DNA of 64,000 nucleotides from Natronospira proteinivora (lineage in GTDB: Bacteria; Pseudomonadota; Gammaproteobacteria; Natronospirales; Natronospiraceae), in contig NZ_JALJYF010000001.1 of assembly GCF_024170465.1 (NCBI RefSeq), positions 1,240,001 to 1,304,000 on the forward strand, given 5' to 3'. This document shows positions 1-64,000 of this stretch, piece by piece. How positions within the stretch are numbered: the stretch's first letter is position 1; every line of letters starts with the position of its first letter. Both the position numbers and the translations under genes were made by a program. The notes under the pieces are model-generated. The model was not told the DNA's origin and ran no database searches. It saw only the letters and a list, made by a program, of their open reading frames with translations.

Positions 1-1128
1 CTGAGCCTGGGTCTCAATGCCGGCCTAGGCAACTTCGGTGTCACCACCATGCAGATCCTCATCCCGCTGGTGATGACCATGGCTGTATTTGGCGCCCTGT
101 CCGGCTCCCCCATGAGCTTGGAAAGTTCCAGCGGTACGCTGATCGGTCGCATTGAAGCCGGCACCGACACCTGGATACAGAATGCCGGTCTACTCTGGGT
201 GATACTGCTTATCCCCGTCAGCATTGCCGCCTGGTTCGGCATGAACAATCTACGCACGGTCACCCCGGCTCCCGGCCATCCCGTCACGGCCTTCGGCAAG
301 ATTCTGGGACTTTACGGGGTGGGCTTCCTGGCAGCCGCCGTTGGCTTGTGGCTGTTCCTGCCACAACCGGTGGGCCTGGGCGTGCTAAACATGTGGATTG
401 CCCTGCCGCTGATCGTGCTGCTGACCCTGGGAATAATGAAGCTCATCCCCGGTGCCATACAGACGAACCTGAATAAGCAGTTCGTGATCTTCAAGGATCG
501 GCACAACTGGGCCATGACGGTGCTTTATATCGCCACATTTGGCTCCTTCATCGGTTTTTCCGCTGCCCTGCCTTTGTCCATCGAAGTCATCTTCGGGCAA
601 ATGATGGAGAACGGTGAACGGGTATCAAACCCAGATGGACCCAGCGCGCTGACCTATGCCTGGATTGCACCTTTCATTGGTGCTCTGATCCGGCCGGTGG
701 GGGGATGGCTCTCCGACCGCTTCGGTGGTGCGCTAATCACTCAGATCATGCTTGCCGTCATGGTCCTGGCCTCACTCGCCGTGGGTTGGGTGATGCTGCA
801 GGCCTATTATTCGGAATCACCCCAGGATTGGTTCTGGTCTTTCCTTGGTCTATTCCTGGTCATCTTCGCCGCCGCCGGCATTGGCAACGGCTCCACTTTC
901 CGTTCCATCGGCGTGATGTTCGACCAGACACTGAAGGGCCCCGTCCTGGGGTGGACCTCGGCCATTGGTGCCTATGGTGCCTTTCTTGCCCCGCGGGTCA
1001 TGGGCGAACAGATTGAGGCGGGCAGTCCCGAGATTGCCCTTTATGCCTTTGCCGCCTTTTATGCCCTCTGCCTGGTCATTAACTGGTGGTTTTACCTTCG
1101 CAAGAACGCTTACATCAAAAATCCCTAA
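1..1128 (+). CDS. narK: NarK-type nitrate/nitrite transporter (5' end missing)
   Basis: Inner-membrane major facilitator protein that brings nitrate in and/or exchanges it for nitrite. The frame is open from base 1, so the N-terminus lies outside the window and about 375 residues are visible. The nitrate signature NAGLGNFGV is encoded at about bases 16-42, and a second one, GIGNGSTFR, lies near bases 874-900. An RPVGGWLSDR loop typical of this family sits near 690-720. Several hydrophobic helices follow one another. It ends 105 bp before narG in the same orientation, so it is probably part of the nar transcription unit. The promoter cannot be judged because it is outside the window. The substrate class is confident; symport versus antiport cannot be decided. 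Confidence 0.93.
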   Translation: MSLGLNAGLGNFGVTTMQILIPLVMTMAVFGALSGSPMSLESSSGTLIGRIEAGTDTWIQNAGLLWVILLIPVSIAAWFGMNNLRTVTPAPGHPVTAFGKILGLYGVGFLAAAVGLWLFLPQPVGLGVLNMWIALPLIVLLTLGIMKLIPGAIQTNLNKQFVIFKDRHNWAMTVLYIATFGSFIGFSAALPLSIEVIFGQMMENGERVSNPDGPSALTYAWIAPFIGALIRPVGGWLSDRFGGALITQIMLAVMVLASLAVGWVMLQAYYSESPQDWFWSFLGLFLVIFAAAGIGNGSTFRSIGVMFDQTLKGPVLGWTSAIGAYGAFLAPRVMGEQIEAGSPEIALYAFAAFYALCLVINWWFYLRKNAYIKNP

Positions 1129-1233
1129 TCCCGGGAAACATGAGATGCCTATAGAGATACTTGAAACCATAACGTTGGGTCATGAGCCCGCCAACGCGCC
1201 TGACGGGCAAAGCAGCCTGCAAGGAGTCACAGC

Positions 1234-4200
1234 ATGAGTCACTTTCTCGACAATCTGACCTTCTTTCGACGTGAGAAGGAGCCGTTTTCCGACGGTCACG
1301 GCATCAAAACCGATGAAAGCCGTCGCTGGGAGGACAGCTACCGTTCTCGCTGGCAGCATGACCGCATTGTGCGCTCCACCCACGGGGTGAACTGCACCGG
1401 GTCCTGTTCCTGGAAGATTTACGTAAAAAACGGTCTGGTGACCTGGGAAACCCAGCAGACCGATTACCCGCGTACCCGGCCCGGTTTGCCCAACCACGAA
1501 CCCCGCGGCTGTGCCCGGGGCGCCAGCTACTCCTGGTACATCTACAGTGCCAACCGGGTGAAATTCCCCATGATCCGCCGGGTGCTTTTGGAACTGTGGC
1601 GGGAGGCCCGTCAACAGCACAAGGATGCCGTGGATGCCTGGCAATCCATTGTGGAAGACCCGGAAAAAGCGAAAAGCTATAAGTCCCGGCGTGGCCTGGG
1701 CGGATTTGTGCGGGCTGACTGGCTTGAGGTCAATGAGATCATTGCCGCGGCCAATGTCTACACCGCCAAGCAATATGGCCCGGACCGGATCATTGGCTTC
1801 TCCCCTATTCCGGCCATGTCCATGGTCAGCTATGCCGCCGGTACCCGCTACCTGTCGCTGATTGGCGGCACCTGCATGAGCTTCTATGACTGGTACTGCG
1901 ATCTGCCGCCGGCCTCTCCCCAGACCTGGGGCGAACAAACCGACGTGCCGGAATCCGCCGACTGGTTCAATTCCACCTTCCTGATGATGTGGGGCTCCAA
2001 CGTACCCCAGACTCGGACACCGGATGCCCACTACATGACCGAGGCCCGCTACCGCGGCACCAAGACGGTCACGGTGACCCCGGATTATTCCGAAGCCTCC
2101 AAGTTTGGTGACATCTGGCTCAACCCCAAACAGGGCACCGACTCGGCTCTGGCCATGGCTCTGGGGCATGTGATCCTCAAGGAATGGCATGTGGAGGGCA
2201 AGAGCGAATACTTTGATGACTATGTCCGCCGTTACACCGACCTGCCCGGCCTGGTGATGCTGGAGGAAAAAGACGGCCGCATGGTCCCGGGCCGCTATCT
2301 GCGTGCTTCGGATATGGATGCCAATCTCGGCCAGGACAATAACCCGGAATGGAAGACCCTGGTACGGGACGAAAATAGCGGCAACATCGTCGCCCCCCAA
2401 GGCTCCATCGGTTTCCGCTGGGGTGAGAAGGACCGGCGCTGGAATCTGGAATCCCTGGATGCCGAGGGCAAGGAAATCAAGCCCAAGCTCACCGAGATCA
2501 AGGACAGTGACGAAGTCGTCACCGTCGGCTTCCCTTACTTCGGCGGCGGCGGCAATGCTCACTGGAGCCATACCGACCACGAAACGGTTCAGCTTCGCAA
2601 CGTGCCGACCCGGAAAGTGACGCTGGCCGATGGCAGCGAAATCCGAGTTGCTACCGTATTCGACCTGATGGTGGCCAACTACGGCATCGACCGTGGCCTG
2701 GGTGGCGGCAATGTGGCTTCAAGTTACGACGACGATCTCCCCTATACCCCGGCCTGGCAGGAAGCCATCACCGGCGTGCCCCGGGAGAAGGTCATCGCCG
2801 TGGCCCAGCAGTTCGCCGAGAACGCCCACAAGACCCAGGGCAAGTCCATGATTATTATCGGTGCCGCCATGAACCACTGGTACCACATGGACATGAACTA
2901 CCGTGGCGTAATCAAGATGCTGATGATGTGTGGCTGCATCGGCGTCAGCGGGGGTGGTTGGGCCCACTATGTGGGTCAGGAAAAACTGCGCCCGCAAAGC
3001 GGCTGGACACCCCTGGCCTTTGCTCTGGACTGGGCCCGCCCGCCCCGGCAGATGAACTCCACCTCCTTCTTCTACAACCACACCAGTCAGTGGCGGCATG
3101 AGAGGTTGGAGATTGGTGAAGTGCTCTCCCCTCTGGCCAATGCAGCCGACTTCCAGGGGCATATGATCGACTTCAATGTGCGGGCCGAACGCATGGGCTG
3201 GTTGCCTTCCGCGCCCCAGCTGAGTCGAAACCCCTTGAACATCGGTCGGGAAGCCAAAGAGGCCGGTGTGGATCCGAAGGATTATCTGCTGGACCAAATC
3301 AAATCCGGCAAGACCGGCTTTGCCTGTGAAGACCCGGACAACCCGGCCAACTTCCCGCGCAATATGTTCGTCTGGCGCTCCAATCTGCTGGGGTCCTCTG
3401 GCAAGGGTCACGAGTACTTCCTCAAGTACCTGCTGGGCACGGAGAATGGGCTCCAGAACAAGGACCTCGGGAACGAGACGGACAAACATCCCCAGGAAGT
3501 GAAGTGGCGCGAAGCGGCCCAGGGCAAACTGGATCTGCTAACCACGCTGGACTTCCGCATGTCCACCACCTGCATGTACTCGGACATCGTCCTGCCCACG
3601 GCCACCTGGTACGAGAAGGATGATCTGAACACCTCCGACATGCATCCCTTCATACATCCGCTCACCGCGGCAGTGGACCCAGCCTGGGAGTCCCGCTCCG
3701 ACTGGGATATCTACAAGGGCATTGCCAAAACCTTCGCCAAGCTGGTCCCCGGACACCTGGGCAAGGAAACCGATGTGGTCACCGTACCGTTGATGCATGA
3801 CTCGCCAGCGGAACTGGCCCAAGCCCTGGACGTGAAGGATTGGAAGAAAGGCGAATGTGAACCGATCCCCGGCAAAACCATGCCCAACATCGTCGCCGTC
3901 GAGCGGGATTACGAGGCAACCTTTGATCGCTTCACCGCACTCGGCCCATTGATGGAGTCGGCCGGCAACAACGGCAAGGGCATGGCTTGGGACACCAAGG
4001 ACGAGGTCAAGGCTCTGGGCGATCTGAACGGTCGTCAACTGAAAGGGGCCGCCAAAGGGCAACCCAAAATCGAGACGGCGGTGGATGCCTCAGAGACCAT
4101 CCTCATGCTCGCACCGGAAACCAATGGCCGGGTGGCCATGAAGGCCTGGGAAGCACTGAGCAAGAACACCGGGCGCAAGCACACCCACTTGGTGGAAGGC

Positions 4201-4980
4201 CATGCAGCGGAGAAAATCCGTTTCCATGATCTCAAGGCCCAGCCCAGAAAAATCTACACCTCTCCCATCTGGTCCGGTATCGAATCGGAAAAGGTCAGCT
4301 ACAACGCCGGCTGGACCAACATCAATGAGCTGATCCCGTGGCGCACCCTCACCGGCCGCCAGCAGTTCTACCAGGATCACAGCTGGATGCGGGCCTTCGG
4401 GGAACAGCTTTGTGTCTACAAGCCGCCGGTGGATCTCAAGACCACCGATGCCATGGAGAACAAGCGATCCAATGGCAATAAGGAAATCGTGTTGAACTTC
4501 ATCACCCCGCACCAAAAATGGGGTATTCACAGTACCTACACCGATAACCTGTTGATGCTGACCCTGTCACGCGGTGGGCCCATTGTCTGGATCAGTGAAG
4601 TGGACGCCGCCAAGGCCGACATCAAGGACAACGACTGGATCGAGGCCTTCAACATCAACGGGGCCATCACGGCACGTGCGGTGGTCAGCCAACGTGTCCC
4701 GGAAGGTATGTCCATGATGTATCACGCTCAGGAGAAGATCGTGAACACGCCCGGGTCGGAAATCACCGGCATGCGAGGCGGGATACATAACTCCGTCACC
4801 CGTACGGTGCTCAAGCCGACTCATATGATCGGGGGCTACGCCCAGCAGAGTTATTTCTTTAATTACCACGGAACCGTCGGCGCCAACCGGGATGAGTTCA
4901 TCATTGTCCGAAAAATGGACAAGGTGGACTGGATGGATGGCGAAGACACCGGCGATGCCATGTATGTGGAGGGTGCCTGA
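1234..4980 (+). CDS. narG: Respiratory nitrate reductase alpha subunit NarG
   Basis: Catalytic molybdenum bis-MGD subunit of the membrane-bound quinol:nitrate oxidoreductase, reducing nitrate to nitrite on the cytoplasmic side. The 1248-residue length matches the family. The FS0 cluster motif is present as H50, C54, C58 and C93. D223, in the motif YCDLPPASPQTWGEQ, corresponds to the aspartate molybdenum ligand (Asp222) of Escherichia coli NarG. The ATG is preceded by AAGGAG. No Tat signal is visible, as expected for NarG facing the cytoplasm. The stop codon overlaps the narH start by one base (TGATG), indicating translational coupling. The gene looks intact. Confidence 0.98.
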   Translation: MSHFLDNLTFFRREKEPFSDGHGIKTDESRRWEDSYRSRWQHDRIVRSTHGVNCTGSCSWKIYVKNGLVTWETQQTDYPRTRPGLPNHEPRGCARGASYSWYIYSANRVKFPMIRRVLLELWREARQQHKDAVDAWQSIVEDPEKAKSYKSRRGLGGFVRADWLEVNEIIAAANVYTAKQYGPDRIIGFSPIPAMSMVSYAAGTRYLSLIGGTCMSFYDWYCDLPPASPQTWGEQTDVPESADWFNSTFLMMWGSNVPQTRTPDAHYMTEARYRGTKTVTVTPDYSEASKFGDIWLNPKQGTDSALAMALGHVILKEWHVEGKSEYFDDYVRRYTDLPGLVMLEEKDGRMVPGRYLRASDMDANLGQDNNPEWKTLVRDENSGNIVAPQGSIGFRWGEKDRRWNLESLDAEGKEIKPKLTEIKDSDEVVTVGFPYFGGGGNAHWSHTDHETVQLRNVPTRKVTLADGSEIRVATVFDLMVANYGIDRGLGGGNVASSYDDDLPYTPAWQEAITGVPREKVIAVAQQFAENAHKTQGKSMIIIGAAMNHWYHMDMNYRGVIKMLMMCGCIGVSGGGWAHYVGQEKLRPQSGWTPLAFALDWARPPRQMNSTSFFYNHTSQWRHERLEIGEVLSPLANAADFQGHMIDFNVRAERMGWLPSAPQLSRNPLNIGREAKEAGVDPKDYLLDQIKSGKTGFACEDPDNPANFPRNMFVWRSNLLGSSGKGHEYFLKYLLGTENGLQNKDLGNETDKHPQEVKWREAAQGKLDLLTTLDFRMSTTCMYSDIVLPTATWYEKDDLNTSDMHPFIHPLTAAVDPAWESRSDWDIYKGIAKTFAKLVPGHLGKETDVVTVPLMHDSPAELAQALDVKDWKKGECEPIPGKTMPNIVAVERDYEATFDRFTALGPLMESAGNNGKGMAWDTKDEVKALGDLNGRQLKGAAKGQPKIETAVDASETILMLAPETNGRVAMKAWEALSKNTGRKHTHLVEGHAAEKIRFHDLKAQPRKIYTSPIWSGIESEKVSYNAGWTNINELIPWRTLTGRQQFYQDHSWMRAFGEQLCVYKPPVDLKTTDAMENKRSNGNKEIVLNFITPHQKWGIHSTYTDNLLMLTLSRGGPIVWISEVDAAKADIKDNDWIEAFNINGAITARAVVSQRVPEGMSMMYHAQEKIVNTPGSEITGMRGGIHNSVTRTVLKPTHMIGGYAQQSYFFNYHGTVGANRDEFIIVRKMDKVDWMDGEDTGDAMYVEGA

Positions 4981-6530
4981 TGAGAATTCGTGCGCAAATC
5001 GGCAAGGTCCTGAACCTGGACAAGTGCATTGGCTGTCACACCTGTTCGGTGACCTGCAAAAACGTCTGGACCTCCCGCGAAGGCATGGAATATGCCTGGT
5101 TCAATAACGTGGAGACCAAACCCGGCATCGGTTATCCCAAGGAGTGGGAAAACCAGGACCGCTGGAACGGCGGCTGGGTTCGTAAATCCAACGGAAAGAT
5201 TGAACCCAAGATCGGCGGACGCTGGCGGATTCTGGCCAATATCTTTGCCAATCCGGACATGCCGGGCATCGATGATTACTACGAGCCCTGGGACTACGAC
5301 TACGCCTTCCTGCAGAACGCGCCGGATGCCAAGACCATGCCCACGGCCCGGCCCCGCTCAGCCATCACCGGCAAGCGGATGCAGAAGATTGAATGGGGTC
5401 CCAACTGGGAGGAAATCCTGGGCACGGAATTCAAGCACCGGTCCAAGGATTACAACTTCGAGGGTATCCAAAAGGAAATCTACGGGCAGTTCGAAAACAC
5501 CTTCATGATGTATCTTCCCCGCCTGTGCGAGCATTGCCTCAACCCCACCTGTGTGGCGTCCTGTCCTTCCGGGGCCATCTATAAGCGGGAAGAGGACGGC
5601 ATTGTCCTGATCGACCAGGAAAAGTGCCGCGGTTGGCGCATGTGCGTCTCCGGCTGCCCCTACAAGAAGATTTACTACAACTGGAAGACCGGCAAGTCGG
5701 AGAAATGTACCTTCTGCTACCCCCGGATTGAGGTGGGTGAGCCCACGGTCTGTTCGGAAACCTGTGTGGGCCGGATTCGCTATCTGGGTGTCATGCTTTA
5801 TGACGCCGACCAGATCGAAAAAGCGGCCAGCACGCCCAATGAACAGGACCTTTACGAGGCCCAGCTGGATGTATTCCTGGATCCCCATGATCCGGAGATC
5901 ATCGCCGAAGCCCGCAAGCAGGGTATCCCGGACAACTGGCTGGAAGCCGCCCAACAGTCACCGGTCTACAAGATGGCCATGGACTGGAAAGTTGCCTTCC
6001 CCCTGCACCCGGAATACCGGACCCTGCCCATGGTCTGGTACTGCCCGCCCCTGTCACCCATCCAGTCGGCAGCAGACGCAGGCAAAATCGGCTACAACGG
6101 CGAGATTCCGGATGTGGATGCCCTGCGTATTCCTGTCCGTTATCTCGCCAACATGCTGACGGCGGGGGAAGAGGCGCCGGTGATTCACGCCATGGAACGG
6201 ATGCTGGCCATGCGGGCCTTCATGCGCTCCCGCCATGTGGATGGTGTGGAAAACGTCGAGGTCCTGGAACGGGTGGGTCTGGATGTGGAAACGGTGGAGG
6301 ACATGTATCGCTACATGGCCATTGCTGACTATGAAGACCGTTTTGTCATCCCCACCAACAAGCGGGAAAAATCCGAATCCATCTATGACGGGATCAGTGA
6401 GCGCGGTGGCTGTGGCTTTAGCTTCGGCGGCGGCTGCGATGCCGGGCATAGTGATCCGGATGTCTTCGGCGGCAAGCCCACAACCCAGCGCAAGTTCTTC
6501 CCCATCAAGGCCGACCGGGAGAAAGCATAA
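4980..6530 (+). CDS. narH: Respiratory nitrate reductase beta subunit NarH
   Basis: Iron-sulfur electron-transfer subunit linking NarI haems to NarG. The N-terminal cluster motif has C16, C19, C22 and C26, the same positions as in E. coli. Later motifs include CEHCLNPTCVASCPSG, and CRGWRMCVSGCP, in which tryptophan replaces one cysteine, as usual for the [3Fe-4S] cluster of this family. Length is 516 residues, in the family range. The gene overlaps the narG stop by one base and ends two bases before narJ, so narGHJ is tightly coupled. The C-terminus has a short Gly/Cys-rich stretch, GGCGFSFGGGCDAG, also seen in relatives. Confidence 0.98.
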   Translation: MRIRAQIGKVLNLDKCIGCHTCSVTCKNVWTSREGMEYAWFNNVETKPGIGYPKEWENQDRWNGGWVRKSNGKIEPKIGGRWRILANIFANPDMPGIDDYYEPWDYDYAFLQNAPDAKTMPTARPRSAITGKRMQKIEWGPNWEEILGTEFKHRSKDYNFEGIQKEIYGQFENTFMMYLPRLCEHCLNPTCVASCPSGAIYKREEDGIVLIDQEKCRGWRMCVSGCPYKKIYYNWKTGKSEKCTFCYPRIEVGEPTVCSETCVGRIRYLGVMLYDADQIEKAASTPNEQDLYEAQLDVFLDPHDPEIIAEARKQGIPDNWLEAAQQSPVYKMAMDWKVAFPLHPEYRTLPMVWYCPPLSPIQSAADAGKIGYNGEIPDVDALRIPVRYLANMLTAGEEAPVIHAMERMLAMRAFMRSRHVDGVENVEVLERVGLDVETVEDMYRYMAIADYEDRFVIPTNKREKSESIYDGISERGGCGFSFGGGCDAGHSDPDVFGGKPTTQRKFFPIKADREKA

Positions 6531-6532
6531 CC

Positions 6533-7270
6533 ATGTTGACCTTAAGAGTGTTATCACGATTAATGGCCTACCCCACGGAAGAAACCGTGGCGGCCGGCCC
6601 GGAAATGCGGGAAGTGCTGGAGCGGGAAAACAAGCTGGGGGGCGAATGCCACCAAGCCCTGCACCGCTTCATCCAGCGTCTGGAGCAGACCCCGCTGATG
6701 AAGTTGCAGGAAGAATATGTCGCCCTCTTTGACCGGGGGCGGCATCTTTCCCTGCATCTCTTCGAGCATGTGCACGGCGAGTCCCGCGACCGGGGCCAGG
6801 CCATGGTGGAGTTGATCAACTACTACCGGGAATGCGGCCTGGAGCTGGATGCCCATGAGTTGCCGGACTACCTGCCCCTGCTATTGGAATTCCTTTCCAC
6901 CCGGGACCGGGACGAAATCAATGCGCTGTTGGCCGATGCCATGGCAGTGATCGTCCTCCTGGGGGCCCGCCTGCGGGAACGGGAATCGGACTACACAGCC
7001 CTCTTCGATGCACTGGTGGAAATCGGTGGCGAACCCGCCGAAGCCGAGGCCATGCGCGAACAGGCCGCCAAGGAAGGGCCGGATGAAGCCATCACCAAGA
7101 TGGACGAAATCTGGGAGGAAGAACAGGTGACCTTCATGGCCAACACCAACCCGGCCGAGTCCGGCGAAGGCTGCCCCATCTCCCAGACCGGAAAACCGCA
7201 ACAGGAAGTCCCCATTCAGTGGATGGACAAACCTGGAACATCCCATCCGGACGGCGCAGGCCGTAACTGA
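6533..7270 (+). CDS. narJ: Nitrate reductase assembly chaperone NarJ
   Basis: Cytoplasmic chaperone of the NarJ/TorD family, needed for molybdenum cofactor insertion and maturation of NarGH before membrane docking; it is not part of the final enzyme. The 245-residue protein is predominantly helical and carries family features such as LMAYPTEE near the N-terminus, LFDRGRHLSLHLFEHVHGES around residues 64-83, and the segment YLPLLLEFLS. The ATG lies two bases after the narH stop. The C-terminal 40 residues are polar and probably disordered. Its position between narH and narI is the standard narGHJI order. Confidence 0.96.
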   Translation: MLTLRVLSRLMAYPTEETVAAGPEMREVLERENKLGGECHQALHRFIQRLEQTPLMKLQEEYVALFDRGRHLSLHLFEHVHGESRDRGQAMVELINYYRECGLELDAHELPDYLPLLLEFLSTRDRDEINALLADAMAVIVLLGARLRERESDYTALFDALVEIGGEPAEAEAMREQAAKEGPDEAITKMDEIWEEEQVTFMANTNPAESGEGCPISQTGKPQQEVPIQWMDKPGTSHPDGAGRN

Positions 7271-7287
7271 CAGTCGGAGGAAGCATC

Positions 7288-7971
7288 ATGGAAATCTATT
7301 TTAATCAGTTACTCTTCGGTGTCCTGCCCTATCTCGCCGGGTCCGTCTTCCTGCTGGGATCGCTGCTGCGCTATGAGCGGGGCCAATACACTTGGCGGGC
7401 CATGTCCAGCCAAACCCTGAGCAACACGGCGACCTTCCGCTGGGGCAGCATCCTCTTCCATGTGGGGATCATCCTGCTGTTCTTCGGTCACCTGTTCGGC
7501 CTGCTCACGCCCCAATGGTTGTATCAGGCCCTGGGCCTGAGCACGGCGGTCAAGCAGCAAATCGCCATCGCCGCAGGGGGATTCTTCGGCATGGTCTGTC
7601 TCATCGGCATGACCATCCTGATCTGGCGCCGCCTGTTCAATGAGCGTGTTCGGGTCAACAGCGCCCGGGCGGATACCTTTATTCTGGTATTGCTTTATCT
7701 GCAATTGCTCACCGGGCTGGCTACCATTCTTGTATCCATTGATCATCCAGAAGGCTACGTCATGGTGCAGCTGGGTAACTGGGCCCAATCCATCGTCACC
7801 TTCCAGGCCGGTGCCTGGGAATATGTGGTGGATGTGCACTGGATCTACAAGCTCCATATGTTCTTAGGGATGATCATGTTCACCGCCTTCCCCTTCAGCC
7901 GTCTGGTTCACATCTGGAGCTGGCCGGTGGGCTATCTGCGGAGGGCTTATCAGGTTGTCCGCGCTCGCTGA
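7288..7971 (+). CDS. narI: Respiratory nitrate reductase gamma subunit NarI
   Basis: Membrane cytochrome b subunit that oxidises quinol at the periplasmic side and passes electrons to NarH. It has 227 residues and five hydrophobic helices. Candidate haem ligands are H58 and H68 in the second helix and H190 and H208 in the last two. Their spacing (10 and 18) equals that of the E. coli ligands His56/His66 and His187/His205. A good ribosome-binding site (CGGAGGAAG) precedes the ATG, 17 bases after narJ. It is the last structural subunit gene. A long inverted repeat follows in the 187-bp gap before the isomerase gene. Confidence 0.97.
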   Translation: MEIYFNQLLFGVLPYLAGSVFLLGSLLRYERGQYTWRAMSSQTLSNTATFRWGSILFHVGIILLFFGHLFGLLTPQWLYQALGLSTAVKQQIAIAAGGFFGMVCLIGMTILIWRRLFNERVRVNSARADTFILVLLYLQLLTGLATILVSIDHPEGYVMVQLGNWAQSIVTFQAGAWEYVVDVHWIYKLHMFLGMIMFTAFPFSRLVHIWSWPVGYLRRAYQVVRAR

Positions 7972-7987
7972 GCGCGGACAACAGCCT

Positions 7988-8136
7988 CAAGCTTCAAGCC
8001 GCAAGCTCCAAGCTGGTTTTCCCGGCACTTGAGCTTTGCGATTGTAGAAAACGAGTCGATACCGAGAAGTTTCTAAAGACAACGAACAGGAACAGCCGAC
8101 AGTCTGCTTGTAGCTTGCGGCTTGAAGCTTGTAGCT
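7988..8136. repeat. Inverted repeat between narI and the isomerase gene
   Basis: The 20-base arm CAAGCTTCAAGCCGCAAGCT at 7988-8007 is perfectly complementary to bases 8112-8131. The two arms are separated by 104 bases, and both continue into further AAGCT/AGCTT units to 8014 and 8136. In RNA this would make a long stem separating narGHJI from downstream genes. Similar AAGCTT-plus-GCCGCAAG palindromes occur as dispersed intergenic repeats in gammaproteobacteria (general knowledge). Its role as a processing or attenuation element is an inference. Confidence 0.8.
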
Positions 8137-8158
8137 GAAAAACCGGAGGTTTTTCAAA

Positions 8159-8974
8159 ATGACAATACAAATGCACAACCCTCGCGCCAACTCGGCCGAC
8201 ATCCATGTCAATGGCCGGGTGGTTTCCGAAGACAGTATCAACCGGGAAGTCCAGTACCACCCAGCGGCCAGCCTCCGTGAGGCCCGTCGCCGGGCAGCCA
8301 CGGCCCTGGTGGTGCGAGAGCTTTTGCTGGACGAGGCCGAGCGTCAGGGCCTGGATGAGCAGAACCGGGAAGGCGAGGAAACGCGTGAAGAAGCCTTGAT
8401 CCGACAGTTACTGGACAAGGCCGTGGAACGCCCGGAACCCTCGGATGCCGACTGCCGACAATGGTTCGAGGCCAATCGGGAAAAGCTCCGCACTCCGGAC
8501 CAGCACGAGGTCTCTCATATCCTGCTGCCAGCACCGCCGGACGATGCCGAAGCCCGGGCAGAAGCCCAGAAAAAGGCCAAGGAACTGATTGGGCAATTGC
8601 AGGGGGACAAAAGTAGCTTCCTGAGCCTGGCCCGCGAGCATTCCCTCTGCCCATCGGCGGAAGAAGGCGGACACCTTGGCGTGATTGGCAAGGGGCAGAC
8701 CACGCCTGAGTTCGAACGGGCGCTCTCCCGCCTGCCCGTGGGCCAGGTGGCCGAGTATCCGGTGGAAACCCGCTTCGGCTATCACGTGGTACTGATCCAC
8801 CGGCGGGATGAAGGGCGACCACTAAGCTACGAAGAGGCCCTGCCCCAGATCGAAACCTATCTGGTGGAATCGGTATATCGTCGGGCGGTGAGCCAATACA
8901 TCTCCATCCTGGCCGGCCAGGCGAAGATCGAAGGCATCGACCTGGACGCCGCCACTTCTCCATTGGTTCAATGA
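8159..8974 (+). CDS. Parvulin-type peptidyl-prolyl isomerase (nar-associated, NifM-like)
   Basis: Predicted peptidyl-prolyl cis/trans isomerase assisting protein folding. A helical N-terminal half of about 110 residues is followed by a PpiC/rotamase domain at about 115-220, with motifs HEVSHILL, REHSLCPSAEEGGHLGVIGKGQ and the terminal FGYHVVLIHRR. There is no signal peptide, so it should act in the cytoplasm, like NifM of nitrogenase. A parvulin at the end of nar operons is common in proteobacteria, and the placement suggests help in folding nitrate reductase (inference). The ATG is preceded by CCGGAGGTTTTTCAAA. Length is 271 residues. Confidence 0.9.
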   Translation: MTIQMHNPRANSADIHVNGRVVSEDSINREVQYHPAASLREARRRAATALVVRELLLDEAERQGLDEQNREGEETREEALIRQLLDKAVERPEPSDADCRQWFEANREKLRTPDQHEVSHILLPAPPDDAEARAEAQKKAKELIGQLQGDKSSFLSLAREHSLCPSAEEGGHLGVIGKGQTTPEFERALSRLPVGQVAEYPVETRFGYHVVLIHRRDEGRPLSYEEALPQIETYLVESVYRRAVSQYISILAGQAKIEGIDLDAATSPLVQ

Positions 8975-8984
8975 GGGTGGATCT

Positions 8985-9116
8985 CACGCAAAGACGCTAA
9001 GACGCAAATTAATTCTCTTATAAACACCTCGTAGGAGCGGATTTATCCGCGATTGACCATCGGATGGCACAAGGCCGGCTTAGGGTCCCTAATCGCGGAT
9101 GGAATCCGCTCCTACG
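8985..9116. repeat. REP-type palindrome 1 with preceding tandem module
   Basis: Bases 9030-9116 form an imperfect palindrome: a left arm CGTAGGAGCGGATTTATCCG and a right arm ending ATCCGCTCCTACG, with inner complementary ATTs and GCGATT/AATCGC segments. This is the GTAGGAGCG...CGCTCCTAC class of REP sequences known from Pseudomonas and related bacteria. Immediately upstream, 8985-9008, is a purine-rich tandem CACGCAAAGACG/CTAAGACGCAAA. It lies between the isomerase gene and the 146-residue unknown gene. No REP-associated transposase is in the window. Confidence 0.85.
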
Positions 9117-9145
9117 GGGGAACATTAGGCCGCTTAAGGGTACAT

Positions 9146-9586
9146 ATGCAGACATCACAGATTACCGAAAAAAACATCACCGGCTTCGATGACATGATCG
9201 CCATCGCCGCCAGCGAGCCGCAGCCGCATAAGCTATTGACGGTCTTGTTGCGAGTGGACAGCCCTTATCGTCAGGATGCCGATGGCAAAACCCGGCCCAT
9301 CGAGAACGAGGGGGAATTGGTGCCCATCGCCATCAAGGCCCATGATGTGGATGAAGATCTGGACTTTGCCACCCTCAAAGCCGATGCCGATGCCGGCGCC
9401 CCCGGCTGGGGCCTGATGATGACCGCCGTTTTACCCGGCCAGGGCCCCCAACCGCCCAGCGAGGAAGACGTGGACAATCATCTCAAACGCATGGCCCAGA
9501 CCGTCATGTCTGGAGGCGATATGAGTCGATTCCTCTTTGTCGACCGAAAAGGCGAAGCCGTCATGATGGAGAGCCACCATGGCTGA
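9146..9586 (+). CDS. Small unknown protein between the isomerase and moeA
   Basis: I do not recognise a family for this 146-residue soluble, acidic protein. The chosen ATG at 9146 follows AAGGG at 9135-9139; an earlier in-frame start at 9053 would lie inside the REP palindrome and is unlikely. The protein has no signal peptide or membrane helix. A readable motif is KLLTVLLRVDSPYR in the first third, and the C-terminus SRFLFVDRKGEAVMMESHHG ends with two histidines. It overlaps moeA by 8 bp, so the two are co-translated. The context (nar genes on one side, Moco synthesis on the other) suggests a role in nitrate reductase or cofactor biology, but nothing in the sequence proves this. Confidence 0.8.
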   Translation: MQTSQITEKNITGFDDMIAIAASEPQPHKLLTVLLRVDSPYRQDADGKTRPIENEGELVPIAIKAHDVDEDLDFATLKADADAGAPGWGLMMTAVLPGQGPQPPSEEDVDNHLKRMAQTVMSGGDMSRFLFVDRKGEAVMMESHHG

Positions 9587-10826
9587 AGAGGCAACGCTCG
9601 CCGACTGCGATCACAACGCCCGGCAACTGCTTACCGTCTCTGAGGCCCAGCAAAGGCTGCTGGACGCCACTGTTCCCGTCCCGGAGACCGAATCACTGCC
9701 CATCAGCGACTGTCTGGGCCGAGTACTGGCTGAATCGGTGATTGCCGAGGCGGCGACACCGCCGGCGGATAACAGCGCCATGGATGGTTACGCCCTGCGT
9801 GCAGTGGATGCCGACAGGGAACAGGGGCTTGCACTCAGCCAACGCATTCCGGCCGGCCACGCCCCATCTCCATTGGAGCCGGGCACGGCCGCGCGCATCT
9901 ACACGGGCGCAGTAGTCCCCGAAGGGGCAGATACCGTGATCATGCAGGAGCGCTGCCGGGAAGAAGACGGCCATGTCTTTATTGAGGGGCCGGTCAAGGT
10001 GGGCGACAACATCCGACGGGCCGGGGAAGATATCCAGGCCGGTGATGAAATCCTAAGAAGCGGCCAACGCCTGCGCCCGCAGGATATCGGGGTTGCCGCC
10101 GGCTCCGGCTTGGCCCAGCTGACGGTCCGCCGACGGCCCGTGGTGGCCATCCTCTCCACCGGCGATGAACTGGTTCAGCCCGGCAAGCCCCTGGGCCCGG
10201 CCCAGATCTATAACAGCAATGAAAGCATGCTCACCGGCCTGCTGCAGAGCCTGGGTTGTACGGTGCTGCCCGCCTGGCAGGTGGCGGATACGCCCGAAGC
10301 TACCCGGCAGGCACTGAGCGAGGCTGCGGACCAGGCCGATCTTGTGGTTTCCAGCGGCGGTGTCTCGGTGGGGGATGAAGATCATGTAAAAGCGGCCGTT
10401 CAGGCACTGGGGCGGCTGGATCTGTGGCGAATCGCCGTCAAACCCGGCAAGCCCCTGGCTTTCGGTTATATTGGAAATGAGTCAGTGGAGACCCCCTTCC
10501 TGGGTCTGCCGGGTAATCCGGTTTCCCTGTTCGTTACCTTTCTCTTGTTTGGTGCCCCCCTGCTTCGCAAGATGCAGGGTCATCGCCAAGTCATTCCCAC
10601 GCCTATTCATCTGCCAGCGGATTTCGAACGGCCCAAGGCCGGTAAACGGGAGGAATACATTCGGGTGCGCCTGGAAGACAGCAAGCTGAAAGCCTACCCA
10701 CATCAGGGCTCCGGCGTGCTCAGCTCTGCCAGCTGGGCGGATGGCCTGGCCAAAGTGCCGGCGGATGAGACCGTGGCCAGAGGCGATCGGGTGGCCTATT
10801 TTCCATTTTCTGAATTGGCAGGATGA
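9579..10826 (+). CDS. moeA: Molybdopterin molybdotransferase MoeA
   Basis: Inserts molybdate into adenylylated molybdopterin to form Mo-cofactor, which NarG needs. The 415-residue protein shows the family motifs in order: NSAMDGYAL near residue 66, GAVVPEGADTVIMQE around 110-125, STGDEL near 193, NSNESML, SGGVSVGDEDHVK around 257-270 and GLPGNPVS near 310. It overlaps the upstream unknown gene by 8 bp. REP palindromes lie upstream of that gene and downstream of moeA. It probably serves as a dedicated cofactor gene for anaerobic nitrate respiration, though a housekeeping role is equally possible because other Moco genes are not in view. Confidence 0.96.
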   Translation: MAEEATLADCDHNARQLLTVSEAQQRLLDATVPVPETESLPISDCLGRVLAESVIAEAATPPADNSAMDGYALRAVDADREQGLALSQRIPAGHAPSPLEPGTAARIYTGAVVPEGADTVIMQERCREEDGHVFIEGPVKVGDNIRRAGEDIQAGDEILRSGQRLRPQDIGVAAGSGLAQLTVRRRPVVAILSTGDELVQPGKPLGPAQIYNSNESMLTGLLQSLGCTVLPAWQVADTPEATRQALSEAADQADLVVSSGGVSVGDEDHVKAAVQALGRLDLWRIAVKPGKPLAFGYIGNESVETPFLGLPGNPVSLFVTFLLFGAPLLRKMQGHRQVIPTPIHLPADFERPKAGKREEYIRVRLEDSKLKAYPHQGSGVLSSASWADGLAKVPADETVARGDRVAYFPFSELAG

Positions 10827-10832
10827 ATATTT

Positions 10833-10949
10833 CCCGCAGAGGCGCGGAGGTGTTAAAACACCCCCCGTAGGAGCGGATTCATCCGCGATTGGCGATCGGA
10901 GGGCACGGTGGCCAATTAGGACCCAATCGCGAATGAATTCGCTCCTACG
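10833..10949. repeat. REP-type palindrome 2 with preceding tandem module
   Basis: Bases 10866-10949 form the second copy: left arm CGTAGGAGCGGATTCATCCG, right arm GAATTCGCTCCTACG, with inner GCGATTGG/CCAATCGC pairing. Bases 10833-10850 just upstream read CCCGCAGAGGCGCGGAGG, again a short purine-rich tandem. It sits between moeA and moaB, 18 bp before moaB, so transcripts crossing it would carry the hairpin right before the moaB start. Confidence 0.85.
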
Positions 10950-10967
10950 AGAGATCAATCAACCAAG

Positions 10968-11510
10968 GTGAAATCAATGTCGAGAAAAGGCTGTGCCGAC
11001 AAACCCTTCGTACCCATCCGGATTGCCGTGCTGACGGTGTCCGATTCCCGAACCCGGGAGAATGACACCTCGGGGGATACCTTGCAGGAACGGTTGGAGA
11101 CGGCCGGGCATGAGTTAGCCGACCGAATGATCGTGCGGGATGATATTTTCCAGCTACGCGCGGGGGTCTCACGCTGGATTGCGGATGAGACCGTGGACTG
11201 TGTTCTGATTACGGGGGGCACGGGTATTACCGGCCGGGACAATACCCCGGAAGCCATCCGGCCACTACTGATCCGGGATATTCCCGGCTTCGGAGAACTC
11301 TTCCGCCACTACAGCCTGGAGGAAATCGGCACCTCCACCGTCCAATCCAGAGCCTTCGCCGGCACCGCCAACGCCACCCTGATCTTCGCCCTCCCCGGCT
11401 CCACCGGCGCCTGCCGCACCGCCTGGGACCGCATCCTCGGCGATCAACTGGACGCCCGCACCGGGCCCTGCAACTTCATCTCCCTGATTCCGCGTTTGAA
11501 TGAGGCTTGA
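10968..11510 (+). CDS. moaB: Molybdenum cofactor biosynthesis protein MoaB
   Basis: MoaB/MogA-type enzyme that adenylylates molybdopterin ahead of molybdenum insertion. The 180-residue protein contains the signature ITGGTGITGRDNTPEA around residues 82-97 and the beginning VLTVSDSRTRENDTSG around 24-39, both typical of MoaB. The C-terminus LPGSTGACRTAWDRIL is also characteristic. It follows moeA with a REP palindrome in between and precedes a repeat-rich stretch. The start ATG at 10968 follows AAGGTGAAATCA. Whether it is functionally MoaB or MogA cannot be settled by eye. Confidence 0.95.
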   Translation: MKSMSRKGCADKPFVPIRIAVLTVSDSRTRENDTSGDTLQERLETAGHELADRMIVRDDIFQLRAGVSRWIADETVDCVLITGGTGITGRDNTPEAIRPLLIRDIPGFGELFRHYSLEEIGTSTVQSRAFAGTANATLIFALPGSTGACRTAWDRILGDQLDARTGPCNFISLIPRLNEA

Positions 11511-11521
11511 GAGAAAATCGG

Positions 11522-11768
11522 AACACGAAGGACACGAAGAAAGGCAGGAGGGCACGAAGGGGTTGGTTCTGTTAGCGCTGCCCTTCTTCGTAACCTCTGG
11601 GCTTAAGACCCAAGCTGTCAAAGCTTAGTCAAGTTTGGAAGGGAACACAGAGATCACGGAGAAGCACGGAGGGACACGGAGTTGCTGTAGGAGCGAATTT
11701 ATTCGCGATTGGGCCCTAAGCGGACACCGTGCTCTCCGATCGCCGATCGCGGATAAATCCGCTCCTAC
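11522..11768. repeat. Tandem purine-rich repeats and REP-type palindrome 3
   Basis: The 314-bp gap between moaB and the transporter gene contains only repeats. Bases 11522-11560 carry ACACGAAGG-type units, and 11644-11690 carry CACGGAG-type units (three near-copies). Bases 11697-11768 are a third REP palindrome: left arm GTAGGAGCGAATTTATTCGC, right arm GGATAAATCCGCTCCTAC, with GCGATTGG/CCGATCGC inside. I see no gene here. As with copies 1 and 2, the palindrome is directly preceded by a tandem module. Confidence 0.85.
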
Positions 11769-11824
11769 GGTTGCCTAGCCGCCAGCAGTATTTCCCTTCG
11801 TGTTCGCCTTTCCAAAGGTCAGTC

Positions 11825-12706
11825 TTAGGAACCCGCCTCGCAGGTTTTTCGAATGACACGCAGGCGGCGTTTTTCTTCCAGGCTTTGCAGGATGATGGGC
11901 ACCACGATCATGGCCGAGCCCAGGTAGAACCAGATATCCGGGACTTCGGCGAACCAGACCCAACCGATCAGCATGGCCCAGATCAGGCCGGTGTACTCGG
12001 CGCTGGTGACCTGGTTGGCGGAGACATGCCGATAGGCCAGCAGGACCGTGATGTTGTAGCCCAGGATGAAGAACGACGAGGCGAAGGCCGTCCCCAGCAG
12101 GGTGGGATCGAACGGCGCCCCTTCCACCAGGGCCAGAACCGTGGCTGCTGGAATCACATAAAGATGAGTGAGCAGCAGGGTATGGGCCATGGTCTGGCCC
12201 TTGGGCAGCTTGCGCACCAGCAGCGCATTGATGGCCAGGGCAAAGGCCAGGCCCAGGGCGCTCAAGCTCTCCCAGCTCAGTTCCACTGGACGCAGGATCA
12301 CCACGATGCCGAGAAAACCGCTGACCACGGCGAAGAAACTCAGCCAGCTCAGCCGCTCTCCGAAAAACCACACCCCGAACACCATCACCAATACCGGTGC
12401 CGCGTAGAAAATGGCATTGGCGGTGGCCAGGGGCAGACTGTTAAGGGCGACAATCATGCACAGCACACCCGCCAGACCCACATGGGCCCGGATCAAGTGG
12501 ATCTTCGTGCCTTCAAACAGCCGGCCACGATCAATCATCCCCAGAAAGGGCAACAACAGGGCCAGGGTACAAAACACCCGCAGCAGCACGAACTGGAAGA
12601 TGGGCACATCGCCCCCCTGCCATTTGATGATGCTGTCCGAGATGATGGCCAAAAAATTGCCGATCACCAGCAGGACAATCGCGCTGTTTATGGTGCGCCC
12701 TGACAT
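11825..12706 (-). CDS. EamA/DMT-family transporter
   Basis: Inner-membrane drug/metabolite exporter of the EamA family. The 293-residue protein contains about ten hydrophobic helices in two repeated halves, the usual DMT layout, and ends in a basic cytoplasmic tail (LEEKRRLRVIRKTCE). The substrate cannot be read from sequence; relatives export amino acids, nucleosides or toxic metabolites. The gene is divergent from a LysR regulator gene with 117 bp between the starts, an arrangement that usually means the regulator controls the exporter. Its 3' end faces the REP-containing repeat region. Confidence 0.9.
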   Translation of the reverse strand: MSGRTINSAIVLLVIGNFLAIISDSIIKWQGGDVPIFQFVLLRVFCTLALLLPFLGMIDRGRLFEGTKIHLIRAHVGLAGVLCMIVALNSLPLATANAIFYAAPVLVMVFGVWFFGERLSWLSFFAVVSGFLGIVVILRPVELSWESLSALGLAFALAINALLVRKLPKGQTMAHTLLLTHLYVIPAATVLALVEGAPFDPTLLGTAFASSFFILGYNITVLLAYRHVSANQVTSAEYTGLIWAMLIGWVWFAEVPDIWFYLGSAMIVVPIILQSLEEKRRLRVIRKTCEAGS

Positions 12707-12776
12707 GCTTTCTATACCTTTTCGTTGCTGAATGCCGTGACTTGAGGCGCCATTCTAAAAGTCACAACCCATGATG

Positions 12777-12782
12777 TATAAT
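12777..12782 (+). promoter_or_regulatory. Possible -10 box of the LysR-type regulator gene
   Basis: A perfect TATAAT lies 42 bp before the regulator ATG, within an AT-rich 117-bp divergent region that also contains the related half-sites CTATTAG and TTATTAG at about 12797-12812. No good -35 box was seen at the standard spacing, consistent with an activator- or autorepressor-dependent promoter. The assignment is tentative. Confidence 0.4.
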
Positions 12783-12823
12783 GATCTATATTCACAACCT
12801 ATTAGTTTATTAGATAATAACCC

Positions 12824-13768
12824 ATGAAACTGCCGCCCCTTAAAACCTTGCCCGTATTCGAGACCGTCGCCCGGCTAAGCAGCTTCTCCCGTGCTGCGGA
12901 GGCCCTGAACATCAGCCAGAGCGCCGTCAGTCACCAGATTCGGCAGCTGGAGGATTACCTGGGGGAACCCCTGTTTCTGCGAACCGGCCGCCAGATTCGT
13001 CTCACCGAAGAGGGCAACCAGTACTTCGAACAGATCAGTTCCGCCCTCAGCCAGATCGAGCGGGCCAGCGAACAACTACAGGGCAATGAGGACACCCAGC
13101 TGCGCCTGGCGGTCTACAGCTCCTTTGCCGTCAGCTGGCTGATCCCACGGCTGCCCCGGCTTCAACGCCTGCACCCCCAGCTGGATCTGGACCTGGAAAT
13201 GCTCAGCGAGCTCCCCCGCATGTCGGACCGGATGGGCGATTGCTTTATCGCCATTAACCCGAAACAGCGGGGATTCAGCTCGGAACTCCTCTATTCGGAA
13301 CGCATGTTCCCGGTTTGCAGCCGCCAATACTGGCAACAGATGGTGGATGACCTGGGCCAGGCCGGCCTGCTTGATGAGGGGCCGCCGGAAAAGCTCAATA
13401 CCGGCTGGATTCAGCGCTATACCCTACTCTCCGCCACCAGCATCTTTGAGAAGAAGAACGAGGACTGGCGTCGCTGGCTGGCCGTGGAGGGGGAAACGGT
13501 ACACGGGACTACCCGCGTTCAGCATTTCAGCCACATGATCATGGCCCACGAGGCTGCCCGCCACCATCAGGGGATCGCGCTGAGCAACGATTACATGTTT
13601 GATCCGGAAGACCCCATACTGGTCCGCCTTCCCTGTCATATTCTCAATACCGGTGACGAGTTCCACTTCGCCTACAAGACCAGCCGAAGAAACGAAGCGG
13701 CCATTCGCCTTCTTAAACAATGGCTTATCCAGGAGGCTATCCGGTCCGGCCTGCGGGGAGAAGGCTGA
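12824..13768 (+). CDS. LysR-family regulator, GcvA-like
   Basis: DNA-binding transcription factor. Residues 1-65 are a winged helix-turn-helix of the GcvA subgroup (PPLKTLPVFETVARLSSF, then AAEALNISQSAVSHQIRQLE). A LysR substrate-binding domain follows from about residue 90 to 300. The 314-residue length is normal. It is divergently transcribed from an EamA-type exporter and most likely regulates that gene, sensing a small metabolite that the exporter handles (inference from layout). The next gene downstream, an ABC binding protein, starts 225 bp later and could also be a target. Confidence 0.92.
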   Translation: MKLPPLKTLPVFETVARLSSFSRAAEALNISQSAVSHQIRQLEDYLGEPLFLRTGRQIRLTEEGNQYFEQISSALSQIERASEQLQGNEDTQLRLAVYSSFAVSWLIPRLPRLQRLHPQLDLDLEMLSELPRMSDRMGDCFIAINPKQRGFSSELLYSERMFPVCSRQYWQQMVDDLGQAGLLDEGPPEKLNTGWIQRYTLLSATSIFEKKNEDWRRWLAVEGETVHGTTRVQHFSHMIMAHEAARHHQGIALSNDYMFDPEDPILVRLPCHILNTGDEFHFAYKTSRRNEAAIRLLKQWLIQEAIRSGLRGEG

Positions 13769-13993
13769 ACATGCAAGTCCGAAGCGCAGGGAACTGCTTT
13801 GATCCTTCCCCTGCCTCATGGTACTAATTCGCTTACCATCAAGGCATCATGGACCTTCTTCCGAGCATCATACTGGCCTGCTTTGCATCCCTCGCGATGG
13901 GGCAAAACAGCCCTGCGGAGTGAATACGGCCAGCGCTGGCCGCTGGCACTCATGTATCAAAAACAGCAAATATTTTTATATCGGAGCCTGACA

Positions 13994-15148
13994 ATGCCAC
14001 TCAAAAGATACTGGATTGTATTACTAACCTCCATGGCCCTGACTTGCACGGCGGGGGCTGAGACAACGGTCCGTATCGGTGCCAGTATGTCGGAAAGTGG
14101 GGATTACGCCACCCAAGGTACGGCAGCGGCCAACGGCTATCGCCTCTGCGAGACCCATCTCAACGAAGCCGGCGGCATCCTAGGCCGTCCCGTGGAGTTC
14201 ATCATCCAGGATGATGAATCCAGCTCTGATAGAGCCCAGGAGATTTATCAAAGCCTGATCAAGGAAGAACAGGTGGATGCCGTCATGGGCCCCTATGGCT
14301 CCACTCTGACTGAAGCGGTTGCTCCCGTGACGGAAGAACATGAACTTGTGCACATATCCCCGCTGGCTGCCACCACCTCCATATGGGAGCAGGGACGGGA
14401 TTACCTGTTCATGGTACTGCCACCGGCGGAGCTTTTCCTGGCCGGTTTGATCGATATGGCCGATGAAAAGGGGGTCAAGCGTATCGCCATACTGGAAGAG
14501 TCCCAGCTTTTCCCCCAAGCAGCCGGTGCAGGAGCAGAAGAACTCGCCATTGACCGCGGTATGGAGGTGGTCTTCCGGGAAGCGTATCCCAGCGGCAAGG
14601 AAGACTTTGGCGATGTGATGGATATGCTGAAGTCCGGAGAGGTTGAGGTCCTTGCCATGGCGGCATCGAATCTGGATGATTTTATTCGCGTGACAGAAGC
14701 CCTCAAGGTGGCCGACGTCAATCTCACAATGTTTGGTACCTCCGGCGCAGTGGATGAATACCAAGAGGCATTGGGTGCCGATGCCGAGTATCACTACGGA
14801 CTTTCCGCCTGGGAGCCCAGCCTGCCCAATCCGGGTATCGATGATTTTGTTAAATCGTATGAAGCACGCTTTGATCGGCGGCCCAGCTTCCACGCCGCTG
14901 GGGGCTACGGCAGCTGCCAGCTATTTGCCAAGGCGGTTGAGAAAGCAGGCACCCTGGATCAGGACAAGGTACGTGATGCCCTTCTCGAGCTGGAGACCAC
15001 AACTGTCTTCGGCCCCTACGCCGTAGACGAACGTGGCTATCAGACAGCTAACCAAGGGGTATTCATTCAGTGGCAGGACGGTGAGAAAGTGGTGGTCTGG
15101 CCGTCACCATTGGCCGACAGTGAAGCCCGTTTTCCAACCCCTGAGTGA
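13994..15148 (+). CDS. Branched-chain amino-acid-type ABC substrate-binding protein (orphan)
   Basis: Periplasmic ligand-binding protein of the Leu/Ile/Val-binding (Peripla_BP_6) family. The chosen ATG at 13994 gives a 384-residue protein that begins with a clear signal peptide (basic MPLKR, hydrophobic core, ACTAGAET-like cleavage region TCTAGAE). The mature part begins TVRIGASMSESGDYATQG, the classical start of this fold. The frame is open upstream to 13799, but that would bury the signal peptide. No permease or ATPase gene is adjacent, so it may serve a transporter encoded elsewhere or act as a sensor. The ligand is unknown. Confidence 0.88.
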   Translation: MPLKRYWIVLLTSMALTCTAGAETTVRIGASMSESGDYATQGTAAANGYRLCETHLNEAGGILGRPVEFIIQDDESSSDRAQEIYQSLIKEEQVDAVMGPYGSTLTEAVAPVTEEHELVHISPLAATTSIWEQGRDYLFMVLPPAELFLAGLIDMADEKGVKRIAILEESQLFPQAAGAGAEELAIDRGMEVVFREAYPSGKEDFGDVMDMLKSGEVEVLAMAASNLDDFIRVTEALKVADVNLTMFGTSGAVDEYQEALGADAEYHYGLSAWEPSLPNPGIDDFVKSYEARFDRRPSFHAAGGYGSCQLFAKAVEKAGTLDQDKVRDALLELETTTVFGPYAVDERGYQTANQGVFIQWQDGEKVVVWPSPLADSEARFPTPE

Positions 15149-15174
15149 TCCCAGCGTCAATAAGTGAGGCGGTA

Positions 15175-16830
15175 ATGCTCAAGCGGCGACTGTATTCAGT
15201 GTATTCGGGCATAAGAAACCAGTTCTCGATTGTCGGGCTCTTGCTGGGGACTTTTTTCTTCGCCCTGTCACTAACGCCGTCGCTGCTGCCACGGGTCGAT
15301 ATCATCCAGGGCATCATTTCCGGATTCTCGCTGGCGGCCGGGTATGGCCTGGGGGTACTGAGCGTCGGACTGTGGGGCTACCTCCAGCTACCGTCGCCGC
15401 CGAACCGGGTTCAATATGTCCTAAAGGGCATCGCGGCGGCTAGCTGCATCATCCTGGCGGTGATTTTTCTCTGGCGTGCCGACGCCTGGCAAAATGATCT
15501 GCGTTCACTGATGGAAATGGAAGCCACCACCGGCGTACGCTCCCTGGTAGTGGCACTGGTCGCCCTGGTGGTTTTCTCCCTACTGCTGTTGATCGCACGC
15601 CTGTTCCGAAACCTCTTTTTCTTCCTGTCAGGCAAACTATCGGCCTATGTCCCACCACGTATCTCTCATCTCATGGGACTGCTCGCGGCGTTTGCCCTGT
15701 TTTGGGCCATTGTTGACGGGATTCTTTTCTCCTTCGCCCTGCGCAGTGCCGACACCACGCACCAACAGATCGATGCCCTGATGGAGGCCGAATTGGATCG
15801 TCCCCTGGATCCCAGGCGAAGCGGCAGTGATGCCTCGCTGCTGAACTGGGAAGAAATGGGTCGGCAAGGCCGACGTTTCCTGGCAACCGGCCCCAGTCAG
15901 TCGGACATTGCTGCTTTCTCGGAAGGTGATGCGCGTGAGCCCATTCGTGTCTATGTGGGTCTTAACGCCGCGAACACGCCCGAGGAAAGAGCCGAGCTGG
16001 CGCTGGCGGAGTTAAAGCGGGTGGATGCCTTCTCACGGGAAATGCTGATCCTCATCACGCCCACCGGGACCGGCTGGGTTGATCCGGCAGGTATAAATCC
16101 CATCGAGTACCTTCAGCGCGGCAATGTCGCCAGTGTAGCGGCCCAGTATTCTTATCTACCGAGCCCGATCTCCCTGATGGCGGAAGGTGCCTACGGCGCC
16201 GAGAGTGCCCGTGCCCTTTTCCAGTCCGTCTATGGTCACTGGCGCTCCCTTCCAAGACAGGAACGGCCCCGGTTGTATTTGTTCGGCTTGAGTCTGGGCG
16301 CCCTTAACTCGGACCGGTCCTTCGATTTTTACGACATTATCGATGACCCTTTTCACGGGGCCCTCTGGAGTGGCCCACCCTTCCGCAGTGATACCTGGCG
16401 TGACGCCACGGAACGCCGGCGTCCGGACTCTCCGGCCTGGCTACCCCGCTTCCGGGATGACTCTGTAATTCGCTTTGCCAACCAGGATGGGGGATTGGAT
16501 ACGGGGATGGCCCCTTGGGGGGATTTTCGACTGGCCTATCTGCAATACGCCAGCGATCCCATTACCTTCTTTGATCCGGCAAGCCTGCTTCGCGAACCGG
16601 ACTGGCTCAAGACCCCCAGGGGCCCCGATGTATCCGAACATCTTCGATGGTTTCCGGTGGTCACCATGCTGCAACTGGCCGCCGATATGGCGGCAGGGAG
16701 TTCCCCCAGGGGTTATGGCCATGAGTATGCCCCAGCGCACTACCTTCAGGCCTGGCTGGCATTGACTGAACCTGACGACTGGAGTCATGCCGAACTGCAG
16801 CGCCTGCAGGAACGACTCAACAGCGAGTAG
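15175..16830 (+). CDS. Membrane alpha/beta-hydrolase (Abhydrolase_9 type)
   Basis: Predicted integral-membrane hydrolase of unknown substrate. The ATG at 15175 follows GTGAGGCGG and is preferred to an earlier start at 15145 that overlaps the previous gene. The N-terminal 200 residues contain about five hydrophobic helices, and the remainder is soluble. The motif GLSLGA around residue 371 matches the nucleophile elbow of the alpha/beta-hydrolase family with this two-domain layout. The C-terminal HEYAPAHYLQAWLAL segment carries the histidines expected near the catalytic site. The length of 551 residues fits the family. The reaction is undefined in all relatives I know. Confidence 0.82.
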   Translation: MLKRRLYSVYSGIRNQFSIVGLLLGTFFFALSLTPSLLPRVDIIQGIISGFSLAAGYGLGVLSVGLWGYLQLPSPPNRVQYVLKGIAAASCIILAVIFLWRADAWQNDLRSLMEMEATTGVRSLVVALVALVVFSLLLLIARLFRNLFFFLSGKLSAYVPPRISHLMGLLAAFALFWAIVDGILFSFALRSADTTHQQIDALMEAELDRPLDPRRSGSDASLLNWEEMGRQGRRFLATGPSQSDIAAFSEGDAREPIRVYVGLNAANTPEERAELALAELKRVDAFSREMLILITPTGTGWVDPAGINPIEYLQRGNVASVAAQYSYLPSPISLMAEGAYGAESARALFQSVYGHWRSLPRQERPRLYLFGLSLGALNSDRSFDFYDIIDDPFHGALWSGPPFRSDTWRDATERRRPDSPAWLPRFRDDSVIRFANQDGGLDTGMAPWGDFRLAYLQYASDPITFFDPASLLREPDWLKTPRGPDVSEHLRWFPVVTMLQLAADMAAGSSPRGYGHEYAPAHYLQAWLALTEPDDWSHAELQRLQERLNSE

Positions 16831-16922
16831 GAAAGAATATCGCTGCCGGAAATGAGAGGAGATGGTAATCTTAAGGAGCCGCCAAGCTTATTGCCACCGC
16901 ACGGGCACACGCATAGGGAGCC

Positions 16923-17858
16923 ATGCTAATGCCGACTTCCCGGCCTGTCCAAAGCAGTTTCCTGGACCAAGTGCTGGACTGCCTCCAGGATCAGTTGATC
17001 GTCATTGACTCAGCCGGCGTCATCCAGTACGTCAATCATGCCTGGCTTCAGTTCGCGCGCGAAAATGGGGGAAACCAACCAGACACCTCATGGCTCAACC
17101 AGAATTATCTGAACGTCTGCGACCAGGCAGCCGCCTCGGGAGACGAGATGGGGCGCAAAGCCGCTGCGGGCATCCGAAAGGTAATCGCCAATCCTGGGGA
17201 GGCCTTCTATTTGGAGTACCCTTGCCACACGCCCAATCAGTACCGATGGTTCATGATGCGGATCACCTCCTTTTCCGAAGGAGGCAAACACTGGTTTGTA
17301 ATTGCCCATAATGACATAACCGAACGCAAGCTGGCGGAAGAGCGGGTGGAAGCACTTTCACGCCAGGACAGCCTGACCGGAATCAGCAATCGACGGAACT
17401 TCACATTCTTCCTGGATCAGGAGTGGCGGCGGTGCCGACGCAATGGCCGTCCTATTGCACTGGCCATGATCGATATTGACCATTTCAAGCTATTCAATGA
17501 TCGATATGGCCATCAAGCGGGTGACGACGCCCTGATTTCGGTGGCTAATTCACTATCGCTGGCTTGCCAGCGGCCCACCGATCATTGCGCCCGTTATGGT
17601 GGTGAGGAGTTCATCATCGTGCTTGGGAACACCGACCTGGAAAGGGCGCGACCGCTGGTGGAGGATTTCCTGGAGCGCATTCGGGAACTGGACATCCCCA
17701 ACGAAGACTCTCCCGACCATCCAATCCTGACTGCAAGCGCGGGCCTTACCAGCCTCGTGCCATCTGCCGAGAATAGCCAGGAAAACCTTGTTGAGTCGGC
17801 CGATAAGCTACTTTATGAAGCCAAGCACCTCGGGCGCGACCAATTGGTGGCTCGCTGA
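16923..17858 (+). CDS. PAS-GGDEF diguanylate cyclase with product-inhibition site
   Basis: Predicted to make cyclic di-GMP from two GTP. A PAS sensory domain covers about residues 12-130 and the GGDEF domain about 140-308. The catalytic signature is GGEEF. Exactly five residues upstream is RPTD, matching the RxxD allosteric inhibition site, so the enzyme should be feedback-controlled. There is no membrane helix, so it is cytoplasmic. A second ATG at 16929 has better spacing from the GGGAG ribosome-binding site and may be the true start. It is one of two diguanylate cyclase genes in the window, while a c-di-GMP riboswitch lies at 54,772-54,860. Confidence 0.93.
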   Translation: MLMPTSRPVQSSFLDQVLDCLQDQLIVIDSAGVIQYVNHAWLQFARENGGNQPDTSWLNQNYLNVCDQAAASGDEMGRKAAAGIRKVIANPGEAFYLEYPCHTPNQYRWFMMRITSFSEGGKHWFVIAHNDITERKLAEERVEALSRQDSLTGISNRRNFTFFLDQEWRRCRRNGRPIALAMIDIDHFKLFNDRYGHQAGDDALISVANSLSLACQRPTDHCARYGGEEFIIVLGNTDLERARPLVEDFLERIRELDIPNEDSPDHPILTASAGLTSLVPSAENSQENLVESADKLLYEAKHLGRDQLVAR

Positions 17859-17932
17859 CCCCAAAGGGAGACCGTCCAGGAACACATGAACCCATCCCTG
17901 GGGCGCTGGACGCGACATCCCTGTCTGGGCCT

Positions 17933-18667
17933 CTAGCGGAGGACGGCCATCCGTTCCAGTCGCGCCAGGTCACTGGCCACTCGCCATTCTCCCCCGCTAT
18001 CCTCAACCCGGGACGCCCAATGCGACAAGCGATCCTGGTAGGCGGAGGGATCATAATTGTCCGAACGGCCGCGGGTGACGTTCACGGCAATCACCTCCAC
18101 CCCCTCCAGGCCCAAGGGCATATCCCGATTCATGCCGGGCATCAGATCCTCTTCCAGGTCGGAGAGAAGAAAGAGATACCTTTCCCCGGCCCCGCTTTCC
18201 CGGAGGAACTCACTGGCCAGCAGCACCCCGCCGCTGATGTCACTGTGATAACTGGGTACCTGAAAACGCTCCAGGAACTCGGCCAGCTGCCCACTCAGGT
18301 AACGTTTCTGCTGGGTGGCCACGCTGGGCCGGCGATCCAGTTCAGTTCGGGCAATGAAATTCCGTTCACTGAAACTGCTGTTATCAATGAAGGCCACCGC
18401 CATGGAGTCACCGCTATTCAGGTCGGCCAGGACATAATTGGTCAGGGCCTGGACCTGCTCGATCTCACTGGCGTAATCACCGGAGATATCCACCAACACC
18501 ACCACCGCGCGCTGCTGGGCCCGGTTGTCCCCGCAGCCACTGAGCAAACCCAGCAATAAGGCGGGCAAGAGAAGCGGCAGAAGAAAGACCAGGAAGAGCA
18601 CCCGGAACCAACCTCGGGCCGGCTGTGCTTCCATGCGGGGATGATTGTCATGTGTCAGGGAATCCAT
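17933..18667 (-). CDS. VWA-like lipoprotein
   Basis: Predicted lipoprotein with a von Willebrand factor A-like fold. A long basic N-terminal region and hydrophobic helix end in the lipobox LLSG-C45. The mature part begins like a VWA domain (AVVVLVDISGDY), but the metal-binding DxSxS motif is changed to D60-I-S62-G-D64, so metal coordination may be altered. Later VWA-like segments are SDISGGVLLA and YLFLLSDLEED. An internal ATG at 18634 would give a more usual signal length. It starts one base after the stop of the coiled-coil membrane protein gene, so the pair is one operon. Function is unknown. Confidence 0.75.
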   Translation of the reverse strand: MDSLTHDNHPRMEAQPARGWFRVLFLVFLLPLLLPALLLGLLSGCGDNRAQQRAVVVLVDISGDYASEIEQVQALTNYVLADLNSGDSMAVAFIDNSSFSERNFIARTELDRRPSVATQQKRYLSGQLAEFLERFQVPSYHSDISGGVLLASEFLRESGAGERYLFLLSDLEEDLMPGMNRDMPLGLEGVEVIAVNVTRGRSDNYDPSAYQDRLSHWASRVEDSGGEWRVASDLARLERMAVLR

Positions 18668-18668
18668 A

Positions 18669-20165
18669 TCAGGCCTCCTTCGGCTTCAGGGATTGCTCAT
18701 CGGTATCGGCTGCTTTATGACGGCCCTTGCCAGCACGATTTGAACGATTGTCATGACGCCCTGCCCGGTTGCCGGCTTGTTCACGTAATGAATGCACCAT
18801 CCGCTCCACGCCCAGGGGCAACATGACAAAGAGGTCATAAACACTGATCAGCATTTTGCTGCCATGGCCGGCCAGACCGCCGGCCGTCCGCAGAACGACC
18901 CGGACAAAACGCAGCACCCCAAGACTCAAAAGACCCAGAACCGTGCGCAGGGAATTGATGAAGGCCTCCAGGGGAATGGCCACGAAGGCCAGGGCGAAGG
19001 GCAGAATGAAGCCAAGCATCATCTGGGCCACGGAAGGAATCCAGCGGAACTGGGCCTCGACCATTTCCGTTCCCGCCAGGGTCTGGGCCAGGGCTTCCCG
19101 GTCCTGGGCCAGCAGATCCCGCATATAGGCCAGCGAGGATTCAATGGTTGCGAAGATAAAGAGAATGCTGAAGGCCACAATGGCCATCCGCCGACGCATC
19201 CGATCATCCATCCGGCCGATCATGGGGAACAGACGGGTCACCCCCAGGGCTTCCAGCAGGAAAATCCCCATGGAAATTTCCACCATGATGATCACCAGGG
19301 CCGCCACGTCCGAGACCGGCACATTCCCGATATAGCTCGCACCCCCCACCATTTCCGACATGGGCAGGGCGATCAGATGGAAGTTGATCAAGCCCCCGAA
19401 AGCCGCGATCACCAGGACCAGCGCGGCAATGAAGAACTGGGTCAGCGAAGAAGCGGTCAGGGCGTGAACCGACTTGTCATCACCCCGCCGGATGCTTTCA
19501 TAGTTCTCCATGTGGCGATCAATCTGGCGGGTCTGCTCATCCAGGCTGCTGACCGATTTTTGAACCTGCTCCATTTGCTGATTGAGCCGGCGCCATTCCG
19601 GCTGCATGGCATGCAGGGTCTTGTGCCGCTCCTTGAGATATTTCTGGTGCACCTTCAGGGTTTCCCGATGAGACTTTTCCACCACCGACTTGATGTTCTC
19701 CAGGACCTTGACCACCTGGGGATCACCGGAGCTGGGCAGGGCCGAGACCGTCTCCACCACTTCCGACCAGGCCGGCGGCAAAGGCGCCTCAGTGGCGGAG
19801 GCCTGGTAGTCCGCCTCCACTTTGGCCAACACATCGGCCAAGCGGCGATGCAGTTCCGGGTAGCGGGCCAGGTCCCGTTCCACCACGGCATTGACCCGGC
19901 TGAACGCCCGCTCCACTGCCTTTTCCGATTCCTCCCGGCCCATGGCCAGCAGCACATCCCGATTCCGCCGGCTGACCTGGCCTTCCAGCCCGCGAATACT
20001 GGCCGCCGCCAGCCTCAGGCTCTGGTTCAGGGCCCGGCCACTGCTACGCAGCAGCTGATGGGCATGGGGACGGCCCAGATACAGGACCGTCATGGCAATC
20101 ACCAGCCAGATGGCGACAGACAAGGCCCCCGAATCCGACCAGATGTAAAGCAGTTCGCTCAACAT
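18669..20165 (-). CDS. Coiled-coil multi-pass membrane protein of unknown function
   Basis: I do not recognise a named family. The 498-residue protein starts with a membrane helix (about 13-31), then a long charged helical region whose part around 165-240 has heptad-like coiled-coil character. Four further hydrophobic helices follow at roughly 245-275, 290-320, 330-352 and 385-412, and a very basic tail rich in Arg, Asn, Gly and Lys ends the protein. This shape suggests a membrane scaffold or a channel-like complex with a large soluble coiled coil. It is co-transcribed with the VWA-like lipoprotein and divergent from a response regulator/histidine kinase pair. Confidence 0.75.
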   Translation of the reverse strand: MLSELLYIWSDSGALSVAIWLVIAMTVLYLGRPHAHQLLRSSGRALNQSLRLAAASIRGLEGQVSRRNRDVLLAMGREESEKAVERAFSRVNAVVERDLARYPELHRRLADVLAKVEADYQASATEAPLPPAWSEVVETVSALPSSGDPQVVKVLENIKSVVEKSHRETLKVHQKYLKERHKTLHAMQPEWRRLNQQMEQVQKSVSSLDEQTRQIDRHMENYESIRRGDDKSVHALTASSLTQFFIAALVLVIAAFGGLINFHLIALPMSEMVGGASYIGNVPVSDVAALVIIMVEISMGIFLLEALGVTRLFPMIGRMDDRMRRRMAIVAFSILFIFATIESSLAYMRDLLAQDREALAQTLAGTEMVEAQFRWIPSVAQMMLGFILPFALAFVAIPLEAFINSLRTVLGLLSLGVLRFVRVVLRTAGGLAGHGSKMLISVYDLFVMLPLGVERMVHSLREQAGNRAGRHDNRSNRAGKGRHKAADTDEQSLKPKEA

Positions 20166-20316
20166 GATGTTTCACCCCTTGCGATTGACGATTGACTGAC
20201 TTGGCACACAGTCTGGGGGTCGCTGGTGAAAAATCCGTGAACAGCAAAATCCGGGGAAAGAGAGGATCGGGGTGGCATGCTAAACTGATCCCAGATTCAT
20301 CCCTTGGATTGTCGCG

Positions 20317-21123
20317 ATGACCCGAATCTTCTGGGTGGAAGACCAGTCCCACTGGATCGACAAGTTTCAACCCGTGCTGGAAGCAAGCGAATTCGGTGAT
20401 ACTCCCACCGAAGTACAGGTGTTCAAGTTTGCCGAGGCTGCTTGTCAGCACATCCGACTGGCGGATGCCCATGAGGCCCCCGCTATCGCCCTGATCGATG
20501 CCCATATGAACGGCAACCCGGCCGCCGGCTTTTCCGTCTCCCGCATGCTGCAAAGGAAATGGCCCGACACCCCCATCCTTTATCTGTCCGAGCACAGCGG
20601 CACGGAAATCGAACAGGAAGCATTCGAGGAAACCGGTGCCCGGGATTTCATCGCCAAGCACCAGCTCAATGTGGAGTCGGTCCTCTGCTGGCGCATCAAG
20701 GCGGCACTGCGGGCAGCTCGGATGCGTCAAAGCGGGCCGGACCGGGCGGGAGACTCCCTGCAAAGCGGCGCCTTAACCCTGGATACCGCCACCTGGGAGA
20801 TCTACTGGCAAGGCCAGAAACTCATGAACCCGGCCAATCCCCGCCGCCCGCTGGCCCCCATGCCCCGCAAGATCCTGAGATATTTGGTCGAAGCCTGTCC
20901 ACGCCCGTTGTCCACTCTCCAGATGGCGGAAAAACTGGACATGGACAGCGAGCGCTTTTCCTACGCCAGCTACCGACAACACATTCGCACCCTTCGCCTG
21001 GCTTTCGACCAGACCATGGGTGGCAAGGGGGATTTCCTGTCCATCTGCAAGGATGGCAAGGGCATTGTCACCTTTGGTGACGAGGGGGCTTACTGCTGGC
21101 GGCCGCCCAAGGAGAGGACATGA
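20317..21123 (+). CDS. OmpR-like response regulator with atypical sequence
   Basis: Transcription factor of a two-component system. The receiver domain (1-125) keeps the key residues: acidic pair E8/D9, phospho-acceptor D61, switch serine S91 and lysine K114. From about 145 to 262 there is a winged-helix DNA-binding domain of the OmpR type, recognisable by MPRKILRYLVEACPRPLSTLQMAEKL... through the recognition helix region YRQHIRTLRLAF, though divergent. It overlaps the histidine kinase gene by 4 bp and is divergent from the coiled-coil protein/VWA operon across 151 bp, making that operon its likely target. Confidence 0.85.
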   Translation: MTRIFWVEDQSHWIDKFQPVLEASEFGDTPTEVQVFKFAEAACQHIRLADAHEAPAIALIDAHMNGNPAAGFSVSRMLQRKWPDTPILYLSEHSGTEIEQEAFEETGARDFIAKHQLNVESVLCWRIKAALRAARMRQSGPDRAGDSLQSGALTLDTATWEIYWQGQKLMNPANPRRPLAPMPRKILRYLVEACPRPLSTLQMAEKLDMDSERFSYASYRQHIRTLRLAFDQTMGGKGDFLSICKDGKGIVTFGDEGAYCWRPPKERT

Positions 21124-22775
21124 AGATGACTGAGGCATCACAGAGCAAACCCACAATCCGTGTTCCACTCAGCCGCTATCCCTGGCCGAGTGCGCTGGGG
21201 GCACTGCTGCTGGCAACTTATCTCCTCTTGCTGGGCGACCCCATTCTTTCAGTCTTCTACTCCTTCCCCGAGCAGGCCTTTCAGGCTCATACCCTCTATG
21301 TCGTCGTAGGCGGCTTCATGGCCTTGATGCTGCTGGACCTTAGACGCTTCCAGCGGGTTCGGCGGCGGCAACAGCAGAAGGTAAAGCAACTCCAGGAGCA
21401 ACTGGATGAGCTGTGGTCCCGGAACCGGCAATTGCAACTCAAGGCCCACACCTACGCCGGTCACGCCGACAAGCTCAAGCTGTTCATCAGCGACAAGCTG
21501 CTGGAATACATCGAATACGATGAGAAGTTTCTGCACTTCAAGGGGATTGCCGCGGAAGTCCGGCATAACGGTGTCATCAGCTTCGACAAGGTCCAGACCG
21601 CACTTCGGCAGGCTCAGGAGAGTACCGAGGCGGAGCCGGCCAGGCAGACACTGGGGGAGGCCCAGGATGCCATGCGTTATTTATGGGACCTGCTCGATCT
21701 GTCTACGGCCGACAATCTCTCACTGCATATCGGCAACCATCTCTGCGAATGCGAGGAACAATATTGCCAGCGCCTGCTCAATGCCGATCAACAGGGTCCT
21801 CCACCCTTCGAACCACTCTGTGACCCCCGCAAAGCGGCCTGGCAGGCATTGGGATTGCTGCAGCCCGAACGCCCCGCCCTGCCGGAGTCATCCGAGAACT
21901 ACCAAGTGGAGGATGGGGAATACCATATTCAGCTATCCCCGGTGAGTGCCCTGTTGGGCAAGGAAAACCATCTGGTGCTGATGCTGGATAATCTCATCAA
22001 GAACGCCCAGTTCTTTTCCCGCAAGGTCACGCCCCGGGTGGGCATCCCGCCGCTGTCCATGACCCTGGGCGAACGGGCCGGTCACGTGATCTTCCGGCTT
22101 TACAATCGGGGCCCCCATATCCCGGTCACGGACCAGGAGCAGCTTTTCCAGCTGGGCTTTTCCACCCGTCGAAGCCGGGACCACCATGGCCGGGGCCTGG
22201 GTTTGTACTTCGTCAATGAAATCGTCAAGGGCTATGAGGGGCAAATCCATCTGGACAATGTGGCGGTTCCGGAGGGCAAATACCTGATCGAACTGGAGCT
22301 GGCCGACGGGCAAAGAGAGGCCATCAGTGCCGAGGTTCGCCTCTCCGAAGGGCGAATCCATTGTCGACCCTCAAAGCACGAGGACTCGGCTCCCGAAGAC
22401 AGCCATGGCCCTGTCCAGGAAGAAGAGCACCCAACCGCGGCGCGCTGTCGATGGGCCTTATCCGCCCCCCTGCAGCGGGCCTGGGTCCGGCATGAGGATG
22501 AGGTGCGTCCCATCGAACTCGCCGAGTTCGCCCCCAAGGGCAAGCAATCCCGGATGGACCCCGAGTATCGTGATCGGCCCCGCTGGCAACTCAGCTACCA
22601 CCCGGGCAAGCGTCAGCCTTCCCTGAGTTTCGAAGCCCTGGATATTCGAGGTGTTCAGTTCGAGATTCGCCTGCCCACTCCCCAAACCCGCCTTGAAGCC
22701 AGCGAGCCACCCCTGGACGATGCCGTGGATGCTGAAGTCGAGGCCCTGGATCAGCAGTTCCGCCCGCCTGAATAG
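21120..22775 (+). CDS. Atypical membrane histidine kinase
   Basis: Sensor kinase partner of the upstream regulator. Two membrane helices (about 24-40 and 57-73) with a short periplasmic loop are followed by a coiled coil (80-120). The dimerisation region lacks a standard H-box; H139 and H149 in LHFKGIAAEVRHNGVIS are the best phospho-acceptor candidates. The ATPase domain has the N-box LDNLIKNAQFF (289-299), NRGPHI in place of the usual DxGxG, and GRGLGLYFVNEIV. About 110 polar residues (400-505) appear inserted before the last ATPase strand GVQFEIRLP (511-519). The 551-residue protein overlaps the regulator gene by 4 bp. The signal sensed is unknown. Confidence 0.85.
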   Translation: MKMTEASQSKPTIRVPLSRYPWPSALGALLLATYLLLLGDPILSVFYSFPEQAFQAHTLYVVVGGFMALMLLDLRRFQRVRRRQQQKVKQLQEQLDELWSRNRQLQLKAHTYAGHADKLKLFISDKLLEYIEYDEKFLHFKGIAAEVRHNGVISFDKVQTALRQAQESTEAEPARQTLGEAQDAMRYLWDLLDLSTADNLSLHIGNHLCECEEQYCQRLLNADQQGPPPFEPLCDPRKAAWQALGLLQPERPALPESSENYQVEDGEYHIQLSPVSALLGKENHLVLMLDNLIKNAQFFSRKVTPRVGIPPLSMTLGERAGHVIFRLYNRGPHIPVTDQEQLFQLGFSTRRSRDHHGRGLGLYFVNEIVKGYEGQIHLDNVAVPEGKYLIELELADGQREAISAEVRLSEGRIHCRPSKHEDSAPEDSHGPVQEEEHPTAARCRWALSAPLQRAWVRHEDEVRPIELAEFAPKGKQSRMDPEYRDRPRWQLSYHPGKRQPSLSFEALDIRGVQFEIRLPTPQTRLEASEPPLDDAVDAEVEALDQQFRPPE

Positions 22776-22822
22776 CCCCGGTATCGGGGCCATTCAGACA
22801 GGCACCCGCATGGGGTGGTGAA

Positions 22823-23998
22823 TTATTGCGCGTTGCTGATGGGAACGATCCGAGTGGGCCGCCCATCCAGCTGCCAGTGATGGAGAATTTCCGGTTCCCC
22901 CGCCACATCAATGACATAAACATCCCCGGAAGCCGGCAGGGACACCAATAGCTTGTCGCCGGAAAATTCCACCCCGGGCGCCGAGGCCCCGGCAGTACTG
23001 CGGGTCATTGCCGGCACTTCCTCCGCCAATTCCAGGTGATAACGATGCTCACCCGTGGCGGCATCGTGCAGATGCAGTTCACCATTGCCCAATAGCATAG
23101 CCAGCAATTCACCATCCGGTGAGGTGTTGTGACGCTCCACCCGGTCGGCGGCTTCATATACCCCGATTTCCAGGCTATCGGGATCGATCCAGACCAGACC
23201 ATTGAAGCTTTCCGAACCACCCCAGAGTCGGCCGCCGCCGGGATAGAAACTGGCCGCACGGGCCTGTTCATCCGGCACCGAAACCCGTTCCAGCTTTTCA
23301 TGGCCGGAGAAGACCAGAATGCTGTTACGACAGCCGAAGAAGCTGCGCTCGCCATGGCGGTAGCTGCCATGGGCCCCGGGGCAGTCATGACGGGCCAGCA
23401 CATTGCCATCGGCGTCCTTGTGACGAACCTCCCCATGGCGCGTCATGCCAACCAGCAAGGCCTCGTCCTCCAACTCAACGATATGAAGGTGGTCGGGATG
23501 CACATCCGTGCTGCTGTATTCAAAGACTCGCTCCGCCGCCAACACCGATTCATCAAAGTGAATCAATCGGCCTTGCGCCTCGGCGGCGAGCAGATGCTGT
23601 CCTCTCAAGGTCTGCACGCCGCTGGTACGAACCGAGCTGATGCTCTCCCCCAGCAAGAGGGTTTTGCTCACCACCGGAAAGGTCCAGTCACCGCTGTCAT
23701 TCAGACCGGTGTCCACCACGGTCAGATACTGTCGATCCGTATCTCTGCCGCGAGTGGCCAGAAGATACTGGCCGGACTCGGTCACCCCCATGGACATGAC
23801 CTGGGGCGGCACGCTGATCCGCGTAACCTCCTCGCCCGCAGGCAAATCCATTACGATGATTTGATGATTCGCGTTGTCCGAAATAAAGAGACGGGTGTCA
23901 GCCGAGAAACGCTCGGTATCCATCTCCACCGGCTCATGGGCCTGGGCATTCAGGCTTGCCGTGAAAATGGCGAACAGAAATAGACGCATAAACGTCAT
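22823..23998 (-). CDS. Periplasmic beta-propeller, AztD-like metallochaperone candidate
   Basis: Secreted protein of about 391 residues with repeated beta-propeller blades. The ATG at 23998, five bases after the TonB receptor stop, gives the signal peptide MTFMRLFLF...NAQA, so the mature protein begins HEPVEMD. A CPGAHGSYRHG...FGC motif and a DHLHIVEL segment resemble AztD, the zinc chaperone delivering metal to the AztC binding protein. This family match was made by eye and is moderate. Tight coupling to a TonB receptor with a Zur-like operator supports a role in zinc or other metal uptake. Alternatively it could be a general WD40-like binding protein. Confidence 0.65.
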   Translation of the reverse strand: MTFMRLFLFAIFTASLNAQAHEPVEMDTERFSADTRLFISDNANHQIIVMDLPAGEEVTRISVPPQVMSMGVTESGQYLLATRGRDTDRQYLTVVDTGLNDSGDWTFPVVSKTLLLGESISSVRTSGVQTLRGQHLLAAEAQGRLIHFDESVLAAERVFEYSSTDVHPDHLHIVELEDEALLVGMTRHGEVRHKDADGNVLARHDCPGAHGSYRHGERSFFGCRNSILVFSGHEKLERVSVPDEQARAASFYPGGGRLWGGSESFNGLVWIDPDSLEIGVYEAADRVERHNTSPDGELLAMLLGNGELHLHDAATGEHRYHLELAEEVPAMTRSTAGASAPGVEFSGDKLLVSLPASGDVYVIDVAGEPEILHHWQLDGRPTRIVPISNAQ

Positions 23999-24002
23999 AA
24001 GG

Positions 24003-25928
24003 TCATCCTCCAAAGCGATAAGTGAGGCGCCCAAACAGAAAGCGGCCGCGCTCGGTGTAATTAAAAGTAGGGGATCGGGATTCCAGTCGGATATCCGCCA
24101 GGTTCTCCACACCGGCTGCCCAGCGCCAGGCGTCGCTCAACTGCCCCCGTGAACGCAGGCCCAGGAGGGTATATCCGGGGGCATCGTCGCCATCGAACTG
24201 TTGTGGGCCTGTATAGCGAGCATCGATATCAAACCCGAGATTATCTAAAGGCTGCCAGCCAATACGGGCATGAACATTGTGCCGGGGACGACCATTAAGT
24301 CGCTCATCGGTATCGAGATCCTTGGCCCGCAAATAGGTATGATTCATTTCCACTTCCCATTCCGCACTCAGGCGGTACTGGAAAAAAAGCTCACTGCCCT
24401 CGGTACGCGCCCGGTCCACATTCACGTACTGGCGAATCCGGGCGGGGCCAACCGTCGGCGGACCTTCACAGTTTTCAATGCAAGTCGTCTCAATCAACTG
24501 CTCTATATTGTTCCGGAACAACACAACACCGGCCTGGAAAGTGTTGCCTTCCCGAATCAGGCCCACTTCCATGCCTTCGCTGGTTTCGGGTTCCAAGTCC
24601 GGATTACCGATGATGTCGAAGGGACGCCCGATGCCGATGGAGAGATAGTCTTCCGACAACTGATGCAATTGAGGCGTTGAAAAAGCCTCGCCATACGCCC
24701 CCTTTACATGCCAGCCCTCGCTCAGGCCCCAACTGGCACTCACCCGGGGGGATGTCACGGCATCAAAGCGGCTGTGGTTCAGGTGGGTAGCCCCGGCCGT
24801 AACCAGCAATCGGTCATTCATGAAACGACTGGCGTTCTGAAAATACAGCCGTCTATGTTCAGCGCTCTCTTCATCTGGAAGATTGTTCGGATCCGACAAG
24901 GTCTCGCGACGATATTCCATCCCAGCGGTCAGGGTCTGGTTCATGCCCCAGCCCTGGATAATACGGCCCTCCCCGACCTGATCCCCCAGGCGACGGGGCT
25001 GGTGATCCGGGTCGCTGGTCCGCTCCAAGCGGCTGGTACTGTCATAGGCATCAAAGGCCAGGTGGGTCCCGCCGAAATCACCGTCCCAGGAAATGCCCAA
25101 CTCACTCTGGCGAACCTCCTGCTCCCGGGTATCACCGGGAGCATTCTGAAAATCCCGGTCGTCCAGTCCGGCACGGGCTCGGAAACCCAGGTTCTGAGTG
25201 CGTCCCAGAGGCAGCTGTAGATCCGCGATGGCTACTTGGTCACGGCGCGCCTCCACCTCGTCACCCAAACGGTCAGGATGCGGTGAGGCGGCCCTATCGT
25301 TCCCCTCAAACGCCAGAAGCAGGGCGCGGTCCTGGCTGTCCCGAAGGCCTAAAGCGGTATCGAGCCGCGCCTCGTTGCCCCCTCGTTCCGCGGTGCCGAG
25401 ACGGAGCGATCCTTCACCTGCCGCCCCGGCGTCAGTCGGGCGCCGGGTGATGATGTTGATTACCCCGCCCATGGCATCGGCCCCGTAGAGGCCTGACATG
25501 GGGCCACGGATCACTTCAATCCGTTCAATGGCAGACAGGGGCAATGGCCGGGACCGGAAATCGGAATGGGCAAAGGCCGCATCGGTATTGGGCATCCGGC
25601 GACCATCCACCAGAAACAGGGTGTGCTCGCCCTCAAGACCCCGGACCCGCACCGTGGAGCGGCCTTCCCGGCCTTCTCCCTGGACGGAAATGCCCGGTAC
25701 CTGTCGAAGGATATCGTTGAGGTCCCCTGCACCACTCAGGGCTTCAATCTGCTGCCTGGAAATCACTGTGGTCCCAGCAGGGGCCTCAGCCTGTGGCTGT
25801 TCACTCCGGGTTGCGGTAACCACAATCGAATCCAGTTCCGCCCCGGCATCGGCCAGCACCGGCCCCGGGGCCAGAAAAGACCCCGCACAGGCGAGCGCCG
25901 TTATAAAGCGACGATTTTCGTACGGCAT
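24003..25928 (-). CDS. TonB-dependent outer-membrane receptor, BtuB/CirA-like
   Basis: Outer-membrane beta-barrel for active import of a metal complex or similar ligand. The 641-residue protein has a signal peptide, a TonB box region DSIVVTATR, and a plug domain with SAIERIEVIRGPMSGLYGADAMGGVINIITRRP. The barrel ends in an aromatic-rich RFLFGRLTYRFGG. A strong GGAGGT precedes the ATG. It is followed after five bases by an AztD-like periplasmic protein gene. A Zur-like palindrome lies 31 bp upstream of the start, which makes zinc the favoured substrate. No histidine-rich loop is evident, so substrate identity remains an inference. Confidence 0.9.
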   Translation of the reverse strand: MPYENRRFITALACAGSFLAPGPVLADAGAELDSIVVTATRSEQPQAEAPAGTTVISRQQIEALSGAGDLNDILRQVPGISVQGEGREGRSTVRVRGLEGEHTLFLVDGRRMPNTDAAFAHSDFRSRPLPLSAIERIEVIRGPMSGLYGADAMGGVINIITRRPTDAGAAGEGSLRLGTAERGGNEARLDTALGLRDSQDRALLLAFEGNDRAASPHPDRLGDEVEARRDQVAIADLQLPLGRTQNLGFRARAGLDDRDFQNAPGDTREQEVRQSELGISWDGDFGGTHLAFDAYDSTSRLERTSDPDHQPRRLGDQVGEGRIIQGWGMNQTLTAGMEYRRETLSDPNNLPDEESAEHRRLYFQNASRFMNDRLLVTAGATHLNHSRFDAVTSPRVSASWGLSEGWHVKGAYGEAFSTPQLHQLSEDYLSIGIGRPFDIIGNPDLEPETSEGMEVGLIREGNTFQAGVVLFRNNIEQLIETTCIENCEGPPTVGPARIRQYVNVDRARTEGSELFFQYRLSAEWEVEMNHTYLRAKDLDTDERLNGRPRHNVHARIGWQPLDNLGFDIDARYTGPQQFDGDDAPGYTLLGLRSRGQLSDAWRWAAGVENLADIRLESRSPTFNYTERGRFLFGRLTYRFGG

Positions 25929-25958
25929 GAAGATGGCACCTCCCCAAAAAGGAAATGA

Positions 25959-25975
25959 ATGTAACGTTATTACAT
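25959..25975 (-). promoter_or_regulatory. Zur-like operator upstream of the TonB receptor gene
   Basis: The 17-base sequence ATGTAACGTTATTACAT has perfect 6-bp inverted arms (ATGTAA/TTACAT) around CGTTA. On the minus strand its core reads TGTAATAACGTTACA, and 12 of 15 positions match the site in front of the DUF1826 gene. Both resemble the gammaproteobacterial Zur consensus TGTTATANTATAACA. It ends 31 bp before the start codon, a position suited to repression. This assignment rests on pattern comparison only. Confidence 0.6.
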
Positions 25976-26205
25976 CTCTTATTCAAGGCGCTACCCTTCA
26001 ATCCTTAATGCGCTGGGAAACTGACCGGCATCACCAGAATAGCCGTTCGTCGGAAACTGGCAGGTTCATGCTTGCATCAGGTCTCGAATCGCCTAGCTTT
26101 TATATAGGCATATGTAAAATATGACCTGAATCACTAAAATAAAAAACGCATATAGAGGGAGGCCTGTTATGCCCATTCCTTTCAAATCCGTCCCCCGTTT
26201 CTGTC

Positions 26206-27384
26206 TTATTCGCTCACCACCACCCGGTTTCGACCGTTGCGCTTGGCTCGGTAAAGGGCCGCATCCGCACGGCGCATGGTCTCAGCAGGTGCCTCCCCGG
26301 AACGGGCCATGGCCAGTCCGAAGCTAGCGGTAATGCGCACCGGCTTGCCGCCCCCCTTGCCCCGATACTTGCGATTCCGGCGTGGTCCTCTCAATTTGAA
26401 GTGATTTTCATACAGGTTGCGACGCAATGCTTCCAGGTGCTTGCCGGCCTTTGCCGGGTGGGCGGTACGAAAGACAATGGCAAATTCCTCGCCCCCATAA
26501 CGATAGGCCTTGGCCCCCTGACTGCGCCGGGAAAGGGTGTGTGCCACCCACCTCAGCACCTCATCGCCGGCATCATGGCCCCAGGTGTCATTGAATTTCT
26601 TGAAATGGTCCACATCCACCATGGCAATGGCCAACTGACGCCGTCGCAGTCGATAATCCAGGGCACGTCGGTTTGGCAAGCCGGTCAGCTCGTCAATAAA
26701 AGCCAGGGCCCAGGCATGGGCCAGAAGCCCGCCCCAAAGGGCGAGCACTGCCGTGGCAAAATGCACCACCCAGTTCGCAAGGCTCGGCGTGGTCAGTGTC
26801 ACCGGAAAAATACAGACCAGGCCGATCAATACCGCACCGCGGGTCGGCTCGGGGCGCCAAAGCTGAACGGCCAGCACAATCGCCATGCCAAGCCCGGCAA
26901 CGATAGCCGGTAGCCCCAAATCCAAACCATATAAGGTATGGAAATGAGCTTCCAGGACACTCGGCACCACCGGCGGAAGCTCGTAAAAACCAATCAAGAC
27001 GGCCAACAACACGCAAAGGCCCGTCAGGATTGTGGCTGGGCTGACGGGGCCCCACTCCGGCAGGACGGCAATCACCGTCAAGACAGCGGTCAGTAGCAAT
27101 AGCTGCAGGGGGAACCAACCGGCGCCCGGCAAACTACCGTTGGTGAAAACCAGGAGGTAGAGAGTGATCATCAATGCCAGAGCCGAACTGATACGCCACT
27201 GGCTAAACAGCGCCGCAAGCACCATCCCGAGCACGGCCAGCAGGCCTGCGAGGGATTGCCAAAGGCGATAATCCTCCTGAAGATAATTGCTCAGCTGCGG
27301 GGTGACCCAGAAAACCACCAGCGCTGGCGCCCCCAGCAGGAGCAGCGCCATTATGGTGCGCCGAATAATGGCCGTCAGCATCAT
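26206..27384 (-). CDS. Membrane-bound GGDEF diguanylate cyclase
   Basis: Predicted inner-membrane enzyme making cyclic di-GMP. About seven to eight hydrophobic helices occupy residues 10-220, followed by a GGDEF domain (about 225-390) with intact YRYGGEEF. The four residues expected to form the RxxD inhibition site are SQGA, so product inhibition through this site is lost, unlike the enzyme at 16,923. The membrane part has no recognisable named sensor domain. The gene stands alone between the TonB receptor promoter and a DsbG-like gene. Its output could act on the c-di-GMP riboswitch of the pilus operon in this window (inference). Confidence 0.93.
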   Translation of the reverse strand: MMLTAIIRRTIMALLLLGAPALVVFWVTPQLSNYLQEDYRLWQSLAGLLAVLGMVLAALFSQWRISSALALMITLYLLVFTNGSLPGAGWFPLQLLLLTAVLTVIAVLPEWGPVSPATILTGLCVLLAVLIGFYELPPVVPSVLEAHFHTLYGLDLGLPAIVAGLGMAIVLAVQLWRPEPTRGAVLIGLVCIFPVTLTTPSLANWVVHFATAVLALWGGLLAHAWALAFIDELTGLPNRRALDYRLRRRQLAIAMVDVDHFKKFNDTWGHDAGDEVLRWVAHTLSRRSQGAKAYRYGGEEFAIVFRTAHPAKAGKHLEALRRNLYENHFKLRGPRRNRKYRGKGGGKPVRITASFGLAMARSGEAPAETMRRADAALYRAKRNGRNRVVVSE

Positions 27385-27570
27385 GACAAATCCATGTCCA
27401 TAAGAAGATGGTTACCCGGGCCTGATATCAGGCGGACCATGGTATCCATGCTTGCCTTCCGATTCAGACGTCTGAGTCCCTGACATTTCCCAGCGGTGTC
27501 ATTGGCAGGGTCAACGGAACACGCCGGGCCATCCAAATCACCGGCAGGCGACAGCCGGTATCAGCCAGAA

Positions 27571-28161
27571 TCAATCTGGCCTGGGACCGCCCATGAGCGC
27601 CTGCATTTGCCGCCCCTGAGGCATTCCCTGGACCGCGCTGAGATCGCCGGAATCATCCAGATAAATGCTGGTGGGCGTGGCTGAGGCACCCAGGCCGCGC
27701 ATGAGCTGATTATTGCGCTGCACTTGTGGTCCTGTCTCGCTGATTGCCGACTGATCCAGCTCGCTGTCCTGCTCATCCGACTGATGCCGAAGCAGTTCCC
27801 GGGTGGGATCATCAGAGCCCAGAATATGGGCGGCCTTGGCCGGGCTGTCATCACGAATGATCCCCACCATGATATGGCGCAGCTGAACCTCCCCCGCCTC
27901 GATCCAGGGCTCGGCGGCCTCCCGGAAACGCTCGCAATAGGGGCAGTTGGCATCCGTGAAGGTATAGATCACCCGGTCCGCGTTCTCCGAGCCATCCTGA
28001 ACCCAATGACTGCCTTCCAGCGCTGACATCAGCTGCTGGGTCTGTGCCTCCCGGGACGGCTGATCCGAGTCATCCGCCTGCGCCGTGGCCAGGCAGACCA
28101 TCACCACCATAAGCAGCACCAGGCCGCTCCGCCGTCTTATCCATTGCTTCAGGTATTTCAT
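27571..28161 (-). CDS. Periplasmic DsbG/DsbC-like thiol-disulfide protein
   Basis: Predicted periplasmic disulfide isomerase or reductase. A signal peptide (to about A29) precedes a thioredoxin-fold domain with active site C73-P-Y-C76, preceded by FTDANC as in DsbC/DsbG. The cis-proline loop is present as ATPTSIY. At 196 residues it lacks the N-terminal dimerisation domain of DsbC/DsbG, so it is probably monomeric. It is transcribed away from the MoxR/VWA genes, with 161 bp between starts. A short hairpin (GCCAGA/TCTGGC) covers its stop codon. The substrate protein is not evident. Confidence 0.85.
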   Translation of the reverse strand: MKYLKQWIRRRSGLVLLMVVMVCLATAQADDSDQPSREAQTQQLMSALEGSHWVQDGSENADRVIYTFTDANCPYCERFREAAEPWIEAGEVQLRHIMVGIIRDDSPAKAAHILGSDDPTRELLRHQSDEQDSELDQSAISETGPQVQRNNQLMRGLGASATPTSIYLDDSGDLSAVQGMPQGRQMQALMGGPRPD

Positions 28162-28322
28162 GGCTCATCAGTCTCCAGATTCATGGCCGATCTCGTCGGA
28201 CCCGTCACCCCATACCATGCCACGAGCGAAGCCGCAGTCCCAGTGTAACGAACCGGGGCTTTGTCCTTTTCCCGCGGAATCCTTACACTTCGCCTTCCGC
28301 ACCGACTGCGAGAGGACGAGGA

Positions 28323-29168
28323 ATGACAGCCTTCACCGGTTCCGATCACTATATTGCCAGCGAAGAACTGCGCCTGGCAGTCAATGCCGCCATGACCCTG
28401 GAACGCCCTCTCTTGGTGAAGGGCGAGCCCGGCACCGGCAAAACCATGCTGGCCGAGGAGATCGCCGCGGGCCTGGGCATGCCGCTTTTCCAGTGGCATA
28501 TCAAATCCACCACCCGCGCCCAGCAGGGCCTATATGAGTACGACGCCGTCTCCCGCCTGCGGGACTCCCAACTGGGCGATGACCGGGTGCACGAGATATC
28601 CAACTACATCCGCCCCGGCAAGCTTTGGGAAGCGTTCAGCAGCAATGAGCGGGCCGTACTCCTGATCGATGAAATCGACAAGGCCGATATCGAGTTCCCC
28701 AACGACCTGCTGGTGGAACTGGACCGCATGGAGTTTCATGTCTATGAGACCGGAGAAACCATCCGTGCCCGTCACCGACCCGTGGTCATCATCACTTCCA
28801 ATAATGAAAAGGAACTGCCGGACGCCTTCCTGCGCCGCTGTTTCTTCCACTACATCGATTTCCCCGATGCCGACACCCTGCAGGCCATTATCGATGTTCA
28901 CTTCCCCGACATCGAATCCCGCCTGGTGAGCGATGCCCTGCAGCTATTCTTCCAGGTTCGGGACGTGCCGGGTCTCAAAAAGCAGCCATCCACCTCGGAG
29001 CTACTGGATTGGCTCAAGCTGCTGGTGAGCGACAAACTCGCCGCCGCGGCCTTGAAGGACGGAGATATCCGCCAGGCCCTGCCGCCGCTCTACGGGGCCC
29101 TGGTCAAGAACGAGCAGGACGTCCAACTGCTCCAGCGGCTGGCCTTCATGAGCCGCCGCGGCGCCTGA
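28323..29168 (+). CDS. MoxR-family AAA+ ATPase
   Basis: Chaperone-like ATPase that typically works with a VWA protein to mature metalloenzymes or complexes. The 281-residue protein has Walker A GEPGTGKT at residues 34-41, Walker B VLLIDEIDK near 116-124, the sensor-1 segment VIITSNNEKELP and the arginine-finger region FLRRCFF. Both flanks of the AAA core match the MoxR class. The next gene, 21 bp downstream, encodes a CoxE-type VWA protein, the usual partner. No obvious client enzyme (for example CO dehydrogenase or NorCB) is next to the pair in this window. Confidence 0.93.
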   Translation: MTAFTGSDHYIASEELRLAVNAAMTLERPLLVKGEPGTGKTMLAEEIAAGLGMPLFQWHIKSTTRAQQGLYEYDAVSRLRDSQLGDDRVHEISNYIRPGKLWEAFSSNERAVLLIDEIDKADIEFPNDLLVELDRMEFHVYETGETIRARHRPVVIITSNNEKELPDAFLRRCFFHYIDFPDADTLQAIIDVHFPDIESRLVSDALQLFFQVRDVPGLKKQPSTSELLDWLKLLVSDKLAAAALKDGDIRQALPPLYGALVKNEQDVQLLQRLAFMSRRGA

Positions 29169-29189
29169 TCCGGGCAGCGGGACTGCTTC

Positions 29190-30368
29190 ATGCTCATTCG
29201 CTTTTTCACCACCCTTCGCCAGCATGGCCTCAAGGTCACGCCCAAGGACCTGATCGCCCTCCATGAGGTGATGGAGGCCGGGCTGCCCCAATGCGATATG
29301 GACGCTTTTTATCAGCTGGCACGGATGACGCTGATAAAGGACGAGACCCAGTTCGACCGCTTCGATCAGGCCTTCGCCCATTTCCATGAAGGTCTGGAGG
29401 CCATGCCCAGCCCACTGGGTAGTGAACTGCCGGAAGACTGGCTGCGCCTGGAAATGGAGCGGCACTTCACGGAGCAAGAAAAACGCGAGATTGAAGCCAT
29501 GGGTGGCCTGGAGGCACTCATGAAAGCCCTGGAAGAACGGCTCAAGGAACAGGAAACCCGCCACCAGGGCGGCAACAAATGGATTGGGACCGGGGGCACC
29601 AGCCCCTTCGGCCACGGCGGCTACAACCCGGAAGGCATCCGCATCGGCGGCCCGGGCCGGCATCGTCGAGCCACCAAGGTCTGGGAGCAACGCCAGTACC
29701 GCAATCTGGACGACGACTCCGAACTGGCCAGCCGCAATATCAAGCTGGCCCTGCGCAAGCTGCGCCATTTCGCCCGAAGCGGTGCCCGTGAAGAACTCAA
29801 CCTGGACGAAACCATCCGTTCCACTGCCCGTAATGCCGGCCTGCTGGACATCCGGACCCGGCCGGAACGCCACAATGCCGTCAAGGTACTGACCTTTTTC
29901 GACGTGGGCGGCTCCATGGATGACCACGTCCAGCTATCCCAGACGCTATTCTCCGCCTGCCGCAGTGAATTCAAGCACCTGGAACATTACTACTTCCACA
30001 ACTTCATCTATGAACATCTCTGGCAGGACAATCAGCTCCGCCAGCAACAGCTGATCGCCCTGGACGACATCCTCCACACCTACAGCCCGGACTATAAGGT
30101 CATCATCGTGGGTGACGCCGCCATGTCTCCTTACGAGATTGCCGTCCCCTTCGGGGCCATCGATTTCATGAACCCGGAGCCGGGCCAAGTCTCCTTTGAA
30201 AAAATCAAACAACACTTTAAGCGCATTGTCTGGCTGAACCCGATTCCGGAAACCGAATGGGAACACACCTACAGCATTGGCATGGTACGTGAGCTGGTCA
30301 ACGACAATATGTTCCCCTTGACCGTCAAGGGCATCGAAGAAGCCATCACCGCGCTGCGAGGAAAATGA
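29190..30368 (+). CDS. CoxE-like VWA-domain protein, MoxR partner
   Basis: Partner of the upstream MoxR ATPase. The N-terminal half is helical and charged; a central Gly-rich linker (GTGGTSPFGHGGYNPEG, about residues 131-147) leads to a VWA domain in the C-terminal half. The metal-site motif DVGGSMDD starts at about residue 238 and is intact, in contrast to the VWA-like lipoprotein at 17,933. No signal peptide or membrane helix is seen, so it acts in the cytoplasm. The 392-residue length fits. Client identity is unknown; activation of a metalloenzyme or a cell-envelope complex are the usual roles. Confidence 0.9.
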   Translation: MLIRFFTTLRQHGLKVTPKDLIALHEVMEAGLPQCDMDAFYQLARMTLIKDETQFDRFDQAFAHFHEGLEAMPSPLGSELPEDWLRLEMERHFTEQEKREIEAMGGLEALMKALEERLKEQETRHQGGNKWIGTGGTSPFGHGGYNPEGIRIGGPGRHRRATKVWEQRQYRNLDDDSELASRNIKLALRKLRHFARSGAREELNLDETIRSTARNAGLLDIRTRPERHNAVKVLTFFDVGGSMDDHVQLSQTLFSACRSEFKHLEHYYFHNFIYEHLWQDNQLRQQQLIALDDILHTYSPDYKVIIVGDAAMSPYEIAVPFGAIDFMNPEPGQVSFEKIKQHFKRIVWLNPIPETEWEHTYSIGMVRELVNDNMFPLTVKGIEEAITALRGK

Positions 30369-30391
30369 CCGCGGACGGGAATCCGTCTTTC

Positions 30392-31240
30392 TTATTGAAA
30401 AGCGGGGTGGGATTGCTCCACCTTTTTGGCATACTCATCAATCCGCTTGCTGGCATGGGCAATACGGCGCTGGTGGTGAATATTGATCAACACCGTCGCC
30501 AGATAGATGTAGGCGGCCAGGCCCAGACTCACGGTCCACCATGAACCAAGTGGATTGCCAAGGTAGTAGGCAAGCAGGTTTACCGGCATCATCAAAAAGT
30601 GAAGCAGCATAAAGATAACAGTGCTGCCGAATTGACCGTAGTCGATCATGTTCCAATGCGACAGACTGAACAGGGCATGCGCCATGATACAAAACGCCAC
30701 AAAGCCATTATAGAGCCGCGTCAGCCCACTACGGAGCCCGCCTTCGGCACTGGAGAGCTTTCCTGTAAACACCCCGAGCAGGTGCATCAAGCCAGACATG
30801 AGCCAGCCCAGAAATGGAATCAGGCTCAAGCCTGCCATCATCACGGGATTAAACAAGAAGCGTCCCAGGGGGTGTCTCAAAAACTGGTTTCTGGGGGCCC
30901 AGGTATTATAGACACCACCGGCTGCATTCGTTACTTCGGTATTCTTGTTGACGATCCTTTCCATTCTGTTGCCCAGCCGGTCCCAGATCACCAGAAGCTT
31001 ATGGCCCGGGCGGGCTGCCACATTAAATTGACTGAACTGGAACTGACGTTCCTGATCGCTATCCACATCCCGAACCCACAGCTCCTGATCGCTGTGATGG
31101 GTCACCGTTGTTGAGATATGATCAATCCCACCGTGAACGTTGCTCCCCCCGCCGCTGACGGCCGTGGATGAATACTTGTGCAGGTTGGAATCCAGTACTT
31201 CATACACCCCGTGCTCCAGGGAAAGCTTTACACCCATCAA
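30392..31240 (-). CDS. Unknown membrane protein with soluble N-terminal domain
   Basis: No family recognised. The first 130 residues are soluble and beta-rich, with a Ser/Gly-rich patch (STAVSGGGSNVHGG) and repeated charged strands. Residues from about 130 onward contain four or five hydrophobic helices, ending in a charged cytoplasmic tail (HQRRIAHASKRIDEYAKKVEQ). There is no cleavable signal peptide. It is convergent with the VWA gene and divergent from the DUF1826 gene. Its start lies 226 bp from the latter in a region with a Zur-like site, but that site is much nearer the DUF1826 gene. Confidence 0.7.
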   Translation of the reverse strand: MMGVKLSLEHGVYEVLDSNLHKYSSTAVSGGGSNVHGGIDHISTTVTHHSDQELWVRDVDSDQERQFQFSQFNVAARPGHKLLVIWDRLGNRMERIVNKNTEVTNAAGGVYNTWAPRNQFLRHPLGRFLFNPVMMAGLSLIPFLGWLMSGLMHLLGVFTGKLSSAEGGLRSGLTRLYNGFVAFCIMAHALFSLSHWNMIDYGQFGSTVIFMLLHFLMMPVNLLAYYLGNPLGSWWTVSLGLAAYIYLATVLINIHHQRRIAHASKRIDEYAKKVEQSHPAFQ

Positions 31241-31420
31241 TCACTCCTATGCATCCTGAATGGTTCAAGGCAGCCGCAAACGGTGGGAAGGTTTAACCAA
31301 CGTCATCGACCAGGATTTTGAAAGAGCAGCATTCTGCTCGGTCGCCCGAAAGCGGTCAAGCAAGGCCGTTTCAAAACCCCGGTCTGATGGACGATTCACA
31401 TTGACTAGCCACAGCAAAAA

Positions 31421-31435
31421 CGTTACGTTATAACA
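31421..31435 (+). promoter_or_regulatory. Zur-like operator upstream of the DUF1826 gene
   Basis: CGTTACGTTATAACA matches the Zur consensus TGTTATANTATAACA at all but three specified positions, and its reverse complement matches the TonB-receptor operator at 12 of 15 positions. It lies 32 bp before the ATG and overlaps the expected -10 region of a promoter whose possible -35 box TTGACT is at 31401-31406. Repression by a zinc-loaded regulator is the simplest reading (inference). Confidence 0.65.
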
Positions 31436-31466
31436 AACCAATCAAAGGCAATAGTGAGAGAAACGC

Positions 31467-32126
31467 ATGGCCGTCAGCCGGGAGTCACACACCCCCTCAG
31501 GGCAGGATCACGCCATCATAGGCTCGGAACCCCTGGTTCTGAGCCGGATTGTCGAGCCAGGGATCAATCTGGCCATACTCGAACGAGAGGTTCACCCTGC
31601 CCTGCGCGCCTTCTGCGAGCAGACCCTGACCCCGTCGGGGCTTTTCGCCCATGAGCTGGTCATTCAACCGGAAGAGGAACTCGCCGCAACCCTGCCGGAA
31701 TCCATCACCAGCCTGCCGGGCGCTGAGGCCTTCCTGGATGACCTCAGTCACATCAACGAACTCTGGCATGATCTGTTCAGCCCGGACCGCAGCGGCTTGC
31801 GCCTGCGGGTGCTTAACCAGGCCATGTGTCCCCGCTTTAATGTGGATCGGGTCATTGCAAGACTGATCGTAAGCTATGGCGGCGTTGGCACCGAATGGCT
31901 GCCGGAAACGGCCACCAACCGGTCACTGCTGGGCCGCCCCCTGTCCGACCCGAAACAGGATCCCCTCGCCAACACCGAGCAGATCCAGGCGATACCGCCC
32001 TATGCCATTGCTCTGCTCAAGGGCGAGGCCTGGCCCGGCAACGAAGGTCGTGGCATCGCACACCGCTCTCCCCCCATCGAGCCGCCGCAACGGCGGGCCT
32101 TGTTGACGATGGACATTCTCGCCTAG
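31467..32126 (+). CDS. DUF1826-family protein, probable zinc-homeostasis gene
   Basis: Cytoplasmic protein of 219 residues, recognised as DUF1826 from segments such as FNVDRVIARLIVSYGGVGTEWLP and the C-terminal IAHRSPPIEPPQRRALLTMDIL. DUF1826 genes are often associated with Zur regulons and COG0523 metal chaperones; that is established context, while the biochemical role is not known. A Zur-like operator lies 32 bp before the ATG at 31467. It converges with and overlaps a methyltransferase gene by 4 bp at its stop. No COG0523 gene is present here. Confidence 0.8.
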   Translation: MAVSRESHTPSGQDHAIIGSEPLVLSRIVEPGINLAILEREVHPALRAFCEQTLTPSGLFAHELVIQPEEELAATLPESITSLPGAEAFLDDLSHINELWHDLFSPDRSGLRLRVLNQAMCPRFNVDRVIARLIVSYGGVGTEWLPETATNRSLLGRPLSDPKQDPLANTEQIQAIPPYAIALLKGEAWPGNEGRGIAHRSPPIEPPQRRALLTMDILA

Positions 32127-32761
32127 GCGACCCCTGTCACGCGCCCTCGCCGGGCTTGGGCACTCATCAGGCCCCAGAACGCCGATATACGGTAGCGCTC
32201 CAGCCCAATGGCCTCGAAGCCTGCCTGGTGAAGAAAACCCTGCAAATCCCGGCCACGCCAAGTGTGGTAATGGGCCGGATCCCGAAAAACCAACCAGCGG
32301 TTAAGCAGACGCATGGTCCAATAATCCCGGCACCAGTCGGTGATCAGCAGCCGCCCGCCGGGGCGCAATACACGGTACATTTCATTTACCGCCTGTTGCG
32401 GCTGGCGAAAGTAATGAAAAGCGCTGCTGGAAACCACCCCATCGAACGACTCATCCGGGAAAGGCAAGTGCTCGGCCGGGCTCTGAATCAGTGCAAGCGA
32501 CTCCCCCAGCCGTTCACGGGCCTGGACCAGCATGCCGGATGAGGCATCCAGCCCGGTGAGCGCGACCCCGGGCACTTCCGCCTGAAGTCGGGCCAGCAAC
32601 AAGCCCGTGCCACAACCCACATCCAGCAAAGTCTCTCCGGAACGCATCATCAAGCGTTGGCTGGTGGCATCCAGGCTAGCCCTAATGTAATCGGCCCAGC
32701 GCCGGTCATAGTCCGGGGCCAGGCGGTCGTATTCTCGAATGGCAGATGGCTGTTTATTCAT
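32123..32761 (-). CDS. Class I SAM-dependent methyltransferase
   Basis: Predicted methyltransferase with the Rossmann fold typical of the UbiE/Methyltransf_11 group. The SAM-binding glycine loop LLDVGCGTGLLLARL lies around residues 44-58, motif II (VALTGLDASSGML) around 74-86, and the post-motif SSSAFHYFRQPQQAVNEMYRVLRPGGRLLI-type segment around 110-140. Length is 212 residues. It is convergent with the DUF1826 gene (4-bp overlap) and divergent from a SRPBCC gene. The substrate cannot be identified. Confidence 0.88.
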   Translation of the reverse strand: MNKQPSAIREYDRLAPDYDRRWADYIRASLDATSQRLMMRSGETLLDVGCGTGLLLARLQAEVPGVALTGLDASSGMLVQARERLGESLALIQSPAEHLPFPDESFDGVVSSSAFHYFRQPQQAVNEMYRVLRPGGRLLITDWCRDYWTMRLLNRWLVFRDPAHYHTWRGRDLQGFLHQAGFEAIGLERYRISAFWGLMSAQARRGRVTGVA

Positions 32762-32876
32762 GGGCCCATTGTGACCGCCGCCGGTCGAAGCCGTCCAGCA
32801 CCATCACAGCCCGCCCTCAAGCAGCTGCTTCCATTCTGCTAGAGTGAAGCGGTCATCACCCGTGAGCCTCAACACC

Positions 32877-33293
32877 ATGCCGATCATTGAACACGAAGCG
32901 ACGCTTAAGGCCGAACCCCAGGCCGTCTTCGAGCTGATCAGCCGGGTGGAACCCTTCGTGGATCTCACCGAGGCGGTCAAAGCCATCGAAGCCCTGGGCG
33001 ATGAGCGCTACCGCTGGCATGTTCGTGTTGCCGGCTTTAAGCTCCAGTTCGAGGTTCAGGTCACCGATATCCAGCCACCCAATCATTTCGCCTGGCGTTC
33101 ACTCACCGGTGTCCCCAACCGTGGCCGCTACACCCTCACCCCTACCGAGGATGGCACGCGCCTGCATTTCAAACTGGAGTACGAACTGAAAAACCGCTTA
33201 CTGGAAAAGGCCGTCTCGGGCACCACCCGCTCCATCGTCCATCGACTCAGCAATGAGATCGTGGGTAATGTAGAACGGACACTGGCCCGATGA
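32877..33293 (+). CDS. SRPBCC (START-like) family protein
   Basis: Small protein of 138 residues with the helix-grip fold of the SRPBCC superfamily (polyketide cyclase/coenzyme Q-binding COQ10/RatA type). The beginning, MPIIEHEATLKAEPQAVFELIS, is typical, as is the middle strand pattern ending FAWRSLTG and the long C-terminal helix. The ATG at 32877 is preferred because the domain starts there; an upstream GTG at 32844 would add 11 non-conserved residues. Neither has a strong ribosome-binding site. It could bind a hydrophobic ligand; the function is unknown. The next gene converges, with its stop five bases away. Confidence 0.82.
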   Translation: MPIIEHEATLKAEPQAVFELISRVEPFVDLTEAVKAIEALGDERYRWHVRVAGFKLQFEVQVTDIQPPNHFAWRSLTGVPNRGRYTLTPTEDGTRLHFKLEYELKNRLLEKAVSGTTRSIVHRLSNEIVGNVERTLAR

Positions 33294-33298
33294 TGCCC

Positions 33299-35125
33299 TC
33301 AAGGCCACTGCTCGGCTTCGGGCAATTCATTACCCAGCTCGCCCGGCAAGACCAGGGGCGAATCCAGGGCTTCTTCCCCGTCCAGCACCTGCCAGAGGCG
33401 TTCCAGGCCCGACTGGGCATAGGGCATTAAGGGAACATGCCGCTCACGCATTCCGGGCAGAGCTAGCAAGGCATCAAAATGCTGGCCGCCCGGGATCTCG
33501 CGATAAACCAGTCGATCCGCGCCCGCCGCCAAGGCCGCCTCCACGTAGGGACGGCTACTGAAAGCCGGTGGAACCAAACCATCCATGTCGCCATGCAGAA
33601 TCAATACCGGAATCTCGGGCAATGCACCGCTGGCCCGCGTGTCGGCAACGGCCCGTCGCAAGTGATCGGCTTCTTCGCTGTCACCAATCCAGAGTTCGCG
33701 TAGACAGCCCAATCCCGCCATGGGTGGTTGCCCCTCCCCGTCCAGCAACTGAATCATCTCGTCGGGTGCGATACCCGTGCTGAGCGACCACCATTGATGT
33801 CGCTCCACTGCGGTAGCCGAGCGTGGTGCACCCGCCTCATCCACCAGGGCAGTACGGTAGCCACAGGGCATGTCGTCGGCACCGCGCCGGAGATAGGCCG
33901 AAGCGTAATTGGCGGCCACGGAACGCCACAGACCGAATCCGGCATTAATCGCCGACTGGCTCAATGCCTTGTCCGTGAACCCGGCCCGGGTCAGCTGCTC
34001 GGCGGCCTCGGCCGGGTCCGCCGCTTCAAGCCAGCCCGCTTCGGCGAGTGTCTCGCAGGCCTGACGGCCTTCCGCCAACTGGCCCGGCTGGGCCAGACTC
34101 ATCCCGGACAGGGCGTCCTGATCCGCCAGCAGGCAGGGTTGGTACAGGCCTGCAAGGGTGGCGTAGTCATACAAGGAAGGCGCACCCTCCACTGTGATGT
34201 TTGGCGCCACCGCCAGTACCGCATCAACCAGTCCCGCCTGGTCGGCCTCGGCAGCCCGCAACACGGCACCGCCCCCATTGGACAGTCCGGCGGCGATCAC
34301 CCTTACCCCTGCCCGGTCCACGTCATGTTCCGGGGTGGATTCCTCCAACCAAGTCAACGCCTGGTCAATGGCTGCCAAGGTGAAGCTTCCCCAGTCAGCC
34401 TCGGGGTGATCCTGAGAATGGGCGTGTTGCATGGCCACCAGCGTCGCCCCCTCGCCAGCATCCTGTGCAAACCCCAGAACTGCTTCATCGGGGGCGGCAA
34501 CACGGGCATCCAGCGTCATGCCCTTCCCGGCAGCCAGGTCGAAATGATCTGTTCCCGCCCCCTTGTCTGTCATCACCAAGGCGCAACCGCGCTCCAACGA
34601 CCATTTGGCCGCCAGACCAACGGCGCCGTAGACACCCCGAGAGCCGGATGCCGGCGCAGCCACCAGACAGGGCTGCTCGCTGTTGAACGAGTCCGGGAAC
34701 TGCATCAGCAGGCGTGTCGGTTGGCTGTGACCATCCAAGCGAATGAACTGATGGAATTCCTGCCCCGGGATGCGCGGCAGGCTATCGTCGCCAAAGGGTG
34801 AGGGGCCATGGACATCGACAATCGCGGTCCAGTTGGCATGCATGGCCAGACGCCGCTTGTCCTCGTGGTCGGCCTGTTCCGGCTCCGCAAGCGCCGGCGC
34901 CTGGCCTTGCAGGCCATCCCAGCCCTGCCCGGCCGAAACCAGATCCTCGTGTGAGGTAACCCTTAGCTCCCCCACTGGCTCGTAAAACGTTGGCGGCGAC
35001 TCAGGTGAATCCCGCTCACAGCCGCTCACCGACACCAGCAACAGACACAACAGACCTGCCAGACAAAGCCGCTCGCCGAACCCGCCATGGCTACCGCTAC
35101 GATTCCAGTCCTGACTCACGCTCAT
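33299..35125 (-). CDS. 3-hydroxybutyrate oligomer hydrolase, predicted lipoprotein
   Basis: Predicted to cleave D-3-hydroxybutyrate oligomers to monomers. The 608-residue protein has a signal peptide ending in the lipobox VSVSG-C36, so it is probably membrane anchored and faces the periplasm or outside. The catalytic serine is in AAGLSNGGGAVLRAAE (Ser about 282), and a late segment IPVLILHGDMDGLVPPAFSSRPYV carries the likely acid and histidine regions. The ATG at 35125 follows GGGAG and is preferred to a TTG at 35146. It is divergent from the 3-hydroxybutyrate dehydrogenase gene, with a palindromic motif between them. Confidence 0.88.
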   Translation of the reverse strand: MSVSQDWNRSGSHGGFGERLCLAGLLCLLLVSVSGCERDSPESPPTFYEPVGELRVTSHEDLVSAGQGWDGLQGQAPALAEPEQADHEDKRRLAMHANWTAIVDVHGPSPFGDDSLPRIPGQEFHQFIRLDGHSQPTRLLMQFPDSFNSEQPCLVAAPASGSRGVYGAVGLAAKWSLERGCALVMTDKGAGTDHFDLAAGKGMTLDARVAAPDEAVLGFAQDAGEGATLVAMQHAHSQDHPEADWGSFTLAAIDQALTWLEESTPEHDVDRAGVRVIAAGLSNGGGAVLRAAEADQAGLVDAVLAVAPNITVEGAPSLYDYATLAGLYQPCLLADQDALSGMSLAQPGQLAEGRQACETLAEAGWLEAADPAEAAEQLTRAGFTDKALSQSAINAGFGLWRSVAANYASAYLRRGADDMPCGYRTALVDEAGAPRSATAVERHQWWSLSTGIAPDEMIQLLDGEGQPPMAGLGCLRELWIGDSEEADHLRRAVADTRASGALPEIPVLILHGDMDGLVPPAFSSRPYVEAALAAGADRLVYREIPGGQHFDALLALPGMRERHVPLMPYAQSGLERLWQVLDGEEALDSPLVLPGELGNELPEAEQWP

Positions 35126-35191
35126 CGCCCTACTCCCAATTCTCAAGCATCCAATGCTTCACAGCTTACCGCTACCCGGCCTGGCTCCGAC

Positions 35192-35207
35192 CTGGACCTT
35201 CGTACAG
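35192..35207 (+). promoter_or_regulatory. Candidate activator site between hydrolase and dehydrogenase genes
   Basis: CTGGACCTTCGTACAG is an imperfect palindrome (TGGAC/GTACA around CTTC). It matches the sequence at 42,516-42,530 at 12 of 15 positions, and both are followed by TTTC-A/G-CC. It lies about 60 bp before the dehydrogenase start and 67 bp before the oligomer hydrolase start, a placement suited to a LuxR-type response regulator. The regulator encoded at 36,058 is the obvious candidate. Confidence 0.5.
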
Positions 35208-35266
35208 GTTTCACCATGCCCGGAAAATGCTAGCGTTTTCTCAGACATCATAGGGAGCACAATCAA

Positions 35267-36031
35267 ATGTCGCAGCGACATGTACTGATCACGGGCGCCG
35301 GCAGCGGTATCGGTGCCGGCATCGCACGCGACCTCGCTGCCAATGGCGAACAGATAACGGTGACCGACCTGTCTCGGGAAGCGCTGGACAATACCGTAAC
35401 CGCAATCCGCAAGGAGGGCGGTGAGGTCGAAGCCCTGCCCCTGGACGTGGCAAGCGATGAGTCAGTCAATGCCGCCCTCGACGCCCTGGACCGGCCGGTG
35501 GATGTGCTCGTCAACAACGCCGGCCTGCAACATGTAGCGGCCCTGGCGGAATTCCCCATGGACAAGTGGGACCAGCTCATCCAGATCATGCTGGTGGGCG
35601 CGGCCCGAGTGACACGGGCGGTGCTGCCGGGGATGCAGGAACGGGATTTTGGACGGATCATCAACATAGGCTCCATCCATTCCCTGGTGGCCAGCCCCTA
35701 CAAGAGTGCCTATGTGGCGGCCAAGCACGGCCTGCTCGGCCTCTCCAAGGTGGTGGCACTGGAAACAGCGAAATCAGACATTACCATCAACACCATTTGC
35801 CCCACCTATGTGAAAACGCCGCTGGTAGAGCAGCAGATCGAGGATCAGGCCCGCAGCCATGGGATCCCCAAGTCCAGAGTGGTGGACGAAATCATGCTCA
35901 AGCCCATGCCAAAGGGTGTTTTCATCAGTTTCGAGGAGCTGGCCGGCATCTGCCGCTTTCTGATGGGGCCGGCGGCGCGTAATATCACAGGACAGACCAT
36001 TACTGTGGACGGCGGCTGGACCGTCACCTGA
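35267..36031 (+). CDS. bdhA: 3-hydroxybutyrate dehydrogenase (SDR family)
   Basis: NAD-dependent oxidation of D-3-hydroxybutyrate to acetoacetate. The 254-residue short-chain dehydrogenase has the nucleotide motif ITGAGSGIGAGIA at residues 8-20, NNAG at 83-86, and the catalytic residues S136, Y149 and K153. The context SPYKSAYVAAKHGLLG and the end ITGQTITVDGGWT are typical of this enzyme. AGGGAG precedes the ATG. It is divergent from the oligomer hydrolase gene and followed after 26 bp by a response regulator gene, so catabolism and regulation are linked. Confidence 0.94.
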   Translation: MSQRHVLITGAGSGIGAGIARDLAANGEQITVTDLSREALDNTVTAIRKEGGEVEALPLDVASDESVNAALDALDRPVDVLVNNAGLQHVAALAEFPMDKWDQLIQIMLVGAARVTRAVLPGMQERDFGRIINIGSIHSLVASPYKSAYVAAKHGLLGLSKVVALETAKSDITINTICPTYVKTPLVEQQIEDQARSHGIPKSRVVDEIMLKPMPKGVFISFEELAGICRFLMGPAARNITGQTITVDGGWTVT

Positions 36032-36057
36032 GGCCAGCACCCCGTGAATGGAGAACG

Positions 36058-36732
36058 ATGCCACGCGTATTGATCGCCGATGATCACCCCCTGTTCCGGG
36101 CCGCCTTGAGCCAGGCCCTGGCCCAGTGTCTGCCTGATGCCGAGCTTATCGAGGCTCAGGACCTGGCCCAGACCCATGACTGCCTGACGCGCCACCCGGA
36201 TACCGATCTTGTGATGCTCGACCTTCGCATGCCCGGTAGCCAGGGCCTCGCGGGCCTGGCTGCGATCCGTTGCGAGTACCCCTCCGTAGCCGTGGTCGTG
36301 GTCTCCGGCAATGAACATCCCCAGGTTATTCGCCGGGCCCTGGATCATGGCGCAGCCGGATTCATTCCCAAGAGTGCCGGGCTGGAAGAACTCACCGAAG
36401 CCATCGATGCCATCATGAATTGCCGGGAATGGATTCCACCGGGACTGGAAGAAGCCGTGGCCTCGGAGCACGGGGGGGACGAAGACCTGGCCGCCCGCAT
36501 CGCCAGCCTGACCCCACAGCAGTTCCGGGTTCTGCAGATGGTCGCCGACGGCTATCTCAACAAACAGATTGCCGACCGGCTCAGTATCCAGGAACGCACC
36601 GTCAAGGCCCATATGAGCGATATCTTTCAGAAGCTGGCGGTACGTAACCGCACCCAGGCCGGCGTGGCCTTCCGCCAGCTGAGCATTGATCAGGGTGGCG
36701 AGGAACGCCGGGAAACCGAAGCCGCGGACTGA
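36058..36732 (+). CDS. LuxR-family response regulator, CrbR/ErdR-like
   Basis: Transcription factor with a receiver domain (D8, D9, phospho-site D55, lysine in FIPKSAG) and a C-terminal LuxR/FixJ helix-turn-helix (LTPQQFRVLQMVADGYLNKQIADRLSIQERTVKAH). This arrangement and the adjacent SSS-type kinase match the CrbR/CrbS (MxtR/ErdR) systems controlling acetate and alcohol metabolism in gammaproteobacteria. Here it follows the 3-hydroxybutyrate dehydrogenase gene by 26 bp and converges with its kinase, overlapping the 3' end by 43 bp. Targets are probably the local catabolic genes (inference). Confidence 0.9.
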   Translation: MPRVLIADDHPLFRAALSQALAQCLPDAELIEAQDLAQTHDCLTRHPDTDLVMLDLRMPGSQGLAGLAAIRCEYPSVAVVVVSGNEHPQVIRRALDHGAAGFIPKSAGLEELTEAIDAIMNCREWIPPGLEEAVASEHGGDEDLAARIASLTPQQFRVLQMVADGYLNKQIADRLSIQERTVKAHMSDIFQKLAVRNRTQAGVAFRQLSIDQGGEERRETEAAD

Positions 36733-39700
36733 GCCCGGGCCGACATCAGGCGCCGCAGCAAGGAGCGAAGAGCCAGGGGCTTGAGGGGCTTGTGGAGGAG
36801 CTCGCAGCCGGCCCGGGCCGCGGCCTGCCGCAGGGAAGCACCATGATCGGCGCTGATCAGGATGGCTGGCAGCTCACCGAAATCTTTACGCAGACCTTCC
36901 AGAACCGCCAGGCCCGTTTCACTGCGGTCCAAGTGGTAATCCAGCACCAGCACATCCGGCAATGCGCGCCGACAGACAGCCGCCGCTCCCTCACCATCAC
37001 GTGCCTCTTCCACCTCGCAACCCCAGTCCGACAACAGGCCAGAGAGCGAAGCCAGCATGGCCGAATCGTTATCCACCACCAGCGCCCGGCAGTCCAGGCG
37101 ATCCCGGCCGGCCCGGGCGGGTTCGCGCTCGCTGGACGCGCCGGGCGCCACGCGCGGCACTCTAACCCCGAAGAGCGTACCCCGTCCCGGCACGGACTCC
37201 AGTACCAGTTCATGACCAAGCAAGCGGGCCATACGCTCGGCAATGGCCAGGCCAAGGCCCAAACCCGGTGCCGCTTCATCGGCGCGCAAACGGCGGAATT
37301 CCTCGAAGATCACGCCGCGCGAATCCGGCTCGATGCCTGGGCCGGTGTCCCAGACGCCGACCAGTAATTCCTCATCCTGTCGACGACAACCCAACAACAC
37401 GCGCCCGCGTTCGGTATAGCGCAAGGCATTGGACAGGAAATTCTGCAGGATACGGCGCAGCATCTGTGCATCACTGCGCACCCAGGCGCGACTAGCAACC
37501 CAACGCAGGTCCAAATCCCGCTCGGCGGCAATCAGAGAGAATTCCCCGGCCAATTGGCTGAACAGCTCGTTGATGGGGAAGCGGTTGATGCGTGGCCTGA
37601 GCCCCCCGGCATCCAGCCGCGAGATATCCAGCAAGCCACTGAGCAGCGACTCGGTGGCCCCCAGGGCACCGTCGATCTGCTGAAGACTGTGGGCCTCCTC
37701 CCGGCCTTCCAGGCGCTGGGCCAAGGAATGGGTCAGCAACTGAGCAGCATTGAGCGGCTGAACCAAATCATGGCTGACAGCAGCGAGGAAACGGGTCTTA
37801 GCCTCATTGGCCCGTTCCGCCTCAGTCTTGGCCTGCTGCAACTCGGCGGTGCGCGACTGCACGCGCTGCTCCAGGGTCTCGTTGATCCGCCTCAAGGCCT
37901 CCTCGGCATGCCGGAAGTCGGTCACGTCGGTGAAGGTGGCCACAAAACCACCCCCCGGCATGGGATTACCACGAATCTCAATGATCCGCCCATCCGGCCA
38001 GGCCCGCTCCGAGCGGTAACGGGATCCGCTACGCATGTGGGCCAGCCGGCGTTCAATGGCACCCTCACCGTCGCCCGCCGCCAGCAGACCGGCGCGAGCA
38101 TTGTGACGTATCAGGTCGGCAACCGGCCGGCCAACCTGAATCAACTCGGACGGATAATCGAATAGATCCAGGTAGGCCCCATTCCAGGCCACCAGGCGCA
38201 GACGGTCGTCCACCACGCACACCCCCTGGCTCATGTTTTCCAGCGCACCGGACAGAACCTCACGGCTGAAGCGGGCGCGGGCGGAAGCCTCCCCAACCAT
38301 GTCCGCCACCGTATCCAGCGGTGCCGGGGCGCGCTGGCGGGCCGCATCCAGCAACAGCCGGGCAGAGGCGGCCCCCACCATGGCCGATAGTTCATGCTCC
38401 ACCGCGCGTTCCAGGCTGCGGCCCTGGCTGCCGCCCTGGAACAAGCGCGCGGTCTGCTCGCTCCCGAGGAAACGGCGGGCAATGGTCTCCAGGGTCTCAG
38501 TCTCGATGCCGCTGACAGGTCCGGCGGGAGCCCGCCCCGGCCCAAGCACGCGCGCCAGCAGAAAGATCAGGGCCAGGTTTACTGCCAGACTGCTAGCCAC
38601 CGCCCGGGGCAAGACATCAAGCTGGCCCAGGCCGAATAAGCCTTCCGGTGCCAGCCAAGCCAGACCCAATGGGCCACTCATCAGCCAGCCCGCAGGCCAG
38701 CCCAGAGCGGCCACCGCCAACGGCACCAGCAAGACATAGCTCCAGACCGCAATACCGGCAATGAGACCGGCAAGCACGGCACGGTCGGGCAAGCCCGGAC
38801 GATAGACGGCAAGCACCACCGCCGGGGCCAGCTGGGCAAGGCCGGAGAAGGACAGCGCCCCGATATCCCCCAGGGGCTCGGCCACCCCCAGGGCCCGGCT
38901 GTAGCCATAGGCGAGCAGCAGCACCACCAGAATACCCAGGCGTCGCTGGGTCCTGACCGAAATGGGCAGTTTCCCCTCGCGCCCGCCGGCGTGCCGCAAC
39001 AGGGCGGGGGTCAGCCAATGGTTGCCGATCATGATCGACAGGGTGAGGCTGGCGAGAATAACCATGCCAGTGGCCGCGCTCAGCCCCCCAAGAAAGGCAA
39101 ACAGTGCCAGCCCCGTCTGCCCCTCCATCATTGGCAACTGCAGCACGTAGAGATCGGGCGGCACCCCAGCCGGTCCCAGCAACTCGCCACCGGCCCGGGC
39201 CAGAGGCAGGATGGGCAGGCTGATCAGTATCAGGAACAGGGGGAACAGCCAGCGGGCGGTTCGCATGTGGGCCGGATCACGACATTCAACGATGCCGATG
39301 TGGAACTGATGCGGCAGGGTAAACATGGCCAGGGCACCCAGCAGCATCAGGGTGAAGAAGCTGTCGAGGTTGCGAAATTCCGGCCGCGGCGTATTGGCGA
39401 GCAGATCCCCCGGCCCGGAGTAAAGAACAAAGACGACAAATCCCCCCAGGGCCAACATGGCCGCCAGTTTGAACAGGGACTCGAAGCCCATGGCAAAGAC
39501 CAGACCCCGATTATGGGCGGTGGCCGCCGCCCAGCGGGTACCGAAGACCATGGCGAACACCGCGATGATCACCGCCACGTAAAACGCCAGATCCTGCCAG
39601 GCAGGTGGTTCGCCCCCTCCTACCTCGCCCATGCTCAGGGCACTGAAGCTCATGGCCACGGCCTTGAGCTGCAGCGCGATATAAGGCACCAGGCCAATCA

Positions 39701-40076
39701 ATGCGACAGCAGTGACGGCCGCCGCCAGGGAGGAACTCTTGCCGAATCGGCTGGCGATGAAATCGGCGATGCTGGTGCTATTATGCTGCTTGCTAAGCCG
39801 CACCAAGCGGACCAGGAAGGGCCAGCCAAGGACAAACAACAGAATGGTGCCAATAAAGGTGGGCGGCACCGGCCAGCCGAACTCTGCCGCCTGGGTAGTG
39901 GTGCCATAAAAGGTCCAGGCGGTGCAGTAGACCGCCAGGGACAGAACATAGACCGTGGGCCAGATTCGATGCCAAAGCCGACTGGGCCGCTCGCCCAAGG
40001 AGGCCATGGCAAAGAGTAGACCCAGCCAGGCCAGGACCGCCAGGATCAGAGTGGCAATAGTGACCGTCTGGGTCAT
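36690..40076 (-). CDS. Hybrid histidine kinase fused to a sodium/solute symporter domain (CrbS-like)
   Basis: Sensor kinase of 1128 residues. The N-terminal 500 residues form about 13 membrane helices of the SLC5/PutP family. A PAS domain with a cytoplasmic linker follows (about 585-715). The kinase has H-box FLAAVSHDLVQPLNAAQLL, an ATPase domain with GLGLGLAIAERMARLLGH, and a C-terminal receiver with ALVVDNDSAML and phospho-site VLDYHL. This layout is that of CrbS/MxtR, which responds to acetate or related acids. It converges with the cognate regulator gene (43-bp overlap). A strong terminator separates it from the downstream-reading TonB receptor gene. Confidence 0.94.
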   Translation of the reverse strand: MTQTVTIATLILAVLAWLGLLFAMASLGERPSRLWHRIWPTVYVLSLAVYCTAWTFYGTTTQAAEFGWPVPPTFIGTILLFVLGWPFLVRLVRLSKQHNSTSIADFIASRFGKSSSLAAAVTAVALIGLVPYIALQLKAVAMSFSALSMGEVGGGEPPAWQDLAFYVAVIIAVFAMVFGTRWAAATAHNRGLVFAMGFESLFKLAAMLALGGFVVFVLYSGPGDLLANTPRPEFRNLDSFFTLMLLGALAMFTLPHQFHIGIVECRDPAHMRTARWLFPLFLILISLPILPLARAGGELLGPAGVPPDLYVLQLPMMEGQTGLALFAFLGGLSAATGMVILASLTLSIMIGNHWLTPALLRHAGGREGKLPISVRTQRRLGILVVLLLAYGYSRALGVAEPLGDIGALSFSGLAQLAPAVVLAVYRPGLPDRAVLAGLIAGIAVWSYVLLVPLAVAALGWPAGWLMSGPLGLAWLAPEGLFGLGQLDVLPRAVASSLAVNLALIFLLARVLGPGRAPAGPVSGIETETLETIARRFLGSEQTARLFQGGSQGRSLERAVEHELSAMVGAASARLLLDAARQRAPAPLDTVADMVGEASARARFSREVLSGALENMSQGVCVVDDRLRLVAWNGAYLDLFDYPSELIQVGRPVADLIRHNARAGLLAAGDGEGAIERRLAHMRSGSRYRSERAWPDGRIIEIRGNPMPGGGFVATFTDVTDFRHAEEALRRINETLEQRVQSRTAELQQAKTEAERANEAKTRFLAAVSHDLVQPLNAAQLLTHSLAQRLEGREEAHSLQQIDGALGATESLLSGLLDISRLDAGGLRPRINRFPINELFSQLAGEFSLIAAERDLDLRWVASRAWVRSDAQMLRRILQNFLSNALRYTERGRVLLGCRRQDEELLVGVWDTGPGIEPDSRGVIFEEFRRLRADEAAPGLGLGLAIAERMARLLGHELVLESVPGRGTLFGVRVPRVAPGASSEREPARAGRDRLDCRALVVDNDSAMLASLSGLLSDWGCEVEEARDGEGAAAVCRRALPDVLVLDYHLDRSETGLAVLEGLRKDFGELPAILISADHGASLRQAAARAGCELLHKPLKPLALRSLLRRLMSARAQSAASVSRRSSPP

Positions 40077-40122
40077 GAATTCAGCATCCCACTAAGCGAA
40101 GCATCAGAATACCTCACAGCAA

Positions 40123-40146
40123 ACGGCCCCGCGAACGCGGGGCCGT
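40123..40146 (-). terminator. Intrinsic terminator after the TonB receptor gene
   Basis: A perfect GC-rich hairpin with 10-11 bp arms (ACGGCCCCGCG and CGCGGGGCCGT) and a tiny loop lies 25 bp after the receptor stop on the minus strand and is followed there by TTTGCTGTG. It would separate the receptor transcript from the kinase gene that starts at 40,076. Confidence 0.8.
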
Positions 40147-40171
40147 CATGTCACCAGCCAAAGGCATCCAA

Positions 40172-42415
40172 TCAATAATAATGTCGCAGGGACACCATCC
40201 AGTGGCGAGGTGCCCCGAAGAAAGCCCCCTGGATATTACCGACACTGGAGAACTCCTGGGCGTCCACCTTGTAAAGCTCATCGCTGAGGTTGCGAACACC
40301 GGCCGATACTTCCCAACGTGCATCCGGCGTACGGTAACGGGCCTGGGCGTTAAACAGCCAGTAGGCTTCCTGGAACAAGCGCGGCTGGTTGTCCACGCTG
40401 AGCGCCGTATCGTCCCGATACTGAGTGTCACCGCTGAAGGTCAGCGTACCGCCGTTGGGCAAGTGGAAGTCGTGAAGCAGCCCCAGACGGAAAGTCATAT
40501 CGGGAGAAAACGGCACCACATCATCGGAGCGGTCGGCACCATCGGCGCGGACGTCAAAAAATTCCTTGTAGCGGGCATCCAGCAAGCCCAACTGCATGGA
40601 AAGCTGGGTGTCATCCGCCACCTGCGCCACCGCCTCCAGTTCCAGGCCATCGATCCGCAACTCACCGGCATTAATGACCGGGAAGCTGTCGATATCTTCG
40701 GCCACCCGGGCCTGGAAATCCTGGTAATCACTGCGGAATACCGCCCAGTTGGTCAGAAGGCGACCATCCAGGAAGGTGGCCTTCAGACCCAGTTCGTAGG
40801 TATCGACGATTTCCGGATCAAAGGCCCCGGTGTCATCGGGCGCATTGGCACGGCCATTGAAGCCCCCGGCTTTGTAGCCGCGACTGGCAGAGCCGTAGGC
40901 CATCATGGTCTCATCAAACTCATAACTCAGACTGAATGAGGGCGTAATTTCAGACCAGCTGTCCTTGTCCTCGAAGGCAAAGATCTCTTCCAGTAACTCG
41001 ACGTTGGAGTAGGTCGTGGTGGTACGGAAGTACTCCTTCTCGTCCCTGGAATAACGGGCACCCGCGGAGAACTGCCAGCGCTCGGCAAAATCCCAGGTAC
41101 CTTGACCAAAGACGGCGTAGCTGGTGGTGCGAAGGTCGTCATCAATGGTGCGCAGGAAATCCACGGGCTGGCCGGCAAAGGTAAAGGCATCGTCGGCGAT
41201 AGCCCGTTGATGGGACGGCACGTCTTCCTCCATGTAGAAAAGACCGGTCACGGCCCGGAAGTTGTCGCCGCCATCGTAATGGAACTGAAATTCCTGGCTG
41301 AATTGAGACTGATCCAGCGCCACCAGAGATTCGGTAACCGAGAATTCAGAGTTATCGAAATCAAGCCAGAAGTCGGTATCCAATTCCCGGTAGGCACTGA
41401 TGCCTTTCATGCGCCAGTACTCGTTCAAGCCCAGGTCCCAGCTGGCACTGAAACCCCAGTGGTCCAGGTCTTGGCCCTGCCCGGGCTCAAGATTCGTGGA
41501 GGCACGAAAATCAAAATCCTGTTCCGGCGCCGACATCAGCACCGTGCTTTCCCCCGTGGCCAGATCAACCTGGATCAGGTCTTCCTGTTGCTGGCCCAGG
41601 GTGGCAGCTGCCCGTTGACGGGTGTAATCCCAACTCAGGGTCAGATTGAAATCCATTGCCGGATCATAGTGAAGCTTGGCGCGTAGAGCCTCGCTATCGT
41701 CATCATTGAAGTCGCGCCCGGAAATGGGATCTTCCACATAGCCGTCCATGCCAGTAACCAGGCCAGAGACGGACATAGCCCAGTCATTACCCAGGCCTCC
41801 GCCCGCATAAAACTGACCGTTGTAACGGCCGTAATCGCCATATCCGACCTCGGCAATGGCTTCGGGAACCTCCCCGGGCGTGCGCGTCACAAGCTTAATG
41901 GCCCCCGCCGGTGAGTTTCGGCCATAGAGTGTCCCCTGGGGCCCACGAAGTACCTCGACCCGTTCCACATCAAAGAGATTGAACAGCCCGCCCTGAATCC
42001 GGGACATGTAGACATCATCCACATAGATACCCACCCCCGGATCAAAGCTCTGCAGTGCATCCGGCTGACCAATGCCCCGAATAAAGGCATTCACACTACT
42101 AGCCGATGCACGGCCCTGGGCAATGTTGACGTTGGGCACCGCCCCTTGAATGTCATCGAGCTGTACGGCCTGCAGATCTCGGATATCCTCGCTGCTGAAG
42201 GCAGTCACGGCCACCGGTACTTCCTGGAGGGTTTCTTCCACCCGCCGGGTGGTCACCGCCACCCTCCCAAGATCACGAGCTTCTTCATCGGCAGCTTGGC
42301 CTTGGCTTTGACCTTGGACCTCTTCCTGCTCCGCCTCCGCGCTTTCGGTCAAGGCCGGAACGGGCAGCAGCAACAAACTCACCAAGCTGCATGCGGAAAG
42401 TCGCTTGATATCCAT
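40172..42415 (-). CDS. TonB-dependent receptor, possibly for 3-hydroxybutyrate oligomers
   Basis: Outer-membrane receptor of 747 residues with a signal peptide, a plug containing VPVAVTAFSSEDIRDLQA and VERVEVLRGPQGTLYGRNSPAGAIKLVTRTPG, and a barrel ending in RHWMVSLRHYY. This subclass (FADxA/iron-complex-like) is common in Sphingomonas and Caulobacter-type bacteria, where it often imports organic substrates. It is divergent from a GntP permease gene. The shared upstream region carries the same palindromic motif as the oligomer hydrolase/dehydrogenase region. Import of 3-hydroxybutyrate oligomers is therefore a reasoned guess; iron-siderophore uptake is the main alternative. Confidence 0.88.
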   Translation of the reverse strand: MDIKRLSACSLVSLLLLPVPALTESAEAEQEEVQGQSQGQAADEEARDLGRVAVTTRRVEETLQEVPVAVTAFSSEDIRDLQAVQLDDIQGAVPNVNIAQGRASASSVNAFIRGIGQPDALQSFDPGVGIYVDDVYMSRIQGGLFNLFDVERVEVLRGPQGTLYGRNSPAGAIKLVTRTPGEVPEAIAEVGYGDYGRYNGQFYAGGGLGNDWAMSVSGLVTGMDGYVEDPISGRDFNDDDSEALRAKLHYDPAMDFNLTLSWDYTRQRAAATLGQQQEDLIQVDLATGESTVLMSAPEQDFDFRASTNLEPGQGQDLDHWGFSASWDLGLNEYWRMKGISAYRELDTDFWLDFDNSEFSVTESLVALDQSQFSQEFQFHYDGGDNFRAVTGLFYMEEDVPSHQRAIADDAFTFAGQPVDFLRTIDDDLRTTSYAVFGQGTWDFAERWQFSAGARYSRDEKEYFRTTTTYSNVELLEEIFAFEDKDSWSEITPSFSLSYEFDETMMAYGSASRGYKAGGFNGRANAPDDTGAFDPEIVDTYELGLKATFLDGRLLTNWAVFRSDYQDFQARVAEDIDSFPVINAGELRIDGLELEAVAQVADDTQLSMQLGLLDARYKEFFDVRADGADRSDDVVPFSPDMTFRLGLLHDFHLPNGGTLTFSGDTQYRDDTALSVDNQPRLFQEAYWLFNAQARYRTPDARWEVSAGVRNLSDELYKVDAQEFSSVGNIQGAFFGAPRHWMVSLRHYY

Positions 42416-42515
42416 GTGGACTCCTCAAGTTCACTGACTCGGGTGCAGCGGCCGATGCCCCTGCAGACTTGCCTGACACTCATGGAGCCTAGAGTCCACC
42501 ACCCCGGGTGTAACT

Positions 42516-42529
42516 TGTACTTTGGTACA
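42516..42529 (+). promoter_or_regulatory. Candidate activator site between TonB receptor and GntP permease genes
   Basis: TGTACTTTGGTACA is a palindrome with perfect 5-bp arms around TTTG. It is the better-conserved twin of the site at 35,192 and lies about 91 bp before the permease start and 101 bp before the receptor start. The CrbR-like regulator encoded nearby is the likely binder (inference). Confidence 0.55.
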
Positions 42530-42619
42530 GTTTCGCCGCCCGTGGTGGACAGTCGACCATGATTCCCGGGAAACGACCGGGCAGGTCCCGGTGAGATCAC
42601 CCTGACCGGGAGTCACGGG

Positions 42620-43933
42620 ATGCTGAGTGTCATCGGATTGCTGGGCGCACTGACGCTTCTAATCTACCTCACCATGCGCGGGCTGAGCCTGTTCGTGGCA
42701 ACACCCTTCTGTGCCCTGATTGTGGCCCTTACCAGCGGCCTGGCTCTGCTGCCTCCCCTGGCCGAAACCGAGGACATGGATCTGGTCAGTCAATACATGG
42801 AGGGCTTCACCGGCTTTATCGCCTCCTGGTTTTTCGTTTTCCTGCTCGGCTCCCTGTTCGGCAAAATGATGGAAGCCTCCGGCTCGGCGGAGAGCGTTGC
42901 CAACTGGATTATCAATCATCTGGGTACAAAACGGGCCGCTCTAGCGGTCGTAATGGCCTGCGCTGTACTGACCTATGGTGGCGTCAGCCTGTTCGTGGTG
43001 GCCTTCTCCGTCTACCCCATGGCGGTCAGCCTGTTCCGCGAGGCCAATCTGCCCCGCCGATTCATCCCCGCTACCCTGGCTTTCGGCTCCGTGACTTTCA
43101 CCATGACGTCCGCGGGCTCGCCCGAGATTCAGAACTGGATTCCCGTTGAACACCTTGGAACCAGCCCCCTGGCCGCCTGGGAAGCCAGCCTGATTGTGGC
43201 CATCTTCATGGCCACTACCGGCTACTGGTGGCTGACCTGGATGCTGAAACGCGCGGTCAAGCGTGGGGAGACATTCGACACAAGGGAAGAAGATACCGCC
43301 ACCCGCCGAGACAACCTGCCCCATCCGGGCCTGGCCATTATCCCGCTTAGTCTGGTGTTGGGCATTTCCTTCACCACCCATGACACCCTGGGCACCTCGG
43401 CCCTGATTCTGGCCCTGCTGGCCGGCTGCATCGGCGCCGCGCTGACCAATCCCCGTTATCTCAAGGCGCCGGGTCAGGCGCTCACCGATGGTGGAATCGG
43501 TGCCCTGATTGCGATCGGCAATACCTCCGCGGTGGTGGGCTTTGGCTCCGTCGCCCGCGTCTCACCCGCCTTCGAGTCGGCCGTGGACTGGGTTACCGGC
43601 ATTCCCGGCGCCGGCCTCACCACCGCCGCCCTGGCCGTTTCCGTGATCGCCGCCCTCACCGGCTCCGCCTCCGGTGGCCAGGCCATCGCCCTGCCCATCC
43701 TGGGCCAGCACTACATTGACCAGGGCGTGGACCCCGATCAACTCCATCGCACCGTGGCCATTTCCTCTGGTGCCCTGGACTCCCTGCCCCATAATGGCTA
43801 CGTGGTTACCACCATCCGCGCCATCTGCAAGGAAACCCATGCCGCAGCCTACGCCCCGGTGGGTGCCCTCACGGTCATCGTACCCCTGGCCGGCCTGGTC
43901 TTATGCCTGGGATTGTTTGCCATCGGGCTGTAA
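42620..43933 (+). CDS. GntP-family permease, probable 3-hydroxybutyrate transporter
   Basis: Inner-membrane permease of 437 residues with about twelve hydrophobic helices. Family features include the loop LTYGGVSLFVVAFSVYPMA and the late segment TGSASGGQAIALPIL. GntP proteins import gluconate and other hydroxy acids, and relatives next to 3-hydroxybutyrate dehydrogenase genes are annotated as hydroxybutyrate carriers. Here it is divergent from a TonB receptor and 6.6 kb from the dehydrogenase. The start ATG is taken at 42620. The substrate is inferred from neighbourhood. Confidence 0.88.
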   Translation: MLSVIGLLGALTLLIYLTMRGLSLFVATPFCALIVALTSGLALLPPLAETEDMDLVSQYMEGFTGFIASWFFVFLLGSLFGKMMEASGSAESVANWIINHLGTKRAALAVVMACAVLTYGGVSLFVVAFSVYPMAVSLFREANLPRRFIPATLAFGSVTFTMTSAGSPEIQNWIPVEHLGTSPLAAWEASLIVAIFMATTGYWWLTWMLKRAVKRGETFDTREEDTATRRDNLPHPGLAIIPLSLVLGISFTTHDTLGTSALILALLAGCIGAALTNPRYLKAPGQALTDGGIGALIAIGNTSAVVGFGSVARVSPAFESAVDWVTGIPGAGLTTAALAVSVIAALTGSASGGQAIALPILGQHYIDQGVDPDQLHRTVAISSGALDSLPHNGYVVTTIRAICKETHAAAYAPVGALTVIVPLAGLVLCLGLFAIGL

Positions 43934-44259
43934 ACAAGGCTGCAGCGAGCGCGGGAACAACGGCGCGATGGCCATCATTAAGACCGGAAAATGCAGGGGG
44001 GGTATTCACCCCCACGTGAGCCCCTCCGTGATCCCCAAGCAACTGTTTTTCCCCATCTTATATGACGATAAGGATTTACACCGTTGTTTAGCCGTTTATT
44101 CGATTGCTAGCCTCGACGCCAATCTCGAGAGCCCCAGGCAGGCCCTCCGCCTGCCACCGCCCCGGGATTGCCTCAATGGCCTGGCAAGGAAATTGACCCA
44201 TGATGGCCACTGGAGGGGAAGCAATACGGAAGAATGATCTCGAAAAGGAGGGAGGCAAA
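43934..44259. other. Gene-free region between permease and lipoprotein genes
   Basis: I see no convincing gene in these 326 bp. A GC-rich hairpin-like stretch, GGGGGTATTCACCCCC, at about 43999-44014 may terminate the permease transcript. The strong ribosome-binding site AAGGAGGGAGG for the following lipoprotein gene is at its right end. Confidence 0.6.
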
Positions 44260-45237
44260 ATGACACAGGAAGAATCACACAGACCCATATGGATCGTACT
44301 CATCGCAGCTGTTTTCTCCATCACTCTCATCGCGTGTGGCAGTGACAGTGACAATGGCAATGGTGACGACAACGGCGATGATAACGGCGATCCGAGTGGC
44401 AACGGCGAAGGTAGCGACCATGGCATTGTGATCGACGGACATGAGGCAATGACCAGTGGTGTTCTGGATCCCGATGAAACCGATGAATATCTTGCAACCG
44501 TGCCTGAAGATGCAGAAGTAGTATATGCCACCACAGAAGAAGTCGGGCATCAGTACACGCTGACTTTATCCCGGGTTGATGGGGGTAGCAGTTCAAGAGG
44601 TGGATCCGGATCTCATGAAGCCAGCATAAACAATTTCGGCGAGAATGAGTACAGAATCCTCGTATCCAACGCATCGGATGAGGAGATTGAATACGAATTG
44701 ACTGTTTATCTCGATCCGGAGGACGTAGAGATCGAACTGGAAGAGGTCGACGGGGACCAATCTTCAGCCAAGGCCGTGACCTACGCTAGCCCGACATCCA
44801 ATCTCGAGAATCATTTCTCAGCAGCTGGCCAACAGCTGCCGGTAATCGGGGATATTATAAACAAAGCGGCGATCCAGACTGAGGAACGTGTTGTCTACGA
44901 CCTCCATGGGGAGGATCGTATAATCGGTGATGTCACCATCCTGGTTGAGCGCGGCATGGCCGAAAGGCAGGTACGCTTCTACGGGCGGATCGAAGCTGAA
45001 GGAACCGATCAGCGGTTTGCAACTCATGTGGATGCTCCGGCAGTACTCGACAGCGAAACAAAGCACCTACTACAGGGTCAGTTCTGGGTGTTCGCCGAAG
45101 GGCGTATAAGTCACGGCCGCATGGGTCATGACACGGGTACCGATTCGGATGTTCAGTTGATCAGCAAGCCTGGCCCAATGGTCAAGGAAGTGACCCTGAA
45201 TGAGCTGTCAAGCCAGCACACGCTGAAAGCACACTGA
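44260..45237 (+). CDS. Unknown lipoprotein with Asp/Asn/Gly linker
   Basis: Predicted lipoprotein of 325 residues. The ATG at 44260 follows AAGGAGGGAGG. The signal peptide ends in lipobox LIA-C, followed by a low-complexity linker made of Asp, Asn and Gly (about residues 27-53) that may bind calcium or act as a flexible spacer. The rest contains two beta-rich parts: first an acidic one with a pattern (DPDETDEYLATVPED) reminiscent of bacterial pre-peptidase-type domains, and then a basic-acidic mix. No family is certain. A strong terminator follows. It appears monocistronic. Confidence 0.75.
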   Translation: MTQEESHRPIWIVLIAAVFSITLIACGSDSDNGNGDDNGDDNGDPSGNGEGSDHGIVIDGHEAMTSGVLDPDETDEYLATVPEDAEVVYATTEEVGHQYTLTLSRVDGGSSSRGGSGSHEASINNFGENEYRILVSNASDEEIEYELTVYLDPEDVEIELEEVDGDQSSAKAVTYASPTSNLENHFSAAGQQLPVIGDIINKAAIQTEERVVYDLHGEDRIIGDVTILVERGMAERQVRFYGRIEAEGTDQRFATHVDAPAVLDSETKHLLQGQFWVFAEGRISHGRMGHDTGTDSDVQLISKPGPMVKEVTLNELSSQHTLKAH

Positions 45238-45265
45238 CCCCTATCCAACCGCAATCGGCCTACCA

Positions 45266-45303
45266 GGGCCCGCGTGATTTCCGATCACGCGGGCCCATTT
45301 CTT
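45266..45303 (+). terminator. Intrinsic terminator after the lipoprotein gene
   Basis: A perfect 12-bp stem (GGGCCCGCGTGA at 45266-45277 with TCACGCGGGCCC at 45285-45296), with a 7-base loop and followed by ATTTCTTTCT. It lies 28 bp after the lipoprotein stop. Confidence 0.85.
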
Positions 45304-45479
45304 TCTGGCCACAAGAAAGCTGGCAAAACCGCGCCCCCTCCTGCGGTATCCTTAGGAACCACACCGGCGCAAAGCCCGGATTCAAACTCGGCCTACCCTG
45401 GGACACTGAATTAGTATCAATTCACAACCCCAGGCAATGTGGGACAGAAGACCGGAAACCCCTGACGGAAACTGACTTC

Positions 45480-46151
45480 ATGGCTAAATTCATGGAAATT
45501 GGGACGGCGGATATCCCCGGCCAAGGCACCCGACTCCGCCTGCTGCAGCGCAATGACGAATTCTCCATCAAGATTGCCGGCAAAACCGGCGAATTGATGA
45601 GCACCCGCCTGCACGGCTCGGAAGATGCCCTGGGCGAGTTGGCCTGCCGCCGCATCACCCAGCGGAAAAAGCCTCGAGTACTGATCGGTGGCCTGGGCAT
45701 GGGGTTCACCCTGCGCGCGGCCCTGGACAGTCTGTCGAAAGACGCCGAAGCTGTCGTCTCGGAACTGGTCCCCGGTGTGGTGGAGTGGAACCATGGCCCC
45801 CTGGGATCGGCCTCCGACTACCCACTCAATGACCCGCGAACCCAAGTCGTTCTGGGCGATGTGGGAAAAGTGCTGAAGCAGGAAGTGGGCGGCTTTGATG
45901 CCATCATGCTGGACGTGGACAACGGCCCGGAAGGCCTGACCCGCAAGGAAAACAACGGGCTCTACTCCGATGCCGGCCTGGCCACCGCCCAGAAGGCCCT
46001 GCGTCCCGACGGCGTCTTGGCCGTCTGGTCCGCCGGGCAAGACCGGAATTTCAGCGAGCGCCTGCGCCGGGCCGGATTTCAGGTGGAGGAATGCACCGTC
46101 CGCGCCCACCGGGGCAAAGGCGCCAAACACTGCATCTGGCTGGCCTGGTGA
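45480..46151 (+). CDS. Spermidine-synthase-like protein
   Basis: Soluble 223-residue protein with the Rossmann fold of the spermidine synthase family (PRVLIGGLGMGFTLRAALDSL as the nucleotide loop, then AVVSELVPGVVEW and FDAIMLDVDNGPEGL). The aspartates and acidic residues of polyamine-synthase active sites are only partly conserved, so it may be a methyltransferase-like relative rather than a true aminopropyltransferase. The ATG lies at 45480. It is followed after one base by a lipoprotein gene, suggesting one operon. Function is uncertain. Confidence 0.82.
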   Translation: MAKFMEIGTADIPGQGTRLRLLQRNDEFSIKIAGKTGELMSTRLHGSEDALGELACRRITQRKKPRVLIGGLGMGFTLRAALDSLSKDAEAVVSELVPGVVEWNHGPLGSASDYPLNDPRTQVVLGDVGKVLKQEVGGFDAIMLDVDNGPEGLTRKENNGLYSDAGLATAQKALRPDGVLAVWSAGQDRNFSERLRRAGFQVEECTVRAHRGKGAKHCIWLAW

Positions 46152-46152
46152 G

Positions 46153-46758
46153 ATGTACGGTACAACCCGAACAATCGGCATCACCCTGACCATAAGCCTT
46201 CTTGGCCTTCTGCTCAGCGGCTGCGCCGGCCGGGTTAGCCCGCCGCCCGAGCCGGATGATTCGATGGAAATTTACCTGCTCGACCACGGCCCCCACTCCA
46301 GCCTGGCACTGCCCCGGCAGTCCGGCGGCATGGTCCGCTACAAGTACTGCGACTGGCGCTGGTGTGTCCAAGGGCGGCGCCACCCCCTCTCAGGCACGGC
46401 CGCCCTGTTCTGGCCCACCGCCAGCGGCCTGGGCCGCGGCCAACACCCGGACGTGGACGGCAGAGAAGGCCTGGAGAAACTCGCGCCGGAAGGTATATCC
46501 CGGGTGCACCCCCTCAAGGCCGATGCCGAAAAGGCCATGGCGTTAAAACAGCGTCTGGATAGCCATTTCGAAGAAGCAGACGAAGAGCCGACCTACAACA
46601 CCGAATTCGCCATGGCATTCGTGTCCTACCCCAGCGGCTACTGGCTGGCCCACCAATCCAACCTGATAATCGCCCAATGGCTCAGGGAAATGGGTTTTGA
46701 GGTTCAGAGCCTCCCGCTATCGTTCGCCTGGCGCATTGTGTCGACGGATGAATACTAG
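46153..46758 (+). CDS. Unknown lipoprotein, possibly DUF2459-like
   Basis: Predicted lipoprotein of 201 residues starting at the ATG one base after the previous stop. The signal peptide ends in LLSG-C, and the mature region begins AGRVSPPPEPDDSMEIYLLDHGPHSSLALP. The phrase IYLLDHGPHSSLALP resembles the start of DUF2459 (IYVxxxGWHTxLVLP), but the remaining residues were not convincingly matched. Length suits that family. It appears co-transcribed with the spermidine-synthase-like gene. Localisation to the inner or outer membrane cannot be decided. Confidence 0.65.
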   Translation: MYGTTRTIGITLTISLLGLLLSGCAGRVSPPPEPDDSMEIYLLDHGPHSSLALPRQSGGMVRYKYCDWRWCVQGRRHPLSGTAALFWPTASGLGRGQHPDVDGREGLEKLAPEGISRVHPLKADAEKAMALKQRLDSHFEEADEEPTYNTEFAMAFVSYPSGYWLAHQSNLIIAQWLREMGFEVQSLPLSFAWRIVSTDEY

Positions 46759-46814
46759 CCTTACCCAGACCGGATAGAACCATGGTTTCGCACCCAACGG
46801 GACATCTGATGGGC

Positions 46815-47678
46815 TTACTCGAACTGTCCCAACAAGGTCTCGCCGAGCGAAGTAATTTGCTCCTTGTCCAAGCCGCCCAGCAATGCATAGCTGGCGGAAC
46901 CGGAGCCGCTACTCCAGTAGTAGATGGGGACATCATCCTGTTCAACATAAGACCCATCGGCCCCTCTGGGACCACTGGTGGCACGGGAGACGCCATGCCG
47001 CCCGGGGCTATCCACATAAGTAAAATGCAAAACCACCCGGCCCTTGTCCTCCCCCTCGTATATGAGCTGGCCGGAATGGCCGCGGGCGGCCGGCAATTCC
47101 CGAGCCCCCACAAATGAGAAGCCCTCCTCCTCCAGGTCAGGGACGAAGATGTCGAGTTCACGTTCACTCTTCAATCGCTCACCGAAGCTACCCAGGCTTT
47201 CCTCCAGCCCCGATCCGGCCCAGGGGGAATCCTCACGTGCAAGAATTGAATAGGAACTAACTGCTTCATGCAGAAACATCTGTAAGGCCAGTTGCTCCGC
47301 CTGGCGCTCCACCACGATTCCATGCGTTACCCAACCCGCCACTGCACTGACGACAAGCCCCACCGACGCAGCAGCCGCTACAGAAAAGAAGCGCCGCCAG
47401 GGCCGACCGACAACAGTTTCCCGGGCTGCTGAATCTGGCTTTGACTCGTCAACGGTTTCCAGCAGTCGATCAGGCACCGCCTCTTCAAGCACGCCCGACA
47501 GTTCCGTACGCAGGGTCTCCTCCTGCAGGCGGTAGGCTTCTAGGCGGGCCTGTGCATCCGGAGACTGGCGAAGTAACTGCTCAATTTGATGACGCTCTTC
47601 CGCATCAAGCTCATCGTCCAGATACGCACTCAGGGTTCGGATATCGATCTGTCCTTCCTGTTCGCCGTCATACGTCAT
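46815..47678 (-). CDS. Anti-sigma factor (membrane)
   Basis: Partner of the ECF sigma factor upstream. The N-terminal 60 residues (LSAYLDDELDAEERHQIEQLL) match the anti-sigma domain of the RseA/ChrR-like group but lack the HxxxCxxC zinc motif. One membrane helix lies about residues 95-120. A periplasmic C-terminal domain of about 165 residues follows and may sense envelope damage. The start overlaps the sigma gene stop by 4 bp, showing coupling. Length is 287 residues. Relatives without zinc motif often respond by regulated proteolysis (family knowledge). Confidence 0.85.
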   Translation of the reverse strand: MTYDGEQEGQIDIRTLSAYLDDELDAEERHQIEQLLRQSPDAQARLEAYRLQEETLRTELSGVLEEAVPDRLLETVDESKPDSAARETVVGRPWRRFFSVAAAASVGLVVSAVAGWVTHGIVVERQAEQLALQMFLHEAVSSYSILAREDSPWAGSGLEESLGSFGERLKSERELDIFVPDLEEEGFSFVGARELPAARGHSGQLIYEGEDKGRVVLHFTYVDSPGRHGVSRATSGPRGADGSYVEQDDVPIYYWSSGSGSASYALLGGLDKEQITSLGETLLGQFE

Positions 47679-48184
47679 AACCCACCCTCCTCGGAGACAT
47701 TGCCTAAGGACCCCGAGTTAATCTCCACTCTCAGGTTTTCACGGGCACGGGACAAGCGGGAACGGACAGTCCCCACCGGGACCGACAAAGTAAACGAGGC
47801 CTCCTCATAGGAAAGCCCCGATACCGCCACCAGCAGTAATGCATCACGCTGGTCGGCCGGTAATTGGGAAACCGCATCATGAACCCGCTCCAGATCCGCT
47901 GAGTATTCCTGATTGGCCGGTATGCCATCCGTTTCCGGATAATGGCTTTGAAATCGGTTTTCCCGATCCCGGCGTCGCACGGAAGAAACGAAATGGTTAT
48001 GCAGGATGCGAAACAGCCATGGCCGAAGCCGCTTTGAAGCATCCCATTGCGCCGACCGCTCCAAGGCCTTCTCGAGGCAAGCCTGGACCAGATCGTCCGC
48101 CTCTTCCGGATTTCGCACCAATGCCCTTGCATAGCGGCGCAGATGCGGTATTTCCACGGTAATCAGGGAGCGAAAATGTTTCAT
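47675..48184 (-). CDS. ECF-type RNA polymerase sigma factor
   Basis: Sigma factor of 169 residues. Region 2 (ARALVRNPEEADDLVQACLEKAL, then LRPWLFRILHNHFVSSVRRR) and region 4 (LPADQRDALLLVAVSGLSYEEASFTLSVPVGTVRSRLSRAR) are both complete. The downstream gene, overlapping by 4 bp, encodes its anti-sigma factor. The neighbouring envelope genes (PRC-barrel protein, outer-membrane protein, DUF1328 protein) may be targets; I could not find a clear shared ECF promoter in front of them. The ATG is preceded by GGAGGGGG at a somewhat long distance. Confidence 0.9.
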   Translation of the reverse strand: MKHFRSLITVEIPHLRRYARALVRNPEEADDLVQACLEKALERSAQWDASKRLRPWLFRILHNHFVSSVRRRDRENRFQSHYPETDGIPANQEYSADLERVHDAVSQLPADQRDALLLVAVSGLSYEEASFTLSVPVGTVRSRLSRARENLRVEINSGSLGNVSEEGGL

Positions 48185-48376
48185 TTAAAGTCGGCCCCCT
48201 CCAATCTGCCCCGATCGACCGCCTTCGCCGTACGGAATAGCAAGAACGCCAGATACGTCGTCTCGGTGGTGTAGCCCCACAGAGTCGGCGCCATCTTTCC
48301 ACAGCTTCATTGGCTACTTTTCCCATTTTAATACCATCCCGTCAAGTCCCCACGTTTCCGGGGCCGAAACGCAAGC

Positions 48377-48403
48377 AGCAGGGGCAGAATGCCTGCCCCT
48401 GCT
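48377..48403 (-). terminator. Hairpin after the PRC-barrel gene
   Basis: AGCAGGGGCAG at 48377-48387 pairs perfectly with CTGCCCCTGCT at 48393-48403. On the minus strand it lies about 42 bp after the PRC-barrel stop and is followed by TGCGTTTC, so it may end the DUF1328, outer-membrane protein and PRC-barrel transcript. Confidence 0.7.
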
Positions 48404-48444
48404 GGGTGAAGTCCCTTTCCTCCCAGGACATGACCGTTCAGTGG

Positions 48445-48867
48445 TCACTGCGCTTCATATTCAACAGCCTGCCTGAGAGATTCCTCGTCCGCTTCGGCTT
48501 CCACATGGATATCCCGGCCGGAATCATCCGGGCGGATCTCCAAGGCATCCCAGGCGATGGCAACATCCTTCTCTCCAACACCCAGGAACCCGCCTACACC
48601 GACCAGGGCACCCACGATTTCACCATCATCACTCAGGATAAGATCGTTGATGGAACCGATGGACTCATCCTCGACTTTGCTTTCCACCTCCTGACCAATC
48701 AGCTTATCCGCGTGAATGGTGTTTTCCGGGGAATCCGAAAAGAAGGTGTCCTCGTCGAATGTTTCTTCACCCATGTCATCGGACTGACCATTGGCTATCA
48801 GACTTACTCCCAGCATCAATGCCAGACCGGAAACTGCAGAAAACTTGAAAAAATCGTGATACTTCAT
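48445..48867 (-). CDS. Secreted PRC-barrel domain protein
   Basis: Small secreted protein of 140 residues. A signal peptide (FKFSAVSGLALMLGVSLIANG) is followed by an acidic linker and a PRC-barrel-like domain at about 55-120 (KVEDESIGSINDLILSDDGEIVGALVGVGG). These proteins often appear in stress or envelope contexts in proteobacteria; the specific role is not known. It follows the outer-membrane protein gene by 63 bp in the same direction and is succeeded by a strong hairpin. Start is the ATG preceded by GGAGG. Confidence 0.82.
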   Translation of the reverse strand: MKYHDFFKFSAVSGLALMLGVSLIANGQSDDMGEETFDEDTFFSDSPENTIHADKLIGQEVESKVEDESIGSINDLILSDDGEIVGALVGVGGFLGVGEKDVAIAWDALEIRPDDSGRDIHVEAEADEESLRQAVEYEAQ

Positions 48868-48930
48868 GATTGCCTCCTTTGCTTCATGCTCTCCATTTAC
48901 TTCAGGTTTGAAAAAATGATCAGTCCCTGA

Positions 48931-49500
48931 TCAGAAACGGTACTGGACATAAAGAGCGGCCAGATCCAGATCCGTGTCGTCCATGGCCATACGGTCATAT
49001 TCCAGGCGCAGATCGGTGGTCTCACTCAAGGTAAAACGGGCACCCACGCCATAGAACATGTCATCCCCATCATCACTGTGGGAAATCGGGCCGATGGAGC
49101 GTTCCCGGTCCCAGTACATCTGCCCAACCCGGGCATAGGGGGCGAACCACTGCGAGACTGGGATGGCGGCGACACCGGCAATGGTCCAACCGTCGGCATC
49201 CAGACTCAATTCACCATCATTGGTTTCACCGAAGTCGTTGTAGCCCACTTCCAGTGAAAAAATTCGATTGAATTCCAATCCGCCAAAGACTCGCCAGGCA
49301 GCACGGTTATCCCTGAGCTCATCGTCTTCGTCCAGGAAGTCCTCGTCATCCAGCCGGTAATAACCGAAGCCACCACCCACATAGCCACGGAGCTCCTGAT
49401 CCAATGGATCCTCGGCCGTTGCCTGGGCAGTCACCGCTCCCGTTGAAGCGAGCAAAAATATACCTGTGATCAATGAAATGATTTTCTCTGACATAATCAT
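48931..49500 (-). CDS. Outer-membrane beta-barrel protein
   Basis: Predicted small outer-membrane barrel of 189 residues (OmpA/porin-type opacity family). The ATG at 49500 follows AAGGAGAA at good spacing; an earlier start at 49542 adds only polar residues. The signal peptide ends near AVTAQA. The mature part has alternating strands with aromatic residues and ends in LDLAALYVQYRF, the typical C-terminal aromatic of a barrel. It is between a DUF1328 gene and a PRC-barrel gene, possibly one operon. Function in the envelope is likely, substrate unknown. Confidence 0.85.
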   Translation of the reverse strand: MIMSEKIISLITGIFLLASTGAVTAQATAEDPLDQELRGYVGGGFGYYRLDDEDFLDEDDELRDNRAAWRVFGGLEFNRIFSLEVGYNDFGETNDGELSLDADGWTIAGVAAIPVSQWFAPYARVGQMYWDRERSIGPISHSDDGDDMFYGVGARFTLSETTDLRLEYDRMAMDDTDLDLAALYVQYRF

Positions 49501-49545
49501 GCGTTCTCCTTCCCTACCATTTTCGGCGAATGATGAGTGCATTGG

Positions 49546-49719
49546 CTAAAGTGGGGGACGCCCTCGTAGCGCGCTGGCCACAAGGGAAATCGCCAGCAAG
49601 ACCAAAAAGATCACAAAAATGATCTTGGCGATTTCAGCAGCCGCACCGGCAATCCCGGTAAATCCGAGAACGCCCGCAACAATGGCAATGATGAAAAAGA
49701 TCACAACCCAGGCGATCAT
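49546..49719 (-). CDS. DUF1328 small membrane protein
   Basis: A 57-residue protein starting [20 protein letters not shown] and continuing [20 protein letters not shown], which is the DUF1328 (YtjA-like) signature, with two membrane helices and a basic C-terminus (LRGRPPL). AGGAGG lies before the ATG. It precedes the outer-membrane barrel gene by 45 bp, so the two may be co-transcribed. Members of the family are found near stress-induced envelope genes; biochemical function is not known. Confidence 0.9.
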
Positions 49720-50237
49720 AGGCCTCCCTCCTGATTACAATCGGGCCAATCCTGCCCTGCGCCTGTCTGGCACATCGTCATTCCTGTCTCCGCCAACACA
49801 TGGTCTTCCCTGATTAAAACTGACTGCCCGGACCACGGCTCAATATGGCCCGGGCAGCCACGACAGTCGGCATTTCCTTATCTCCGCCTGTCTATACCCA
49901 CATACGCCCGAACCCGTAGATGGGTTCCATGGAATATGGATGGAATCGGCAAGACTCAGTAAAATCGCCACCGAGTGCACGGGAAAATGGAGGGGCATCG
50001 GGCTTTCCGTCATCAAGCGATTCCGCGAACAGCTCCCGGGGTGAGATCTATGCGATGGAAATGGAAACCGCTTCGGAGATGGCATTTGATAGCACCGGAG
50101 AGGTAGAACCACCAGAACTGATCCAGCGACTTCAAACCGTGTTGGTAGACGAAGGAAATAGCCGGGCAAGACCGAAGCCACTTTCAGAGGGGAATCGAGC
50201 GGTCAAGGTCGCTGTTGAACAGGATCAAAGCACAAGT
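49720..50237. other. Gene-free region between DUF1328 and pilin-like genes
   Basis: No convincing gene was found in these 518 bp. The left end carries the ribosome-binding site and promoter region of the DUF1328 gene. An inverted repeat CTGCCCGG/CCGGGCAG (around 49824-49858) might form a transcription stop. Confidence 0.55.
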
Positions 50238-50684
50238 TCAGTATTCCACCCGCACCACGATACTGTCCTGATAACTCCCGGGTCGGACATTCTGCCCGCT
50301 GAATATACGGCCGTACACGGAATGGGCTTCGTATTGCTGGTTACCGCTTTCCACCGCCGTATCGCCAGAGCCATCACCCCATACGGTTATCCGATTCACA
50401 TCCACAAAGAGATTGTAATAAAGCTGATCCTCCGGGCCGCTCAGATAGCGATCCTGGTAGGTGCCGTTTCCGGGCTCAAGGACCAGGGTGTATGCCGTGG
50501 CCTCTTCGCATTCGACGACAATCTCGCCGACACTATCTTCGGGCGAAGCGGAGAAGGGGCTGTAATTATCGAAGATCAAGCCTGAGGCGCTTAAGGTGCA
50601 GGCCGCCTGAGACGCATGAACCGGGAGGACTAACAGCCCCGCCAAGGCAAAAAATGCCCAACGATTTCGGTTTTGGGTCTTCAT
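50238..50684 (-). CDS. Spore-coat-U (SCPU) domain protein, Csu-type pilus subunit
   Basis: Predicted secreted pilus subunit of 148 residues. A signal peptide ends near VHASQA, and the mature protein begins ACTLSASGLIFDNYSPFS, the start of a spore-coat-U domain as used by archaic chaperone-usher pilins. The end EYEAHSVYGRIFSGQ-like segment (YEAHSVYGRIF, PGSYQDSIVVRVEY) contains the donor-type beta strand. It overlaps the usher gene by 4 bp and is the last gene of the operon, where Csu systems usually encode a larger two-domain tip adhesin. Here the position may be filled by this single-domain protein (inference). Confidence 0.85.
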   Translation of the reverse strand: MKTQNRNRWAFFALAGLLVLPVHASQAACTLSASGLIFDNYSPFSASPEDSVGEIVVECEEATAYTLVLEPGNGTYQDRYLSGPEDQLYYNLFVDVNRITVWGDGSGDTAVESGNQQYEAHSVYGRIFSGQNVRPGSYQDSIVVRVEY

Positions 50685-53383
50685 TGAGATAACCTGCAGA
50701 CGAGTGGCCCCACTTCCGGAATCGGATCATCGGTTTCAGGATATTCCAGCTGCACGGCACAACGTTCATTCGCCCATTGTGCCTCGAGACGCGCGGATTC
50801 CGGCAGATGGGTGATATAGACCATACCCTCTCGTGCAACCGGATGCTGCTTGTCATGGCCGCTAACCCGAACCCTGGCACCAGCGGGCACCGGCTCACCG
50901 TCGGGTAATTGCAGTGCCACCAACGCGGTTCGGTCGGAGCTCAAGGCAAAGGGTACCACCACACCACTGCGCCGACGCGGGACAACATTGCTCCTCACAC
51001 TGTCTTCGATTCTAAGGGACATGGGGAGTTCGCTCTCGTCCAGGCGAATACGGTTGTTCTCATACGCCCGAAGACCGGGCACCAGGGCCCAGCCACTGGA
51101 ACCGGTATGGGCCACGGGGAGGTTGTCACGATAGACCGGAATGCCCTCCCCCTCCGGGACTTCCACTGCCGCAAAACTGCCAAAGATCCAGTCCGATAGG
51201 AATGGCCGTCCACCAAGGAAAGCAATGCCACCACGTGCCTGGCCCCGATAGGTTTCGGTATCGCCATAGCGGGAAGCATCCAGCCGATAACTGCCGACCC
51301 CGGTGCGCAGGTGGGTATGCAGTTCCTCCCCTTCCAGATCACCACGATAACTCAGGGCTCTAACACCCAGGCCCCCGTCGATGGGTGCATTACGGCGAAT
51401 CATGGTGCGGTGACGCTCACGCTCACCACGCTGTTGCGTTGAATGCGAAAACCCGCTTCTGGCGCCGAAAGGCACAGTGAGGCTAGCCCTGAGTGTGGAC
51501 TCGGCATCCTCCTCGAGGGGATGCATGGCGCTGAACTGAAAGGAGGCATGACGACCAAAACGCAATGAATACCGCCCCGAGGCCAGGCGCTGCGCCTCAC
51601 CGTCCCGCTGGCGTTCTACATAACTGAAGTTGATCGACCCGGCCCGGCCCAGATTAAAGCCGATAAAGGCATTGCTGACACGCCATTGCTCTGCGTCAAT
51701 ATTGGCTTCACCCAGCTGTGTGAAGTAGTCCCGGGTCTCTCTCACGCGCGCGCCGAAACTGACATGACGCCCGATACGCTGCAGGCCGATCTGACCAAGA
51801 AGACCCTCCCGGTCCAGGGCATCGCGGCTCCCGGCCATTGCCAAATCCAGCACCCCGCCCCCTGGCAGCGCGATGTTCGCACCCAGGCCGATGGTATGCC
51901 AGTCATCCGCCGCCTCCACACGCAGTTCGCCCGTCGCCCAGTCAGTGAAGCCATAGCGGTGATTGGCAAAACCGAACGGTGCGCCGTACTCGAGACTTTC
52001 TGTCCCGTAATCCTCGCGGACCTGGCCCATGGAATACTGGTATTCGTGCAACCCCTGCCTGAGAAGCTGGCGGCTGGCGTACAGAGACTGAGTAATCACA
52101 TGTTCCCGCCCTAGCACATCGCGGGTCACCAGGCGCACCTCACCGCTCCCCCGGACAACGGGAATATCATCGACCACAAAGGGCCCGGCGGGAATCTCCT
52201 CCCGATGACGCAGCATCTCGTTGACATATACATCCACAGTGGCCGGTGCGGGCGATTCCGCCGTGATAGAAGGCAGAGGGAAAGTGGTGAACTCCGGCCG
52301 GGTGGAAAAATCCGTACCCCAGCTAACCCCACCGAAGCGGACCGGATTACCCCAGCTGCCGGGATCGCCGAGACTGTCGCCAAGAATGGTCGTGGTCATG
52401 CGATCCGGATTATCAATCTGCAAGGCACTTTCAAGACGGATCCATTCCCGCTCGTCACCCCGGCTGCGTGCAAGCCCGGAGGTGGTGAATACCCCGCGCC
52501 CGCCAAAGATGCCGAGTTCGTAGAATCCGCCTTCCCCGACGGATTCCGTCTGCTGTTCGCCGTTCTGGTAACGACGTTCGGCGAACAGCTCGTAATTAAA
52601 GAAGGCACCGGGAGACGACTGCGCTTCCCGCTGTGGGCGTTCCCTCGGACGCAGGTGGGTTCGGGAAAAGGCGGACGCCGGCGCCTCAATGGAAAGGGCC
52701 ATCTGCCGTTGGTCCAGGTCATAACTGAGTCCCTCTATGGCATCCAGAGGGTGGTATATCGACCCATCCCGGGTTCGCCCGGGCAGACCCTCCACCCGAA
52801 GTCGAAGAGACTCCACGACATGGCTTGCCAAGTAGACAATACCGTCCGGACCCAGCACAGCCCGGACGACTCTGTCATGGGCCTGCTCGTTCACCTCAAC
52901 GGTCAGTAGCAGGTCTTCAAACTCCTCAGGCACGTCGGGGAGACATTGCCCGGGAAACGGATCCCGTGTGTACCCTTCGTCCTCCGGACGTGTCTGGATG
53001 GTTGCGCGGCCAGCATCTGGAAGGAAATTGAACGTGCCACTGTCTACCCAACTGGCAGGAACAAATACTTCTCCCCGATAACGGAAGACGGTAGTGCCAG
53101 GCGCTGAAAGACCCAACTCGACAAGGTCCATCTCGCGAATCAGGAAGCGGCCGCTGATATGCTCCAGGACAAGCAGATAGAAGCCCTGGTCGATGCCATC
53201 CAGCGAGCCACGCAGCCAGAGCTCTTCCACATCGGACTCACACACCGGCTCAACGGGAACCGATCCAACAGACGGCGATACCTCATCAGCCACCGCCTGC
53301 CCGAAAAACGCTGTCAGGCTGAATCCAAACAGGAGTATTCCGGCTGCGCGAACCGTTGCATCATTCCAGGTCCAGCGAGACAT
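50681..53383 (-). CDS. Archaic (Csu-type) fimbrial usher
   Basis: Outer-membrane pore that assembles and secretes pilus subunits. The ATG at 53383 gives about 900 residues with a signal peptide ending near GQAVADE. The N-terminal domain (ELWLRGSLDGIDQGFYLLVLE) is typical of the PapC/CsuD N-terminal region, followed by a long barrel and a beta-sandwich plug. C-terminal domains end with the disulfide pair-like region CAVQLEYPETDDPIPEVGPLVC. It overlaps the chaperone gene by 23 bp and the SCPU gene by 4 bp. The frame is open further upstream to 53488 but that would run through the chaperone gene. Confidence 0.9.
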   Translation of the reverse strand: MSRWTWNDATVRAAGILLFGFSLTAFFGQAVADEVSPSVGSVPVEPVCESDVEELWLRGSLDGIDQGFYLLVLEHISGRFLIREMDLVELGLSAPGTTVFRYRGEVFVPASWVDSGTFNFLPDAGRATIQTRPEDEGYTRDPFPGQCLPDVPEEFEDLLLTVEVNEQAHDRVVRAVLGPDGIVYLASHVVESLRLRVEGLPGRTRDGSIYHPLDAIEGLSYDLDQRQMALSIEAPASAFSRTHLRPRERPQREAQSSPGAFFNYELFAERRYQNGEQQTESVGEGGFYELGIFGGRGVFTTSGLARSRGDEREWIRLESALQIDNPDRMTTTILGDSLGDPGSWGNPVRFGGVSWGTDFSTRPEFTTFPLPSITAESPAPATVDVYVNEMLRHREEIPAGPFVVDDIPVVRGSGEVRLVTRDVLGREHVITQSLYASRQLLRQGLHEYQYSMGQVREDYGTESLEYGAPFGFANHRYGFTDWATGELRVEAADDWHTIGLGANIALPGGGVLDLAMAGSRDALDREGLLGQIGLQRIGRHVSFGARVRETRDYFTQLGEANIDAEQWRVSNAFIGFNLGRAGSINFSYVERQRDGEAQRLASGRYSLRFGRHASFQFSAMHPLEEDAESTLRASLTVPFGARSGFSHSTQQRGERERHRTMIRRNAPIDGGLGVRALSYRGDLEGEELHTHLRTGVGSYRLDASRYGDTETYRGQARGGIAFLGGRPFLSDWIFGSFAAVEVPEGEGIPVYRDNLPVAHTGSSGWALVPGLRAYENNRIRLDESELPMSLRIEDSVRSNVVPRRRSGVVVPFALSSDRTALVALQLPDGEPVPAGARVRVSGHDKQHPVAREGMVYITHLPESARLEAQWANERCAVQLEYPETDDPIPEVGPLVCRLSQ

Positions 53384-54104
53384 TGATGTCGTCGCTACCC
53401 GCACGTCCCCGGACTTCGAGCACCGCGTGGCGCGCCTGTTGCCGATCAACCGGCATGCGCCACTCACGGGCGGCGCCCGGCAGCACATAATTCAATTGAC
53501 GACCCGGCTGGGCAAGAATCCGGTCGTCATCCTGGTGGACAAGGGCCATGCGAGTGAGTCGTGCATGTGCATACCCCTGATTCTCCACAGCAATAACAGC
53601 TTCTCCGGCTGAACGGTCGTAGTGGACAGTCCAGGACAGATCCGCGCTGCCCGGCTCCAGCGGCCCGATGAATACAGGCACACTGATCTGAAGCGCCAGA
53701 CGCAGGCCCATCTCGGGTCCTGTTCGCGCATCCGGTAAGACTTCCTGGAACTCGACCCGGTAGCTCGCCTCCTGCGCACCGGGCAACGAACGCCTCAAAC
53801 CGGTTCGAACCACCTGGGATTCGCCAGGCCCAAGCGCAAAGATGGGGGGCGCAAGCAGCAGATCCTGGCTTTCCGTTAATCGATCCTGACCATCATCCTG
53901 GTCCCAACGATAAACACGGGCATGGATAGTGGTTTCACGATCTCCGGAATTGGACAGCGTAAAGGTACCAATTTCGCGGTCTTCGCCGAGTGTGATGATG
54001 GTCGGAGAAATACTGACGCTCTGGGCACCGGCAATACCCGCGAACAAAAACAATAGCAGCCCGACTCCCATGAGCCGGGCTGCTTTATCGTGTAGACGAA
54101 ACAT
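53361..54104 (-). CDS. Periplasmic pilus chaperone (Csu-type)
   Basis: Periplasmic chaperone with the PapD/CsuC fold that carries pilus subunits to the usher. The ATG at 54104 gives 247 residues; alternative TTG starts upstream are possible. The signal peptide ends near AGIAGAQS, and the first domain begins VSISPTIITLGEDREIGTFTLSNSGD, typical of this class. Later segments such as VVRTGLRR contain the basic motif of the subunit-binding cleft. It overlaps the usher gene by 23 bp, indicating coupling. It lies between the SCPU pilin and the usher, the standard Csu order. Confidence 0.9.
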   Translation of the reverse strand: MFRLHDKAARLMGVGLLLFLFAGIAGAQSVSISPTIITLGEDREIGTFTLSNSGDRETTIHARVYRWDQDDGQDRLTESQDLLLAPPIFALGPGESQVVRTGLRRSLPGAQEASYRVEFQEVLPDARTGPEMGLRLALQISVPVFIGPLEPGSADLSWTVHYDRSAGEAVIAVENQGYAHARLTRMALVHQDDDRILAQPGRQLNYVLPGAAREWRMPVDRQQARHAVLEVRGRAGSDDINVSLDLE

Positions 54105-54122
54105 CGCGGTCAACTCATCCAA

Positions 54123-54602
54123 TCAGTAGTAGATCGTGACGTTGATGGTGTCGTCGTAGCTGCCGGCCGGCAGGTCATCCTGGCCCCCGGCAACCTGGCC
54201 ATACACCGTGTGGGACTCGGCAGAGCCGGTGCCTGTATCGGCTACCGTATCGTCGCCCTCGGTATCACCCCAGACATCTCCATGCCCGGCATCCTGATAA
54301 AGGTTGTAATTGAGCTCGTTATCCGAACCATCCGTCATGTGACGCGCACTCACCTCACCGGAGTTACCAGGGTCGAGACCAATTTCATAGCCCGTGTCAC
54401 TGGTACAGGTCACATCAATGGTCGTTGTCTCTTCAACCGGGTCGGCCGAAAGCACGTTGATGGTGCCAAAATCGAGGTCATTGGCGGTCACCACGCAAGA
54501 TGAATCCACCTCGGCACTGACGGTCAAGGTGTCGGTGTCAGCCAGAGCAACATTGGAAACAGTTGCCAGTGCGGCGGAAATTGCAAGCAGGCGATATTTC
54601 AT
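54123..54602 (-). CDS. SCPU-domain major pilin-like subunit, Csu A/B type
   Basis: Predicted main subunit of the archaic pilus. The ATG at 54602 (AGGAGG nine bases upstream) gives 159 residues. A signal peptide ends near NVALADT, and the mature part DTLTVSAEVDSSCVVTANDLDFGTINV is typical of the spore-coat-U pilins, with two cysteines forming a disulfide. It ends TYGQ-like VYGQVAGGQDDLPAGSYDDTINVTIYY. The frame continues open upstream to 54893, through the riboswitch, and is not the true start. The ribosome-binding site sits in a small hairpin (GTTCC/GGAAC). Confidence 0.9.
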   Translation of the reverse strand: MKYRLLAISAALATVSNVALADTDTLTVSAEVDSSCVVTANDLDFGTINVLSADPVEETTTIDVTCTSDTGYEIGLDPGNSGEVSARHMTDGSDNELNYNLYQDAGHGDVWGDTEGDDTVADTGTGSAESHTVYGQVAGGQDDLPAGSYDDTINVTIYY

Positions 54603-54771
54603 AGCGTTCCTCCTGGAACCTTGTCTGTCGACGGGAAAGGACCGTCGCAATTGACAATCATGCCGGCAGGGAACCTGGAAGGCGTAAACTGAAGTGACAC
54701 AGCAACAGGGGAATGAAACACCCCCGGCAACACGTCGTTTCAAAGAAATGAAGACGTGGTGGCTGATGATG

Positions 54772-54860
54772 TGCCGGCAGTTCCGCTGTCCTAGAGCCCA
54801 AGCTCCGTAGACCGGTGACTTTGCGTCCCCGCCTTTCGACGGGTTTGCCATTAGCGGCAA
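54772..54860 (-). ncRNA. c-di-GMP-I (GEMM-I) riboswitch upstream of the pilus operon
   Basis: The minus strand contains the class I cyclic di-GMP aptamer hallmarks in order: AATGGCAAACC, a GAAA tetraloop in CCCGTCGAAAGGCGGGG, the conserved GACGCAAAG, then ACCGGTCTACGGAGC with its GCTC partner and a final AGGACAGCGGAACTGCCGG. The outer stem is TGCCG/CGGCA. The element is 170 nt before the pilin ATG, with leader RNA in between. The TGCCGGCA at the 3' side of the aptamer recurs as the same palindromic octamer at 54661-54668, possibly forming an alternative pairing. A TATGAT box on the minus strand at 54893-54898 could drive it. Confidence 0.9.
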
Positions 54861-55155
54861 TTTGACGGTGGCAGGTGACAGATCCCTAGTCAATCATAAA
54901 CCGGCATAGCAGCTTCCTTCTGTCCCCGCATTCAATACCGCCTGTCACAACTGCACTTGTACATGTTCAAACAAGAACCGATCGCCTTTCTACGAGACAA
55001 TGCCTTAATCAATACCAGGCACAGCGCCCTCTCGCTACGCCAACGGTCGGCCGGCAAATTCCTACACCGGCCAACCTATACGGCCTTCCGGGAAATGAGA
55101 GAACAGAGAATTAAAGACGGTGAGCGGGTCGGGAACAGATCACGAGTGGGTTGTA

Positions 55156-56511
55156 CTACTCCGAGTCCGACAATTCGCCCCGGATCAAGCGGATACGGCT
55201 TTCTTCGTCTTCACGAAAGGTACTGTTGACCACCACCGGGAGGCCGTCGGCGGTGACAGCGAGCTTTTGCATGAAAAGCCCCTGCAGGCTGCCGTTGATG
55301 CCGTCGCTGGGATCCCCCGTGCCTTCCACCAGGGCCGGAGGACTGAATTCACCGTCCGCCGGCGCCCGGGTGTAGGCAAGCCCCCGGGAACGGGGCCAAC
55401 CCTCCGGATACAGCTCCCAGACCAGATGTAATCGGTCAGCCCCGTCGATACGCAGGGCCGGGAAATGGGCCTGAGCGTCATTATCCCGGGGTGGTGGCTC
55501 CGAAATGGTGCTCACAGATCCAAATGACTGGGATGGCGAGTCCGCCCGCGTGTGGCGAATGGCATACGCCCCACCGGGACCCTCAGCCGCCTCGGCGTAA
55601 GCCAGATGGAGCACGCCCTCCCCGTCGAAAACAATGGATGGGGCATCGGCGTGCCCGGGTCCGGATACTGCCTTCTCCGGTTCCGAAAAATCGTCGCTGC
55701 CATCCTCCGAATAGCTTATATGGATGTCCGCCTCACGGGTCTCCCCCACGGACCAAGCCAGCGCGACCTCGCTATCACCATCGACCGCCAGGGACGGCCC
55801 GCGGGCCGGGCGGTCATCGTCGCCAGCAATGTGTCGAGGCGCCTCAAACTCAAAATCATCCGGAACCGCGCGGGCGTACTTGAGCCGCCCCTCGTATTCC
55901 GTCCACGCCGCGTGCAAATTACCCGAGGCATCGCGGACCAGGTCAAGACTGCCGTTCTGCCAGGTATCTCGATCCAGGCGCCCCTTACCGGCACCTGCCT
56001 CGATCTGGGAGAGGTTCTGCGGCTCGCTGAACTCAGCGCCCCCGTTCTGGGAACGAGCATAAAAGATTTCGCCCCCGTGGCTACCACCCGAGAAGACGAT
56101 CTCCTGCCACAGCACATGGACTGCCGGACTCTCGCCCTCGCCCAATACCACACGCGGCAGCCAGGAAAAGGTATCCGAGCTGCGCGAGATATTGGTCGGC
56201 GAATCAAGCAGTGCCTCACCTTGCTCATCAAAAAGCTGAAGGTAGAGATCCTGGCGGGACTGCCTCGCCCAGACCACGGCGGTGATGCCGTCGTCGTTGA
56301 CGGCGACCGCAGGATCATCCACATACCGGAAATCCGAACGATTCATCCGCCAGGACCCCTGATGGGCATCGCCACTGTCGACTTCTATCGGCGCATGCCA
56401 TTCCACGGCCGACGGGCTTTCCGCATGCACCGAAAAGGCGGCGAGCATGACGGCAACCATAGCGGCAATCGCCACGAGAATACGCCCTGCCAAGCAACGC
56501 AGTTTCAACAT
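55156..56511 (-). CDS. Secreted beta-propeller (BNR/sialidase-like) protein
   Basis: Secreted protein of 451 residues. The ATG at 56511 follows CGGAG and gives a clear signal peptide ending near SVHAES. Repeated segments of the BNR type (for example DIHISYSEDGSDDFSEP, LHLVWELYPEGW and RLHLVWE-like strands) suggest a six-bladed propeller like those of sialidases, but catalytic residues of sialidase are not evident. It may bind surface glycans or act as an adhesin or enzyme. It lies upstream of the pilus operon on the same strand, with the riboswitch between them; no proof of shared function. Confidence 0.75.
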   Translation of the reverse strand: MLKLRCLAGRILVAIAAMVAVMLAAFSVHAESPSAVEWHAPIEVDSGDAHQGSWRMNRSDFRYVDDPAVAVNDDGITAVVWARQSRQDLYLQLFDEQGEALLDSPTNISRSSDTFSWLPRVVLGEGESPAVHVLWQEIVFSGGSHGGEIFYARSQNGGAEFSEPQNLSQIEAGAGKGRLDRDTWQNGSLDLVRDASGNLHAAWTEYEGRLKYARAVPDDFEFEAPRHIAGDDDRPARGPSLAVDGDSEVALAWSVGETREADIHISYSEDGSDDFSEPEKAVSGPGHADAPSIVFDGEGVLHLAYAEAAEGPGGAYAIRHTRADSPSQSFGSVSTISEPPPRDNDAQAHFPALRIDGADRLHLVWELYPEGWPRSRGLAYTRAPADGEFSPPALVEGTGDPSDGINGSLQGLFMQKLAVTADGLPVVVNSTFREDEESRIRLIRGELSDSE

Positions 56512-56632
56512 GAGTCGGCTCCGATTACTGACGCAGTCCGGCGGATATCGGCTGGCCTTACTACAGCTCAAGGATAGTTCCTGTAAGCAATGCCGACAAT
56601 CCGGCAATGCCGCATCCCCAAGTGCCGATTAC

Positions 56633-57694
56633 TTAGCTGTAAGGGAGTTCTTTCCAGTCATGGGTGGCCATTGTCGTTCGAACAGGAAACGGAGAAAAGC
56701 GTGGCGGGTGTGAGGGAAGCAAGGAAGGCGGGTGGGTCTCAGTGGCAAAGTCAGTGGTCACGAAGGGGGATGTCATCACCCGCAGCAGGGCGGAGTAGCC
56801 TAAACCGAATCGAAGCTCGGTGCCGGGTGCCAGGCGGCATTCGGTTTCAAGCACCAAGTGATCGCTGCTGGCGGCGAGTACCCTGACACCCGTCGGAGGA
56901 ACGAGACCGTCCGGATCGACATCTTGCCGCCCGATGGCAGCAATGGTCTGAATCACCGTGCCCCGCTCTCCCAGCTGCATCGCCACCCCGAAGGCGGTCT
57001 CGCCGGTTGCCCCCGGAAATCAGGGGCAGATCCAGACCCAGCTTGACCTCGATCTGGCACGCGAGTGCCGACAGTTCACTCATATTCTCGGCATTGGGTG
57101 CCACGCCAGCCCGGCAAGCCAGGTTGGTTCCGAGGCCGACAAGCCGCACATGCGGCATGAGCGATATGCGCCGGGCGATGGCATCCGCACCTTGGGGTAG
57201 TCACTGAGCATCCGGCGGGCCGGCGCATTCTGCATGATCACGGCCTGAGGGCGGCTGGCGCGTAGCACCACCGTCGAGCTCAGATAGGCTGGGTGGCTCA
57301 ATGCACCCTGCCCCTCAATCACGATGACCTCTGGATGCTCGCCTTCATAAGCGGCGACCACCGCCCCTTCCTGTTCGCCGACGCCCAATTGAGCAGGGAT
57401 GGCATCCAGCGCCACCCCATAGGCGGCACCCTGCATCAAGCCCGTCTGGCTCGTGCCCACCATCACGGTGTGAATACCAGCCTTGTTCAGTGCCTGGATG
57501 AGCAGCGTACAGGTGGTCCGTTTGCCGATGGCACCGTCCGTACCCAGCACCGCAATACGCACGCAATCAACACTATCGATTGCGCCATCAAACATGCGCA
57601 GATGCTTGGTGGGGCGTGGCCGGCGAATATCGTGCAGGGTCGCGATGCCGTTGAGAGATGCGTTGAGCGCAGGCTTTGGAAAGCCCGATCCCAT
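56633..57694 (-). pseudogene. Decayed DUF1611 and alanine/ornithine-racemase-like remnant
   Basis: Three fragments read in two frames. Fragment A (57694 to about 57195) is a DUF1611-like piece with the P-loop GTDGAIGKRTTC and the strand VIVIEGQGALSHPAYLSST, but lacks the usual N-terminal 100 residues. Fragment B (about 57185-57006), in another frame, is a racemase middle region: PHVRLVGLGTNLACRAGVAPN to LPLISGGN. Fragment C (about 57008-56640) is the racemase C-terminal region: TGETAFGVAMQLGERGT to LRVMTSPF. At least about 100 residues are missing between B and C, and the DUF1611 end and racemase start are missing between A and B. A functional protein is unlikely. Confidence 0.75.
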
Positions 57695-57843
57695 TTTCCG
57701 ATCGGTTTCTGTCCGTAATCGTCTCTACATTGAGCTTTTTTAAAGATTCCGTTAGGCCGCCATGGACGTTGTCCTGCTCATATAGGTAGGCAGGTAACTC
57801 TGGGAGTAGGTGTCCTTATATTAACCCCTCTTTTGCTCACTCC

Positions 57844-58308
57844 CTAGTTCAGTTCTCTTTGATTGGGCACGAACGCCTGAAAGGCAGAATAAGCGTCAAT
57901 CCACACGGCACCCAAAGCGTCCGACTGGCCATCATCCAAACGGATCAGGGTTCCCTGGGTAAGCTGTGTATTGCTGATGTAAATAATTTCACCACCTTGC
58001 ACACTCCGATCGTTTTCGAGCTTGACCCAAAGGAAGGTCGGGCGTAGCTGGTGATTCGCGTGGACATGAATGCGGTCCCCGGAGGGGTATTCGGAGCTCC
58101 CGGAGAAGGTATCGCTTCCGGGCAGGTAGATTCCGCTGCGACTGGGTGACGCCGGGAACCAGCCACCCTCTTTCAGGACTTGAATTCTAAATTTGGTGCC
58201 TTTCCACGGCCCGATCGAGAGGGAATTATTGACGGCTCCCTGCTCCCCCAAACTCGGCAGAGGGAGAGCTAACAGGAGCAAAAACAAAGGGAACAGGGGT
58301 CTCATCAA
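57844..58308 (-). CDS. Small secreted protein of unknown function
   Basis: A 154-residue protein with a typical signal peptide (FPLFLLLLALPLPSLGE), followed by a compact beta-rich domain. Readable segments include KFRIQVLKEGGWFPASPSRSG and YLPGSDTFSGSSEYPSGD. I recognise no family. The gene is adjacent to a second small secreted protein gene in the same direction, with a 23-bp gap, so they may be an operon. The DNA of this stretch is visibly AT-richer than that of the nar and nitrate regions, hinting at horizontal origin (inference). Confidence 0.65.
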   Translation of the reverse strand: MMRPLFPLFLLLLALPLPSLGEQGAVNNSLSIGPWKGTKFRIQVLKEGGWFPASPSRSGIYLPGSDTFSGSSEYPSGDRIHVHANHQLRPTFLWVKLENDRSVQGGEIIYISNTQLTQGTLIRLDDGQSDALGAVWIDAYSAFQAFVPNQRELN

Positions 58309-58331
58309 GGCATCCCGGAGTGTCGGAGATA

Positions 58332-58844
58332 TTATCCCGAAGCGTCGGATATTTTCTCGAGAGTCTCTGCCGGATTGCTATTTCTTTCAAAAAGAAACAG
58401 GATTTCGAAAACGCCTCGATCAAGACCCTCCGGATCTAGCTCAGAATCGATAGCTCCGTCCTGCCTGAGGTGGGCTGGCTCCCCCTCGGCGGAACTGACC
58501 GTGCCGGCTCCGAGGAGAATGTCACGGTCACTGGTGCTTCGATGCAATTCCCAGTCTACGGTGAACAAGGTTACACCATCTTCATCCCGCTCGATGCCCA
58601 CCAAAGTGGTGTGGAGGCGCAACTGCCCCGAGGGATTGATGGGATCTCGAATGGACATCCGCGCCTCTTCATCTGACGCAAGCCCAACGGACAGCGGCAT
58701 CGCACCTACACCGTCGACTGTAACCTCTGCCCCAATTGCGAAATCCATTGTTCCGGCTTTCTCTTCAGCCATTGAAGGCAGCGCGAAAAGAAAAAGCATT
58801 GCCACTGGCGTAATCCAGGTGATAGTCGTTCTGCTATTCATCAT
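58332..58844 (-). CDS. Small secreted protein of unknown function
   Basis: A 170-residue protein. The ATG at 58844 follows AAGGAGAA and begins a signal peptide MMNSRTTITWITPVAMLFLF...SMAEE. The mature part is acidic with strand patterns such as GQLRLHTTLVGIERDEDGV and TLFTVDWELHRSTSDRD. No family recognised. It is upstream of, and in line with, the other small secreted protein gene. The region between its start and the next gene (58845-59271) is AT-rich and gene-free. Confidence 0.65.
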   Translation of the reverse strand: MMNSRTTITWITPVAMLFLFALPSMAEEKAGTMDFAIGAEVTVDGVGAMPLSVGLASDEEARMSIRDPINPSGQLRLHTTLVGIERDEDGVTLFTVDWELHRSTSDRDILLGAGTVSSAEGEPAHLRQDGAIDSELDPEGLDRGVFEILFLFERNSNPAETLEKISDASG

Positions 58845-59271
58845 GTGATTCTCCTTATCCTCAAACTTCCTTTTAACCCCTATACCAAACACGAGCCTTT
58901 CATTGTGAAATACTCCAAACTCAAATGAGTTGAGTTAAATTGCTCACATATACTCTTCCAACATACTTATAGTTAACAGTATCGTTGACGTCAAGGATGT
59001 CCGGCCTACATTCGACACTGATCGCTGAACGACCATGGAAACCCTGAGAAACCGCGTCACCATCAACCACCGACATCAAATAGCCCTGATTCGGTTGACT
59101 CGGCCGGATTCGCCGTCAGCGCGTTACCAGGAGTCCGGCTGACTTGCCGTCGTTCGTGCCTTCGGCTAGACTTTGCATCTGCTTATCCCTGCTTTCCAAT
59201 ACAGGAGTCATGCCAATGAAGTCAGCACTCTGAACCCCATTCCTTCTTGTGGTGTTACAGAGGTGTTGTCC
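58845..59271. other. Gene-free AT-rich region
   Basis: No gene was found in these 427 bp. It includes a short perfect inverted repeat AACTCAAATGAGTT at about 58917-58930 that could bind a dimeric regulator, and more AT than its flanks. The right end has the likely promoter and ribosome-binding site of the ABC-F gene (AGAGGTG). Confidence 0.5.
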
Positions 59272-60852
59272 ATGGCTATGGCCTGTATTTCCGCAACGGA
59301 TCTAACCGTTGCATTTGATCCAAATCCCCCCGTTTTCCAGGCACTGGATGTGCATCTGGCAGCAGCGCCCGTGGCGCTGATTGGTCCCAATGGCGCTGGC
59401 AAAACCGTACTGGCCGAGTGTCTGGCCGGGACGCGCAGCCCGACTGCTGGTCTGGTACAGCATCAGGTGCCGGTAGCCTTTCTGCCGCAGCAGGCTGCCG
59501 AGCAGCGTGACCCGCGCACCGTGGCTGCCTTTCTGGGTGTCGAGACAGCACTGGCGGCACTGGCACGACTGCTAGCCGGCGAAGGGCGTGTAGATGACCT
59601 ATCCATTCTGAATGACCGCTGGACCCTGAAAGACGAGCTGCAGACCCAGCTGGCACAGTTCCAGTTGCCCACCGACATACTGTCCGAACCGGTCAGCTCA
59701 CTGAGCGGCGGCCAGCGCACCCGTCTGCACTTGATGAAACTGTCCCGCCTGCCCGATACCTACCTGATACTGGATGAGCCCACCAATCACCTGGACCAGT
59801 CCGGTCGTCAGTGGCTGGCCGACTGGGTCAAGCAGCGCGATGCCGGCACCCTGGTCATCACGCACGATCAGGGCCTGCTGGCCAGCTTCTCGCAGCTATT
59901 GGAACTCCGGGAAGGCCGCCTGCAACGCCATGGTCAGGGATTTGCTGAATATCAGCGGACTCGCGCCCAGTTGATCGAAAAAGCGCGGCACGACAAACAG
60001 CATGCGCGCCAGACCCTGAGAAAGGAGCGCCAGCAGCAACAACTCGAGCGTGAACGCCACGAACAGCGGGCCGCCAAGGGGAAGGCCAAGGCACGCAAGG
60101 GCGACATGCCGAAGATCCTGCTCGACGCACGCAAGGATCGCAGCGAGGCAACGGGCGGGCGCATCGCGCAAAAACATCAGGCCGTACTGGATTCGGAACA
60201 ACAACGTCTCGAGGCCGCTGAATCCGTACTGGAGCGAAAAACCCCCTTGGCCTTCCCGCTCACGGAACCGCCCCCCATAACCGGCTGGCTGCTGGCCCTA
60301 AGGAGTGTCCGTTTGCCGTGGATCGAGAATACGAAACCTTTGAACTGGCAAGTGATGAGCGGCGAGCGCTGGTGGCTGCGGGGAGCCAATGGCAGCGGCA
60401 AATCGACACTGCTGAGCGTCATCAGTGGTGACATCGAACCCGTCAGTGGAGACATTCAACAGCGTGGCACCTTACTGAGGCTGGACCAGCACCTGACGCT
60501 GCTGACCTCAGATCAGAGCGCGCTGGCGAACTTCCGGCGACTCAATCCGGGCTGGTCGGATGCCGCCTATCGGGACCGGCTGGCCCAGTTAAAACTGCGT
60601 GGTGATCTGGCTCTGCAGCCAGTGGCACAACTGAGTGGCGGCGAGCAGTTGAAGGTGGCACTGGCCTGCAGCCTGATGGGCCCCGAGGCGGCGCAACTCA
60701 TTCTGCTCGACGAGCCCGACAACCATCTGGACCTGGAAAGCCAGACACTGTTGGCAGAAGTACTGAGCCAGTACCGGGGTACCCTGATCGTGGTCACTCA
60801 CAGTGAGCCCATGGCACAGGCCATGTCGCTAGACCAGGTGCAGACGCTGTGA
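59272..60852 (+). CDS. ABC-F family ATPase
   Basis: Soluble ABC-F type protein of 526 residues; relatives bind ribosomes and relieve stalling or antibiotic inhibition. The first ATPase domain has Walker A GPNGAGKT near residue 41, ABC signature LSGGQRTR near 144 and Walker B YLILDEPTNHLD. The second has GANGSGKST near 378, LSGGEQLKVALACSL and LILLDEPDNHLD. A long charged linker with many Arg, Glu and Gln separates them. The ATG at 59272 is preferred; the earlier frame from 59173 is polar and unlike the family. It cannot be said which antibiotic, if any, it resists. Confidence 0.9.
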   Translation: MAMACISATDLTVAFDPNPPVFQALDVHLAAAPVALIGPNGAGKTVLAECLAGTRSPTAGLVQHQVPVAFLPQQAAEQRDPRTVAAFLGVETALAALARLLAGEGRVDDLSILNDRWTLKDELQTQLAQFQLPTDILSEPVSSLSGGQRTRLHLMKLSRLPDTYLILDEPTNHLDQSGRQWLADWVKQRDAGTLVITHDQGLLASFSQLLELREGRLQRHGQGFAEYQRTRAQLIEKARHDKQHARQTLRKERQQQQLERERHEQRAAKGKAKARKGDMPKILLDARKDRSEATGGRIAQKHQAVLDSEQQRLEAAESVLERKTPLAFPLTEPPPITGWLLALRSVRLPWIENTKPLNWQVMSGERWWLRGANGSGKSTLLSVISGDIEPVSGDIQQRGTLLRLDQHLTLLTSDQSALANFRRLNPGWSDAAYRDRLAQLKLRGDLALQPVAQLSGGEQLKVALACSLMGPEAAQLILLDEPDNHLDLESQTLLAEVLSQYRGTLIVVTHSEPMAQAMSLDQVQTL

Positions 60853-61035
60853 AGGGTGGAGCGAAAGGTAGCAGGCCCGGGGCGAGGCCACTTCCTCCGC
60901 CAAGGCCGTGTAGATTCGTTTCAGAGGTTCGGAGGTGGGACCATCCCGACGGAACTCATCCGCGTCACTGACCAAGCCACAACCAGTAAGGGCGGCCACC
61001 ATTGCCAGCCCCACATATTGACTCAATGAACGCAT
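60829..61035 (-). CDS. Possible small lipoprotein
   Basis: A 68-residue reading frame on the minus strand starting MRSLSQYVGLAMVAALTGCGL, with a lipobox LTGC and AAAGGGGGG before the ATG. Its 3' end overlaps the end of the ABC-F gene by 24 bp in the opposite direction. No family recognised. The signal peptide and ribosome-binding site are the only support; it may be a chance frame. Confidence 0.4.
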   Translation of the reverse strand: MRSLSQYVGLAMVAALTGCGLVSDADEFRRDGPTSEPLKRIYTALAEEVASPRACYLSLHPSQRLHLV

Positions 61036-61148
61036 CCCCCCCTTTACGCCCAGAATCATGATTGAGCGTTACTAAAATATAAACACCACCCCGGGAGGTC
61101 GTCTATATCACCAGTACCATCGAATACCTCTCAACAGAACAGCACTAC

Positions 61149-61628
61149 TTAGGACACCAACACCCGCCGCTCGAGCTCCAGCAAGAAACGTTTGGCTTCC
61201 AGTCCACCGCCGAAACCAGTGAGGGCACCGTTGGCGCCGATCACCCGGTGACAAGGAATGATGATGGGAATGGGATTGCGGCCGTTGGCCATACCGACGG
61301 CGCGGGAAGCCTTGGGGTTGCCGACCTTGCGGGCCAGCTCACCGTAGCTGACCGTGCTGCCGTAAGGCACCCGCCGTAGCGCCGTCAATACTCTGCCCTG
61401 GAAGGGCGTGGTCTGAGGCGCCAGGGGCAGGTCGAATTCCGTCAGATCGCCGGTGAAATAGGCTTCGAGCTGGGCACGCGCCCGGGCAAAGGGTGCCGGA
61501 TCCGGTGTCCAATCCACCTCCGGTTGGCGTACATGTCGGCCACCGGGAAATCCGATGCAGCGGATGCCCGCGTGATCACCGGCAATCAGTAGCTCGCCGA
61601 TAGGACTGGGCAGATAAGTGTATTTCAT
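61149..61628 (-). CDS. ogt: O6-methylguanine-DNA methyltransferase
   Basis: DNA repair protein that transfers methyl groups from O6-methylguanine to its own cysteine. The active site is IPCHRV with C126, and the conserved FGGGLEAKRFLLELE follows. Length is 159 residues, normal for Ogt. Its ATG directly follows the stop of the AlkA fusion gene (TGAATG), so both are expressed together. Ogt plus AlkA fusion makes a compact alkylation-repair operon. Confidence 0.95.
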   Translation of the reverse strand: MKYTYLPSPIGELLIAGDHAGIRCIGFPGGRHVRQPEVDWTPDPAPFARARAQLEAYFTGDLTEFDLPLAPQTTPFQGRVLTALRRVPYGSTVSYGELARKVGNPKASRAVGMANGRNPIPIIIPCHRVIGANGALTGFGGGLEAKRFLLELERRVLVS

Positions 61629-63083
61629 TCAGTTTCCTCCCGAAGTCATGGCGGTATAACGTCGCCACAGGCAGATGGCGGCATAGGCCCGCCATGGTCG
61701 CCAGTCTTCCGCGCGACGCCTTAGGCGGGCCGGCGTCATGCGCTCGCCCTCTTCGGCCCCGCGCAGCAGGCCCAGATCCGCCGCCGGAAAGGCATCGGGA
61801 TCATGACCACTGCGCATGCCGATGTACTGCGCTGTCCAGTCGCCGATGCCGGGCAAGGCCACCAGACGCGACGCCACGTCCGGGCGGCTGAAATCAATGC
61901 GACCGTCCGCGACTTCCTGGGCCAGACGGCGGATGGCTTCGGCGCGGGTGCCGACCACGCCCAGGGACTCCAGCCGCGCGTCGGCCAGGCAGGCGGGCAC
62001 CGGGAACAGGCGATCCGGCTCTTGCGCCGGGGCATCGTCCAGTGCTTCGCCGAACTCGGCAACCAGGCGGCTGGCCAGGGTTCTCGCCGCCGCCACCGAG
62101 ATCTGCTGCCCCAGAATCGCCCGCACCGCAATCTCGAACGGATCCCAGGCGCCGGGCACGCGGATGCCCGCATGCCTTTTCATCACCGGGCTCAGCAGGG
62201 GATCGCGGCCCAGCACCGAGGCCACGGCCAGCAAGTCCGCATCAAGATCGAACATTCGGCGAACGCGGGTGACCAATTCGGGCAACAGGCGAATATCCGG
62301 TATGCGGGCATGAAGTTCCAGGGCATGGCCGTCACCACCGGCCGGGGCGACGCTAAACCCGCCGACCTGGCCATCGAGTCGGAAGCTGCGTCGGTAGCAA
62401 CCGTCGGCCACGGATTCAACGCCGGGAATCGCCCGCCCGGCAAAGAAATCCAGCAGCCCCGCCCAGTCGAAGGGCGGGCGGTAGCCTAGACGCAGGCGGA
62501 TCGACTCGTGCCCCCCGGCTACGGCACGATGCCGACGCAGGGCGCCGGGGGTGCGCTGCCAAGTCGCCTTCACCACGCTGTTGAAACGACGCAGGCTGCC
62601 GAAACCGGAAGCGTAGGCGATCTCCGCAATCGACAGTGTGCTTTCATCAAGCAGGTGCTTGGCGAACAGCAGACGACGGGTGTGCGCCACCCGATGCGGG
62701 CTAGCACCGACATGCTGCTCGAACAGGCGCGTCAGGTGACGCGGGGTCACCTGTAACTCGGCGGCCAGATCAGCGACCGTGCCATCATCCAGATAACCGT
62801 CGTCGATCCGCTTGAGGGCATGACGCACCAGCGCCGGGCCGGAGGTCGCCATCCTGTTGCCGGGGGCCAGCTCCGGCAGACAGCGCAGACAAGGCCGGAA
62901 ACCAGCGGCCAGGGCCGCGGCAGCCGTGGAATAGAAACGCACATTCTTTGCAAGCGGCGGCTGCACCGGGCAGGTGGGACGGCAAAACACGCGGGTAGTC
63001 ACGACGGCGATGAAGAAACGCCCGTCGAAACGAGCATCCCGCGACTGGCGCGCACGTTCACAAATGGCGGCGGAGAGTTTCAT
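61629..63083 (-). CDS. Ada-AraC-AlkA fusion: methyl-sensing regulator and 3-methyladenine glycosylase
   Basis: Protein of 484 residues. The N-terminal Ada-like zinc domain has four cysteines (CRPTCPVQPP and RPCLRCLPE). An AraC-type DNA-binding domain follows (about 85-185), and then an AlkA-like HhH glycosylase with LPGIGDWTAQYIGMR and a catalytic aspartate in FPAADLGLLR. Thus methyl-phosphotriester sensing, transcription activation and base excision are joined. The ATG at 63083 begins MKLSAAICERARQSRDARFDGRFF, typical for this class. It is followed at once by ogt. Autoregulation is expected from the Ada paradigm. Confidence 0.94.
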   Translation of the reverse strand: MKLSAAICERARQSRDARFDGRFFIAVVTTRVFCRPTCPVQPPLAKNVRFYSTAAAALAAGFRPCLRCLPELAPGNRMATSGPALVRHALKRIDDGYLDDGTVADLAAELQVTPRHLTRLFEQHVGASPHRVAHTRRLLFAKHLLDESTLSIAEIAYASGFGSLRRFNSVVKATWQRTPGALRRHRAVAGGHESIRLRLGYRPPFDWAGLLDFFAGRAIPGVESVADGCYRRSFRLDGQVGGFSVAPAGGDGHALELHARIPDIRLLPELVTRVRRMFDLDADLLAVASVLGRDPLLSPVMKRHAGIRVPGAWDPFEIAVRAILGQQISVAAARTLASRLVAEFGEALDDAPAQEPDRLFPVPACLADARLESLGVVGTRAEAIRRLAQEVADGRIDFSRPDVASRLVALPGIGDWTAQYIGMRSGHDPDAFPAADLGLLRGAEEGERMTPARLRRRAEDWRPWRAYAAICLWRRYTAMTSGGN

Positions 63084-63204
63084 GGCAAGACAATAACCTG
63101 CCACCGCCGTATTGTCTCGCCGGATTCGGACATCACCCCTTGCCCAGTGAAGAATTCAGAAACAATGCCTCGCAAGTCCAGTCTGGGCGCGTATCCCGGC
63201 CTCT

Positions 63205-63597
63205 TCATCTCCGATCTGCCTTCCATGCGTCCGAAACCAACCGCCCTATTTCCGGCTTGTCTACCACTAGAATCAATTGCTTGTCATGGTCACTGTAAAG
63301 CACTTCGATATTTGCCCCGGCATCGGCCATGCGACGGGTGATCAGACCCAGCTGCCCAGGGATCGTCTGGTCGAGTCTCTGGACGAGGACTTCGCGATCA
63401 GCAAGAACCCTGACTCCCGCTTCCTCCAAGGCGTGGCGTGCCTTGGCCGCATCTTCCACCAGGAAATGGCCGATTCCGCGACCATCCACCGTCCAGGCGC
63501 CGCCGCCTTCCACACTGACGCCGGTACGGCCCAACGCTTCACCCACATCGGCAAGTGCTCCGGGCCGGTCCTCCAACTCCACGGTCAGGTCTCTCAT
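63205..63597 (-). CDS. ACT-domain protein
   Basis: Cytoplasmic protein of 130 residues with tandem ACT-type beta-alpha-beta folds: MRDLTVELEDRPGALADVGEALG at the start, and LVQRLDQTIPGQLGLITRRMADAGANIEVLYSDHDKQLIL later. Such proteins bind amino acids and modulate enzymes or regulators. It overlaps the upstream OsmC gene by 4 bp and is probably co-translated with it. No enzyme is fused to it. The ligand is unknown. Confidence 0.85.
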   Translation of the reverse strand: MRDLTVELEDRPGALADVGEALGRTGVSVEGGGAWTVDGRGIGHFLVEDAAKARHALEEAGVRVLADREVLVQRLDQTIPGQLGLITRRMADAGANIEVLYSDHDKQLILVVDKPEIGRLVSDAWKADRR

Positions 63598-64000
63598 GAT
63601 CTAGCGCCCCCTTCCAATACAGTCGAGGGCTGGACACGGATACCGGCCTCGTGGGCAATGGGAACACTGCAGGAGTTGGCGATAAAACAACGTTTGTGAG
63701 CCGTTTCGTGTAGTCGCAATGCTTTTTTCCGGTCTTCTTCGCGCGTAATCGTGACGACCGGGTGCAACACAACAGCTTCGAAATACCCGCCGCCGGCGGC
63801 CAACTTCAATGTTCCATCTGCTTCGTCCTCGTAAGCCGTTACAACGATGCGGTGCTTGGCACACAGTGCGAGGTACGACAACATGTGACAGCCGGAGACC
63901 GCGGCCAGGAAATGATCCTCCGGGTCGTGTCTGGACGGATCGCCCCGGAACGCCGTGCCAGCGGAGCTTTCCATGTCTGGCTTGCCCGCTATCTTCACCC
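63594..64000 (-). CDS. OsmC-family protein (5' end outside the window)
   Basis: Peroxide-reducing or thiol-handling OsmC-like protein, with about 135 residues visible. The frame runs through the right edge, so its start is missing. The visible sequence contains the family's two cysteines (AVSGCHMLSYLALC and FIANSCSVP) and the context RGDPSRHDPEDHFLAAVSG, typical of OsmC/Ohr-related proteins near DNA ends. It overlaps the ACT-domain gene by 4 bp. Subfamily (OsmC versus Ohr or YhfA-type) cannot be settled from this part. Confidence 0.85.
   Translation of the reverse strand, partial: VKIAGKPDMESSAGTAFRGDPSRHDPEDHFLAAVSGCHMLSYLALCAKHRIVVTAYEDEADGTLKLAAGGGYFEAVVLHPVVTITREEDRKKALRLHETAHKRCFIANSCSVPIAHEAGIRVQPSTVLEGGARS

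Follow-up and report, generated by a model that had tools for sequence, protein, structure and literature searches.

An aptamer and a pilus operon on the minus strand

The 64,000-nucleotide window (the whole stretch of DNA analysed) carries on its minus strand a c-di-GMP-I aptamer, a leader and four codirectional genes whose reading frames overlap or almost touch. In the order of transcription, the features are the following.

54773..54859, minus strand: c-di-GMP-I aptamer with P2, bearing a GAAA tetraloop, and P3 (RF01051 match and base-pair list)
54772..54859, minus strand: closing stem P1, UGCCG (54859-54855) with CGGCA (54776-54772), five Watson-Crick pairs
54849, minus strand: specificity G, putative equivalent of Vc2 G20
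54822, minus strand: stacking A, putative equivalent of Vc2 A47
54777/54776, minus strand: ligand-contact C, putative equivalent of Vc2 C92
54603..54772, minus strand: leader of 170 nt from aptamer to pilin start, a putative expression platform without an intrinsic terminator
54123..54602, minus strand: first gene, encoding an SCPU-domain pilin of 159 aa that apparently carries a signal peptide (PF05229, E 4.4e-36)
54055..54084, minus strand: strong 13-bp GC-rich hairpin followed by ATTGTTTTTG, with a T-rich tail, early in the chaperone gene and directly after the pilin stop
53361..54104, minus strand: PapD-like periplasmic chaperone, taken to start at the ATG at 54104 (PF00345, PapD_N, E 1.6e-17)
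50681..53383, minus strand: outer-membrane usher (PF00577, E 2.5e-25; PF13953, PapC_C, E 3.4e-14)
50238..50684, minus strand: second SCPU-domain subunit, its start overlapping the usher stop (PF05229, E 6.8e-25)

When the whole window was compared with Rfam using cmscan, RF01051 (c-di-GMP-I, GEMM-I) was the single match at gathering (54859..54773, minus strand), with 80.3 bits (E 3.5e-14) against a gathering score of 35 bits and a gap-free alignment over model positions 1-87 of 87. The aptamer sequence contains GGCAAACC, the GAAA loop, GACGCAAAG and ACCGGTCTA; P1, P3 and P2 with its tetraloop are all present, with one P3 position being C-A. The original prediction had named these GEMM-I hallmarks and the UGCCG/CGGCA stem on the minus strand and had offered an Infernal comparison with RF01051 as the check; the motifs are there and the match is strong. 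Its coordinates, 54123-54860, do enclose the aptamer, but 54123 is the pilin stop and no part of the aptamer.

Positions 11, 38 and 83 of the RF01051 model are G, A and C in the window. The pair formed by model positions 12 and 37 is presumably the G21-C46 pair of Vc2, which would make these three residues the equivalents of G20, A47 and C92. A47 is stacked between both guanines of the ligand (PMC9049102), GEMM-I RNAs with G at nucleotide 20 choose c-di-GMP, and an A-to-G change at this nucleotide switches the selectivity of an RNA from cGAMP to c-di-GMP (PMC6456294). With G at the specificity position, c-di-GMP rather than cGAMP would be the expected ligand. Judged by its sequence, the aptamer is canonical and full-length, in agreement with RF01051 in every test made at this level.

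The domain matches bring SCPU pilins, a PapD-like chaperone and an usher together in one cluster, the composition of the archaic (Csu-type) chaperone-usher systems. An archaic pilus operon behind the aptamer had been predicted, as had a distance of 170 nt to the pilin gene, and both claims agree with the matches to SCPU, PapD_N, Usher/PapC_C and again SCPU and with the gap measured to the ATG at 54602. The usher reading frame opens at 53488; with the start assumed at MSRWTWND (53383), the gene overlaps both neighbours. The pilin shares about 40% identity with the pilins of the nearest operons in the same order. The hairpin at 54084-54055 is possibly an intra-operon attenuator that keeps the pilin in excess over the chaperone and usher. 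GC-rich hairpins of different sequence also lie about 60 nt past the pilin stop in several SCPU operons of the order (L083, L086, L088 and L090), and in most other SCPU operons no such hairpin was seen.

The further claim that the window encodes two diguanylate cyclases was likewise confirmed, as GGDEF domains with intact GGEEF motifs occur at 17364-17843 (plus strand) and 26224-26703 (minus strand). Genome-wide there are 37 GGDEF domains, and RF01051 occurs a second time; parts for c-di-GMP signalling are therefore plentiful in this lineage.

The leader and the possible direction of control

Four elements within the leader bear on how an aptamer might act on the pilin gene.

54707..54718, minus strand: candidate anti-Shine-Dalgarno/anti-start strand (UUUCAUUCCCCU), pairing with the SD/AUG in predicted ensembles; tentative
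54657..54678, minus strand: candidate anti-aptamer strand (CCAGGUUCC...CCGG..UGAU), pairing with the 5' strand of aptamer P3; tentative
54605..54618, minus strand: local hairpin GUUCC-AGGA-GGAAC holding the Shine-Dalgarno, from the fold of 54660-54575
54614-54609, minus strand: Shine-Dalgarno AGGAGG, inside the local hairpin

A terminator scan of the minus strand between aptamer and pilin was empty, and an intrinsic terminator was set aside as the platform; Rho-dependent control of the operon is possible. An upstream scan for sigma-70 promoters gave no match. Comparison of alternative pairings with dinucleotide shuffles gave P values between 0.007 and 0.15, depending on the choice of segments. 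The anti-aptamer pairing (54678-54657 with the P3 strand) was seen in minimum free energy folds of truncated transcripts, and it is kept as tentative only because its P value depends on the segment (0.007 or 0.136). The anti-Shine-Dalgarno duplex was no better than shuffles (P 0.146), and an 8-bp UGCCGGCA/UGCCGGCA pairing of aptamer with leader was set aside (P 0.055).

In folds of the full leader, the ribosome-binding site was mostly paired whether the aptamer was left free or enforced. Exposure of this site was also alike in transcripts running into the gene (0.21-0.28 in free against 0.18 in aptamer-constrained ensembles). In transcripts that stop shortly after the start codon, SD/AUG exposure was about 0.2 with the aptamer enforced versus about 0.65 when free; with the aptamer enforced, 54718-54707 is free to pair with the Shine-Dalgarno/AUG region. 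The predicted folds thus lean weakly toward less translation in the presence of ligand; going by how other chaperone-usher pili behave physiologically, more pilus with ligand would be expected.

Distribution of aptamers and SCPU genes

RF01051 was present in 67 of 369 genomes sampled from the class and in 36 of 398 from the phylum. PF05229 was found in only two of 62 other RF01051-bearing class genomes, in neither case close to the aptamer, and was absent from the 32 genomes of the phylum set; these searches gave no match in a control genome (the same family search did match in relatives). Of 80 genomes searched for ushers, 12 other aptamer-bearing ones had an usher, none close to an aptamer by coordinates. 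RF01051 was absent from about 30 other stretches with SCPU operons, among them 24 SCPU loci of named genomes, which came from a pilin-alignment search, and further ones of relatives; three of these SCPU loci (L090, L100 and L105) have little or no upstream DNA, and some genomes are counted under two names. Two other genomes of the genus and one other member of the family had no SCPU match, a search of genome contigs with the usher returned no close relative, and the window's leader is kept in no relative. The literature covered, which was partial, yielded no c-di-GMP riboswitch before a chaperone-usher operon. The pairing of aptamer and pilus operon is thus rare.

A second association was found in another family of the same order, where two genomes (G014 and G012) have an aptamer of the c-di-GMP-I clan about 125 nt upstream of a solo SCPU-domain gene. 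The best family for this aptamer is RF03167 in G014 and RF01051 in G012, and the partial SCPU domain of the solo gene scores 33.7 and 27.5 bits, respectively (cut-off 22.4). The promoter region, the aptamer and a GGAGG ribosome-binding site are conserved between the two. This case lends modest independent support to a functional pairing of aptamer and SCPU gene, and the recruitments in the window and in G014/G012 were presumably independent. At L037 2810-3427 and the equivalent stretch of L042, a clan aptamer precedes a solo gene whose SCPU domain is partial; the same two genomes have a complete, aptamer-free SCPU operon at another site.

The second aptamer of the window's own genome (L026 8898-8812, minus strand) lies within a larger element.

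L026 8898-8724 (G000:C2:1059897-1059723), minus strand: aptamer-terminator element, with relatives at L027, L028, L031, L033, L040 and L041

Seven genomes have this element, spread over three of the order's families (f1, f3 and f4). A long terminator hairpin with C-rich loops, ending in a T-rich tract, takes its 5' arm from the 3' half of the aptamer, and RNAalifold, run on an alignment of sequences that we selected, found 30 pairs, nine of them with changes on both sides. A model of the element had strong matches only within the order and two weak ones elsewhere among the 369 class genomes. Since aptamer and terminator hairpin share this half, ligand should keep termination from occurring. 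No conserved gene follows the element, and several copies are followed by a gene on the other strand, often a convergent one. The element resembles a c-di-GMP ON-switch that permits readthrough or, given these varied neighbours, an RNA that stands alone or acts in antisense; Bdellovibrio has a c-di-GMP aptamer RNA of the stand-alone kind (merRNA; PMC3627812), and antisense-acting riboswitches have been proposed (PMC9943018).

In two other genomes of the genus (L030 and L029), the second aptamer precedes unrelated genes, which suggests that riboswitch targets change rapidly within the genus. The gene after the second aptamer encodes a small roadblock-like protein, judged by eye, in G001 and, in G002, a small protein that appears to be secreted.

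Probable control of the pilus and comparison with known systems

We consider it likely that c-di-GMP is sensed by a canonical riboswitch of the c-di-GMP-I class, located at the transcript's 5' end, which governs in cis how strongly the entire archaic chaperone-usher operon is expressed. We infer this control from position, as the aptamer lies immediately before the operon on its strand, with neither a gene nor a terminator between them. The aptamer would bind c-di-GMP in the cell, would share one transcript with the operon, and would by ligand-dependent folding alter access to the ribosome-binding site of the pilin or else Rho-dependent readthrough. Points against control in cis are the lack of an upstream sigma-70 match, the similar ribosome-site exposure of free and aptamer-constrained ensembles in transcripts that run into the gene, the dependence of the shuffle tests on segment choice, and an arrangement conserved neither in the genus nor in other SCPU operons.

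It is unlikely that the aptamer RNA instead acts alone, as a sponge or in trans, with the pilus operon served by its own promoter in the 170-nt leader. The Bdellovibrio merRNA (PMC3627812) is a precedent, and no conserved gene follows the other copy in this genome. However, no terminator separates aptamer and pilin, and the window copy does not match model R1, derived from the element of the other copy, so that a platform shared by the two copies is also set aside. Even less probable is a remnant of the regulation of a former neighbour, left beside pilus genes that are no longer regulated. That each member of the genus has its second aptamer before a different gene and that two other genomes of the genus lack SCPU pilins would fit such a history, but decay would be expected to lower the score, and the window copy retains 80.3 bits, all ligand-contact positions and a five-pair P1. 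Sensing of 3',3'-cGAMP or another dinucleotide, as by Geobacter GEMM-Ib RNAs on pilus assembly genes (PMC6456294), is highly improbable, as GEMM-Ib has A at nucleotide 20, where the presumed equivalent in the window is G, and both GGDEF domains of the window carry GGEEF.

Control in cis by c-di-GMP would put an ordinary riboswitch to unusual use: sensors of this type are well known, and a chaperone-usher pilus was not met as their target in the other genomes or the literature examined. Whether c-di-GMP riboswitches have been recruited at least twice to SCPU-type subunits in one gammaproteobacterial order, as the first direct control of a chaperone-usher pilus by c-di-GMP at the RNA level, we regard as evenly balanced. 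Chaperone-usher pili are known to follow c-di-GMP levels, and in the literature covered the links run through proteins or have no agent named; a riboswitch in the leader, if true, would connect the second messenger with the attachment organelle by the shortest possible route, and it suggests how readily a known RNA sensor moves onto new genes for surface structures.

Surface appendages are among the usual targets of the c-di-GMP-I class, and GEMM-Ib RNAs occur on Geobacter pilus genes (PMC6456294, PMC9262584). The GEMM-Ia aptamers Vc2 of Vibrio cholerae and Cd1 of Clostridioides difficile resemble the window aptamer in sequence, three-stem fold, tetraloop, ligand-contact positions and placement in a 5' leader; they differ in the type of target operon, and Cd1 has a terminator, whereas none was found in the window's platform. 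Geobacter GEMM-Ib (e.g. pilM) shares the aptamer fold and is likewise found on surface-appendage genes, but with A at nucleotide 20 and a type IV pilus, in contrast to the G and the chaperone-usher pilus of the window. The c-di-GMP-I-GGC family (RF03167) belongs to the same clan and is the best family for the solo-SCPU aptamer of G014, whereas the window copy fits RF01051 best. In Acinetobacter, c-di-GMP is reported to raise expression of Csu-type pili, though only slightly in one study, which does not use the term riboswitch (PMC10721868, PMC13243610). The archaic Csu and CupE pili, of which Csu has reported c-di-GMP-linked expression, have SCPU-type pilins, a PapD-like chaperone and an usher in common with the predicted pilus of the window; the window operon differs from them in having only four genes, no separate tip adhesin that could be recognised, and an RNA sensor in its leader.
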